Source of the DNA: Lepraria neglecta
Lineage: Eukaryota; Ascomycota; Lecanoromycetes; Lecanorales; Stereocaulaceae
Reading direction: 5' to 3'
NCBI GenBank assembly: GCA_033220425.1
Contig: CM065651.1
Location: forward strand, 1,426,001 to 1,490,000
Length of the DNA stretch: 64,000 nucleotides
Positions 1 through 64,000 of the stretch are shown in pieces. The notes under the pieces are model-generated. The model made no database searches and was not told where the DNA came from. It was given only the letters and a program-made list of their open reading frames with translations. Positions within the stretch are counted from its first letter, which is position 1, and each line of letters starts with the position of its first letter. The position numbers and the translations under genes are program-made.

Positions 1-87
1 TAAGGATCGCATCCTGAGGGCCGTATAGAGATAGATCAAGGGGCGAGAGGACTACTCACTCTTCTTGCTGGCCGCTTTCGGCGCCAT
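1..87 (-). CDS. Partial gene, first exon of a lysine/alanine-rich basic protein
   Basis: On the minus strand an ATG at 87 opens MAPKAASKK and is followed after one more base by GTGAGT (donor at 59), so the window holds a 28-nt first exon and part of the first intron; the rest lies beyond the left edge. A short basic N-terminus interrupted early by an intron is common in fungal ribosomal, histone and HMG-box (Nhp6-like) genes, but nine residues cannot choose between them. It is divergent from BMT2, with about 240 bp between the two starts, so they may share a promoter. The exon call is inferred from the start codon and the good donor site. Confidence 0.4.
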
Positions 88-324
88 TGCTGCAGTATGA
101 ATTGTTGACGATGATAGCAATCACGAAGCACCAAAGCGAGACTACGAAATTCGAAGCCAAGCCTTCTTTGTGGGTTGCGCTAGCGAAGCGCTGGTGCCGA
201 TGTTTAACCGACGAGATCTCCATTCGAGAGTTCGCGATCCTTATGCTTCTCAATACTTAGTAATGGCATGAGCGACGACTACTATACCAGCTCGGCTGGT
301 TGAGCCACTATTCAGCGCACGGCA

Positions 325-1203
325 ATGGCTCTAAAAAAGAAAGCCAGACCACGCCTGCTCTCTTCCACGCGCCCCCGCAACATCAAGCCCACGCCCTCCC
401 TGTCCTCCCATGCCACTCGGACTTTGGTGCGTAGTCATCACACTTTGAGGAAGCAACTCTCGTGCGCGCTCGCCCAAGGAGATGATTTCAAGGCCGAATC
501 AATCAAGTATGAAATTGAGGCCGCGGGTGGTCTGCGGAAGTATCAAGAAGCTAGTATTCAAGGGCAATCAGCGGAAAGAGGTGGAGATACGAGTAAGGTA
601 CTCTTGCAATGGCTTTTAGAAGTCAAAGGTTTGGAACTTGTTAGGAATGCAAGCGGCAAGAAATTTAGAATGCTTGAGGTTGGAGCGCTGAGAACGGACA
701 ATACTTGCTCAAGGAATGGGGCTTTCGAGATGAAGAGGATCGATCTGCATTCTCAACATTCAGACATTGAAGAGCAGGATTTCATGGAACTGCCCTTCCC
801 AGCAACCGAGGACTTGGATCAGGAAGGCTTTGACATTGTCAGCTTGAGCTTAGTGGTAAACTTCGTTGGTGATCCAGCGCAGAGAGGCGAGATGCTGAAG
901 CGTGTTGAGGGCTTCCTTAGACCGTGCAGTCGCGACGGGGACGAGATGAGCGAATTCTTTCCTACCCTGTTCCTGGTCCTGCCGGCGCCTTGTGTGACCA
1001 ACTCGAGATACCTGGATGAAGAGAAACTTAAGAGCATACTGGAAATCCTGGGCTACACAATGGCGAAGAGAAAACTGAGCTCGAAGCTGGTCTATTACCT
1101 CTGGAGATATGAAGGATCAGTCAAGAAAAATTCAAAGGTCTTCAAGAAAGAGGAGATTCGCTCAGGAAGGTCGAGAAACAACTTCGCAATCGTCCTGCGG
1201 TAA
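325..1203 (+). CDS. bmt2: 25S rRNA adenine-N1 methyltransferase Bmt2
   Basis: A single exon encodes 292 aa. Bmt2 is the nucleolar SAM-dependent enzyme that makes m1A in domain IV of 25S rRNA during 60S subunit maturation. The SAM-binding glycine motif of the Rossmann fold is seen as FRMLEVGALRTDN (about residue 110). Further blocks typical of the family follow: the acidic strand end RIDLHSQHSDIEEQDFMELP, then DIVSLSLVVNFVGD and RGEMLKR, and near the C-terminus LFLVLPAPCVTNSRY and EILGY. The basic N-terminus (MALKKKARPRLLSS) fits a nucleolar signal. The length is close to that of other fungal Bmt2 proteins and no intron is needed. The gene converges on the GFA gene, with only 87 bp between the two stop codons. 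Confidence 0.92.
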   Translation: MALKKKARPRLLSSTRPRNIKPTPSLSSHATRTLVRSHHTLRKQLSCALAQGDDFKAESIKYEIEAAGGLRKYQEASIQGQSAERGGDTSKVLLQWLLEVKGLELVRNASGKKFRMLEVGALRTDNTCSRNGAFEMKRIDLHSQHSDIEEQDFMELPFPATEDLDQEGFDIVSLSLVVNFVGDPAQRGEMLKRVEGFLRPCSRDGDEMSEFFPTLFLVLPAPCVTNSRYLDEEKLKSILEILGYTMAKRKLSSKLVYYLWRYEGSVKKNSKVFKKEEIRSGRSRNNFAIVLR

Positions 1204-1290
1204 GAAGAAGCTCAATTTGGGCAACAGTCTCAAGTATTCATGCCCCAATGTTACAAAATCATTTGGTAATGTACATCAACCCTCTCGCTC

Positions 1291-1986
1291 TCATTCCTTG
1301 ATCTCTTGCTTATGGAAGATTCCAGGCACCTCCGGCATCCACTTCTCCCTCCGTCTGCAAAAGAATTCGCCCTTCGGTGGGAGATCGCCAGGATGATCCA
1401 GCGTGCCCGTCATAATGTAGCGAAAGTCTTTCATGGCCGGCTCACCAACCTCCAAGATACCACTTCCACACGTCGGACAGAACTCTCGGTGCAACATAGT
1501 GCCGCTGCCATTGTCGGCTTCGTGTATAGTGGGCTTCTTCGAGTCGGAGGTATATGAGAAAGAGGAGATAGGAACTTTGGTTGTGAGGCCAAACGCTGTG
1601 CCGAAGAATTTCTGCAGCAAGTCGTCAGCTATTATGAAGGGGGATTTGCAGCAGGAGACGTACCTTGCAGTTCTTGCAGTGACATAGGGACGTGCGAGCA
1701 TCGTCAGGTGAAATGTCAACGGCTAGCACATTCCGGAGTCAGCATTTCCCCATCAAGGCATAGCTAGTTGAGACATGTCTCACGACTCCAAAACCAAGAG
1801 CGATTGGGAAAGGATGAAGCCGAAAAGTGCCTTACTGTATTTCAACTCGCCGCAGTAGCAGCCTCCCTTGTAAGCTGGCATTGCGAATGCTGAGCTCTCG
1901 GAAAATTTCCGGACGCTCGTTTGAATGATGTATTTTGGAGTACGCAGCTTGACCAAAGCTGCTGCGGGTCTTAATACTCTGTTCAT
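1291..1986 (-). CDS. GFA-domain (glutathione-dependent formaldehyde-activating-like) zinc protein
   Basis: Three exons join in phase: 1986-1836, 1722-1664 and 1611-1291, giving 176 aa. Introns are 113 nt and 52 nt with GTAAGG/TAG and GTACGT/CAG ends. The GFA/CENP-V fold (Mss4-like) is marked by its zinc ligands: GGCYCGELKY in exon 1, SLCHCKNCKKFFG across the exon 2/3 junction, and EFCPTCGSG in exon 3. The downstream block PGIFHKQ is also usual in fungal members. Residues 1-35 are basic, hydroxylated and nearly free of acid, which suggests a mitochondrial presequence; a shorter start at the internal MPAYKGG is possible. Substrates of most fungal GFA proteins are unknown, so the formaldehyde role is only the family label. 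Confidence 0.85.
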
Positions 1987-3287
1987 TTGCTTTGTGTACC
2001 GTACATCGACTTCTTTCGCTAGACATGGGTATTATACATAATTACGTCAGAATTCCATCATGGCGGTAACGGCGCTTGTGAACCTAAAGCTGCGAGCTAA
2101 AGCGTCGAAAATCAATTTGTCGATCGATAGCAGGGCTTTTCTTATTCCAGTCGACAGAATGCTTGAAACCCGTGAGTCTCTCGTCTGGTGCTCTTCTCCT
2201 GGTTGAAGGACTGCCTCAACAAATTGACTAACGACAGACCATGACTTACCCACGAGGATCCCAACCGGTTGTTCCTACTCCATTCATCTTATTCTCAAAG
2301 CTATTTCTCCAATTGTATGTAGGTCTTCTGATTATCTGTTGAGATGTAGCATCCCCATACAGCAACTGAGCCCCTCACCGAGAAGTCTGTTCACCGGGAC
2401 GCGGTGCTGCGACTGCATGCGAGCCTTCTAGAATGTGCCGATCCGGTACTAATAATGTCCTTTACTACATATGCTTATGGCCAATGCCATGTTTTGTGCG
2501 GTGAGAACATTTTGGGGAAGCATAAAATGGTCCGTGGGGTTCATGCAGCTTGCCCAAATATTCAACATCTCCCGGTTTTGTTCTGGTCTTGGGGGTGATT
2601 TGCATAAAGTGGCCCACGTACTGTTACATTTCATTCTTGACCATGCGGAGTTCTGACGCTTGGAGTGACCAAAGAAAACCCCAGATTGGGCTTTTCCCGG
2701 TAATTTCCGCAGCTAAAGCTGGCTCACTTGCATGGAACGACACCGAAGAGAATGCAGGTAGCTGGTGGAGGCTACAGTCGGCAGCCTGCACGCAGTGTGA
2801 AGCAAGGCAATCCAAGGCAAAAAACCACCTGTACGCTTGAAGGAGTTTCTAAAACACTCGAGTCTTATCATGCACGCCTGTGATGAGCTAGCAAGTGATT
2901 CCCAGAAATTCAAGCTACCACTGATCCTGAATACACGAATTTGGGTGACTAACCCAAGTGCCTACAGCCCAGCTTTTCAGCTTCGCTTGGGCACACCTCT
3001 TCTGCTCCATTCTAGTTGATGGGTAAGTACCCTCTCATACAGAAATAGCAGGTGAATACGCCGATCTGAGGCGCTTTTTGGAATTGAGCATCTAGACCCA
3101 GAGCCATGCGATCGCCGCAAGATTCTAAGAAATAATTGTGCTCCCGTCTCCATGCCTCATTCTTCGATATTCTTATCTCTCCTCCTCGCTCCGCCACAGA
3201 AGTGATGATATCCCATGTTCTGATATTTTCCAAAGGGCAATCACCCATCAGTTGTCATCTTGCAGACTACCAATCTTCGCCTTTGAA
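1987..3287 (+). other. Gene-poor intergenic stretch
   Basis: About 1.3 kb without a supportable gene. Short open frames occur on both strands, but none continues across plausible splice sites and none contains a familiar motif. Base composition is like the rest of the gene arm, with no sign of RIP. The right end probably holds the promoter of the kelch gene. Confidence 0.5.
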
Positions 3288-5071
3288 ATGCACTCTTGGG
3301 GCAGCATTTGTTTGGGTATCTAGATTGCCACCACCTCAATTGCATCCGCCCAAGGACTGAATCCTGTTGACAACTTCTGTACGCGCTTCGATCATCAGTG
3401 TAAGAGATTCTCTCATGAGTGGATTTGACTGTGCTAACTTCTATCAGCTGTAGTAAAGAATGGCATGCTTCACATCTACGGTGGCAGTGAAACTTTCGTC
3501 GGCTCCAATGATTATGGCGTGGCCAATGGAAGCATCACCATCGAGGACAGTGAGTAAGCTGCTACAATACTCAATATTGAAAATTTAACACAACTAGATA
3601 TCCATTTGATCAGCATAAATCTTACGACTTCGTGGGATTGGAAAACCGACACAGTCGAAACCATCATGAACGTTACGTCAGACCCACGTACAGGTCAATC
3701 GCCTCCACAAGTTGTTCGTGGCGCCCTCTACCAGGGCTCTGCAGAGGACTACAACTTCTACCTGTACGGTGGCACCACCTCTTACCTTAATACAACTTTT
3801 CAGGGTTGGCAGAATACCACACCAGCTACATACTCACTCTGGGCGTACGATGACACCCTGAGACAGGAGTGGGACCAATTCAACGTAGGTCCCAGCGAGG
3901 CAAATAGATCTAGTAGTGGAGCAAGTGCAGAAGCTCCGGACCAAGGGCTTGCATTCTACTTCAACGGCGAGATCGATAATGGAAGCTCAAGCGCTACTGC
4001 AAACCTTATGTCATCTGTCCAAACCGTCCTCGATGGAATGATAGTCATCAATGCGGAGGACCATAACGCTAGAAATCTTTCGACGAGTATTGTTGTGAGA
4101 AACCGGCCAAGGATCCAAGGCCAAATGCAATACGTTCCTAGCATCGGTGAGAAATGAATATTAGTTCTCCTTGGAGGCAGTTGTCAACCAGTCACCCAGT
4201 TGAATAACTCCGAGAACCCCCAACCTTGTCCCCATGGATTTGATCGACGTATTCGATGTTGCAAGCCTCTACAACACATCTCTTCCGGATGACGTCTGGG
4301 TGCTCTCTCTCCCGTCCTTCATCTGGATTCAAGTCTACCAAAACAACAGCCCGAGATTTAGCCATACCTGTCACTTATTCGGTAATCGCACACTGTTAAC
4401 CGTCGGCGGCTTAGAGTCAATCGAGCAGATCGAAAAGAGTCCTAATAATACCGATGGCCTTCTGCCCTGCGACTGGGATATTAAGGGTGTAGGCGTCCTC
4501 GACATCTCGAGCATTCACTGGCGCAGTGCGTATGACGCAGAAGCTCCGGCTTATGAAGTCCCCACGCAAGTCTTCTCGACAATTGGCGGAAGGTGAGTAG
4601 CTCGGATGTAGACCTGAGGAACTGAAGCTCACATCTTCCAGTTCTGCCGGCAACGCTAAGCTGCAGGTGCCAGCTTCTGGCTTCTCTCAAGCGGGGCTTG
4701 CTCGACTGTTCAAATCTTTTCAGCCCAACAACGCCACATCCAGAGCCACTCGCCAAACCCACACTGCTGATACCGCAGGCCCTGTGTGCGGTATCGCTGG
4801 CTTATCGAATTTTCTCGCTCTCGCTTGGTTCATCTATAGGGACTGGTTGGTAAGGCAGACTAGTACTGAGGAGCCCGTCTTCGAAAAAGGTGACGAGCGT
4901 GTTTACGAAAAAGGCGACGATGAGCCGTTTGGGCAAAGGACAAGCATCGCCAGATGTGCTAATATATCTCCGATGACGGAGTCGTCCAAGGAAGAAGTTC
5001 TCAAGGTCAATGGTCCTGACTCGATGAAAAAGATGCTGGTGTCCGTTCGCGTTCGATCTCGAAGTGTATGA
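3288..5071 (+). pseudogene. Decayed kelch-repeat cell-surface protein gene
   Basis: The layout is a fungal secreted kelch protein with one membrane anchor. A signal-peptide-like start at 3288 leads to the first kelch blade (NGMLHIYGG). Introns are seen at 3400-3447 (branch GCTAAC), 3550-3597 and 4593-4641, all joining in phase. Kelch blades follow: NIHLISINLTTSWDWKT, NFYLYGGT, YSLWAYDD, ILVLLGGS, then VGVLDISSIHW and a hydrophobic helix (CGIAGLSNFLALAWFIYRDW) before a polar tail. The frame is damaged: a TAG lies in the signal peptide near 3324, a TGA near 4155, and the frame shifts by one base near 4230, just before the VPMDLIDVFDV block. Three defects in one gene favour a true pseudogene over consensus error. 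The TAG could come from CAG, the RIP-type change, but this is inference. Confidence 0.65.
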
Positions 5072-5661
5072 CTCTGAAACCAACAATCTTCTATGCTGTT
5101 TAGCTTGGCTATTTGTGCCGATGGTGACTCGACGGAATTGGAATTTAGATTTTCGGAATGTTTCTGTTTGCGCCTATTGCGAGATTTAGCTTTACGTTGT
5201 GTCTTTATGTCGTTTTCCCGCAAGACATTCGCATGTCGATACCGTAGCCATCAGGCTGAATTGCGTGAGACAAGAGATTGGATTCAACAGTTTTCGCCTT
5301 TGCGGTTGTTGACTCACTTACATAAGTTCTAAATATTGTATGCCAACAAGGTTGGCATACACAAAATGTTGCCTTTGCTCTTGCTGTGTTTGGCCGATTA
5401 TGCTTCCTTGCATATTTCTGCCTCCAGTCTGCCAGCTCTACTACTGAATAATACCGAACAAAGTCCGCCACCCTTCCGTTGAATGGAGCCGAACCTAGGG
5501 AGCTTCTTGTCGCAAATAGTAGCGCGGCTTCTTCGCAGATTGAGCTCAGCACTCTGTCTTCCACGAACCAAAGCGCAAACGACTTGAACCCCATACCAAT
5601 AGCTTTTGACTGTCGTATCTAGCAGAATACCCGTATAAGAATCAACGAACGTTCCACTTGT
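5072..5661 (+). other. Intergenic region with a perfect hairpin
   Basis: It separates the kelch pseudogene from the next plus-strand gene. A 129-codon open frame on the minus strand (5205-5594) has no recognisable motif, splice support or paired composition and is not called. The one clear structure is the inverted repeat listed separately at 5337-5361. Confidence 0.4.
5337..5361. repeat. Perfect inverted repeat, 11-bp arms, 3-base loop
   Basis: TGTATGCCAAC is followed by AAG and then GTTGGCATACA, so the arms pair over all 11 bases. It lies 265 bp after the kelch stop. It could be a 3' end hairpin or the remnant of a small inverted-repeat element; nothing in the sequence decides. Confidence 0.7.
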
Positions 5662-6579
5662 ATGAGTCTATTACGGGCCATGATTACATTATCAATAAAG
5701 GATTTTACTTCCACCTACGACGGAGGCACTTTCTCATTTCAGGGCTATTCCAATGTTCGAATTGTTTTATGGAGCGCCTACGCTCAAACGGCATCCTTAC
5801 AATACCGCCATGTCATATATGGTCTGTACGAAGCTATGAAACGTATCTCTATACAAAACTCTTGGTTTGACACGGTTATCACTCTGTATTCGACCGGACC
5901 CGGGGGGGCCAAAGTCACCGTTGGGTTCATCAAAATTATACCATGGCCAAGCCCAGATGTAAAGACAACCAATGCGGCTCTGGGCACTCCACGCCCATTT
6001 CGAAATTCTCCAACACTGTCTCAATCCACGGACCTGACAAATTCAACCGGCGTTTTTGACGACAACACCGACAATTTTGACTCGTCAAATTCTCCAACAC
6101 TCAGCATCATCCCCATCTTCACAAGGGTGACTCTAACGCTCCAGGAAATATTCCTGACTCTCGGATCCACCAGCGTGGCCATCTCAGAAAAACGAGCGAC
6201 GGCAAAAGTGGTGCCGTTCACGTGCAGAGATACATATACTGATACCTATTTCGACTATAAGCCTGTCCGGCCGGCACGTACATCACTCCCGTATCTAACA
6301 TACAAGTACGCTGCGAAGGCGCTGGCACTGGTTCCGAAGGCCATGTTTCAGCAGGATAGGTTTCAGGAGGTGGGGTTTATGGTTAAGGTGGATGGGGTTG
6401 ATGTTGGAGGGGGTTTTTGGAGAAGGGAACTGAGTCATCGTCGGCGTCGGGGGATATGGAGAAGCCATAAAGCGAGGCGAGGCGGAGGCCTTGTTTTCTC
6501 AACATTTTCAAAAGTATTAGAATGGACAGCATCGCATGTGTTCATTTTGATTGGTAGTTTCAAGTCTATGAATGACTAA
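5662..6579 (+). CDS. Fungal protein of unknown function
   Basis: An open frame of 305 aa. I do not recognise a named family. The N-terminal third resembles a lineage-restricted fungal type: beta-rich segments (MITLSIKDFTSTYDGGTFSF), then YRHVIYGLYEAMKRISIQN and a conserved-looking strand VTVGFIKIIPWPSP. The middle is Ser/Thr/Asn-rich and low in complexity (residues about 105-145). The last 45 residues (RRRRGIWRSHKARRGG onward) change abruptly to basic composition and may be off-frame, so the true stop could be earlier or the gene damaged. No signal peptide is obvious. It lies 93 bp before the HET gene on the same strand. Coding status is likely for the first 230 residues and uncertain after that. 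Confidence 0.45.
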   Translation: MSLLRAMITLSIKDFTSTYDGGTFSFQGYSNVRIVLWSAYAQTASLQYRHVIYGLYEAMKRISIQNSWFDTVITLYSTGPGGAKVTVGFIKIIPWPSPDVKTTNAALGTPRPFRNSPTLSQSTDLTNSTGVFDDNTDNFDSSNSPTLSIIPIFTRVTLTLQEIFLTLGSTSVAISEKRATAKVVPFTCRDTYTDTYFDYKPVRPARTSLPYLTYKYAAKALALVPKAMFQQDRFQEVGFMVKVDGVDVGGGFWRRELSHRRRRGIWRSHKARRGGGLVFSTFSKVLEWTASHVFILIGSFKSMND

Positions 6580-6672
6580 GCAGGATATAGAGGTGGGGCA
6601 GGCCACTCTTCTTGTATTTACAGGCAGCCTCTTTCCTTTATACTCTCGATCTTCCATCCACCTCAATCGAAA

Positions 6673-8528
6673 ATGAGTTCCAAGAACAAGCTGCAGATTT
6701 ATGCGCCGTTGACAACTGACTGCGAGATTCGACTCGTCCATTTACTACCCGGCGACAAGGCTGACGATTTAGTATGTGAGGTTCAGCATGCTCGCCTCGA
6801 CGACATTCCTTCTTATGAGTGCTTGTCTTACCGATGGGGGCACGACAAGGCAGGTGCGATCAATCTTGGGGGAGATGCACGCCTTGAATTGAACGAAAAC
6901 CTGTTAAACGCGTTGCGCTTTCTCCGGCAGCAGGACACTACACGTGTTTTATGGGCTGATCAAATCTGCATCAATCAAGTTGACAACGAGGAAAAAACGA
7001 AGCAGGTTGAGCTGATGGGAGAAATATATCAATCAGCCTCTAGGGTCATTGCCTGGCTTGGCCTCGCTGATGACAAGACACCAAGCACGTTCGAGTTCTT
7101 GAATTCATTGTACAGTAGTGCTCGTAACAACTACATCCGAGAGATGGCGCACAACAAGGAGCTGGGGGCTCCTGACGCACTTTTTGACAACAAAAAGTTG
7201 CTCGAAGAGCTTCTCAACGAATATTCAACATCCTTACCGCAATGGAAAGATGTGCAAATTTTCTGGAGAACGAGTGGTTTTCTAGAGTTTGGATCGTACA
7301 GGAAATCGTATTGGCCAAGCACGTCCTCATCCAATGCAGCGATTTCACCCTCCCTTGGGTAGTCATGACTTCCCTCGGGCCTCTGATGATGGAAAGGCCA
7401 AAGAACGACCTGGTCCCAATCAGGGACGCTGCAGATTTCATGCTTGAATTGGTCCGTGCAAAATTGGGGCACGATGTTGACCATGAGAGTGCATCATATC
7501 TTCTTTCGTTAATTGCTCTTCTCAGAGATATGCGGCCTCGCAATGCCACAGACCCCAGAGATAAAGTCTTTGCGCTTTTGAATGTCGCTGTGAATAACAA
7601 CGTGCTCGGAATAAAACCAGACTACACGACGGACTGGCCAGAGGCATATACAAAGACGAGTAGGTGGCTGCTTACAAACCAGAAAGGCCTCTCATTCTTG
7701 AAACTAGTCGAAGTAAAGGCAAAGATGGAGAGTCGTATACCATCTTGGGTGCCGGATTTTCGCTCCCACGACCACATGAATTTCTTATATCAGCCACGGA
7801 TGATTATCAGGAAGACAAATCTATACTGCAGCGCAGGAAACTCACAAGCCTTCTTCCGTGATGTCAATGATCCCAACCTTTTAGCCGTGCGTGCCCTTTA
7901 CGTTGGAACGATAAAATCGGTTTCCGAGCCGCCGGGGAATCTTCTAGGGAACGTTGCTCTCGGACAACGTGTTTTGGATGGCGGGGAATGGCCACAAGTC
8001 GCTCACGGCTGGGCCAAGAATGGTCTATATGACCCGACTGGAGAATCCATTCTCGCCGCTTACGCTCGTCTACGTGCCGGAGATTGTGTCGGTAGGCTTA
8101 GTTCAAATGTCAAAGAACGACCGCTCGCAGAAGACTATCCATCGCCAGGGGAATTTTTATTTGATGCAAACGCGGATTGGCTCCTTCGCGGGGACCGGGA
8201 CGATATAGGCATGACCATCCTGGGCCAAACAACACGCAGACGGATGTTTTTTACAGATACAGGTTACCTGGGTCTTATGCATCGATCGAACCGGGTAGGG
8301 GACAAGGTCTTTGTACTCCTGGGAGGCGACATGCCGTTTGTGCTCAGACCTAAGGGTGATCGTTTTCTTTTCCGTGGAGAAGCATATGTTCATGGGATTA
8401 TGGATGGCGAAGCATTGACTAAAGCACGTCAACGCGCTGATCCAAGTTGGACGCCAACTACTGGATGGTTCGAGGAGTTGAGAAATGGTTCGCTGCCTTT
8501 TGATACTGAAGAAATTATCCTCGAGTAG
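6673..8528 (+). CDS. HET-domain (heterokaryon incompatibility type) protein, frame interrupted once
   Basis: HET-domain proteins act in fungal non-self recognition and can trigger cell death on incompatible fusion; the specific partner here is unknown. The domain is clear in the first 130 residues: IPSYECLSYRWG, NLLNALRFLRQ, VLWADQICINQ, KTKQVELMGEIYQSASRVIAWLG. The second conserved half continues in another frame that overlaps the first (7242-7362) and begins FLENEWFSRVWIVQEIVLAKH. It then runs uninterrupted to 8528, with the usual DPRDKVFALLN block and a C-terminal domain common to this protein group. So the gene is intact except for one frame change after the HET core. Since the downstream 420 codons stay open, the change is either recent or a consensus error. 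No intron with usable ends explains it. Full length would be about 610-620 aa, normal for the family. Confidence 0.75.
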
Positions 8529-9196
8529 TCGGAGGCTGGTTTTGCTGTATGTTTACATGTTGGCGGTCTTGGCGTCGTCCAGCGGGTTTTATTAACAGCG
8601 TTGGTTTATATGTAATTCAGAGCTAGTTTGAAGATTGAAGCAAAATCCAATTTATTTTATAAGTCATCTTACTTGGCTGTGGCCTGCTTGTTCAACGCCT
8701 TGAACCACGCATTGGCAAATACTAGCTCCGTTATTTGTAAAGATGACAGATTCGCAGCTTCAACATTAGTTAAACGACAATTTCGATGCTCTGATAGATA
8801 ATGTTTTGCTAAAAGGATTTTGAAGAGGTCGCTGAGAACGTCAAAATCGCCAACATAAAATCACACGATGATATCTCCAAGGGGCAGCTTGGGGGTTTTG
8901 TCTCGATTCTTAACCAAAGTTTCAGGGCCGCTTTAGCGACACTGATGCCGCACAGCTTTTTGGAATCGGGCGATATGTACACATAGACATCACGGTAGAC
9001 CTTTGATTGAAAGTGAAGTTTCCGAGTCACAGGTTTTAGCTTAGCGTAGTCAGTCAGTCCCGAACAACACAATGTGTTAAACACGTCACGCAGCTGCCCC
9101 TTTGCTTCTCAACCGGACATTGTGCGCAAGCACAGCATTCCAATCTGAGAACACCATACTCCGTGGCACTGCCACTTTTGTCTACCCACACCAGCC
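8529..9196 (+). other. Intergenic, no gene seen
   Basis: 668 bp between the HET gene and the F-box gene. A 91-codon minus-strand frame at 8809-9084 has no familiar motif and is not called. Nothing else stands out. Confidence 0.4.
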
Positions 9197-10224
9197 ATGG
9201 CAGCTTCGGCAACGATGTCCGATCTTCCGAACGAGCTCATTCTCGACATAAGCCGTCGCATCCCCAAAGGCTCCGAGCGCCTCCACCTGACTCTAGCCAA
9301 CCATCGAATGTCCAGATTAAATGGTTCAATCACATACGAACACGTCAAGGCCGCCTATGGCCTCAAGTGTCGCAAGCTTGGCGATAACCCCTCCTTCGCT
9401 ACTTAGCTGCTATCAGGAGCCTTGCCCGCACTCTAAGGAGGAACAAACACCACTTCGGCTCAGCGATACACACCCTTGAAATCAGCCTAGAACACAGATA
9501 CCCTTTAGAAACCCACATCCAACACAAACAGAATATTAAGAGCTTTGGACTTGCGCTTCTCACACCACAGCTCGATACGTTGCAACAACTTCATCTGGCC
9601 ATGACGGGCCAGATGAGGTATATATGTAGAAGATCCGAGAGATTGTTCCCATGCGCATTGCTACCTCCACTTCTGTGCATCAGCGATACGCTGGAATCCT
9701 TGGTGCTATCTGCCGATGGCTACTATGACGGTTCAAGCCTAGGCAGCCTCCGAAACTTCACCTCGCTGAGAGCGCTGTGCATCCAAGGCAATGTCCTGAT
9801 TGGTGAAAGCAGCTCAAATCCATCTAAAGGTCCGAAAATTAGCGAGGTGCTGCCTTCGAGTTTACAAGAGCTGGAAATTCACTGTTGCTCAGAGGGGTCC
9901 AAATTCGAAGAAATTCGCTTTTGTTCAAAGGAGTTTAAGCTGGAGGAGGAAGCGTTGACTCTCCACGCGGAAGATGGCGTTTTCGTTACTTGTCCACTCG
10001 ACAAGTTTGCGCTGAACGCACCAGAGGAACCACGACGTTTGCAGAGCTTGATAGTGTGTCTGCTCGATAATGACTTCAGCATTGCAGGCGAGATGCCGCA
10101 TTCCCGCACTCGAGCACTTAAGGCCCGACTTGACGTCACTGGTTCGAAGGCTAAGCATGGGAAATATGAGCTTGGCAGCTATTCCAGGCGGCACAGCGAC
10201 GTGTCTGTGCTCTCTCTTGTCTAG
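9197..10224 (+). pseudogene. F-box protein gene, broken after the F-box
   Basis: The first frame from 9197 gives a textbook fungal F-box: MSDLPNELILDISRRIP followed by LHLTLANHRMSRL. F-box proteins link substrates to SCF ubiquitin ligases through Skp1. The frame ends soon after at 9404. A second frame, one base displaced, is open upstream of that point (RYLAAIRSLARTLRRNKHHF) and stays open to 10224 with leucine-rich stretches (LLTPQLDTLQQLHL, LESLVLSADGYY, LRALCIQGN, LPSSLQELEIH) that look like the degenerate LRR region usual after such F-boxes. One single-base change near 9390-9400 therefore separates the two parts. The combined reading would be about 340 aa. It may be a pseudogene or an intact gene with a consensus error; the substrate is unknown. 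Confidence 0.55.
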
Positions 10225-10732
10225 AGTGTTATTCTGGCACGCTCCGGCCCTCTGTGATGATGATGATGATGATGATGATGGGGGCTAAGCGTAGGAGGTT
10301 GGAGCTGGAAGCGGCGGCCAAAGGTTCGGTAGTCGAGAGATCATTCTCAGCTGCGAAGCATGCTCGTGATCATTGCTATCGCAAATCTATCGGTGTAAAC
10401 AAACGGTTCTTTGACCTTCAGACATGTCAGTCAATCAAGAATTACTTACCATGAAGTCGTAGGAGGAGTAATTACCAAGCTTGTGGATGACAAAAAACAC
10501 CAGAATTTTACCACAACTTTCGCACGTTCGAGATTCCTCTTGATCTTGGAGTCCGTCGTACTAGCTTCTTACCATCCACGAATAGCATATGTCCGACTCA
10601 GGAAGTCAGTAGAACGCCCTGGGAACTGAACTGACCATCTCTTCATCCCCAAGATACTGGCTTACAAGGAGCGCCTTTCCAGTCTATTTCGTCACCTACG
10701 AGCCATTCATGAGGAGCTTTTAGAAGCTTCAT
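10225..10732 (+). other. Intergenic stretch with a microsatellite
   Basis: About 500 bp between the ends of two convergent genes. It contains the TGA-type triplet run listed next and otherwise nothing recognisable. Confidence 0.4.
10255..10280. repeat. (TGA)n trinucleotide microsatellite
   Basis: A perfect run of TGA triplets, 26 bases long (8 full units plus two bases), directly after the F-box reading frame. It is likely to vary in length between strains. Confidence 0.95.
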
Positions 10733-13303
10733 TCAATCGATACACCACTGTTGCTCCTCTGAAACCCTTTCTGTCAAGCATCCATACTCGCCAGCGTAGA
10801 TTGATGCAATGAGCTGATCGAGAAAATTTGTGCTATCTTCCTGAGAGCCATAGTTGGCTTTTGCCAACGTCTCTTGAACTTCCTGGCTTCTTGCAATGCT
10901 ATGCATCTCGAATTCCAGGGCCTGAAAAGCACTCCTCCAAGCTGGCGCCGCCGAATTGACCTCATCTTGATCGAACTCTGCAAGCTGCCGAGCTGGCAAG
11001 TTGTCAGAGAGATGCCGAACCAATTGATACGCCATCTCACGTAATTCTTGTCCGAAGCGGGATTGAAGTCCGATTGTAACATGGAGTTCGGAACGAGCAT
11101 ACTTGGTGTTCTGCTGCTCCTTCACCAGCGACACAATGAGACCAAGGTTAGACTGCCGCATTCCTTTGTCATCGAGGAACTGCCAGGCATGTGTGATCCA
11201 CAGGTCGGGTTTCTCTAAGTTGATACCGTCTCGTAACAAAGCGCGCAGGGTCTTGTCGGAGAGAAAACTGTCATTTTCGATGGGCAAGGCCCGAGAAAGT
11301 ATGTACCATGACCCGTCCTCACCCCTCAAAGATATCAGATCTTGGCTCCTGGGGTCGATTATATTCCAAGGATTCGGAGGCAAACCTTTTCGTTGTGAGG
11401 CAATGATAATCCTGAAGCCAGGAAGCCGGACCAGGAGACCATTTGGAGTCGGGAGACCCCGACCTGCGTCGCCATATGTTGTTTCTAGCAACATGTTTCT
11501 GGGGCTTCTGTTCAGCATAGTAGCCGGAGCCCATCGAAATCCTGACTCCTTCAGCCTAGGACACACTCGAAACAGTATATCACTTGGTATACCTCGCGCT
11601 GCAGAAGGCATCAACGACCACATGCGATGGATTCGGGACTCTTCAGGCCCGTCGATTATCTTGGACACGTCAAGGCCCAGCAGAGTCCCGATGACTAAAG
11701 GCTCGTCAAATTCAACACTGACAGCTCGACCCTGCAGAGCATCGTCAATGGCCCTGATGCCGACGCCTAAATTGTTTGGACCTTTCTGGAAGAAAAGCCC
11801 AAAGCTAAATATCCCGCTGAACGTGTATGACGCTATGCCCCTTCGACTAACACTCGAGTTCATACTTCTCAGGGCATTTTGCTCTAGAACACGGCTGTTA
11901 ACTGCTTTATCTTCGAATTGGAACCAAAGTCTCTGTCCCACGCGGGCTAAAACCCCTTCCTGCAGCGTCCATAGACGGCTCATCCAGCCACATGTGAGTA
12001 CTCGTGAGCACAGCTCTTCGTGGTCGAAGCTCTCAGTACTGTAGAGCCGTAAGGATGAATCCAATACGAGGACGTACGAAGCCATTTCATAGGTTCGTCG
12101 CATTCGCGACAAAGCCAAATCCTTGGCCTCTTTTGATTGTACAGGGCAGCATAGAGTGTCACACCAAAACAACAAATCAGCTACGGGCTGACCTGCTGCG
12201 GTATTTAATTTTGTGGTGAGGCTTTTAAGAAAGGACAATTGACAACGAGGTAAAGCGTTGCGGCGAGCATTACCCAGACCATCAGCCCACACATGAGATA
12301 GAGCCACATACTGGGAAGCACCATCTGATGAAACCACATCAATGGAGATCTCGTCAAGGTTTTGGCTCTCTTTGAGGCGTAAAAGAGGGAATGACCCGGT
12401 CTTCAGTATGTCAAATACGGAGTCGCTATCGACCAATAATTCTTCACACTTGCAGTCTTGCCTGGTGTGTCGTGTCTGATAGCTGCTCACATTGGTGTGA
12501 TTGACAAGGCATCGCTGCTCGTCACAAAATTGGTGAGTTCCGTCAGAGCCTGGCTGATTGAGGCTTGCAAGGAAGTGCAATGTTTGTAAATAATTATCGC
12601 CAGGAACTAGCATCCTTGCTATCTGGCTTATGCACCATCCTGCTTCTAGAAACCGCGGTCTCCAATAAGCAGCATCAATGTGCCTGCCCCAATTGAGCGG
12701 ACATTTGTTCTCTCGGGCAAAATCAATGGCAAATGCCTTATTCGCAGAAAACGTTAGAATCTCTCCTAGCGAAGCAAGTGATAATCTCATCACTGGATCG
12801 AAATCCGAAGGAATGGCGCCCAGAACAGCAAAGGTCAGGCGCAAGCACTCTGCGATGTGATCGTAGCTTGGCAGGGATTTCATGGTCTCAGACTGAACCT
12901 GGGCCACCCACTGGTCAAGTACATGAACAAGCGAGGATGTTGTAAGCGATTTGTGCTGCTCATCGACGTCCTTGCTGAATCGAGCAAAGTCCTGAGGCCT
13001 GAAGTTTGGCCCCAACAGCTCATAGATCAAGCCGAAAAAGAGCCACGTCTGCAACAAGGGCTCGACTTCGTGCTTTGGCATTGCGTGGACCTTCTCGTGT
13101 TGCAGATATGGCAAACGGCCCGGAGTAATATCCCCTGCAGACAGTGCAGGCAACATGCCACTTCTCGTGGGATAGTCTAGGAAGGGTCCATAGTCGTAGT
13201 CTCTTTGGCAAAGGAGGGGGACAGCGGTGCTGTCCTTCCGCATAGCTTGCTTGGATATAGGAAGATGCTCCATGGCTGGCACCCCAGGAATCAGATTAAT
13301 CAC
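10733..13303 (-). CDS. Large HET-domain-like protein
   Basis: One exon, 856 aa. A diverged HET domain lies in the middle (about residues 325-465). The block YVALSHVWADGLGN replaces the usual LSYxWG, FWCDTLCCPV replaces the WxDxxCI block, RMRRTYEMASYVLVLD is the MxxIYxxAxxVLVWL equivalent, and CGWMSRLWTLQEGVLA matches the R-x-W-T-x-QE helix. The first 300 residues form a separate alpha-helical region with a Cys-rich patch before the domain (CDEQRCLVNHTN, QDCKCEE), a layout known from large fungal HET-type proteins. No signal peptide or membrane segment is seen. The gene is unbroken, unlike the HET gene at 6673. A role in self/non-self recognition follows from the family only. The start at 13303 is the first in-frame Met; the Met ten codons later is an alternative. 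Confidence 0.75.
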   Translation of the reverse strand: MINLIPGVPAMEHLPISKQAMRKDSTAVPLLCQRDYDYGPFLDYPTRSGMLPALSAGDITPGRLPYLQHEKVHAMPKHEVEPLLQTWLFFGLIYELLGPNFRPQDFARFSKDVDEQHKSLTTSSLVHVLDQWVAQVQSETMKSLPSYDHIAECLRLTFAVLGAIPSDFDPVMRLSLASLGEILTFSANKAFAIDFARENKCPLNWGRHIDAAYWRPRFLEAGWCISQIARMLVPGDNYLQTLHFLASLNQPGSDGTHQFCDEQRCLVNHTNVSSYQTRHTRQDCKCEELLVDSDSVFDILKTGSFPLLRLKESQNLDEISIDVVSSDGASQYVALSHVWADGLGNARRNALPRCQLSFLKSLTTKLNTAAGQPVADLLFWCDTLCCPVQSKEAKDLALSRMRRTYEMASYVLVLDSSLRLYSTESFDHEELCSRVLTCGWMSRLWTLQEGVLARVGQRLWFQFEDKAVNSRVLEQNALRSMNSSVSRRGIASYTFSGIFSFGLFFQKGPNNLGVGIRAIDDALQGRAVSVEFDEPLVIGTLLGLDVSKIIDGPEESRIHRMWSLMPSAARGIPSDILFRVCPRLKESGFRWAPATMLNRSPRNMLLETTYGDAGRGLPTPNGLLVRLPGFRIIIASQRKGLPPNPWNIIDPRSQDLISLRGEDGSWYILSRALPIENDSFLSDKTLRALLRDGINLEKPDLWITHAWQFLDDKGMRQSNLGLIVSLVKEQQNTKYARSELHVTIGLQSRFGQELREMAYQLVRHLSDNLPARQLAEFDQDEVNSAAPAWRSAFQALEFEMHSIARSQEVQETLAKANYGSQEDSTNFLDQLIASIYAGEYGCLTERVSEEQQWCID

Positions 13304-13523
13304 ACCACTAAGCTTTGGGGCTTTGAAATCTGCCTAAAGAATTCAATGACATGATAGTAGTCTATTGGATGTGTTGCTTCACTCGAATAGGGGACTTCCG
13401 GAGAAAGCTTTCGTCTGACGTTGAAATCGCGCTGTCGCCAAACGCGTCTCGGCAGCGGCGCTAGCCAACATCTGTTTAGGTGACTATGCAACCTACATCA
13501 AACATACTAAAGCTTCAGTAAAT

Positions 13524-15773
13524 ATGCCTGCTGCAATAGTAGATCAAGGTCCGTATTTAGCATCCTTGTAAAGTCTGTGTCTGACAGCAAAAGGTCAGCG
13601 TATACCTCCCAGTCTCCAAGAAGCTCTCGACCACATACGGATCGCATCAGAAATACAAACAAAGAAGAAATACCCCGTCTTGAAATCTTCGTTGGACACC
13701 GTCCACTCACATGCCCAAAAAAATGGCCTTCCAGGCTCGGCTCTGCGAATTTTAATTGATGCGACCGCATTACCCAGCTCTCTCGATCAGACCAGCCAGA
13801 ACGCAATCATCAAGTCTTTATATCCGGCTGGCAAAGTATCTTCCGACCTCATCTGCATTATCATCGGCTCTCTCGGCCATGGCAGTCGAAAAGCAACCCT
13901 GTCCACGCAGCAAATGCTGCTCAGATGGGTAATCATGGTTTCGGATTACTTAGAAGAGGCAGCCCAACTATCAAGTTTCTATAACGTACTGTTTAATCTT
14001 CTCGATATGATGAGCGTTTGTGCCGAGCTATGTCATCTCCTTGCCAGAATTACGAGAAGGAAACATGTCAGACCCTTTCGAATACAGATGTTACAAGAGC
14101 TTTCAAGGAGCGTTGGGCAGGATGCTGCTCTACTCAAGCTGATGCATGTATACGACAAGTACGCCCCAGGCTTCTTTGAATTGAGGAAAACCAAAAGGAC
14201 TTTGGAGTTTCCGCATCCTGATCCTGAATGGGGTTCCCAGCTAGAGAGGATCCAAAAAGGCACGGTACATCTTTCTGTGAAGACCAACAGCCAATTGGCT
14301 TCATCAAGATTCCTCCGTCGAAGGACGACGACTACTGCCCACACTGCAAGTACTACGCAACAGTCCAATGGTACAGATATCTTTGTGAACCAGCTAGAGA
14401 ACGTAAAGATCTCCGATTTGACAACCTCAGACCTGGAGGATCCTGTGCTGCAGAGATACATGATATTGAAAGCTCAAACGGCCGGCCTGAGCGATGTTGA
14501 CGAATACCTCACTCCAGTGTTCGAGGAGCATTTGCAGAAATTAATCAGCGGTCAGAGGAGAAGCCAGGAATTCTCCAAGCTCCTTGAAAGCCTTCTGGAC
14601 TATACAAGATACGCTAAGGTAGGCAGACCAATTACTATAATATCCAGATTACTGACAGCCTCAGATTCTACCTCAATCCGCAATAACATTCTTCCAAAGC
14701 TACCTACCCAAATGGGACGGCCAACAAAACCAGCAAGTCATCTTAGACCTTCTATCCTACATCCCCATCCAACCATTCGAAGGCAAGCTCTCCCTCTGGT
14801 GCCACCCTTTGTACATCCACCACTGACACCCCCTAGACCTCCAACCCACCCTCCTCACACCCCTCAAACTCTCCATCCTCACCACCCCCACAAACACCAA
14901 CCCCCAATCCACCCTCCTAACCTTCTACACCCATCTCCTAAACCACTGGACCACGCACCTCCTCTCCACCAACAACCCAGCCTTACCAACGCAAACAACC
15001 ACCCTCCTGTCCCTCCTAAACCACACCTCGCTCCTAACCCTCACCATCCTAACCACCTCCCCAACCCAACGTGCAACCTCCCTCATCCTCTCCCACCTCG
15101 AATCCCTCATCCCCCTCATCCGCGCACCCCTCTCCCTTCCCATCCGCCCACCCCAGCCCCAAACGATCTACCTCCTCATCTTCGCTTCGCCCTCTCTAGC
15201 CACGCTCTCACGCCTCTCCTCGGTGTTAGCTAGCTACAAGGCCGCGTTCGAGGGCGGCACAGCCCAGCAGCAGCGGCCAGCCGAACACATCCCCCCCTCA
15301 ACGCCGCCCTAATGGACACCTGCAACCTCCTTTTCCGCTCGCGGGCCTTTAACACCTCCGACGCAAATGCCCTCGGCTGCCAAGTCCCTCCGGCCATCAT
15401 ACCGCGTCTCTCGTCTTACACTGCGTCCTTAGACCCGCCACAATCTCTCTCAGGGCTGTTCTCGCTGAGCAGCAATCCTGTGCTAGCGGCGTTGAGCATC
15501 GCCTGTTTCCGGGAGATGGAAGATCACGCCGAGGAGGAGCGGCCGGGTAGTGTGAGAGTCAGGCATGAGGGGCCGGTTACACAGAAGAGTTTGGTGCAGC
15601 TTGGGAAGGAGGGGGGCGTGAGGATTGATTGGAAGGAGTATAGAGTTGCTGTGCTCAGGTGGTTGGAGGGAATGGGTGTTAAAGGGGTGAGGGAATTGGG
15701 TGGGGCGGCTATGAAGGGGTTGTTGGGCGGGCAGAATAGTGTTGCCGGAGCAAAGGAAGGCAGTGTATCTTGA
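13524..15773 (+). CDS. mis6: CENP-I / Mis6 kinetochore protein (interrupted)
   Basis: Mis6/CENP-I is a core subunit of the constitutive centromere-associated network and helps load CENP-A. The best-conserved part reads MLLRWVIMVSDYLE, FYNVLFNLLDMM, then LCHLLARITRRKHVRPFRIQ and FPHPDPEWGSQLERIQKG. The frame is open upstream of the first Met at 13680 (EALDHIRIASEIQTKKKYPV), so the true start is probably near 13524, with a small intron ending around 13584. An intron at 14619-14666 joins YAK to ILPQSAITFFQSYLPKWDG. Downstream the frame meets a TGA near 14821, continues open (HPLDLQPTLLTPLKL, LLTFYTHLLNHWT), and shifts by one base at a run of seven C near 15290 before the C-terminal part (NLLFRSRAFN to 15773). 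Two defects in a normally essential gene suggest consensus error or an unrecognised splice pattern. Complete, it would be roughly 700 aa. Confidence 0.8.
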
Positions 15774-16175
15774 TCTTTATGTGGGAGTACGGTGTATAGG
15801 AGAGATGTTCACAGATAACAGGTTACTTCCCAGTAGAGGGACAAGCACTGGAGAAATGAACAGTTTTGTCTTCTCTTTTCGCCAGCAGCCAGTCTAACGA
15901 AAACGTGCTACAGCATTGCTTACCATATTGCTACAGCAATTGATGTGAACTCTAAGAAAAATTGCCATCGCACCCTCCACAATCAATCCTAAACCACGCT
16001 TCATCATACTAGCACCTGGAGCTCGTGGTAACATTATCTAACCGCTTGTTCGAAACCTTCCTTGCACGCAATCGAGACAAGCTCATACACAAACGCATGC
16101 TGATGGTGGCAATGCTGTAGCATGTCAGTTTTGAGAAGCCAACCCTAGGCTTTGTGTAGTATTCCATTGCATACC
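15774..16175 (+). other. Intergenic, convergent 3' ends
   Basis: About 400 bp between the stop codons of CENP-I and actin. It should carry the 3' UTRs of both; no other structure is seen. Confidence 0.5.
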
Positions 16176-17748
<1,573 letters not shown>

Positions 17749-18141
17749 GGCGGTGACTGGTGGTGGTGAAAGGGAGTATTAGAGGGAGAGGATTGATGTC
17801 GAAGCAGCTTGCGTAGGCAAGTACTGCAAGCAAGAGATGGGTAGTAGTGTTGACGGAAACGCAGGAGGTGTCAGGTCGTTATCAACGGTGGTGACAGGAA
17901 GGAGCCAGGAGGCTGTTGCTGTTGGGTGTCTGTGGGACCGGAATGCCAAGCGACGCTACTAAAAATTTAGTCGACGCTTTTGGTGCTTGCCGCTTTGTTT
18001 CTCTTTATCTGATGGCTGGGAAGTCGCAATCCATGCTCTCCAAATAGCTACAGTCAACCGGGCATTGATGTTGCTTCTGATGGTCTACGCAATGAATGGC
18101 AGCATTGTCAGGCAGCAGAATTATCTCACTGGACAGAAAGC

Positions 18142-18159
18142 ACCGTACGCGCGTACGGT
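18142..18159. promoter_or_regulatory. 18-bp perfect palindrome
   Basis: ACCGTACGC followed immediately by GCGTACGGT is self-complementary over all 18 bases. It sits in the shared actin/FES1 promoter region, where a dimeric transcription factor could bind; the factor is unknown. Confidence 0.6.
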
Positions 18160-18441
18160 TTGAAGATATTCAAATGTTCAATTACTGCTGCCTCGGGCGA
18201 TGGCAAAATAGAAATCCGTCCTGCCATCCTACTTGAGGCAAGGATATCGCCCTTTTACAGGATATGATCCTTTCTCGGTCCACTGCCTTTCCGACCTCCG
18301 TCCAATGATTGATGCTATCAAAAGACGATGGCGGGGGCGGAATGTTATTAATCGTTCAGCCGTAGGGGCGGGGTTGAGATAGGTGGCAATGCCAATATCA
18401 ACAAGCCTGATTAGGCCAATGCGGCCAGAATGACTTCAGCT

Positions 18442-18472
18442 ACATGAAACATGTTCAAAGGACGTTTCATGT
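18442..18472. promoter_or_regulatory. 9-bp inverted repeat upstream of FES1
   Basis: ACATGAAAC at 18442-18450 is matched by GTTTCATGT at 18464-18472, with a 13-base spacer. GAA and TTC triplets recall heat-shock elements, which would suit a HSP70 cofactor gene, but the spacing (4-5 bases rather than 2) is not canonical. Confidence 0.4.
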
Positions 18473-18805
18473 GAACCTGAAGGCCTAGTCTGAGCCTGCC
18501 GGATCGGTTCGATCGCAGGCGAAGGATCTGGAAGCTGAAGGAAACTTCGTGTCGTCTCTCGAAGCACCCTAGCGTCATAATGACATAGAACCACATCTTG
18601 TTGATAAAAGGTGAAGAATGTTGTCCTCGATCTACAGAAACTTGACGTGCTCACTATCAACGTTTCGTTGCTGACTCTAGCCTCCCTTCAACTTCAGTCT
18701 TCACCCACGGCAACCGAAGTACCACTCTCATATCAATTCCACTCACAAAATCCCTCTGGACACACTACTGTTATCAGTCTCCTCTGACGCCAATCAAACC
18801 ACATC

Positions 18806-19459
18806 ATGGATCCCGGCATGAACCAACTCCTCAAATGGAGCATCGAGAACTCCGCCTCCGCCTCCGCCGACCCCACCTCCACCACAGATCCCAAAGCTGA
18901 GCGCTCCTCAGGCCGCCCAATCAATGCAGATGCCCTCAACTCGCTCTTTGGCGGACCTTCAGACGCAGACTTGATGAAACAGTCAATGGCTGCTATATTA
19001 TCACTAGAAATCACACTCGAGAACAAGCTCATAGCTTTCGACAACTTTGAGCAATTGATCGAAAACCTTGACAATGCGAACAACATGGAGAACCTGGGCC
19101 TATGGCAACCACTGGTTGGACTACTGGGGAGTGATGAGGCACAACTGCGGATGTATGCCGCATGGTGTGTCGGCACTGCTGTCCAGAACAATGAGAAATC
19201 TCAGTCAAGCCTCCTGGCTGGTGACGCAATACCTACGCTGGTAAAGCTCTCTACCGAAGACTCTGATGAGCAAGTACGACGAAAAGCAATCTACGCCCTG
19301 TCCAGCGAAGTACGGAACTATCAACCTGGGCTTGATAAGGCGGTGAAGGCTTTGCCAAAGGGTTTCGCACCGGAGGGTGCGATTGATGCAGCAGATATGG
19401 AAGCTGTGGATCGAGTGATTGGGCAGCTGAGGGAGGATTCCGCGAGAAAGGCATTGTGA
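18806..19459 (+). CDS. fes1: HSP70 nucleotide exchange factor Fes1
   Basis: A single exon of 217 aa. Fes1 is the cytosolic armadillo-type exchange factor that releases ADP from Hsp70 and steers misfolded proteins to degradation. The N-terminus (MDPGMNQLLKWSIENS) matches the Fes1 family start, followed by the short flexible DALNSLFGGPSDADLM element. Armadillo helices then run to the end: ENLDNANNMENLGLWQPLVG, EAQLRMYAAWCVGTAVQNN, KSQSSLLAGDAIPTLVKL and QVRRKAIYALSSEVRNYQP. Length and start agree with known fungal Fes1 proteins. No signal peptide, as expected for the cytosolic form (the ER relative Sil1 has one). Upstream stress-like elements are noted in the promoter entry. Confidence 0.95.
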   Translation: MDPGMNQLLKWSIENSASASADPTSTTDPKAERSSGRPINADALNSLFGGPSDADLMKQSMAAILSLEITLENKLIAFDNFEQLIENLDNANNMENLGLWQPLVGLLGSDEAQLRMYAAWCVGTAVQNNEKSQSSLLAGDAIPTLVKLSTEDSDEQVRRKAIYALSSEVRNYQPGLDKAVKALPKGFAPEGAIDAADMEAVDRVIGQLREDSARKAL

Positions 19460-19722
19460 AAAGTCTTCAAAAGGAGGACTGGAGTGGGAAATGATAAATA
19501 GATACCCTAATGCAAAACAGATCGTAAGTAATGAAAAGCTTTGCAATTGTTCAAAATGTTTGACAAGCTATCTGACTGTCCGAGCCATACTGCTCGAGCC
19601 GTAGTACCTTTAATATCCCAGTGCTTGAACCAATGTAACGTAGTAGATTGGTGTCCTATCCCATGCCATAGCAAGGCGCCTGAAAATGCATATCTCATAA
19701 AGCCATGACTCTGAATGCCCTT

Positions 19723-20596
19723 TTATCTGACCTCTGGCGCCGCAGCAGCAGCAATCTCATTATTGATCGGTGCAGCACCCGTATCCGGTGGTGCTCTCTC
19801 GAACAGATTCCGCCAAAATTGCGGGGGGTCGAGGGGTCGTTGGCCGCCGTGTAATGAGGGGTATACGTCGCTGAAGAAGTACCATACTGAAGTCCAAGTC
19901 AGCCTTCAATTCTTGCTCTAGAAAGAAGGTGGGGCAGAAGCGACTTACTATGCCCAACAATAACACCACAAATCTCATCCTTCGGCACAGTCCCATGCAA
20001 CACCAAACTGAACGCCATCAAAACCCACGGCAAATACGGCGCCGTAAACACCAGCAGTCCCAAGAAACTCAATCTCGTCTCTGGATTCCTCCTGCTCCAT
20101 ATATACACTAGGCTACTCGATAACGCTGAGCCGAGGAACGGTATGCTGAGCATAGGTGACAGAGTTAGCAGCAGGGTGGTTGCGTAGAGCAGTAGCCAAG
20201 AGAAGTGTGCTGGTGAACGGCCGGATGACTCTTCAAGGAGGCGGGAGTAGCGTTGGAGGAAGAAGACGTGGAAGAGGAGGTCGAGGGAGAGTGGACCGAA
20301 GTAGAGGAATGTTGTTAGGATGCGCCAGTACTGCTCAGTGAGTGATCAGTGATGTCCTAGAGAACCATTCATGAGGGTGAGGAGTGGGCGCCTACCTGAT
20401 TCTTAACGAACACAGCTCTGAAGCTGTAGAAGAGTTGGAAAGGTGTGATGACATGGCATTGTACGAGTACTGATGTTGCTATCGTCGCAGTCGTCCAGTA
20501 GCGTGTGCATACTGGCATCTCGTAGAACCATTGCTCTAAAGGGAATTGTCCTATAGCTCCTCCCCCTCCCCCGCCGAGCATGTTGTCCATATCCAT
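19723..20596 (-). CDS. Derlin (Der1-like rhomboid pseudoprotease of ER-associated degradation)
   Basis: Three exons, 20596-20396, 20330-19949 and 19886-19723, give 248 aa in phase. Derlins are inactive rhomboids in the ER membrane that thin the bilayer and help extract misfolded proteins for Cdc48 and the proteasome. Family marks are PLEQWFYEMPVCTRYWTTA at the N-terminus, the YWRILTTFLYFGPLSLDLLF block at the start of exon 2, the hydrophobic segments SPMLSIPFLGSALSSSLVYI and VFTAPYLPWVLMAFSLVLHG, and the closing GHIWYFFSDVYPSLHGG across intron 2. The start is the first of two Met codons in MDMDNML, preceded by no in-frame Met nearby. The C-terminal tail is Ala-rich and lacks a clear SHP box, so it resembles Der1 more than Dfm1, though the tail is weak evidence. 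Confidence 0.88.
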
Positions 20597-21225
20597 AGCG
20601 TTGGTGTCGTGTGTGAGGCCAGATGGGAGGAATTTAAGGCGGAGACAAAGACGACAATATGATTTCAAAGACTCAAAGGGGTGAATTTGTAAGAAATACC
20701 ATATGAACGAGAAAACAACAACTCGAGTGCAATAAAATAGACAAAGAGGCGTGGCCTCAAATAGCACATGAACCTTGTCTAAGCCTTAAGGTAGTCGTCA
20801 AACTGCAGGGGTCCGACGCAATGCCAAGCCAAAGGCTAAGCTAAGCCTGTCGAGATCTAGCGCGGTATGCGTACTAGTCATATCGCGCTGCGACTCGATA
20901 AACAAGTGGCTGGGGATTGAAGCCATCCAAATATCGCAGGATACGACCACCATATCGCTATCTTACTCCGTTGTCGCGGTTGCAAATAGTGCTATGCTAT
21001 GCTCGCTATGTATGAGGAACATTGCTGAGAGCGGTATCGCACCTACTTAGCAGCAACTACGTGCCAAAAACCTCAACCCAACTTGACTAAGACACCACTA
21101 CAATCACATTCGCGAGCATTAGCTTCTCCTGAGCAAGGGCGCAGCAAGACCTGGTTCGGCGTCATCTTGCGACTTTAGCGACACTGTCCGAGTACATACA
21201 AAGAAGAAAAACCCCCAAATCAAAG
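20597..21225 (+). other. Divergent intergenic region of the derlin and CENP-A genes
   Basis: About 630 bp between two opposed start codons; it should hold both promoters. The direct repeat GTGCTATGCTATGCTCGCTATG near 20990 is a short local slippage. No gene is seen. Confidence 0.4.
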
Positions 21226-21885
21226 ATGGCTGGTCAGAAGCAACAAACGGCCAAGCGCACCGGCACAGCCATACCTCTCGGCCAGCAGAAAAAGAAGAAG
21301 CAGTTAGGGCATCCATCATTAGGGGGAAAGAGTTCAAAAAGAACAATCATAGGCACACCATCGAAGGCCTCGAGAAGGAGAAGTGGCGGAGGTTAGTAGT
21401 CGTCTCGAGAGCAGGCATTTCGATCTGCTGCTCTACCAGTCGCAAGCTGCAGCCCATTGACTGACACGACTCACAGACGAAGAACACGTTCGCAAACGCC
21501 GCCGCTACAGACCTGGCACCGTTGCCCTCCGCGAAATCCGACGTTACCAGCGCTCCACAGACCTACTGCTGCTTAAACTTCCTTTCTCCCGCCTCGTATG
21601 CCGCCTCCACCCAACCGATTCTCTCCTCTGCTCTCGCACCAATCCCACTAACACACCGCGCTCTAGGTTCGCGAAATAGGCCTCTCCCTCCTCCCCATAG
21701 ACGGCCAGTCCCTGCGCTGGCAAAGCCAAGCGATTCAAGCGCTGCAAGAGGCAGCGGAAGCCTTCATGGTGCATTTATTCGAGGACACAAATCTGTGCGC
21801 AATACACGCCAAGAGAGTCACCATAATGCAAAAGGACATCCAGCTCGCGAGGCGGATTAGGGGGGCGTGGGGAGGGCTAGGGTAG
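21226..21885 (+). CDS. cenH3: Centromeric histone H3 variant (CENP-A / CenH3)
   Basis: Exons 21226-21391, 21477-21595 and 21667-21885 join in phase to 167 aa. CENP-A replaces H3 in centromeric nucleosomes and specifies the kinetochore site. The first 60 residues are a basic tail unrelated to H3. The fold then starts [20 protein letters not shown] and continues with [43 protein letters not shown] and IQLARRIRG. Two CENP-A marks separate it from canonical H3: loop 1 ([16 protein letters not shown]) is four residues longer than in H3, and W replaces F in the LRFQS motif. The C-terminus extends as GAWGGLG. Introns of 85 and 71 nt have GTTAGT/CAG and GTATGC/TAG ends. MAU2 and CENP-I lie nearby. 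Confidence 0.95.
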
Positions 21886-22512
21886 CAATGCTGAAGGAAA
21901 ATATGCGAAAGGGATGGTGTTTGATGGAGTTGCTGGATGGTGGTATGCTGAGACGATGCGGCTTCGAGTTCGCTGTCCGAGTTGCTGGGGCAATCGTCCT
22001 GAAAAGATCTCGCTTCAAGCTGCCTGGCTAGCTGTGTCTCAAGCTCTGCTAGAGATATGGGTGGATATCTCGAGGTGTTATTCTTGTCTCGGCCATGTGG
22101 CACCATGTATACTCGGCGTTTGCTGGCGCTTGAGCATGCTTAGGGAGGGGTGCAATGGATCAATGATTGTAATGCGAGCGAAAAGCGGACGAGTCTACAT
22201 CTCAGTTCCTGTTCTCCTTTTGCTCTCCAAATCACTGGAGCAATACGATGACCTAGAAGGAGTTTCTTTTCGGAAGGCTTGTAAAGTCGGTACAAAGGTT
22301 TTATTGTACAGCGATCTACAGCGATCTACAGTACACCTCTAGCTAGATCAGCTCCAGTGAGCAACACCATCCTCCTGAGCATATATCACACAGCTATGCA
22401 CGCCCATCGTATCAGACTCCTTGCAATAGCTCATAAGCAGGTCTTCCCGCCAATGCCATATAGTAAGCACATTTGCCCGGACACCTAAACTCCTCGCTTG
22501 ATATAGAAAATC
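21886..22512 (+). other. Intergenic, convergent 3' ends
   Basis: About 630 bp between the CENP-A and MAU2 stop codons. A 142-codon frame at 21914-22342 has no motif. A short tandem duplication of an ACAGCGATCT unit lies near 22308-22332. Nothing else is recognised. Confidence 0.4.
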
Positions 22513-24887
22513 TCAAACCTGCCTTGCCACACTCGTCTCATACTCTTGGCCGGCATCAGTCATCGAAACATCAACATCATTCGTCTGCCCTGGGTGGCTT
22601 CTCATGGCTTCCTGCAAACCGTCGGGCAAACTACTAGCAGTCATAACGCCGCTCTCTCGTGCTCTCTTCGCCTCTTCGATCCTCCCCGCTGCCTCTAGCG
22701 TATCCCGCAGTACGCCAGCACTAACACTCATCCACAATCCATCCTTGCACTGCTGCGCTAGCGTCTGACTCGCTCGCGCTGACTTCTCCGCTTGCTCACC
22801 AACAACGCCTCTGAAGAATTTCCAGGACATGAAAGTAAGTACCATGCAGATGAGATGCTTGTTGCCTGTCGCTTTTGCTAGACTCAGTGCGTTTTGCAGG
22901 GCCTGTTTTGTATGTAGGATGGTTGATGATTCGACTATAGTGGCTGAGACGAGGTGGAATGCTGATTGAATTTGGCGATTTGGGTTGCGGAGGCAGAGTT
23001 GTTCGACAAATGAGATGAGGTCAGGCAGAGTGTGGTGATCGGGGTGAGTAGGGGTGCGGATAATTAGAAGAGTGTTGAGGGCGGAGAGAAGAGAAATGTC
23101 GAGGTGAATATGGGAGGGATGTGATGTTTTCCGGTATTCGTGGATGGAAAGAGTCGCGCTCTGGTAGGCCGAGAGAGCACCTGAAATGTCGCCTGTGCCT
23201 TGGCAAATAACGCCTTCCAGGTAGGCGCCGAGGAGGAGTAGAGGCTCCGGTGGATTAGTCATGGCTGCTAGAGCGCCATCGATTTCCACTTGTTGCTGTC
23301 TGGCGACTGTCCAGGATGTTCGACGGCAAAACGTGAATGCTAGGTGGAGACGCATGTAAGCTGTGATTTCTTCGCGCCATCTCTGTTGGGTGGATGTGAG
23401 AGTAATTGATTTCGGGATCTTGCTTGTCTCTCGGACAGCCCCTGAGATGCATTAGTGGATTTCGACGGGTTCGAAGCAGAATTCTTACAGTCTAGCCTCC
23501 GAATGCCTTCTTCGAGCATGTGCTCTGATTTCTGGCCATCCGTCATGTTTCTATGAGACATCGCCACACCGCTCAGCAGATATCCTACAGTATAGATGTC
23601 TTCGTTTGGCATCCAATTGAACATTAAGACAAGCGAGCCGTCCTCTTCTTTCCGAATGGCACCGCTCCAGCTCTTGCAGGATGGCATCCTTGCACCCGGG
23701 ATCGGAATTGCAAAGGACCCGTCAGCAGTCCATGAATGACTTTCCTCCACGCTTTTTAGGGCATTTTGCATCACCTGATACTTTTCCAAAGCTTGCTTAG
23801 GGTCAAAGTTTTGCAGTTGACAGCAGAGATCCACATATGATGTCAGTACAGCCAATTGGTGCAATTCTGCTACCTTAGGGTGAAGCTGGAGACTTCTGAC
23901 GCTGGCCAAAGCCCGCTGAGCCTGCTCGATGCTTTCGGCATCATTGGATACTCTTAAGCATGTCAAAGCTTCCATAGTCGTAGCAATAGCGAGGACAGTC
24001 CTGTCTCCGAAGTCGTTTGACATGGCTGCGATGCCTCTAAGTTGGGCGAGAGCTGCTACCAGATCCTGATGGGATGAAAGCTCGAGATGCAGCGAAACTT
24101 TCAAAAATCGAAATGCGTAGACCCATGCTATGTGCTGGTAGGCTTCCGCATCTATCACGATACTGTCAAGGAATTTGAAAGCTGCACGCGGGTTCTTCTG
24201 AAATAATGTCCGCGCGAGAAGATGTTGCATGTCGTATTTGAGATCAAAGAACCGATGTCGGTCACAGATAGAAATTCCTTTGCTCAGAACCTCCTCCGCC
24301 TCCATCGTGTTCTCTGTCTCCTCGTAGAGAACAGTAGCATAGCGCAATCGTACAACAGCTTCTCTTTCAGGCACTAATTTACAATGCCTCAGCACAGCTT
24401 CTAGGCATCCCAATCCGGTAGCAATGAGCTTGTAATATTCCTCCATTTCCGTCTCGCGCCGTACGATGTCCGCCATCGAGACATGACCATATGCAGCTGC
24501 GAAGTACTCTTCCGCCAGAGAAAGTAGGAGTAATTGGTAGTTGAGTGGTGGTGTCGCGGGGGCAGGCTGAGGTACATTTGGCGATCCAGTGTACCCTTTG
24601 CTGGTGTTGGTTGAGGGCGAAGGTGGGGAAATGGCCACTGCATAAGCTCGCTGTGGTGTCTGCTGCGGAGGAACTGTTTGCCGATGCTGAATGGAGCCGT
24701 TGATAGGAGGGTATCTGGGGTCATGTTGAACGGGCGCTTGGTACGCGTTTCCGTTCGAGCGCGCAAAGCCGTTCACTGGAGGGTTGGGAACTTGATATTG
24801 GGGATACTGCGCTCCATAGGGTGCGTTGAAGGGCGTTTGCTGCGTTGGTTCCTGCCAATTATACGGGTCCTGGTGGGGGTATGCCAT
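22513..24887 (-). CDS. mau2: Cohesin-loading factor Mau2 (Scc4)
   Basis: Two exons, 24887-23489 and 23441-22513, give 775 aa in phase (RRLD / WAVRETSK); the 47-nt intron has GTAAGA/CAG ends. Mau2/Scc4 binds Scc2 to load cohesin on chromatin. Residues 1-120 are a Pro/Gln/Tyr-rich disordered leader. TPR-like helical repeats follow: LLLLSLAEEYFAAAYG, YYKLIATGLGCLEAVLRHCK, LRYATVLYEETENTMEAEEV, ALEKYQVMQNALKS, and in exon 2 LLLGAYLEGVICQGTGD and YQSATLSIH. The Met at 24887 (MAYPHQDPYNW) is chosen over one ten codons upstream because it has a strong ACCATGG context and starts the usual leader. It is divergent from the hydrolase gene with a 230-bp gap and convergent with CENP-A. Confidence 0.9.
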
Positions 24888-25117
24888 GGTTGCTGTTATT
24901 GGAGGTATCTGGTGCAACCCTCGCGCTTCCGTCTCTTCCTAGACATCTCAACGCCCTTCCATACCTCTTCACTTCAAGCACTTGCACTGTTTCGTCTCCG
25001 TTTGCGGCGATGATTGGTGGTTCCTTGGCGGCGAGGCGCGATTTCCGTAGCCGAGGCAGAGTATGACGGAGCCCTGGATCTTCCACCGAGCTTGCGCCAT
25101 TCCTCTTCTCTGTAATC
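24888..25117. promoter_or_regulatory. Short divergent promoter between MAU2 and the hydrolase
   Basis: Only 230 bp separate the two start codons, so the genes must share a compact bidirectional promoter or overlapping 5' UTRs. No TATA box or named site is clear. Confidence 0.5.
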
Positions 25118-26568
25118 ATGGATTTCTGGCGCCTCTTAGGCTATGCCAGGACCTCGTTCTACCACCACGCTTCTCCAATTGACCTACCAGCAAAGGACTC
25201 CAGCAAACCCATCAACATACTGGACTTCTGCAAGCAAATCACACCTGTATGCCGCCTCAACCCCTTCCTCTTCAATGGTCATCTTCAAACATTCTGGACA
25301 GCGGTGAAGAGCTATGATATACCTATTTACTACAAAAGGCATATCTTCTCCGCCGAGGAACCTGCCTTTCCTGGAACATTTGCCGTGGATTTCGTGGTGA
25401 AAGCTTATGAGGGAGCTGATAAGAGTCTACCGCCCAGGACTGCTTACTACGAAGATGCAGAATTTGAAAACATTGGATCGATGGATAATAAGCCCATGCT
25501 TTTTGCGCTGCATGGGCTTAGTGGTGGCTCGCATGAGATATATCTACGGCATGTACTGCGCCCGCTAGTTGATGGTGGAGGATGGGAGGCTTGTGTAGTG
25601 AACAGTCGGGGATGTGCGAAGAGCAAGATTACTACGGGTGTGCTGTATAATGCGAGAGCGACGTGGGATATTAGACAGGTCGTCAAGTGGTTGAGGAAAA
25701 CGTACCCAAACAGGCCATTATTTGGGATTGGATTTTCGTTGGGTGCGAACATTTTGGTCAATGTACGTATAGTACATAGAACTCAATTAATAGTATCATA
25801 TCTGATCCATGGTTTTCTGCGTAGTATCTTGGTGAAGAAGGAGACCAATGCGAGCTCAAAGCTGCCGTCGTCTGCTCGAATCCATGGAACCTTGACGTTA
25901 GCTCTATTGCGCTTCAATCGACATGGCTTGGTCTTGAGGTTTATTCCAAGACTATGGGCACGAGTATGAGGGGATTGCTCGAAGAACACGTCGACGAAAT
26001 ATCCAAGAATTCACGGGTTGATGTTGAGAGGGTCAGGAAGATCAAGTATTTGTTTGAATTTGACAGGGAGCTTCAAGGCCCAACATGGGGCTACCCGACT
26101 GAAGGAGCATACTACCGTGATGCATCCTCTTGTGATTCCCTCCTCGCCGTCAGAGTACCTCTCTTGGCTATAAATGCAGAAGATGATCCGGTATGCTTCA
26201 CAACGAGGCTATGGCCGCCGAGCACGTGCTAAAATATCACAGATAGCAGTGAAAAGAGCAATACCATTCATGGAGTTCCTGCAAAATCCGTTTGCTGTAC
26301 TGTGTACCACCTCGCTGGGTGGTCATCTAAGTTGGTTCGAGACTGGTGGTGAAAGGTGGTTCGCTAAGCCCGTGAGTCTGATATTCTTCAGTCCTGGAGA
26401 CAAACATGCTGACCGTGAATCCAGGCGAGCCAATTTCTGATGAAGATGGCCCAAGATGTCGATCTTGATAAGCTGTCGGAGTCCGTTTCTCGTGGCGATG
26501 GTGTGGCTAGTAGCACACCTGCCCTTTTCAACCCAATGCGTCGGAAGCTCCAAGTCCCTAGTGGATAA
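25118..26568 (+). CDS. Alpha/beta hydrolase of the Eht1/Eeb1 (YheT/ABHD1-3) family
   Basis: Four exons, 25118-25762, 25825-26190, 26243-26371 and 26425-26568, give 427 aa. The yeast relatives Eht1 and Eeb1 make and cleave medium-chain ethyl esters; a third yeast relative acts as a monoacylglycerol lipase. The family start is seen as CRLNPFLFNGHLQTFW. The oxyanion region is LFALHGLSGGSHEIYLR. The nucleophile elbow GIGFSLGANIL (Ser about residue 208) ends exon 1. The acid is in LLAINAEDDP at the exon 2/3 junction and the His in LGGHLSWFE in exon 3. The triad is therefore complete. All three introns (62, 52 and 53 nt) keep phase. The exact substrate cannot be told from the sequence. Confidence 0.9.
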
Positions 26569-26629
26569 GGGCATCTTTCTCTTTCATGGATATGATAGAT
26601 GATAGACGTCAGACTTCCATAGACCGGTT

Positions 26630-27289
26630 TCAAGCAAATGACACTCGTTTACGGCCAGCTTTTCCGCCCTTCGATTCCTTCGGGACACTATCTGAGGACT
26701 CTGTATCAACAGCGACATCTGGCTTCCTCTTTCTCTTCTTGCGCATTGAATCCTTGGTCTCCTCCTACACAACATCAGCTGTGGCTCTATGTCACAGACT
26801 CCAAACTGGCATACCAGCTTCGACTTCCTCTGCTCTTGCCTTGCTTCGGCTTCCTTGCGCCTAGCCTCTCTGATCTCTTCCATTTGTCGGCTCTTCATCA
26901 TCTTGCTCTCAATCTGGCCCTCTTTGTTCGCATTTACAATGGCAAGAATCGTCATCATGCTTTCCTGAGAGGCCCAATGTATCAGCACGAAAACCTCTCC
27001 AGCTACCAAAGGCCGCCGGTAAATGTACCTGATCATCCACAAACACCTTGCCCTTTTTCTTGCCTTTCGGCAGATCCACGCCAACCGGTGTGATCATGTT
27101 CAATTTTGGTATTCCCAGCTCTTTATCTGTGTAGACCCTCCTCTTCTTTTTGGCTGGGCCCTGTGCTGGCTTGGTCTTCTGCTGCTTGGGTGGAGGAGCT
27201 TTGGGTTTTTTCTTTGCACCAAGCGCACTTGGCTTTGATGAACTTTTCGCACCTTTCATAGAGGATTTTACTGTTCTAGTAGGCGCCAT
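26630..27289 (-). CDS. loc1: 60S ribosome biogenesis and mRNA-localisation protein Loc1
   Basis: Exons 27289-27029, 26964-26815 and 26764-26630 give 181 aa. Loc1 is a small, very basic nucleolar RNA-binding protein needed for 60S assembly and, in yeast, for ASH1 mRNA localisation. The N-terminus is Lys/Pro/Ser-rich. The family core is [21 protein letters not shown], then [14 protein letters not shown] joined across intron 1 to [20 protein letters not shown] and [20 protein letters not shown]. Intron 2 joins RKSKL to [14 protein letters not shown]. The C-terminus ends GRKRVSFA. Introns of 64 and 50 nt have GTACAT/CAG and GTATGC/TAG ends. The central coiled-coil-like charged helix is as expected. 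The stop lies 61 bp from the hydrolase stop, so the two genes converge. Confidence 0.9.
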
Positions 27290-27997
27290 GACAGATATGT
27301 AGGAGATTCGACTTGAGCTCGTGAAGTGAGGCTGTGGGAGCAGAAATTCGAAGATAAGATAAGTTCACGCTTGTTCAAACGGGAATAGTCTACAGCGAAT
27401 CTTGGCAGGCTAGCACCAGACAGCTTTCGACTTGTCGAATGTCACATTCTCAAGAGAACTTCCTCAATAGGGCCTTCGGCTGGAGCTCATGATCTGCCAG
27501 AGCCTGATGTTCACAATAAACTACAAGCAAGATTCTCCACTTTTCAAGCTCCTTTGCAACTGGGATTTGGATGATTTGCAGGAATCTGAGCAGGCACAGG
27601 AGCTCGCGATCCTCCAAAGAACGAACCCAATCACGCGTTTCTAACCGAATATGTATACCGCGGGTACCCTACCACCTTTTAGAAGGGCCAAGAATCTGCT
27701 TGACCCTTTGATTCGTCCCATTCGGTCTCTTTGCCTACATTAAGTGGGTCCTAGGAGAGATGCACAGGGCTATGCTGCTGCAAGGCCTGAGTCTACGCAA
27801 CTTTTCTTCAGTCCCAGCCAATGGATGGGCAGACTGAGTAAAAGAGAGCGTTTTGAATGATAGGCTGTCGATTCTACTGGAGCTTTCTCCTTACGTGGGG
27901 TTGGGGCGGTTAATTGATCTAAAAACAATCAGTCTTACTGCATGCCAGAGAGCCTCGCATTCAGGTGACAATGGTTCCAAGCCAATCTATAATTTTA
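27290..27997 (+). other. Intergenic, LOC1 upstream region
   Basis: About 700 bp. It contains the LOC1 promoter and possibly the 5' part of the decayed membrane gene. A 105-codon frame from 27853 runs into that gene in the wrong frame and is not called. Confidence 0.4.
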
Positions 27998-29475
27998 ATG
28001 GTGGTGCTGTTTGTCTTTCATTTGCATCCACCACTCTGTCTTCCACATTTCCGTTAATGATATCCAGTCGGACTTTTCAAGTACCTTTTCCAATTCCACG
28101 CGAGGATGGGTACCTCTGCCAAACACTCGAGGAATTGTCGATGTCATCTGGTCCTGGGGCGTCACGATAGTTCTATGTTGCTGGTCATCGCTCTGTGTTA
28201 ATGTTGCCGCTCTGGGGAAAGGTCGTTGGTCTCGGTTTCGCCAAAAATTCGCCTTGCTTTTCTTGGTATCTTGGGTCCCGAGTTCCTCTTCATTTTAGCC
28301 TTGGGACAGTACAGTTCAGCTCGTCGTTCAGTCAAAGAATTCAATTCAACAGACTTCCCGAAATGGACCATTACCTACGCATTCTTCGCGGACATGGGTG
28401 GCTTCCTGCTTCAAGCGCCTGATTTCACACCCTTCCCGCTCGATGCGAAACAGCTCCATTACCTCGTCATAAATGACTACATCGCGTATCCGTCAATTGA
28501 AAAGGCGGACATCGAGGACAGGAATAAACGTGATGGTCTTTCTAGGTATCATTAAGAATTCCTTGTCAAAGACGCTTCAGTCTGGCTTGCTATCCCTAGA
28601 TTCATCATGGTCTGCCAGGTTCTTTGGTTCAGCTGCAATTACATTGCCCGAATGGCCCAACATCTCGAGACATCGACACTGGAATTGACAACGCTGGCGT
28701 ACGTTCTTGCTATGCTTGCTACATGCATCTGCTGGCGTGACAAGCCCGCGAACGTTGGAAGACTAATCATCCTCAACTGCAACAGCTCTATATCTAATGT
28801 CCTTGAAGCCGCCGGAGGCGACGCCAAGCAGCCCTACAAGTTCACGCCATTAGATTTCGTGAATCGTTTTGAATGGAGCGGCACATTGCTATGGTCGTAC
28901 AATCACAATGTACTAAGGCAGATGCATATTCCGCTCTTCTCTCGACGTGTTACGGTCCGACCAATCAATTGGATACCCAATGAAAACTTCCCATTTATCA
29001 GCTCATTAGGGATGGTCTGGGTAGGTATGGTTTCCCTAGCCTACAGTGCTACATTTGTTAGCGGCTGGAACTTTCCATTTCCGTCAAATGTTGAGCGCGA
29101 ATTATGGCGGATTGCAAGCATTGGTGCTATTACAATGGTTTTCCTTTCGATTCTGCTCCAGGCTTATCTGTTTGGGATCAAAGCTGCGTCTTTAGATTCC
29201 GCATTGAGCAAGCTGTTCAACATCTGAACTGGTTTGGCAAGCCGATACCTTGGGTCACGGTGCGGCAAGTTATGGCACGTCTGAGGAACAACTCGCCAGA
29301 TCGTGATCCAGCATTAGCGATCCCCTTGAGAACTCTTTTCTCTCTCGAGGCATTCTGGCCAGCTTACTTGATATTCCGTGCATACATTCTGATTGAGGAC
29401 TTTCTGGCTTTGTAAGCTCTTCCAGCAAGCACATTCGAAAATTTTGATTGGACGCAGTATGTACCACACGCCTGA
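27998..29475 (+). pseudogene. Broken multipass membrane protein gene of a common fungal family
   Basis: I recognise a widespread fungal family of unknown function, but no name. Its blocks are in order: RGWVPLPNTRGIVDVIWSW, LAFLGILGPEF, LALGQYSSARRSVKEF, WTITYAFFADMGGFLLQ, FPLDAKQLHYLV, an intron at 28547-28600 (GTATCA/TAG, phase kept) joining GLSR to FIMVCQVLWF, FEWSGTLLWSYNHN, SLGMVWVGMVSLAYS, RLRNNSPDRDPALAIPL and the tail ALPASTFENFDWTQY. Many hydrophobic helices fit an integral membrane protein. The frame changes near 28000-28030, at a run of five A near 28245 and near 29210, and a TAA precedes the last 20 codons. With four defects a pseudogene is likely, though two of the breaks are single missing bases in short runs and could be consensus errors. 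Confidence 0.7.
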
Positions 29476-30452
29476 TCACACGTGGGTTCGAAATTATTGT
29501 CAAATGGGATACACATTCTGAAAGGTTCGATCAGATCTCAACTGGCGGCTAGTCCTGATATCTTCAGAAACACGTCAGAAATCCACACACGCATCTCACA
29601 AATTTTGACCGCAGTCTGGGTTGAAGACGTCAAGCAGTTGAGGCTCGAAAATGGATGGGTTCGGAGCTCTACACAAGGGACGTGTAGTGTGGGCTCTCAA
29701 TGGGGAAGAAATTGCATGTTTCGGGCTCCAAGCACCTGGCTTTCGCCACTAGTTGGGCTCAATAGATTGATCAACATCCCTAATCCTGTCAACCTCTCGA
29801 GCTGTCATCCTTCACCACGATCAAGTCCATGTTTGATGTTCTTCGACTTGCTCGTTAATCTTCTCTATAATCAATAATCCCTTCAGGCTCTTGACTATGA
29901 TCCCGGATTCCAGTTCTATCTAATGGCGAATCCAAACAGCTCATTCGCGATCTGCGGCCTCTGATACAACCAGCCTAGCCATGGATAGACCGGTGAATGC
30001 ATCAGTGCTTAAAGCAGTCTTTGGCGTTAATATAAGTGCGTTGAAGACCCTTCTCTATAAAATGTACTATGCTGAGGGCTGCTTTATATTTGTGCAAATC
30101 TGTACGGTCGGATTAAGCGCCCTACGGGAAGTGTTTTGAGAGTCGGTATTATTCTAGAGTAAGACTAGAATTGGAAGCGTGACGGCTGCGAATAATCGGC
30201 GTATTAAAGAAATCTGCCAGGGCGTTTCTCCGCCGAAGAAGCAGTTTGAAGGGCCTTATCGATTGTATCCCAATAAACCCCTCCGCCGTTATCAGGAATG
30301 GACTATAGAGGCTATCCAAGCTCTGGTCAGGGCGTAAGTCATCTAGCCGTATCGTGGGTAACGATGTCGTTTTGAGGGCAGTAATATGTAATGATTAAAA
30401 GCCAAGTGTCTATAGATGGACGAAATGGCTAATAAAAAGGGTTCTCTGTTAT
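29476..30452 (+). other. Gene-free border before the repeat block
   Basis: Nearly 1 kb with ordinary composition and no RIP bias at its left end. An open stretch at 30155-30325 (GSVTAANNRRIKEICQG, then KPLRRYQEWTIEAIQALVRA) could be a fragment of an old element, but I cannot identify it. The last 5 bp, GTTAT, are the target-site duplication of the Gypsy element. Confidence 0.4.
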
Positions 30453-30625
30453 TGATACGGGGTTTTCCTGTATGTTCATAGTAGTAGTGTTGGTGGTAAA
30501 GATGATCATTGTTCTATGTGGAAGATGAGCTTGATATGCAAGCTCATAGGGCTGAGGCTGACTAAGCATGAGTCTTGGCAGGGTTCTGCATGAGCAAGCC
30601 TCATATGTCTGAGCGCCCTGTATCA
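30453..30625 (-). repeat. 3' LTR of the Gypsy fossil (173 bp)
   Basis: It begins TGATACGGGG and ends CCCTGTATCA, so it has TG...CA ends within a 6-bp inverted repeat (TGATAC/GTATCA). It is the little-mutated copy of the pair. Confidence 0.9.
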
Positions 30626-33600
30626 GAATGCCACAAATAGAAAAAATGCCATGGCCCCTATAGTGATAAGGGTACACGAAGGTAGCGCTACTGACGTATA
30701 CGCATGAAAAGAAAAGATGCAGGGTGCACGCATAAGAATTCCGACTTTTGCCATTACTATATCCGTCGTCCGAATCTTAAGCAATTCTGCCAGTTACTGG
30801 TAACCTTGCTTTTATATATCCGATCTCGCTGGGTAAACTAATCAGGAGGTTCCGTTATCCTTACAAGGTCGGCCGCGCTTTCGGACAGGCTTCTGAGCTA
30901 TATGCTGCTTATACTCGGCAATTAGCTCGTCCGCATTCATGTTCTTTACGTTTATCCAGCGGTCCTATTCAGATCCCCAGCCTTGCCAACGTAGTAAGTA
31001 TTTAGTAGAGATACCTCGTCCTCGTAGGACCACGCGTTTATCAAGGATTCGGTCCAGCTCCTATTCAGGCGGTATATCGTCTCGATTAGTTAGAATAGGC
31101 CCTGGTTTAGCAGGACGGGGCCGCTTAAAAGGATCCTCGGAAGGGTCTAGGCACAGCTCCAATTGGGCAATGGTAAAGATATCGTAAATCTTCTAGTCTT
31201 TAGGGATATTAAGGCGATACGCTAGGCGTCTAATTCGCTTAAAAACACGGAACGGGCCTACAGCTTATTGTCCATATTTACGACTAGTGAGCTTATTTGC
31301 GGGGATATCGTACCTATAATATAGATGTAATAAGGCCCAGTCTCCTACTTAGAGGAACTGCGGGTAGTAAGCTCGATTATACTGATATTTGGCATTTATT
31401 TGCGCGAATATAATAGCGTTACTTGCTTTAAGCCTTATAAGCTCTTTCGGGAGGAGTAGCTTATTATACCCTAGAAGGTCCAGAGTATCGTTAATATTAA
31501 AACTATAAGCGATCTTATTTAGGGAGCAACCAAGAGGTATAGAAATAGAGTTATTATACTGAAACTGAATAGTAGAGAGTATCTCTGGCTATACCTTAGG
31601 CTTCTGTAAGTTTATAATCTAAAATCGAATAGCGATTTCGATAGTCTAATTAGTTCGCTCACTTAACCTATCCGTCTAAGGGTAATAAGCGGTGGAGTAT
31701 AAAAGTCTTACTCTAAGCTTCTTGAATAATACCTTCTATAGAGCGCTAAGGAACTTATAATCTCGGTCTAAGATAATGGCTTTAGGGAGGCCCCAATCGA
31801 TCTTATATAAGCGTTATACTAGTATCTCGGCCTATTCTTCAGCGGTGTATATTATTTTACTAGGTATTAGCGTGATCTTCCGCGTATATTTGCAAGTAGC
31901 GGTTATAATATAGTTATACTCCTTTCTAGATAGCGGTAGGGCAAGAATAAAGTCGATTGATATAGTATAGAATGGAACCGGCGGAGATACGATTGGCTGA
32001 TAGGCTCTATACGGCTGATATTATATAGTCTAGTATAGCTGGCACTTAGGGCAGTGTCTTAAATATTCGCGTAGTTATCTATCTAGCTTATAGATATACT
32101 ATTGTCGGGAAATGATCTTATAGTATCTATTACGGCCGATATAACTGCTTAAATGAGCGATATTAAAAAACTCCTTTATATAGTCCCTTAGAATGTAGAG
32201 TCTCTATAGTATATACCCGTTTGTGGACGTAGTGTCGTTAATTCGCTAAAATAGTCTATTAGTCCCCCGAAAAAACGGAAGTTTTGCGGTATCCTCGCTA
32301 GTAGCGTCGTTATTATTGAGAACCTCTAAGATATAAACCTAAAAGGGGTCGGTAGCGTATATCTATAAAAGGTTCGCCTTTAGCTCGGTACTTATTTTAA
32401 CTAGCGTAGAGACGATATAAATATATACCTATAAGGTATCTAGCTCGCCTTCTAAATAGTCTACTTCTATATTATTAGGCCGAAGTCTTAATAATATATC
32501 AGGTACTATATACTAGATACCTGGCTTATAACGTAACTCTAAGTTACGAAAGTATTATATATAGTCCGAGGCACGAATAAGACGAAGATTTAGCTTTATA
32601 GTAGATAAAGTAGTTAATAACGTTTACTTTATAATCTATAAGGCCGTACTATAGTCGGTATAGATAATCGTCTTAGTAGAGGACTCTGCTATATATCGAA
32701 CTTTGCTCAGGACCTAAATAATACCGGCAAGTTCCAATTCGGTAGGCTAATAGCGTATCTCGGCGTCCTTGAGCAGCCGGCTAAGGAAGAGAACCGGCTT
32801 AATTTAAGAAACCGTGGGATAAGTAGTCTTTAACTCCCCTTTTAGGTGGTAGACTATAGCTCTAAAGCCATATACTTTACTAGCGTCGAGATCTATATAT
32901 AAGTCTGCGGTATTATCGAAATAGTATAAGAACGAAAGCCTAGAGAGAAGCTTCTATAGGGTTTCAAAGGCTACTATTTCTTTATAAGTAGGCTTTTTAA
33001 ATAGCGTCTTCTTTATAAAATCCTAGTGTTCTTATCCCGTATATAGAGCTTTACCAAGTAGTATAGTCTTCTGCTCTACTAAGGGTTTGGATATCGCTAC
33101 ATAGTTAGGGATGTAGTTACGCAGCCATCTAGTTATCCCGATATAGGTCTCGAGTATAGATAAGGACTGAGGGAACGATAGCTTGGCTATTACTTGAAGC
33201 TTTTCTTCTGATATCGATAGTCCTAGGGAATTAACCTTTTAACCTAATAAGGTAACGGAGGGGTAGCCTAGGAATACCTTCTTCGAGTTAATAGATATAT
33301 AGTATTTTAAGAAGAGGCCGAAGATTTAGCGTAGGTATTATATATATTCTTCTAGTATAGCTGAATAAATAACGACGTTATCTATATAAGCTTATATAAA
33401 AGAACGGTATAGTCGGAGTACTCTATCGATCTATCGTTGGATATAGACTAGTAAGTTCTTATATCCTATAACTGCAATATTAAATATCTCCTAGCCTCGA
33501 TAGGTAATAACTATTAGCTTATATCGGTCCTTAGGGTAGATACGCCATTAGTAAAAGAAGCTTACGTAGTCGACTACGGTAATATAGTTATATCCTTTTA

Positions 33601-36600
33601 CTGCACTAATAAGCTTAGTCTATAAGGGCAAGGGATATATATCAACTTGGGAGATTATATTCAGTCCCCGAATATCGATAACCGCGCGGCCTTTGCGAGT
33701 GCTGTTAGCTTTAGTAGTCTAGACCACGAAGATAGGATAGCTGAAAGGCGTAGCCTCATTAGTCTAGTCTATACGGCCCTAGTTATAAAGCTTATCGAAT
33801 ATCTTATTAATAATCTTCTTCGCTTTATTACTAAGGGGATATACTCAGGCTATCTTTAGTGCTTTATCCTCCTAGTCGGACCGTAAGGGTATTCTTATCT
33901 ACTCGTTCTAGGGCACTTCGGCGAAGCCTCCTTCTGTCTAGAGCTCCGAGAACTTATTAGCTACAGTAGCTAGCTCAGGGACGTCCCTATAGGTAGTAAC
34001 GCCATTAGGCAAGACTTTATCTTCGGCGCTAGACGATATCTCTACTATAGGCTGGCCGTTTAAGTTACTAGGGATATACAGCGTATCCTTATCTATAGGT
34101 TCGCAAGCGGTAGAGGTAAATATAGCGCTAGCAGAGGAATCGGCTAGCTTCTTCTAGATAGTATAAATCTAGGTATTATAATACTCTTTACGAGGATAAC
34201 GTATTATAAGTTCGGTAATATCTTCCTATCTACTAGTAATAGGAAAGTAGCCGTTATGGTCCGATTCATGAAGCTCCCCTAGACGTATATTTCGATGAAC
34301 ACGTATAGTATACTCTATATCGTTCTTGACTAGTACTAAGATAAGTTCGCTATTAGTAATACCTGCGTATATAGAGAGCTTGGTATCTTCTGGCTTGAAG
34401 AAGAAGTCTCGGTCTAGCAAGTCTAGATAATAGATAGTAATATTGGCTATAGAATGCGGCGGTAGCGTAGTTCCAGTCTTAGTACAGATGACTCGCTTAA
34501 TAAGGGGCCCTTTAGCGAAGACTTTAATAGGAATATCTACCTTATAGCTAGAGATATAAGCTATCTTTTTGGAAGCGAGGAGATTAATCCCTTCGGGATA
34601 CATAATATCTACTCCTAATAGAACTTTGGTATCTAGGCCTTCTACGAGATAAAGCTCGCGCGGTACGGTCCTTATAGTAATAGGCTTACCTTATTTATCG
34701 ACGCCGTCGAAGAATAGAGAGGTAATAACATAGTCTACTATTTAATGCTTAACGCCGCCCAGTCCTAAGACTTCGGCAGGAGTAGCCATTTTCCGAATAG
34801 CGATATCAGAGATGGTACTAGTAATAAATTATCGATCGGCTAGAGTTATTCCGTATCTAGAATCTATATAGATCTTTATCTCTTAGGCCTCTAGCGATAT
34901 CTTAAGACTAACGCGGTAATAGCGATAATTGCGGAAGGCTTAGCCGATGCTAATATTAGTAGCTAAGTCTACGTTTAATTCAATAATAGTACGTTCCCTA
35001 GAAGGGTCTTCTTAGACGTACGCTTCCGTATACTTCTAAGGGGTTTACTTAGGTTAGATCACGTCCTTTTACTTGGCTATAGCTTTAGATTCAGCTTACT
35101 TAGATAATACGTATATTACCGATCTTCCTAGATAGGCCTTCTTTGTATAGTTTCTTCCTTACCTATAGTTCCCTAAATATATATATAGCTTGTTTTTTAA
35201 CACGAAGGTCTATTCGTATACTTCGTATATAAATAGATTAGGCTTATTAGTAACCGAAGGGGTAGCGAAATAGCCGTAAGACTCGTCTAGATTATCGTAT
35301 ATAGATCCGTAGTATAGGTCCTCTCCCTTGTAGGTATAATTAGAGTCTATTTATAGTTAGTTATCCTGCTTAGTAGCCTCTTTCGGTTAGTCCGAGCCTT
35401 CTTTCTTCTTAGTCTATCCTTTCTACCTATAGTAAGTAGCTAGCTAAGGTAAGCGAGGCGGGAAACGCTAATTGGCAGAGTTATATACAGGACTACGGTT
35501 GTTAGTACGCGGCTGAAAGCCATCGTTTAGACGGTTTAGGAACCCCTAATATAGTTTCTATAAAGGAGCTATCGTTCTAGGTAGGAGATTTGGACGTAGA
35601 GGATAGCCGAATAGGCGTGAGTATTACTAGTTCGCATTATTTCGCTGTTAATATAATTAGCTCGGAATACTTAGAGGTAGTTACTAGAAAGTATTACTAG
35701 AGACGCCTATCTAAGGCTGGATAGTATTATCTTATAGGTTATATAGATAGTAATTAAAGCGATACGTTATAGGCTGGTAGGGATATTGCCGGGGTCGAAA
35801 ATTCAATTCTAGTCCCTTAGATATTTATAGGCTTCAGGTTAGGAGGGGGATATACGCAGTATATAAGTTACTCCCAAATATCCTTCCTCTCGTTAAGGAT
35901 ATTAATAAAACTATCTAGCGTAGTTTCTCTGCCGGGTTCTTATAGGTCCTATCTAAGATCTAGGTCTAAAGTATTATAGATAGTTAGGACCTATAGATAA
36001 GGATTATTAATCTTAGTAGCTTTTACTATATTAATAAGGGTAGCTATAAAGATATCTACCGACTCTCCCTTTCGAAATTCCTAGAAGCTAAAATAGGCAG
36101 ACTGGCATTCCCGAACTACCTCAACTATACGTATCTTGAATTTATTAATAAGGACCTCCTTTATCTCCTAGGTTAAAGATCTATAGTATAATATTCTCTA
36201 GTCCTTGGTTAGTAGAGAGGTGAACTAATACTAAGCGCTACCACGGTAGTAAGAATTTAGGACTACTTTAACTTCGTTCTCTCCCTATTAGAATACTATA
36301 ATTTTAACACAGTTAATAAATTCGTAGATATTTTGATAGATTACCGTCTTGTCCTTGTCTCTAGAGGTATCTATAGTATTATCAAGGTTAAAATAGCTAA
36401 TATCTTCAGGCTTAATCTTGCGTATCACCTCTAATTTATTAGCTAGGGGTAGCGTTTAAGAGGATCCTTATCTACCGGAAGATTCGGTTTCCTTTTCTTT
36501 TTAGTTACTAGTAGATCTAGTAGACCTAGTAAGCTTATCTATCTTAGCTAGCATTACGGTTATTATAGCCTCTAGATTATTAAGCCGCTTAGACGTATCT

Positions 36601-37350
36601 CTAGGAGGATTATCTCGGTCCTTATTACTATAGGAACTTATATTAGTATTAGTAGGCTTCTTTGCCTATAGTAGAGGCGGAGGCTTAATATTTAGCCGCT
36701 AACGTAGTTCCTTAGTCTCCTTTCTAAAGGCTATAATTATCGGTATTAGTAGGGCAGTATTAACTACCTAACGAGACTAAATTTTTTACTAACGGCTCTT
36801 AGCAGGGTCTAAGGGTAGTTACTTATTAGCTTAATTTCCTTGCCGGGTAAATGATAAAGGGTTAAGACGCGCTTCAGGGGGAGGAAAAGGATAATCCTAC
36901 AATATAATCCTGATATAAGCCTGCCTGATATCCGAAGGAACGTCCTTTTCAAAGCCTGCCTCGCAGAATTCCTACAGGTAGAAGGTAGTTATAACTATAT
37001 TATAGCTAAGGTAGTAATCTAGTTTAAAGGATAGTAATAAGTAATGAATAGGAGTTATAGCGGAAGTAATTAAATAGAAGTAGGACGGGTGTTATAAGAG
37101 ATATCTACCTAGATATATTAAATATAAAAAGATAATAAAGGAAAGTAATATAGCTTGCTAACGTGTAGAGCAAGCTCTAGGGAGTACTAGTAGTAGCTAG
37201 TCTACTCGAATGGTCTATTGAAAGGGTTGTAGCGTTGCTTCTTCTACTGAATGGTAATAATTTCAGCGTATTAAGTAAAAGAGGTACTAAGTATAGCTGG
37301 TTAGATCTTGTAGCGTCTGAATTAGTAGAGAGATGGTACTAATAGCTGTA

Positions 37351-37369
37351 GCCTCGCCCGTTGCTACTA
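37351..37369 (-). other. tRNA primer-binding site of the Gypsy fossil
   Basis: Read on the minus strand just inside the 5' LTR, the segment GTAGCAACGGGCGAGG is complementary to what looks like a tRNA acceptor 3' end (CCTCGCCCGTTGCTAC). This is the expected place for a primer-binding site. The tRNA species was not identified. Confidence 0.55.
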
Positions 37370-37372
37370 TTA

Positions 37373-37545
37373 TAATACGGGGTTTTCCTATATATTTATA
37401 ATAGTAGTATTAGTACTAAAGATAATCATTGTTCTATATAGAAGATGAGCTTGATATGCAAGCTTATAGGGCTGAGGCTGACTAAGCATGAGTCTTAGCA
37501 GGGTTCTACATGAGCAAGCCTTATATATCTAAGCGCCCTATATTA
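37373..37545 (-). repeat. 5' LTR of the Gypsy fossil (173 bp)
   Basis: It aligns without gaps to 30,453-30,625. About 20 positions differ, and all but one are G-to-A or C-to-T relative to the left copy. It is followed by the second GTTAT target duplication. Confidence 0.9.
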
Positions 37546-38197
37546 GTTATACTCCTCTATACAATGAAGTTCAATTAAGGTAGTCCTATATATATACTAC
37601 TCGTAGGCCCACGTATATAGATATATATATATATAGTATCCTTGAGTTTCAAATATATAGTACCGCTATATTACTCCCGCGCTAAGGCATACTTCGTGCT
37701 TTTGCTCCCCCTCTACTCTCCTATACTCCTTTATACTCCTCTTTACTCCCTCGCTACTCTTCTATACTTACTCTCTACTCCCTTAATACTCTTATACTCC
37801 TCCTTAGCCATTTCCTACTTTCTCGCTACTCGCTCTAGCTATTATATTCTTATAAGTGTAAACAAGAGTATCTATTTAGCTACGCTTTTAAATACTATTA
37901 TATAGAGTAAATATCTACTAATTCGCCGCTGCCTACTAACGCTCTATTTAGTTTATATATAATAGAACTAAATTATATTCTAGTATACTCTAAATCTAAA
38001 CGATAACTAGAAATTCTAAATATACTTTATATAGATCTTATCTTATTCGCTACTAGGATATCCCGAAAATATCCCGTACTATTAGATAATCCTACCAATA
38101 TCCTATACCGTAGGATATCCTATTGAGATCCTATACCTTCTACTAATAGTATAGGATTTCAGACCTTAATACTATACTATACCTCGGGATAGGTAAG
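37546..38197 (+). other. AT-rich spacer between two element fossils
   Basis: It starts with the Gypsy target duplication. It is dominated by TA-rich runs (TATATA near 37620) and a degenerate CT-rich repeat of the type TACTCCTCTATACTCC at 37715-37810. No coding signal survives; the 87-codon frame at 37642 is an artefact of this simple composition. Confidence 0.5.
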
Positions 38198-38370
38198 TCG
38201 CTATAGTAGGACTATAGGTTAGTATGTCTCATAATCAGATGCGGTTTTAGCTATACGCCATGACTATAGGCTATAGCGAGAGATCCGTGCTTCCTGAGAG
38301 TACTATTTGTATAAGTATCCTACTAGCAGTTGGCTCTTTAGTCGAGTATATCTCTTTTAGAGCTATAGCA
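38198..38370 (+). repeat. A1 repeat of the Ngaro/PAT-like element (173 bp)
   Basis: It begins TCGCTATAGTAGGAC and ends GAGCTATAGCA. It aligns gap-free with A2, with about 14 differences, nearly all of which leave A1 less RIP-mutated. Confidence 0.9.
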
Positions 38371-41300
38371 TTTCTTTTTATAGCAATTAAGCCTATATAT
38401 ATATTAGTCCATCTATCCTTTTATCCTATCTATACTTATATTCTTCCCCTCTCTTTCTAAGTATAAATATCTTAGTATTACCTAGTAATAGCCGTCGCTA
38501 TATATAAATTAGCTACCTCTAAGAAAGCCTCCAAGAAAGCCTCTAAGACGGCCTCTAAAACCTCCTCTAAGAACTATAAATAAGCTAAAACAGCTACTCG
38601 AAGGGATACTATACCCCCCCGAATTATAGGTATCTACTACCTCTTCGAGAACTATTAGCCTAAGCCTTATCAACGAAATATCTCCTCCTAGTTACCGTAA
38701 TTAAATTCGCGAGTTAAAATACCGCCTAGCGGCGCTAAAGGACTAGCGCGATTACTAGGATCGCTATCAAGTCTATAAGTTATATAGTCGCCGTCGCCGT
38801 CATCGTTATTACTATTTACCTATTTCTAGTATAGACTTAGAGGAAGAGGATGGCCTAATAGTCTCTTTTAGGTATACCGAAGGTAAGAAACCCTTTCTTA
38901 GTCTTTATAAGCGCTATTATACCGTTAATATTAAGTATTTTAAGTAAATCTTCTTTAGAATATTTAAAACGGAATACCTTATAAAGCTAGCCTATAACTA
39001 TACTAATTATATAGATAGCGATATAATCTAGGAGACTAACGGGTTGGTATACCTCCTATAGTATTTCGAGGTATATAGCCAGGCCGTTTATTACTATACG
39101 TATTCTATAGTAAATATACGGTTATAGATAGCCCTTTCGGACTACCGCCTTCGCCTTGCGAAGCTATATATATACTATAAATTTGACTCTATCCGCGTAT
39201 ACTATTACGTATTTATTACTATACGCATCCTGAGTAGCTAGGATAATCTAGTAGCCTAGTCGATCGACGATTGACGCTACTTAGACCTTTTAGTCCGAAG
39301 GATATCCGTATAGGGTAATACTAGGTTATACGTAGGTAGTAGCGCCTTAAAATCATCCTCTTCAGGCCTATTCACGTATAGATCGTTTAATAGCGGCTAC
39401 TATCTACGCGACCGCTATAGGTATCTTTATATCTATTCTATATATTAGTAAAATTACCTAGCGAATACGTGCCCAAGGGCTAACCCGACCTTGAATAATA
39501 CTAACTTGATACTACTAGTAAATCGAATTTCTAAGTCGGAATAACTCCTAGAGTACCCGTAGGTGCCTATATCGCTACTATACGTAGTAGAAGGTTTTCT
39601 ATACTCACTCGTCGACCTATCCGATCTAGATCTACCCTATTAAGGCCTATTACGCGTTAATAGTTAGTGTAAATAGTTAAAGAATCACCTCGATCGAACC
39701 TTCGCCAAGACCCTAGCGGCTATTCTTCGGAAGGGGGCAAAAATCGGGTATAGAGGTATAGACCTTTAATACCTTAGTCAAAACTACTAATTAGTACGTA
39801 TAGTACTAGATATATTAACTGCGGACCTTTAAAAACAGCTTTAGTATAACTAGTTAACTTAAGGTAGACTATTAAACGGAGCCTTAGTACGTCTATTCGC
39901 TACTAGGATTAGTTCCGAAGTATAATAGAGGTTAGAGACGTATTTATAACCTCTTATTTCTATACGATAGCTTAGTTAATAACGGTATACCTTACGATTA
40001 GGGCGCTCTAGAATATATAACGTACGATAACGCCGTGGATACACTGCTATAATAAGGTCTATAGGCTTAATTCGTTAAGTAAGACCTGAAAGACGCCTTT
40101 CGTTATATTCTAGTAGCTATATTAGACTAGTAGCTACTAGGTTTCTACTATAATAGTTTCTACTGGAAAGAACGCTATCTACCCTTTGGTTTACGTATAG
40201 TACCGTTCCTCTTTAACCTGTTTACGAAGGCGGTTAACTAGATTATAACTATACTATTACTATAGGCTATAGTATTATACTATTTAGACGACTTCTTCGC
40301 TATTCTAGCACTATAAGCTAATACTATCGTATATAGCTATTAATTCGATTAAGTATATAACGAATTAGGCCTATTAGTTAACTATTCGAAGGATACGATA
40401 GGTATAAAAGCCGACTTTATAGGAATTGAATTTAATAGTATCCTTATATAGATACGACTCCCTTCGAATAAGCTAGATAGGGTAAGAATTATAGCGCAAG
40501 GCGTCCTTAAAAGGCCTATAATCCTATATTCGGAGCTCGAGTTAGTAGTCGGTTTCCTATTATTTACTACTAAAATTGTAGTTCTAGGAAGGGCCTTCTT
40601 AAGGTGACTTTTTAACGTAATTCGAAGGCTAGTAGCTATCCTATATATCACCGCAGCTATAAAGGCTAATCTACTATAGTAGTATACCTTCTTAAAGGAC
40701 TAGAATGGCCTTAAACTACTACGTTATATCGTTAGTCGACTATCTTAGCATATATAGACTAATGCCTCGGGGAGGCTTGGTATAGGGGGCTACATTCTTA
40801 ATTACCTAGCCTATTTATACTCGGTCTAGGACGTCTTTAGTATACCGATTACTATACGCTATTATTATAAAGATATATAATTTAAAGAAATAAAGGCTAT
40901 TCTTTACGCGATTCAGCTATAGTTAGAATAACTCCGGGGATCTAAATTAACCATTTATTGCGATAATAATACCTGTATCTATAGGCTACAAAAATCCTCG
41001 ATCCGTGGACTAGCTATAGCCCTACTAAGGGATATAGCTATACTTATAGCTAGATATAATATCTACTTAATTCCGGAATAGATCCCAATAGGGGCTAACC
41101 AACTGGCCGATAACCTCTTGCGATTCCGGTATCGAAAAATCGCTGATAGATACCCTTAGCTAGGTTACCTAGCTATATCTCCGCCGAGTCAGGGCGGGAC
41201 CTACTATAATCTTGGTATAGTTAGACCGTATTGCTATAAGAAGCCGCTCGACTCCTATAGTAGGGGTTAGTAATGAAAACCCGAAAAACGTATACTATAC

Positions 41301-42256
41301 TAACGTAGTTATATATTATCTACTATATACTTAGAGGGATTATACCTCCCTTCCCAGTGATAGTAAACTTATTAGCCGGTTAGATAGTAGATCTTAGTAT
41401 AAAACGGGTTAAGGCGAAGATAGTTAAAGGCTACTTGATAGGCGTTAGATTAGCGTATATAGATATAGGCTATAGGGGCCTTATAGTATTTTATAACCTA
41501 TAATTAGAATATATAATAGCGGGTATATAACGCCTATAGGGCGAGGCTAGGATAAAAGAAAGACGTTCTATTACTAAGGATCTACTCCTATAAATCCTCT
41601 CTTATTTTAACTAGTATAATAAGACTAGTTTAATATTATATACGGCCTTTTATCTTATATTCGCTATATTCCTCTATATAGAGGAGTTTACCTATACCGC
41701 AAAAGATTATAATAATTACGAATTTAGCTAGTAGTTCCTAACTCGTCGCTCAGTAAGGCTATACGAGAACTATCTAGAGCTTACCCTCCTAGTATTAAAA
41801 ATGGACCCTTTCAGGCAGGGTATTACCCTTACTATCGTAGCTTCCGGCGATAGAGTATATATAGTTAAGGCGTTACGCTATTTATTCAAGTAGAAGACTA
41901 TACTAAATAGTCCTCTCTTCTAGCTAGGAGGCTCTATATTTATAAAGGAGATTACTACAAGTTACCTTCGTTAAGTACTTATATTACTCAGGGTAGAAGG
42001 TTATTATTTAGGATACTCCTTCTATAGGGGGGCCGCTATCTCTATATAAGAGTTAGGCCTTAGTAATGAAGAAATCTAGCTACTAGGGCGATAGAAGTCG
42101 GACTCCTATTATCTATATATAGTTATTTATTCTAAGCGAATACTTATAGTATTACGTCGGTACTAGTAGCGTTAGTACTGGCGATACTCGCTAGGAGCTA
42201 CCCTACGAGGCCTTCCTCGGAAACCCTCTACGAGGGCGTTATTTAGGTATTATTTG

Positions 42257-42386
42257 GGAGTTTTCTAGCGCTAGGGCACCTATTGTAGCCTTTCTAGGCC
42301 TGCTAGCCCTGGCGTTAGACCGCCCAAGTATCTATTTATATATCCACTTGTGCCGGTATATATAGCTTTAGGAGTGAGAATACTAA
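42257..42386 (+). repeat. B1 repeat of the Ngaro/PAT-like element (130 bp)
   Basis: It begins GGAGTTTTCTAGCGCTAGGG and ends GTGAGAATACTAA directly against A2. About eight differences from B2, all transitions. Confidence 0.9.
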
Positions 42387-42559
42387 TCGCTATAGTAGGA
42401 CTATAGATTAGTATATCTTATAATTAGATACGGTTTTAGCTATATACTATAACTATAGGCTATAGCGAGAGATCCGTGCTTCCTGAGAGTACTATTTATA
42501 TAAGTATCCTATCAGTAGTTAGCTCTTTAGTCGAGTATATCTCTTTTAGAGCTATAGCA
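42387..42559 (+). repeat. A2 repeat of the Ngaro/PAT-like element (173 bp)
   Basis: It is the same length as A1 and joined without a gap to B1. An 80-bp spacer (42560-42639) separates it from B2. Confidence 0.9.
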
Positions 42560-42639
42560 GTTCTTTCCCGCCTACTCGTACCCTATATATAGCCTATATA
42601 TAGCCTATCTACACTCTAGGTCTATATCGTCTAGGTATA

Positions 42640-42769
42640 GGAGTTTTCTAGCGCTAGGGCACCTGTTGTAGCCTTTCTAGGCCTGCTAGCCCTGGCATTA
42701 GACCGTCTAAGCATCTATTTATATATCTACTTATACCGGTATATATAGCTTTAGGAGTGAGAATACTAA
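42640..42769 (+). repeat. B2 repeat of the Ngaro/PAT-like element (130 bp)
   Basis: Same length as B1; it marks the right end of the element. The next base begins an unrelated Gypsy fragment. Confidence 0.9.
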
Positions 42770-44060
42770 AGAGCCAATATCCTATACTATCCTATATCTT
42801 TCCGGGCTATAATAACTAAGATAAGCGTTAAAAGTATTAATACCGTGCCCTACTATCTCTAGAGTATTTTTAGAAATTCTCTAAGGATAGAGACCTTAAA
42901 GAGGAGGGTAGTAGTAATAATACTATATTAGATAAACTAATTAACGCGATAGCTAATAAAGACTTACCTCTATATATAAGGGTAGTACTAGTAAATAAGG
43001 AAGATAACGACTATAGGCGTATCTATAATACCCTCGCGAAGGATCCGTCTTAGATATTCGAGATAGTTAATCTATATTATTACTCTAGTTATAATAATAT
43101 ACTCTTCTATAAGGATCGTCTTTAGGTTCTAGTAATAGCTAAGCTCTATACGGATCTAATCAAGGAAATCTATAACTAACCCGTATACGGCTATCCTAGT
43201 AGAAATAGGATACTTAAGTTAGTAAAGAGATAGTTCTACTGGCGTGGTATAAAAGATAAGATTACTCGCTATATCCGTAATTACTATATCTGCTAATAAA
43301 TTAAAGCCCCTCGAGACTAATATAATAGGCTACTATAGGCTTTACCGGTACCGGAGTAACGCTAGCAAAATATCTCTATAGACTTTATTACTAGACTTCT
43401 CGTCTCGAAAGGGTATAATACTATATATACTATCGTGGATCGGCTTTCTAAAGAGTACTACTATACTCTATATATTATAACTAATCAAGGCATATCTATA
43501 GAAGCTATAGCCGATATCCTAATAAGATATATCTTCCGCTCGTATAGTCTTCTAGAGTCGATTATCTCCGATTAAGGGCTATAGTTTATATTATTGATAT
43601 AGAAGGTACTATATTAGCGACTAAAGATTAACGTTAAGCTATCTACGATATTCTATATCGCGCTTTCCCAAAAGATTATATCATTAGCGTTATAGCTAGT
43701 TTTGCGCTATTAGTAGGCCGTATAGCGATTAGGGTCTATATCCTATATCGATTACGGACCGAGAAATTAGCCAAATTAGTAACTCGAGGTTGCCGATAGT
43801 AGTATCTATAACCTTAAATTACTACGCTAGGCGCCTATAATATTAGTATTAAAAGTTGCTTTTGTAGACTAACGCTACTATTACGCATTTGTTCTAGAAT
43901 ACGAAATATATACGCTTAGGTAGTATATTAATAATATTAGTAGATAAGAAGTCATCCGAGTCGGATAGTTCGAATATATCCTCTACTATAGTAGGTATAT
44001 TCGAGTTAGACATCTTATCTAGAATTAACCTATAGGTAGTATTATCCGAGCTAGGCGATC
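42770..44060 (+). mobile_element. Ty3/Gypsy integrase fragment (fossil)
   Basis: It starts at the right end of the Ngaro/PAT-like element. On the plus strand an integrase zinc-binding region (PVYGYPSRNRILKLVKR, about 43,170-43,230) precedes the catalytic core region (NISIDFITRLLVSKGYNTIY, about 43,370-43,430; IVDRLSKEYYYTLY after it). A degenerate tail runs to about 44,060. No LTR, reverse transcriptase or target duplication belonging to it is seen, so it is a truncated piece. It is broken many times in the RIP pattern. Confidence 0.7.
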
Positions 44061-44355
44061 TTAAAAGATAATGCGATAATTATTTTTATATTATATATTT
44101 AATAGCTATATATTCGATTACTAATAGCTTGATTCCGTTAGGCTTCCTCCCGCCTGAGCTTTATACTCTATTAATCTATCCTCTATCCCCTCCGCAGTAT
44201 CCTTAATAGCCTAGTCCTTAGGTTCTTCTCCTATTAGAATAATCTTTCTTCTAATAATAGATTATCGCGATATTCGGAGCAATTCCGCACTTGTAGCCAA
44301 TCAGAACATCTCTTTAGAGCTGTATTTCCTCTCTCGGCTAGCGCCTTCAACCACT
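44061..44355 (+). other. Spacer, partly spared by RIP
   Basis: About 300 bp without a gene. CpA and TpG are more frequent from about 44,280 (CAATTCCGCACTTGTAGCC), so the strong mutation bias ends near here. Confidence 0.4.
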
Positions 44356-44937
44356 AAAAGTTGAATACGCTACGCACTTCTTCGCAGTAATGCCCCGCGC
44401 CATATACGCCATATGATATCGAGATGATTTCATATATTTTGGAGTTAATCATTAGCTTGCTTGCGCATCAAGAATTTTTAGAATCGGCCTATTTACGCAA
44501 TAGTTATAAGCAAAAGAAGCGTTTTCGCTATATTTTGCTTGCGTACTATAACTTCTTCGCAGGACTTCCCCGCGCCACATACATCATATAATATCGAGAT
44601 GATTTCATAAGTTTTAGAACCAAGTATACGCTTTCCAACACCGTCAAAAATTTCAAAATCAGTCTACTTACGCAATAGTTATAAGCAAAAGAAGCGTTTT
44701 CACTATGTTTTACAGGCAGTGCGAGCTCAGTAGTAAATGCCAAGCATTGAGCTTGGCGCCTCCGGACCCTGGAATATCAAAAGTTGAATACGCACCGCAA
44801 CTTCTTCGCAGTAATGCCCCGCGCCACATATATCATATGATATCGAGATAATCTTATCAGTTTTGGAACCAAGCATACGCTTTCCAATACCGTCGAAATT
44901 TTCAAAATCGGTCTATTTGCGCAAAATTTATAAGCAA
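44356..44937 (+). repeat. Three degenerate copies of a roughly 160-200-bp repeat
   Basis: Copies lie at about 44,356-44,520, 44,548-44,724 and 44,779-44,937. Shared landmarks are the opening AAAAGTTGAATACGC (copies 1 and 3), CTTCTTCGCAGTAATGCCCC, GATATCGAGATGATTTCAT, ACGCTTTCCAA and ACGCAATAGTTATAAGCAAA. Copies 1 and 2 extend with AAGAAGCGTTTTC; copy 3 breaks off within the shared ATAAGCAA and passes straight into the minisatellite. No coding signal is seen. Confidence 0.8.
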
Positions 44938-45590
44938 TATTCGCACATGGCGATATGGCGCCGGATTGCCTATTCGCACATGGCGATATAGCGATCATGG
45001 CACCGGATGGCTCATTCGCACATGGCGATATGGCGACGGATTGCCTATTCGCACATGGCGATATGGCATAGGATTGCCCATTCGGCACATGGCGATATGG
45101 CACTGGATTGCCTATTCGCACTGTTGGCTATATGGCACCGGATTGCCTATTCGCATATGGCAATATGGCGATGTATTGCCTATTCGCACATGGCGATATG
45201 GCACCGGGTGGCTCATTCGCACATGGCGATATGGCGACGGATTGCCTATTCGCACATGGCGAAATGGCGCTGGATTACCTATTCTGCACATGGCGATATG
45301 GCGCTGGGTTGCCTGTTCGCACATGGAAATATGGCACCGGATTGCCTATTCGCACATGGCGATATGGCGGTAGATTGCCTATTCGCACAGTTGGCGATAT
45401 GGCACCGGATTGCCTATTCGCACATGGCGATATGGCGGCAGGTTGGCTATTCGCACATGGAGATATGGCACCGGATTGCTCTATTCGCACATGGCGATAT
45501 GGTGGTAGATTGCCTATTCGCACATGGAGATATGGCACCGGATTGCTCATTCGTATATGGCGATATGGCGGTATGCTGCCTATTCGTTCC
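44938..45590 (+). repeat. 33-bp minisatellite array, about 20 units
   Basis: The basic unit can be written TATTCGCACATGGCGATATG plus GCACCGGATTGCC (33 bp). About 19-20 units are present, most 33 bp, with a few of 34-43 bp. Unit variants differ mainly at the GCACC/GCGAC/GCGGT positions and at TTGCC/TGGCTC. CpA and TpG are abundant in every unit, in sharp contrast to the flanks, so the array has escaped RIP or grew after it. Because 33 is a multiple of three and the unit lacks stops in several frames, long open frames appear on both strands (repeating peptides of the type LPIRTWRYGTG); these are not taken as genes. The array ends with unique sequence containing two CCGGGGGC motifs. Confidence 0.92.
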
Positions 45591-48500
45591 GGGGGCATTC
45601 CAATGGCTTCCGGGGGCGAAAAGTATCCTGGAACCATCCAAACCATGCAAAGCTTCAAAGATTATTTCTGTATCCTAGAGCTATCCAAATAGCCAGCTCT
45701 TATATATACCAAAACCGTTGCTATTATATAAAGTTATAGATAAGCTTATAATTCAATACTATAGATAGATTACTTTCTAATTTCGCTTAAATTTTCTAAA
45801 TAGAATATAAAATAAGCGAGATATATCCGTTTTACGGTAATCTTCTGTGAAGATTACGGGCACTTACTTGTATTTAGATATACTATTTTATCCTCTATAA
45901 TCTACCTCTCTACTAATCTACTCTACTCTTTAATATCTATAATATAATCCTCTTCCTAAAGACTCTTATCTACTTATAGGCCGGCCTCCTTCTATATACG
46001 CTCGAAGTCCTATATTAAAAATACCTAGATATCTATTATCTCTACTAAATTATTACTAAAGGTAAGGGAAGCGAAAAAACTATCCTAGTTTCTAAACTCT
46101 AAATTAGTCTCGTTAAGACTCTCTTTAGGAGATAGTTCTTTAGCCTTAATTTCAGTATTAGCCGATAATATATACCTATAATCGCTTCTTATATATACCG
46201 TATATTCTTTATTATTTCCGTACTCTTCTTCTTAGCCTATTATACTAGTATTATTTATTCCTATCTCCTCTAGAATACTCTAAAGGTCCGGTTAATTTTT
46301 CAGATCTTCTAGGGAATCCTTAAATATATTAGTAACTAGTAGTCGACGGTTCTTACTATATCTATTTATATAGTAGTAGTCTATTATTCGACGATAAAGT
46401 AGTCCCGTAACTATCCGCGTTTTGATTTTACCTATATTATACTATACCTCTATTATATATTCGAATATAGCTTAAGATATTATTAGTATATAGGTTATTC
46501 TTTAAGTATCAGGTTAACTTACTACTAACTAATATATCGTCCTATCTCTTAATCCTACGGGAGCTATATTTATATTCTTTAAATATATAATAAAGCGCTA
46601 TTATAATAAAAATAATAGTACTAGCAGGTAAAGGTTTCTATAGATCTATACTCTTATACCTAAATCTAATAGCGCTTATTCTATTAGAAAAAAAACGCGA
46701 TATAGACTTATTATAATTATCGGTACTAGAAAACGACCCTTACCTTAGACCTATTAGCTATATATTTCGTTCTCGTTTAGGAAAGAAGAATACTTATATC
46801 TTTCTCTAGATCCGTGAAAGTAAATCGTATATTAAATAATAGGTTCGATATATTATTCTTCCGGTCCTCGACTGTTAGGTATAGCTATTCTACTACTATT
46901 TTAACGGTTAATCTTATTTTCCTTATTATAAAACTTCTAAATTCGCTTAGGCTATCTATAAGCTACAAAGATATTAGCTATTACGTAGCGTTATATAAAT
47001 AGGTAGAGGTTTAGGAGTAATAACCTTGCGAGCTTCTTTAGGAGTTAGTATATTACCTAAGGTATCTAGATTACTAATAACTTAAGGCCCCTTTATTCTT
47101 TAGAGCTTAGCCTTCTATTCTCTCTATATTCTTATTATAAGGTTACTTAGAGCTACTAGGTTATATTCTAGCTATAGTAATAGGCTATTAGTATTATTAT
47201 CGCCTATAATCTTAGAGAGGAATATAGGCTTCGTTACGTAGAAAATATATTGATATTCCCGTAAGGATTAGTATCTTTACGCTTAGCGACGCCTAGAACT
47301 ACCCTAAGCGATAGGTCCCGTCGCCTCCTCCGTAGTTACCTCCTTATAGTCGTCTTTAGATTTAATATCCGATATATATATAGGTATAGGCAACGAAGTC
47401 GATAATAGTCTAGGCCTTGTCTTTTTAGATAATGGAACCCGATTATCAGGATTAGATAATCATCCCGTAGTCGCGGTACTGGAATTCGGCCGCTTGCGCC
47501 GTATAGATAGTATAGTATAGGTTAGCTGTCACTACTTATATTATACCGACTATAACGATTAGTTATTATAAGACCTATATACCGAGGTAAATATACTATT
47601 AATTCATCCTTCTATCTGCTGATTAGATTCTCTCTCGATTTTCGATATTTCTTACTAGTAGATTTAAACTTATCAGTTATTATCTATTAGGGTGTCTAGG
47701 TAGGTCGTCCGGCACGCTGGCCATTCTGCTCTATATATAAAGATGTTCGGTTTTATTATTCCTGTACCATCGGCTATTTCAGCTATATTTAATGAATACG
47801 CGTCTCTAATTCATTATTTACCGAGCTACGTAGGTAGTTCCTAGTATCTATATTTCCTTAAGGACCTCGTTTTATTATATAGTTCTATATTATTTCCTTC
47901 TTTCTATATTAGTATATTAAATATACGCGTAATATCGATAGGTAACTTACGGTCTTCTTTTAGGTAATACTCGTATCGCTTTATAATACGGTATTAATTC
48001 TAGATATTAACGGTCGCGTCTATTTACGCTATACGGTTAATAGATTATATCTATTATTATATACTAATCGTACTTATAATAGAGAAGCCTATCTTTTCCG
48101 TCTCCTAAATATAGAGTTATCTAACGGACCGAATATAGGAGTATAGGGAAGTTATACCCCTATAACGATAGTAGATACTAGTCTCTTCGTAGGGCTGGTT
48201 ATAGGGTTATTAGAAGATATTTCGATATCCTTAACGCTAGTTATCTTTAAAGAGACCTCTTCTTCGTATATTTTTTCAGAGATATCCTTACTAAGGTTAC
48301 TATTATATCTTTAATATTTCCTAGGCTCTACTACTCCGTTATACCCTTTAGTACTTCTCTTAAGTTCTAGCTAGTTTTCTTTAATAGCCTTAATCTACTA
48401 ATATATTAATATATAGAATAAGTTACTTAGTTCGAATCGTATCTTTCGCTTATTCGCTTTAGTCTCCTAGGCTTTTCTAGTAGCTACTAGTTATTCTCCC

Positions 48501-50560
48501 TTTATCTTAGCTATTATTAGAAGATCGCTATTATCTATCTAATATATATAAGGGTCTTTACTAGTAACAAGATAGTATAAGGTATTAAGGAGTATAATCT
48601 ACGACGATATAGCTAGTTATAGATAGCTAGATAAGCGAGGTTCTTAGGGGAAGAAGGCGAAGGTTTTTAGAAAGGGATAGGCTTCTTTAGCGTATTATTA
48701 TCGTATTATTTTAATTAATATAATATTAATATAAAATCGAGTTAGCTTAAAGACTATTAACTAAGTTAGATAGAAACTTAGCTAAGTCGGATAAAAGTCT
48801 ATCCGAGTTAAACGAAAATTTCCTACCTTTTCGAACAGATTGCTACTAGAACTATATCTCTAGCTATAGTTCTCCTATATATAACGAATATTACTATTTC
48901 TTCTATATCCTCGATGAGTATATACCGCCTTCGCCCTATTAGCCCGGGACCTTAAGACCTTAGATACTATCTACTCGAGTATCTATCGATGAATATATAT
49001 AGAGCCGGACTTACTAGATTCGTATTAATAATATATACTTTACCGCCGGCTCTTAAGTTATATAGGTAGGATATAGAGTTATATTATTAGCTTAACCGAT
49101 TAAATTAGTTCTTCGACTTAGTTAACAACGATTAGATACCTCCTTCTATTTATAATATATTCTATAAAGAGAATCTCTACTAGCGGATATATATTAAGTT
49201 AGCGGAACTATATCCTCTATAGCGGTAACGGTGTTTAGATTTATTAGAGAAGGCGAATCTAGGTTAGGAAAAGCGGCGGGTAGTATTAGCTAGGTCTTTA
49301 TAGCGGGATTAAATATTATATCGGTAACGTTAAGTTAAATAGTATAGTTTCTCTAGTCTCTAATTCGAATAACGGGGTCTACTATTTATAATATTTAAAC
49401 TAGTCCTTAAATTTACTACTAGCAATACCTATAGGTTAATTATATTATATTATATCTACTCTTACTAAGAGCTTTCTATCCGCCTATCTAGATAATAATT
49501 AAATTAAGATCCCTTTACCTTATCTAGAAATATATCGTATTTATATACCTTCTATCTTTACTATTACTACCGAACGACCCGTCTATAGTATTAAATCCTA
49601 TAGTACTTTATCTAGTTCGTATCTATATTTATACTTCTAGAGGTGTAGATAAGGGTAATACCGGTTTTAAGAACGTAGTTCGTAGGGGGAATAAAGTGAT
49701 AATAGTTATCTCCTTAGTATATCTATACGAATAATTCATCTCGTTTCCCGGAAGGTAAGGCTAAGCTATACTATAGTTATTTATTAGGATAATACCTTTT
49801 AAACTACTAGAGTAAGGTTAGTATAAAGCTAAGGCGAAATAGTAGAAGAGCTATAGACCTACTATCGCCAGAATATATATAGTAGTAGATAGTTTAGTAA
49901 TTATAGATAGTTATTACGGTCTTCTAACGATATTCTCCCTTAGTTTAACAATTAAATCCTTTAATATAACTAACTTCGGACTATTATTAATAAAATATTC
50001 GATATAATAGATATAGATACTAGCTAGCGGGTATTTAGTCTAGTCTTCTCTTAGATTAGCTAACTCTATAAAGTTCGTATAACTCTCGCCGCCGTTATAT
50101 AAATTCCCCCTTTAAGCTTATCCGTATATAGAGATAGGTTGTTAAGCCGAGCGAATCCTAGAAGGCTTGGGACTATAGTAGCGGCGCGTAGTTTATATAT
50201 ACGTCTAAAGTGGTTAGTAGTCGTTAGCGCAGGTATCTCCTTACTAGCCTTGCGAGTAATTACGTATTATCTAGTATATTTTACTTTCGCTTCGTCTTAG
50301 ATCCTTTAATCCTCAGCGCGAAGAGCTATATTTTATACTAGTAAAGGCGGGTATATAATATAACGAATCTTATAGGGAGGTAGTTATACTAGATCGGTAG
50401 TCCTAGAGATATCTTAAGTGTATAGCGTCCGCTTTATATCGATTATCTTCGTCTACTATTATAACTAATTACCTACTACTTTCGCTGACACGATAGTAAG
50501 AATAATACCTAACTTCGCTACGCTAATATTCCGGGTGGCACTATTCTTGATATATAGATA
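45591..50560. other. RIP-mutated block, unclassified
   Basis: About 5 kb of strongly CpA/TpG-depleted sequence. Runs of codon-like composition remain, for example near 46.8 kb, 47.7-48.1 kb and 48.9-49.4 kb, so it is probably one or more decayed elements. I could not identify a conserved motif on either strand, and no terminal repeats were found by eye. Only short frames survive. Confidence 0.5.
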
Positions 50561-51450
50561 ACTAATATTCTATTTGTGAGCCGATAGATATATATCGGTT
50601 ATTACTTTGTCGGTGTTCGCCCGGCCGGGTTTGGCGTCCCCCCGATCGGGCAACGCGCGTCGGCGCAGCCCCTCGCCGCTTTGCTAAATTATAAATACCG
50701 CCTACCCCCTCGTCTTCTTCCTAACTTCTTTCCTTTTTCCTATATCCCTTCTATCCCTTCTATCTCTTTGGCGCTTGGCCCTTTCCCCTACTACCCCTGT
50801 CGGCCTCGCTCGCCGTAGCTACTGCCGGCTCCTCGTATTCCGTCTTGGTAACTCCTCGCTCGGACTTGGGCCCTATACCTTGAATTAGGCCGATAGCTAC
50901 GACGATCGCTTTAGCTCTAAGGCCGCTTACCTACCGGAGAGCTTCCTACTACGTACTGCGATCACTTATACTTCTTAGGCTTTATCTTCGCTAGTATACC
51001 TAAATATTGAAAGCGCCCTTAATAGTCCCTCTTCTACGCTCTCTCTAACCTTATTACCATCCCTCTAACCTCGTTACTATCCCTTAACGTCTCGCTACTG
51101 CAGCCTGGCGGTGATTTGGCCGTATCTGCTTGATAGGCCTCGTATACGAACGGCCGGCGATCGGCACGGCAATGACGAAACCGGTAGCGCAAGTATAGCC
51201 CTGATCGGTACTACTATTCTCGTGACCAGTCCAATAGAAGAAATGCCTTACGTCCTAAGCGGGGATCCTTTCGCTACGCCGCTAACGTACCGGCTTCAGG
51301 CTAAGCGATTAACAGCGGTCTGCTAATACCTCCTGCGCCAGCTCAGCCTAGGATGATTAGGTCGCTACAGCGAGTTCAGCTTATACGGATTTCAGGTACC
51401 GAGTCGGTCTGACGTGGCAGCGACCGTAGTACTCGGTATTACCTAGATTA
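50561..51450 (+). other. Less mutated GC-rich island with a promoter-like layout
   Basis: The composition changes sharply near 50,600 (GTTCGCCCGGCCGGGTTTGG). A TATA-like AAATTATAAATACC lies at about 50,686. A long pyrimidine-rich tract follows (50,700-50,800), then mixed sequence that keeps many CpA and TpG. It looks like the 5' end or terminal repeat of an element. A 71-codon frame at 51,111-51,326 has no known motif. Confidence 0.5.
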
Positions 51451-54400
51451 GGAAGTTCGCCCGAGGAGGCGTGCGCCGGCCAGGTCGTATCCCCTAAAGG
51501 ATAAGATATCGCTGTACCTCAGCTGACCTATACCGTTATCCTTCAAGTCGGAAATATAATCTTATTCGTCCCCAAGTCTAGTATCGGTAGAGCTCTTAGG
51601 TAATAAGTAGTGGACACGCCGGATATAGAATGTCAGCTAGTAGAAGCTGAGACGGATCTCGATTAGAAGCCCTCTTTCCCTGGAGCACTAATAAGTACTA
51701 ATTAGGTAATACAAGGTTTTAGGAGTTGAGAAGGTTTATAGCTACCTGTCCACTATATACCCCCTTGACTAGATAGACTTTGTCGTATCGGCCTTGAGGC
51801 GTCGATCTAGGGTTTCGCTGAGGATCGTAGAGGGTATAGTATAGCCGATATATTATAGAAGTCTTAGCTCGAAGATCTAGCCCGCCGCAGCTGACGTGGC
51901 TCGACCGGATATAGACGTCTCCGAGGGGCGTAGTAGGAAATAAGTTATATAGGATACCGATACGCAGGGAACCAGGGAATATTCGCCTCGTATAGGATAT
52001 TGGATCGAATACGAGAGTATAATGGCGGGGAGGTGCGCCTAGGCTTATAACTAGGTGTAAGGCGAATAACTAGAGATCGGCGATTACTAGTATTAAGAGG
52101 AAGAGAAGGCGAGGGACGGGGTATATAAGCCGGGAAGATCCTAGTACGAGGTCTGGTAACCGTAGGCGTATATAATCTACCGCTCGCCATCTCTCTTTAA
52201 CTAGAATTTACCTTCTAGATAACCAAGTTAAAAACCGTCTAACTATATATATTCTCTAGTTCCCTTTATACTTATATCGTATAATGGCGTTTATTAGGAG
52301 AGGCTCGTTCTATTATTATCAACCCTAAACTATAGGCCCGCGTCGCGGTAGGCCGTTAACGGCCTCTAGCCTGTATCTCCCTATAGTTTATATAAGGTAT
52401 AACGATCTTATATCTCTTGGACTAAGTATGAAACCGAGTAGGGGATTCGGAGACTATAGCCTAATCGAAACTCTCGATATAACTGACCCGCCGCTGAAGG
52501 AGTCTTATAATCTAATCTGCGCGTTAGCGCTAGATCTCTATACTAAAGTAGACGCCTTAGGTATAATTCTATATCGTTACTTTGTGATAGACGTTAATTG
52601 ATACTCCTAGATACCTCGAATAGACTTAATACTACTTGTAGCTATAGTCGTAGCGGTAGCGAGAAAGATAGTGATTTCCTACCCGTTAAGGAACTACTAC
52701 TTAGTATAGGAAAGACGCGAGAGTAGTAACAAATAGGCTTAGGTAATAGCCAAGCGACGGGAGGACCTGAAGGCAACTCCGAACCTACCGCTAAGCGTGA
52801 TCGTAATAGTACTACTAGCCCTAGATCGAGCGAAGGCGAACACTAGGGTAGGTATATTAGCTCTATATACTACCGAAAACGATACTAATAGCGGATAGAC
52901 GAATCGGTACTAGTAGGTAACGCCCTTACAGAGGATTATAATACCTAAGATACTTAGCGAGAGGCCGGCGGAGGGGATAAAGAGAGAGAGGCCGTACGTC
53001 TAGGAGGTTAGTATAGATGACTCAACCGCTATAGATATATCTAATGATTCTAGATTAGTTAATCGTACCCTATAATACGGATAGTAAAAATGACTCTAAT
53101 ACGTATAAAGCAGTAAGAAACTAGCCGTCGCCCCAATTTAGATATCCGTCTATCCTAAGACCTTATAATAGGAAGAATCGTGTAAGTTCGACTCGGAATA
53201 AACCTAGTAGTCTAGGTAAGTATTAAATACGTCTTTCTAGTTCGGCGATTTCAATAGTCGTCTAATACTCTCTAGGTAACCTAATTATAGTTAATAATAA
53301 TAATACCGATAGCGACGGTTCTTCGGAGGAGTAGGTTAGGAATTATATTTCGCTCAGGACTTCGCTAACGTCTAGAGGGAGCTTAGATACCAGGTAGAGC
53401 CCTAAATCCCCACTCGATAGTTCCAACACTAACAGATTACGTGGTTCTAGATATTTTAACCTCCACAAGAAGGGCGAATATAATACCCCTAATACCTCTC
53501 CCCTATATCGTAATACCCTTTCGTCGACCCCGGGCAAGCAAATATATAGGAGTAATAGCCAAAATTGTAAGGGTCTTAGGCCTGATCCATTAATAAGTAG
53601 GGATAAGTAGAATCTATAGAATAGTTAAGAGACGGAGGCGGATAACGAGGAAGAAGATTAAGAGAGACTTAATAAGGATAGTAATAAGGAGACTATACCT
53701 TTACTAGGACCGATAGAGAAAAAGTGTCCGTCTGCCGTTAGGGGGAAGTCTATATCGAAGCGTTATACTAAACGTTACTACTATTCGCTACCTAGACGAG
53801 AGGAAGCTAGTAGTAGTTAAGGTAGGTATATAATACGTATCTATACTTCGGAAAGTGAGTGGCCCGTCTAACATTCTATAGATAATATACTTATAGTCCT
53901 AGATCAGGATCTCGATAGCCAGCCTGACGGTACTTCTCCTGAGTCGAAGGGTATCCAGCCCAAACTCCATAATATAACCATCCGCTGTGGCCCTGCCAGC
54001 GGTACTACTACCAGCCTACCTACTCTTAAGTAGGCTTAGGGACGATATAATACGGTATAAGTTAAGGAGTAGGAGTAGGAAATCAGAAAAATACTCGGCA
54101 AGAGAGAGACGGTATTAGGAACAGAATATATAGTACGCTAGAAACATATATAGCTCCCTAAAGGTGAACTAGGAAATATACGAGAGTTACTACGGGAGTT
54201 TGAGGCAAAATACCGAGCACGACACGGACGCAAACAGGGCTGACCGACCCGTATAGACAGAGTTCGGTAATAGTTATATACTTTCGTAGGGAATTTACTT
54301 TATAGCCGGAGGATATATATATTTCCTTGCCAAAAATTATTATATCCTATAATCTTATATTTGACTTATAACGGGTAAGCGCTAGGCTTTATATATATAG

Positions 54401-57400
54401 AGAGTTATTAGATAACCAGTTATACCTTAAACCCTCAGCCTATTTCTTCCTACTTAATAGATAGGCTTAGATAATTACTATCTAAAAGACGGGCGGCCTA
54501 TAGCCTCTAACCCCTATATCCCTAGGGCTAGTAGAGAGTATAGTAACCCTATATCTCTTTGACCAAAGTAAGACTAATCTCTATTACAGGCGCTAAAGGG
54601 AAGGGTAGGTACAGGATTACTTAAGTAGTGCTATAGACTACCTAATTCCTCTTGTCCTTATCGGATATATAAGTATACCTTAGAGGTTCTATTCTATAGG
54701 GTATAAGTCTTCCTAGTATAAGTATACTCCTACCCGAATAGTATAATCGCTTACTCTATCAGATTTATCTATTACTTAGCTTATTGGTATTATATTACTA
54801 TAGACTCCTCAACGGACTACGTCTAGAGACCCCGTTGCCGGCCCCGGTGTCGTTCAGGTTAATTGATCCAAGGCTATACATGGCGGCATCGCTCTAACCT
54901 ATAGTATTCTATATTTCTTCGAAGCCACGCGCTTAAAGATAGCGTACTACTAGCCTAAATATCTATAGCGTAGATAATAGACGAAGCTCTTTCTAATAAC
55001 TACGTCCTTATATTTAGTAATAATTATAAATATATCTTCTATATCAAGTTTGTTAGAGCTATAGATATCGAAATTACCTAGCTATTTAGGGACGGTCAGG
55101 ATATCGTATTCGGAGGCTATATACTATAGGGATTAGATTATACTTTATTATAGGGTATAGGAAGGGAATAATAAATAATCAAGCTTTAAATAGGGAAATA
55201 GATAGAGTATACACTTTTCCGGGTTGAATATAGGGATCTATAGAATTTTCTCATTCAAGGAGCCCTTAGAGCTTATATCTGTTATAAGGAACTATAGAAA
55301 TTTCGCGACTAGAATATATATACTTTAGCCAGAGATTTATACTCGGAGAGTAGGCGCTCTAACCTGATACTCTTGGTCAGGCGTAAAATATTATATAGAT
55401 TATAGTAGGATGGCGAATATTAAATTACATCAGGTAGAAAGGGGAAGGTATAGCCAGCCTAGTTCGTAAGAAAGATCGGCGATTATCGGGCAAAACGAAA
55501 AATTGATATATCCAACCAAAACCCCTTGTAACCCCCCTAGTTCTTTATATTAATAGAGCTGAGTATACTATTATAAACTATAGAGTCTTATAGCGAGGTA
55601 GATTGCGATAATAAATACTAGGGATATCTGCTTCATCTTTAAAGCCGATATAGCCTAGCAGGGATAATCAGATATTAATAGCTCGCCTGAGTATACGGAG
55701 CGGTATACCAGTCACCCCGAAGCCGTATTCCTTCCCCCGCCGTCAACGGCTTTAAACTCAAGTAATACCGATAGGTTACGTATACTCGTTACGAAGGGAT
55801 CTAGTCTAAGGAGTAAGATACCCGTAATACTTTCAACCTTGATAGGAAGCTTATATAATCCTGCAAAGGCCTTGTAAACGATACTCTGTTCGGCTATCTA
55901 AAGTATTTCCTTAGCTTATTAAGGTCTATAACGGATAGACCAAAAGCTACTCTCAGGTCTAAGTACCCGATATTATTCGATCAGGTAAGTAACAAGGATA
56001 TAAGCCTTCGCGGCACTGCTAATTTGCCTAATATAGTAGATAACTACGACTAGGGTTACGATAAAGTCGTCGTATTCGAAGACTACGACCCTAACTTCTT
56101 AATTTACCGTAAATTTAGGTGGCTATATAATTATATAATACTCTATACTTAAGATAAACTATAAGAGTTGGAGGAACGCCTTAAAGGGCTTAATAAGTAG
56201 GAGGTCTCTAATAGAGATAAGGAGATACTAAAATACTATCGTGAAGACGATAAGGATCCTGATTCTCTATAAAAAGAGCTACTTAAAATAATTAAAGCGA
56301 AGCTTATAGAGTATAACGAATTAGTATTCCGGCTGTAAAAGAAGACAGAAATTAAGAAGCCTACGAAACGGAATTAGAATAGTATTTATAATCTGATTAA
56401 TACCTCCTAGAGCTTAACTTTATCGGAAGCTTTATAGATTCGTTATTAGGATAATCTAATGGCTCTTGTATATAATATAGAATATAGCTAGTTTAACGGT
56501 ATTCTAGAAGTTACTTTAAGGGTTTTATCTAAGAAAATCACTTTAGTAAGCTAGGCTTTCTAGTATCTAATATACACTCGTGTTTTCCCCTATTATCGCT
56601 CCGCCTATACTAATTACTATATATATATCTACCTTTAGCTTTACTATACTATCCTTACTTCTACTATTTATTTCTAACTTTAAATCTAATTGATTTTAAT
56701 TTGAGTAATACCTAAATACTAATACTAAGTAGAAAATATTTCGAATAAAGGAGTAAAGGATTAAAATAGGGTTATACCCCTTACTAATACTTATATTACC
56801 TGAACGGCTCGATATACTCCTCTGCGTAGTATTTATAATACTTATAGCTAGGTTACTTCTCGTACCTATCCTTATACCCTTCGAGCTCTAACTAAAAGAC
56901 CTAGACTAGGTCCGTTTACGGAGCAGATTATAAATCACTGTTATATTCGTGTCGACCCTTATATTCTCCGTATCTTGCTTAATATTTATAAAGGTAAGCA
57001 GGTAGGAAGTCTTCTCCGCTATAGCTACTTACTACGCTATCTTAGTATTCTTTCCTAGTAAGATATAGAGATTTTAATAAGGTCTTACTATAATTATTCT
57101 ACTAGGAGTTTTAGTATAGCGGTCTTTATATATAACTACCTTTTAACTAGATATATATTCCGATTAATTAATTTATCTCCTTTACCTAGCTCTAAGACTC
57201 TATAAGATCCCTTGGTACTACCTTCGCCTTTAATATTAAAATAATTATTCTATAGATTATTAATAATATTACTTACTAGCTATTATCCCCTTAATCTTCT
57301 TAATAATCCTTCTTATATCTAATTAGTTAGTAATTTTCACTTAGCGGGGGCTAATCTTTTAGATAATAATATATAGTACCGTTCCTTTCTTCGGCGCAGC

Positions 57401-60400
57401 AAAAATAGTATTATATACCGCTTACCTATACCTATAAGCTGGCTCGATCTATCGTTGTACGATATATTAGCGTGTAACTTGGATAAAGCCTGAAATACTT
57501 TACCGGAATTAAGTCTAGCTCACCGCCTGTATATAATAAGGTTGTGATCCTTGAGTTATTAAACGGGAGTCGCGCGGACCTCTACGCGCTCTTAGTACTA
57601 ATTCGATTAAGGTAGATAGATTTATACTTTCGCTATCTAGCGATAACTATATAGTAGCGGAACGGTACGATAGCCCGTAACGCAGTCTGGAATATAAATA
57701 AATTCTTATACCGAGTTCTCTGTTTCCAAATCTGTCGCTATTACTCTATAGTATCGAAGTATATTCAAATTTTCACTAAGATCTACTAGCTAAAACGCTT
57801 GGAAGCCTAATGAGCCAAGTCTGTTCAATATTGGTAGAATTGGTTTATACCTTATCTATATATATTATTAAAGGAGATAATAGTCGTGTATTTCATTCCT
57901 TCAGAGTATTCTACTTATTATATTACTTATAGTTTCTTCTCCTTTATCTTCTTCCGATTATTGAAATATATAGTAAGTTACTCGCCCGAACACCGTTTTA
58001 TATAGCTATTAACCAAATTACCTAATATTTATATAAATACAAATCTCTATTCAGACTATACTATTGCCTATTATTTTATATTATTATTATATTTAATATA
58101 TTTCCTAGAAAGATAACTAATATAGTATAGTAAGCCGCCGTAGCCGTGAATACCTCTTATCTCCGGGCTTTTGTAAAGAGTAAGTAAGAAGCCGAGAAGA
58201 GTATTATAAATACGAATACGGTTAGGATCTAGTAATTACTTTTCTAATTAAATTCTACTTACGTTATAGGCTGAAGCCTAAAGATTATAACTACGGGGTA
58301 AAGGAGTAGTATAGCTACTATAATAGTAAGAAGGATTCGTACTAAGACGTCGATACGTTCGGCTAATAGTAGTTATAGGTCTTCCTTGCCCGACTTTATC
58401 TTCTATTCGGGGGTCTAGAATAGGTACTACTTATTATTATTAGGATAGAGCTCGAATTACGTTTAATAAGTATATAAGGTTCAAATTTATAGTAGATCTT
58501 TAACGGCGATTATTAAAGTATAGGTCTAGTAAGTTAAAAACCGGATTACTTACTAGTATTACTACTTTTAAGACTTTATTTAGTATATCTTCTAGAAAGG
58601 TATTAAACTAGCCGTATTCGGGGCCGCAGCCAATAGCGGCAAGATCTGGCCCTCGACGAATCTAAGCGAGTTCGTTGTCTACAAGACTCTATATATTACT
58701 AGCCAGGTTATATAAGTTATTCTAGGCTCTTTCCGTCGGTCTTTTGATTGCTTGAATTTATTATATATATAGTAATACTAAGTCTAGATACTATAAATAA
58801 TATGCTTAGAGAAAAACTTCACGTAACGTACTATATTGCGCGAGTTTATCGTAGAGCTTTTCAATAAGCTCCTTACGCCTAGAATCCTTATAAGCGTAGT
58901 CTATTCGCCTCGAGACGAGCTTTAAAGGATCGCCTTTCTCGGACTCCTATATATTAAGCCTTTTAAGCTTTTCTTAGATTTCGACGAGTCTATCCTAGAG
59001 GTAGAGTAGTATATAATAATAAAGCTAGCCGAACTTTTAATAGATAAAGAAGTCCGCGTCAAGGTCTTTAATTATAGTAACTTTGCCGTATCTAGAATCG
59101 TAGTCGTCTACTATAGTAATAGATTAGTATAATTATAGTACCAAGATAATATTTTACTAATAAGAGCTAACTACTTGCTATATAATATCCTTAGGATTAG
59201 AAAGACGAAGCGTAGCCCTAATTCGAGCGCTAATAGACTTAGTACCTATAACTAATTATATTAACTTAAGAACCCGCCCCGTACCCACAAGTTTTCCGTA
59301 CTATAATAACCGTTTTCTTGGTTTATATATGAATATACTTTAAAGAGGTTCGATAAGCCTAATCTAGGCTCTATTAGCGATAATCCTGAGTCCGAGTATT
59401 ATATTAGTAGCACGAAACACCCCCGAGGGTTACCTATACCAGCTTCAGCTGGAAATATATCTATATCTTTTAATTCCTCTGTGTAGTTATCCGGTATAGC
59501 GTGTCAAAAAAATTTCTGCCGAAATAGTTTCCGCTAGAGTTAGGGGCAAAGGCTTAATAGGATAGGCTAGGTATTATAAACCTAGGATAGTAGCGTTACG
59601 ATTTCGAGATAGGAATCTACTATAACCTCTAGTACGGTAGTGGACGCAGGGAAGTCCTATCGATACGTGGCCCTACTAAATCGCGAAGGTAGTTAGACTA
59701 TATACCTCAGGTGATTATTAGATATATATAGCTTTTCAGCCCCCAATAAAGCCAATTGGCCGGGACTTAGAGCATCTACAGATTTTAAAATATGCCCTTA
59801 TCTTTGCCCGAGATTTTGTCTAGGCGTCGCGTTAGTCGCGTTACCTAAATATGCCTAATCGCCTCCTGCCGGTACTATACTATTAAGGATTCAAGACGAG
59901 AAAATCCTTGCGGCAAGAGATACGCCAATAATATTGTAAATCTTAACACTAGCTTCTAAGTTAGTCTCTAAGGCTATCTAGATACTCTTCTACTATAAAC
60001 GCTCTAATTCCAAGCTATATTAATAACCCCGTCAATGAAATGCCACCTTCTATCCTACTAACTCTAGGCTCTATAGGACTCGGGGTTTTACCTTCCTCGA
60101 TCCTCGGGGTATTACTATTAGTCCTACCGGTATCTATTCGCCCTTGCCTGAAAATCTTATAATCTATTAGATATCTGATTCAGCGGAGAGTCCTAGGTAG
60201 ATAGTACTCGACTTACTACGCCGGGTTTAGTATAAATTTAGAAGGAGAAGAAAGTATTAAAACGAAAAAGCTTTTCTTAGTAGTTTAATATTTACCGCTA
60301 TTAAAGTAGGTAGATATAACTATAGTAAAGTCTTATTCACCGAATCCCAAGGTTAAAGTATTTTATCCTCTATCTTCAATATATCTAAAGTTATAACCCC

Positions 60401-63400
60401 TATTACGATATATTATCTATATAGCTAGTTCTCTGCAGAACCAGGGCGCCTCGCCCTTGTCCTTAGGCTTAGTCGCTACTAGTTCCTCTATATTCTCTAT
60501 TTTCTCGTTATTTATATTCGCTATCTATCTATTACCGGCTAAATTTAACTTCTTTAAACCGAGAAATTAGATATAAGTATCAAAATTTGCTAAGATAATA
60601 GCGTATTCTTCTCTCCTTATAGGATCGTATTCGCCTTCTTCCGCTATAAAGCCTAGCGGACCTAGACTATTATTTTGGATTACTTATAGTCTCTTTAAGA
60701 AGTCCTCCTAAGTCTTAATATTATTACTATCTATAATAGGACGACTAATAGAGAGGTTTAGCGTTAATATCCTAGGATACCTATAAATATTGAAAATTAG
60801 CGCTTCTATTTCTAAAATATATAAGCTAGAGAATCTAGTCCCTAATATATAGATAAGTAAGATGAAGCGCTAATAGTATTGCGAGAAAACCAAAATTATA
60901 TATTCTATAGGAGACCCGCTAGTACTCTTTATAATATATACTATTATTCCTTATCCTTATTAGGCCCTATAATAAAGATAATAGATCGCTTATCTAATTT
61001 GGCGCTAAGTATACTACCCCTATCGCTAAATGGATTCAGAAAGTTTAGTAGCTCCTGTAGAGTATTAATAGGTAGCTATATATTGTGTGCTCCGGCCCCG
61101 TTCCCTATACGAATATAACCCCCGCTAGTGCGAGGGGTTGAAAAGAATATTGATAAATATAGATAAACTAAGATTATAAGCTCGATATTTGGTTATTACT
61201 TAGTTATAGCCTAGAATAGAATATTTAGGCTAACTAATAGGCCTATCTTCCTTCTCGAGTATATAGTAGGGAATCTTCTATAGAACGTTATTATAGTTTA
61301 CCGCATCGATTTTAGGGGATTAAGTATATATTCTACCCTTCCTATCGCAGTCGGGGAATAAAAGAGGTTAGAACTTATATATACCCGATCTATCTGCGGC
61401 TTCAGGGTTACTTCTAGTATCCGGTCGACTCTCGATAATTATCAAGTTACCGCTATATTCGTCTTGTTGTAGATATAGACTAACCCTTGTAAGACTAAGG
61501 TCTAGTATTACTTATAGTAGTCGACGGTAAATTCTAACTATCTCTAGCTCCTTAGAAGTAGAATCGAATTTGTTTTTATAAGAACTTCTACTCCCTTACT
61601 CGTCCCTAATAGAGAGATTATTAATAGGAAATCGGTAGTATTAGTAGTAGGACTATAGGTTATCTTCTTCTCTATACTAGTTTAATAGAAGAAATATATA
61701 GCCTTTATAGATCTTGAAAACAAGGTTTTATTCGGGTAAGGCGTTAAAGAGGTCTCCTATCTATAGAAGATAGCTCCCTTACTCGGGAGAGAAAGCTACT
61801 ATATATATAGTCTATAAAAAAGGTGGATCTCTAGAGAGAAAGTAGAGGTTCTCCTGAGTATATCTAACCTTAATACCGGGACGGAGCGAAGGGCCTTTAA
61901 TTAGATCCCTACTCTATTCTTTACGCAATATATACCGAATATAGTTAGGTATATCCTCTCCTAGATATACGGTAATAAAATAGCTTAGCTAATTATTAGC
62001 TATAAGAAATGATAAGGTATTAGCTTTATATTAGAGGATTTTAAGTATAAAGCGGGAATCGGTAAAGGCTAGCGAAAGGGCCGCTTCTTAACTAGCTAAT
62101 TAGTAGATAAGACCTTTAACATCGATAACTAATTCGGTCTTAGCGGCTTTATAAACTTCTAGGATATAGATATTTAACCCTTGAATATAGTAAAGAATAC
62201 CGGCTTCGTATAAGATTAAGGTGCCGTACCTAAGCTTTACGACTAAGTAAGGCCTAGCGAGAGCGAATACTACTCGCCTAGAAGTAAAACGGCGAATAGC
62301 CTCTAAATAGCTAATAACTTTACTTCTAGCGCTTTTACCCTTGTAGGAATATAGAATATAAGCCTAATCGTTCGGTTAGTAATCGAGATACCCGCTAAAT
62401 TATAGAAAAATACTTCGACTATAATTTTGCAGATTTCCTCTCTATCTAGAAGACCGAGCGATTTCTTATAAGTAAGCTTATACTTGATATAATCTTCTAG
62501 AGTAAGATAGTAAAGAATCTAATATTAAACTTCCGGCGGCAAATTTAATAATAGTACCGCCAAATTGAATAAGGGTACTGCTATAGTATCTCGGTATTTA
62601 TAATAATTAGAAGTTTAAAGGAATTCGATGTTTAAAAGAGCGCGGGGCTATAATATTACGGGAAATATTGGCTTAGTCTCCTGTATATATACCCTACTTA
62701 TTCGTAGACTCGCCACGTTAACACGCTAACTGACCAAATTAGTACCTGCCCCACTTATTTCGTATACTTACTGCGTTAGTAATAGCTGAACCCGTAGAGG
62801 CTCCCTAATTATAGCCTAATTTAAGGTATAGGGCGTAAGGCAATAAGCGGGCAGAGGGGCTAAGTATAGTCTACTCGGGCTGGAACTTATACCGCTTTAT
62901 CTGCCTTAATTAGCGTGATAGGTATATAAATAGGGCTAACGGAATATATAGTACGCTGGAATAATATATGGCTGCCCAAAGGTGTACTTAGAAATATGCC
63001 AATCCTCTGAAATAGTCTACTCCTACAAGGGGTGAAAACGTTACTATTCCCTACTCCTTGGCGATTGAGGCCGGCTAAGGCAAAATATATACTATAATAA
63101 GTAATGTAATAGAGAGTAAAGCGGTCCTTGGGAGCATGAAGAGGCCTGGATAATACCTAGCGTGTTCTATATAGTACGTTAGTCGATCTAAAGAAGTCGA
63201 AGGTCTTTTAGGTAGGAGTGGGGGAAAGAATATCTAAGGCGATTACGAAGATACTATACTAGAGATCTTCCTTGGACTTTAGCGGCGTGACTAGTACTAT
63301 ATACGAGCCTACTATATAGGAATACAAGCGTATTGCTCGGCCGCAGCTAATAATTGCTGAATATTGCTTGCCGCTTATATAATAATTGCTAATACCTTTG

Positions 63401-63689
63401 TAGCGTGGCCGTCGACCGGCTTTTCGTACTACCGCGACTATATAACTTTAAAATATCCGTCGAGGTATAGAACTATTGTATAATGTTTAAAGCCAAGCTT
63501 ATAAGCCGTACTTAATTATCTAGCTATTATATCCCAATATAAACCTTGCCTAGTAACGTTCTTAGTATACTTAATCGTTTCTTTTACTCCGTTATATCTC
63601 CTACTAAGCTAATACCTTCCTCTTAGATTCCTTCTCCTTAAGCTTGATTTTAATAATAATACTATTCTACTCGGTAGCTATAATATTAA
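51451..63689. other. RIP-mutated repeat block, mostly unclassified
   Basis: About 12 kb without a host gene. A chromodomain-like remnant is readable on the plus strand near 54,090-54,260 (ILGKRETVLGTEYIVRWKH, then ELGNIRELLREFEAKYRARH). A related 60-bp segment recurs near 62,939-63,000, and a weaker one near 63,169. Patches at 53.88-54.0 kb and 54.83-54.93 kb are less mutated. Long stretches of codon-like composition (52.4-53.1, 55.9-56.5, 58.2-59.3, 60.2-62.5 kb) suggest decayed element frames, but no family could be named. Confidence 0.5.
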
Positions 63690-64000
63690 TTTATAGATAC
63701 TATAGCGTATAAGGAAGAGCTAGAGGTAATATAGGGAGGTATATATACCTAGTAAGGACCGCGGTAGGAGGCCTAAGGCTCTATACTACCTACTAGAAGA
63801 AGAGCTTCTGGTATATTTAGAATAACGTCCTATAGCCTTCTTCCTTCTAGATAAATTTGATATTTAAATCGGTAAGGCTATAATCTAGAGAGCTCTTACC
63901 CGCCTTTATTAGTCTTAGAAGAAGTACTACAAAATTGCTAAAGAATGTAATCGAGAGCTTCGAAAAGCTTGGATAAGGAGATATTAGGATATTACGGAGC
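63690..64000 (+). mobile_element. Tc1/mariner-like DNA transposase, 5' part, cut by the window edge
   Basis: On the plus strand the reading around 63,750-64,000 resembles the segment between the DNA-binding domain and the catalytic core of fungal DDE transposases of the Tc1/mariner superfamily. Its landmarks are a GRRPKALYYLLEEELLVYLE-like block, then LLDKFDI (a DEF-type helix), RALTRLY, and KKYYKIAKECNRELRKAW. The last block corresponds to the family pattern of a W-S/T-R-K-K helix followed by IAKERNxELR. Stops interrupt it (for example after VYLE and within the RALTRLY helix), mostly TAG, consistent with RIP of TGG or CAG. The catalytic triad would lie beyond the window, and the 5' inverted repeat was not found. 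Confidence 0.6.

What the first reader, a model, noticed from the sequence alone, without database searches (positions are those of the whole stretch)
38198..42769. Split-direct-repeat tyrosine-recombinase retroelement (Ngaro/PAT layout) in an ascomycete
Two repeat families of exactly equal copy lengths (A: 173 bp twice; B: 130 bp twice) are arranged A1 - coding - B1-A2-B2, with B1 touching A2 base to base. Reverse transcriptase, RNase H and a tyrosine-recombinase-like end lie between them in the order expected for DIRS-order elements. This arrangement is neither LTR nor inverted repeat and is not often reported from ascomycetes. An 80-bp spacer between A2 and B2 is an extra feature to compare with known elements.
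Basis: partly seen in the sequence, partly recalled or inferred. Interest (0 to 1): 0.75.

Follow-up and report, generated by a model that had tools for sequence, protein, structure and literature searches.

The report
Mutated Ngaro-type jumping gene, fungus
This is a dead, heavily mutated copy of a known but uncommon kind of jumping gene (a Ngaro-type retrotransposon, which inserts itself with a recombinase rather than the usual integrase) in what looks like a filamentous ascomycete fungus, where few such elements have been described.

Summary
Two direct-repeat families lie in the order A1 - coding - B1A2 - spacer - B2: A1 38198-38377, A2 42387-42566 (180 nt, 92%); B1 42257-42386, B2 42640-42769 (130 nt, 94%). 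B1 abuts A2; the spacer is 73 nt. Reverse transcriptase is present (Pfam RVT_1, E 3.7e-6, just under the cut-off). Four plain library searches missed the tyrosine recombinase. A mutation-aware comparison with 12 viral-contig tyrosine recombinases found it: 36.6 bits, against at most 19.7 in 500 codon shuffles and 22.9 in 576 other stretches. RNase H rests on motifs. No room is left for a methyltransferase between RNase H and recombinase, which favours Ngaro over PAT. The element is dead: stops throughout and RIP-type change (A2 has lost 9 of A1's 12 CpA/TpG sites but 4 of 58 other C/G sites). Ngaro is already reported from ascomycetes: a truncated copy in Neosartorya fischeri (PMC3783388) and a complete family in Zymoseptoria tritici (PMC4502367). 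So this is a new member of a known kind. No RT tree or genome copy count could be made.

The parts
38198..38377 (+). repeat A1, left end of the element
   Evidence: 92% identical to A2 over 180 nt without gaps
38759..39640 (+). gag-like reading frame (assignment by position and base composition only; limits chosen by eye)
   Evidence: 12 stops in this frame against 27 and 33 in the other two forward frames, and lowest second-position GC in this frame; no Pfam match
39850..40440 (+). reverse transcriptase; Pfam match covers 40032-40427, YLDD box near 40281, FIGIEF near 40416; outer limits approximate
   Evidence: RVT_1 E 3.7e-6, 27.3 bits against a cut-off of 29.6; motif places
40761..41130 (+). 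RNase H-like part (motifs NASGRLGIGG, KEIKAIL, IYCDNN, NQLADNLLR)
   Evidence: motif places; phrog_531 RNase H E 0.49; bacterial-type RNase HI profile gave no signal
41276..42118 (+). tyrosine recombinase, in another frame than RT/RNase H; profile match 41276-42100, candidate catalytic Tyr codon 42116-42118
   Evidence: 36.6 bits against at most 19.7 in 500 codon shuffles and at most 22.9 in 576 other stretches; residue places
42257..42386 (+). repeat B1
   Evidence: 94% identical to B2 over 130 nt
42377..42418 (.). imperfect inverted repeat straddling the B1|A2 junction (possible recombinase-binding arms)
   Evidence: score 24, reached at 36 of about 33,000 centres in the mutated region, in about five places
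42387..42566 (+). repeat A2, begins at the base after B1
42567..42639 (.). 73-nt spacer between A2 and B2
   Evidence: no second copy in the window
42640..42769 (+). repeat B2, right end of the element

Best explanation
A dead Ngaro-type tyrosine-recombinase retrotransposon (order DIRS) with all four of its repeats, inserted in an AT-rich, repeat-rich stretch of what looks like a filamentous ascomycete genome. When active, its RNA would have been copied by its RT/RNase H. The internal B1A2 block, which has the same sequence as the joined ends B2-A1, would serve as template to restore the ends and give a circle. The recombinase would then insert the circle at a short target by recombination at the B-A junction, without a DDE integrase. 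Shown here: repeat order, RT, YR, stops, RIP-type mutation. Inferred from the model for this class (partly recalled, partly PMC6681497 passages): the circle, end restoration and YR insertion. The host's repeat-induced point mutation then killed it, which implies at least one other copy in that genome at the time (inference).
For: A1-coding-B1A2-B2 order with B1 touching A2. RT match. Recombinase match: best stretch of all six frames of the window at the three non-zero mutation settings tried (0.2, 0.4, 0.6), ending at 41923, before the HxxR motif that was used to collect the profile; 36.6 bits, 0 of 500 shuffles. The three seed proteins of that profile all match Pfam Phage_integrase. Candidate catalytic sites in the expected order: R read as Y 41675, K 41798, H read as Y 42014, R read as Y 42023, W read as stop 42092, Y 42116. 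RIP indices TA/AT 1.72 and (CA+TG)/(AC+GT) 0.25 against 0.64-0.74 and 1.24-1.44 over the first 28 kb. Between copies, 22 of 23 differences are transitions, 16 of them in CpA/TpG context; 9 of 12 CpA/TpG sites of A1 but 4 of 58 other C/G sites are changed in A2. A HET-domain gene in the window fits a filamentous ascomycete (the host range of HET is recalled).
Against: No Pfam, PHROGs, NCBIfam or PDB match for the recombinase under plain reading (with stops read as Q or W only a spurious DUF3262 at E 6.7). Plain HMMER with my own profile gave E 19 there and a better, insignificant E 0.38 elsewhere. RNase H is not shown beyond motifs. The RT match is just under Pfam's cut-off, and the RT part has no PDB or NCBIfam match. 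No empty site, no second copy, no clear target duplication. The structure predictions were too poor to use.
Confidence: 0.86

Rival explanations
1. A PAT-type element (DIRS group with split direct repeats), which differs from Ngaro by a methyltransferase and by RT ancestry.
For: PAT elements share the A1-B1-A2-B2 repeats (PMC4157794 passages).
Against: Only about 150 bp separate the last RNase H motif (41106-41130) from the start of the recombinase match (41276), and about 140 bp lie between the candidate last tyrosine and B1, so no methyltransferase fits at its usual place. Muszewska 2013 limits fungal DIRS to early-branching fungi and finds only Ngaro in Dikarya.
Confidence: 0.08
2. A VIPER-like or otherwise new split-direct-repeat lineage of tyrosine-recombinase retroelements.
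For: VIPER has the same repeat order (PMC6681497 passages).
Against: VIPER is described from kinetoplastids, and its proteins are listed as gag, YR, RT/RH (that this is also their order on the DNA is my reading and recall), whereas here YR follows RT/RNase H.
Confidence: 0.03
3. A composite: a Gypsy-type retroelement next to a Crypton-type recombinase gene, with unrelated repeats that happen to be arranged this way.
For: A Gypsy-type integrase zinc-binding domain lies just downstream of B2, at 43141-43308 (Integrase_H2C2 E 5.1e-8).
Against: Four repeat copies in the Ngaro order with base-to-base B1-A2 contact enclose RT and YR and no other recognised domain in the forward frames. The integrase domain lies outside B2.
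Confidence: 0.03

Closest known systems
Ngaro retrotransposons of Basidiomycota (groups 1-4 of Muszewska et al. 2013, PMC3783388; parts 1-3 of 5 of the text read, and passages)
   Same: A-pol-B-A-B repeats; RT, RNase H and YR without methyltransferase; YR in the same frame as RT-RNase H or shifted
   Different: apparently ascomycete host, heavy RIP; group within Ngaro not determinable here
Truncated Ngaro of Neosartorya fischeri (PMC3783388, same reading)
   Same: ascomycete host, lies in a cluster of mobile elements, RT-RNase H-YR
   Different: that copy lacks terminal repeats; this one has all four
Ngaro family (code RYN) of Zymoseptoria tritici (PMC4502367; passages only)
   Same: [quoted passage not shown] the table row reads 1, 23, 0.06 for the first genome and zeros for the other three
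   Different: sequence not available here, so relatedness not tested
Ngaro-like DIRS-53_XT of Xenopus tropicalis (PMC9210276; passages only)
   Same: A1 / B1-A2-B2 repeats of similar size (236 and 152 bp against 180 and 130 here)
   Different: carries an extra SGNH hydrolase gene; animal host; repeats 100% identical and copies potentially active

Membership tests
Ngaro | split direct repeats A1 - genes - B1A2 - B2, internal pair downstream of YR | tested here: met
Ngaro | reverse transcriptase | tested here: met
   RVT_1 E 3.7e-6, slightly below the curated cut-off
Ngaro | RNase H after RT | tested here: inconclusive
   motifs and phrog_531 E 0.49; bacterial-type RNase HI profile gave 11.3 bits, reached by 108 of 500 shuffles, at setting 0.2, and 10.6 bits, reached by 126 of 500, at 0.4
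Ngaro | tyrosine recombinase in place of DDE integrase | tested here: met
   mutation-aware profile score 36.6 bits, 0 of 500 shuffles, but no match in plain library searches. No integrase match between A1 and B2 in the forward frames, which alone is weak as YR was missed too
Ngaro | no methyltransferase domain | tested here: met
   by room only: about 150 bp between the last RNase H motif and the YR match; absence of a Pfam match is weak because YR was missed as well
Ngaro | RT/RNase H groups with Ngaro references on a tree | not testable with these tools
   no DIRS, Ngaro or PAT reference proteins were reached; RT found no relative in viral contigs or phages, YR none in viral contigs or plasmids
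PAT | methyltransferase after RNase H | tested here: not met
   no room between RNase H motifs and YR
DIRS1-like | inverted terminal repeats and internal complementary region | tested here: not met
   repeats are direct; no inverted pair of 30 nt or more in 36-45 kb
Ty3/Gypsy LTR element | one pair of terminal direct repeats plus DDE integrase inside | tested here: not met
   four-copy split repeats; the only integrase domain found lies outside, downstream of B2
Crypton | tyrosine recombinase without reverse transcriptase | tested here: not met
   RT present in the same unit

The most novel reading that the evidence does not exclude
The window holds one of very few Ngaro elements with all four repeats in an ascomycete, from a lineage of its own that was active recently enough to leave 92-94% identical repeats despite RIP. 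Its B-A junction, and so also the circle junction, would carry a roughly 40-bp inverted repeat that acts as the recombinase-binding site.
Probability: 0.25. Interest if true: 0.45.

Novelty: new member of a known kind. Interest (0 to 1): 0.3.

Why it matters
Ngaro elements are found mostly in Basidiomycota among fungi and are rarely reported in Ascomycota (PMC3783388, PMC4502367). A copy with all four repeats helps ask whether ascomycetes inherited them or acquired them sideways, and whether RIP is one reason they are so rarely recognised: here no plain protein search that I ran finds the recombinase. The mutation-aware profile scoring used here may recover such genes in other RIP-damaged genomes.

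Tried and rejected
Plain searches of the recombinase part in Pfam, PHROGs, NCBIfam and PDB: nothing usable; the RT part in PDB and NCBIfam: nothing. Structure prediction of the YR and RT/RNase H parts with stops read as residues: mean pLDDT 39 and 36, useless, so no fold search was made. Relatives by protein: RT in viral contigs and phages, YR in viral contigs and plasmids, none. Degenerate patterns for DIRS-type RT and YR in viral contigs: chance matches or none. A genome-contig scan was wasted: the spacing in my pattern was two bases short and so out of frame, and none of its 5 hits carries the motif in an open frame. The corrected pattern in viral contigs gave 7 stretches, 4 with the motif in frame, which led to the profile. 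RNase H profile from bacterial-type RNase HI: no signal. Rfam and tRNA scans of the window, and a PDB search with one host protein: nothing. Considered and rejected: the equal lengths of the repeat copies as a special feature (it only means no indels); the finding's 80-bp spacer as a novelty (73 nt; no reference sequences to compare, and the passages seen give no distance).

Full report
Observation. Repeat search finds A as a pair at 38198-38377 and 42387-42566 (180 nt, 92%) and B as a pair at 42257-42386 and 42640-42769 (130 nt, 94%), no gaps, B1 touching A2. The spacer between A2 and B2 is 73 nt and the whole unit 4572 bp. The finding's 173 nt and 80 nt come from stopping A at its last single mismatch. 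The repeats score 258 and 199 bits; the best direct repeat in 30 first-order Markov imitations of the 31-64 kb part scored 40.1 bits. No further full copy is in the window; no genome is held.

Mutation. The unit lies in an AT-rich stretch (about 31-64 kb) with strong RIP signature: inside the unit TA/AT is 1.72 and (CA+TG)/(AC+GT) is 0.25, against 0.64-0.74 and 1.24-1.44 over the first 28 kb. Between repeat copies there are 23 differences; 22 are transitions, 19 of these with the second copy as the changed one, and 16 are in CpA/TpG context. Going from A1 to A2, 9 of 12 CpA/TpG sites but 4 of 58 other C/G sites are changed; from B1 to B2, 4 of 9 against 2 of 50. One CG in A1 reads TA in A2, so an arginine codon CGY can become TAY, which is relevant to the recombinase below. 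Stops occur in all six frames throughout.

Genes. In three successive stretches, whose limits I chose by eye from the translations, one forward frame has the fewest stops and the lowest second-position GC: 38759-39640 (frame of 38378; 12 stops against 27 and 33), 39879-41238 (shifted by one; 28 against 44 and 49), 41270-42190 (frame of 38378 again; 18 against 39 and 24). The second matches reverse transcriptase (RVT_1, E 3.7e-6, 27.3 bits against a cut-off of 29.6; 40032-40427), followed by RNase H-like motifs with a YCDNN and an NQLADNLLR, only weakly supported (phrog_531 E 0.49; no signal with a bacterial-type RNase HI profile). The RT part has no match in PDB sequences or NCBIfam.

Recombinase. 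The third stretch gave no match in Pfam, PHROGs, NCBIfam or PDB, nor with stops read as Q or W apart from a spurious DUF3262 at E 6.7. This is what one would expect if its catalytic codons are mutated. To test it, I collected tyrosine recombinases from viral contigs with a pattern for HS[FL]RRG.A...GRW (4 of 7 hit stretches carried it in frame), aligned three (all three match Pfam Phage_integrase, best E 2.1e-17), widened the set (13 loci) and built a profile from 12 (pairwise identity 27-62%). Plain HMMER with this profile gave no significant hit (best stretch of the window E 0.38, elsewhere; the stretch of interest E 19). I then scored codons against the profile while allowing C-to-T and G-to-A change. 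For 41258-42256 the score is 30.0 bits at 0.2 and 36.6 bits at 0.4; 500 codon shuffles reached at most 20.2 and 19.7. At 0.4, 576 other stretches of the mutated region reached at most 22.9, six overlapping stretches in the same frame having been left out of that count. The best stretch ends before the HxxR motif, so it does not rest on the motif by which the profile was collected. The candidate catalytic positions are: R (now TAT) 41675, K 41798, H (now TAC) 42014, R (now TAT) 42023, W (now TAG) 42092, Y 42116. The profile match itself ends at 42100, so the last tyrosine rests on motif and spacing (recalled).

Methyltransferase. From the last RNase H motif (41106-41130) to the start of the recombinase match (41276) there are about 150 bp, and about 140 bp from the last candidate tyrosine to B1, too little for the methyltransferase of DIRS/PAT elements (its usual place downstream of RT/RNase H from PMC9210276 passages; its size recalled).

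Junction. An imperfect inverted repeat (42377-42418) straddles B1|A2 (score 24; 36 of about 33,000 centres in the mutated region score as high, in about five places; the surroundings of the left end of A1 and the right end of B2 reach 16 and 12). It would be rebuilt in a circle whose ends are joined. Its centre lies about eleven bases inside A, not at the B|A border, so a role as recombinase site is only a suggestion. The flanks show no clear target duplication: the longest word shared by the 20 bases on each side is 5 nt and not at the borders.

Surroundings. Downstream of B2 lies a Gypsy-type integrase zinc-binding domain (Integrase_H2C2 E 5.1e-8, 43141-43308; seen again). On the left, six frames of 33301-38197 gave only an RVT_1 match at E 0.1 on the minus strand, so whether the unit sits inside that Gypsy element is open. 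The gene-rich part of the window carries Bmt2, HET, CENP-I and cohesin-loading-factor genes. HET fits a filamentous ascomycete (recalled); no tool named the organism.

What is known. Muszewska et al. 2013 (PMC3783388; parts 1-3 of 5 of the text, and passages) found Ngaro elements in Basidiomycota and a single truncated one, without repeats, in Neosartorya fischeri. Grandaubert et al. 2015 (PMC4502367, author name from recall; passages) report one family of a complete Ngaro in Zymoseptoria tritici. Repeat-annotation tables list Ngaro in Sporothrix (PMC9281073, passages), Hortaea (PMC7601665, passage) and, with a count of 1 in the column I take to be Z. tritici IPO323, in PMC7181583 (passages). 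The split-repeat scheme, its sharing by Ngaro, PAT and VIPER, and the model that uses the repeats in reverse transcription are in PMC4157794, PMC8547959, PMC9210276 and PMC6681497 (passages). Paper searches showed, in listings and the passages I opened, no further described complete ascomycete Ngaro; the library holds only open-licence papers, and I did not open every listed paper.

Verdict. A dead Ngaro-type element with all four repeats: a new member of a known kind, of modest interest as one of few described from ascomycetes. What remains open is the RT tree, the copy number and the exact insertion ends.

Noticed in passing
43141-43308 (+ strand): Gypsy-type integrase fragment (H2C2 zinc-binding domain) downstream of B2, in a frame with stops; no matching Gypsy part found by Pfam on the left side.
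   Followed up: partly
30455-30626 and 37375-37546: A 172-nt direct repeat, 89% identical, 6.9 kb apart; where its ends were printed the left copy looks less RIP-mutated. Possibly ends of another element; a very weak RT match (E 0.1) lies between them at about 33323-33616 on the minus strand.
   Followed up: partly
44356-45586: A tandem array of about 33-nt units beside three copies of a ~150-nt repeat; RIP indices for 44-48 kb are intermediate.
   Followed up: no
61645-61662: An 18-nt exact match to the start region of A1, outside the element; may be chance or a remnant.
   Followed up: no
10736-13333 (minus strand): HET-domain protein gene in the gene-rich part of the window (Pfam HET E 2.3e-8).
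   Followed up: no
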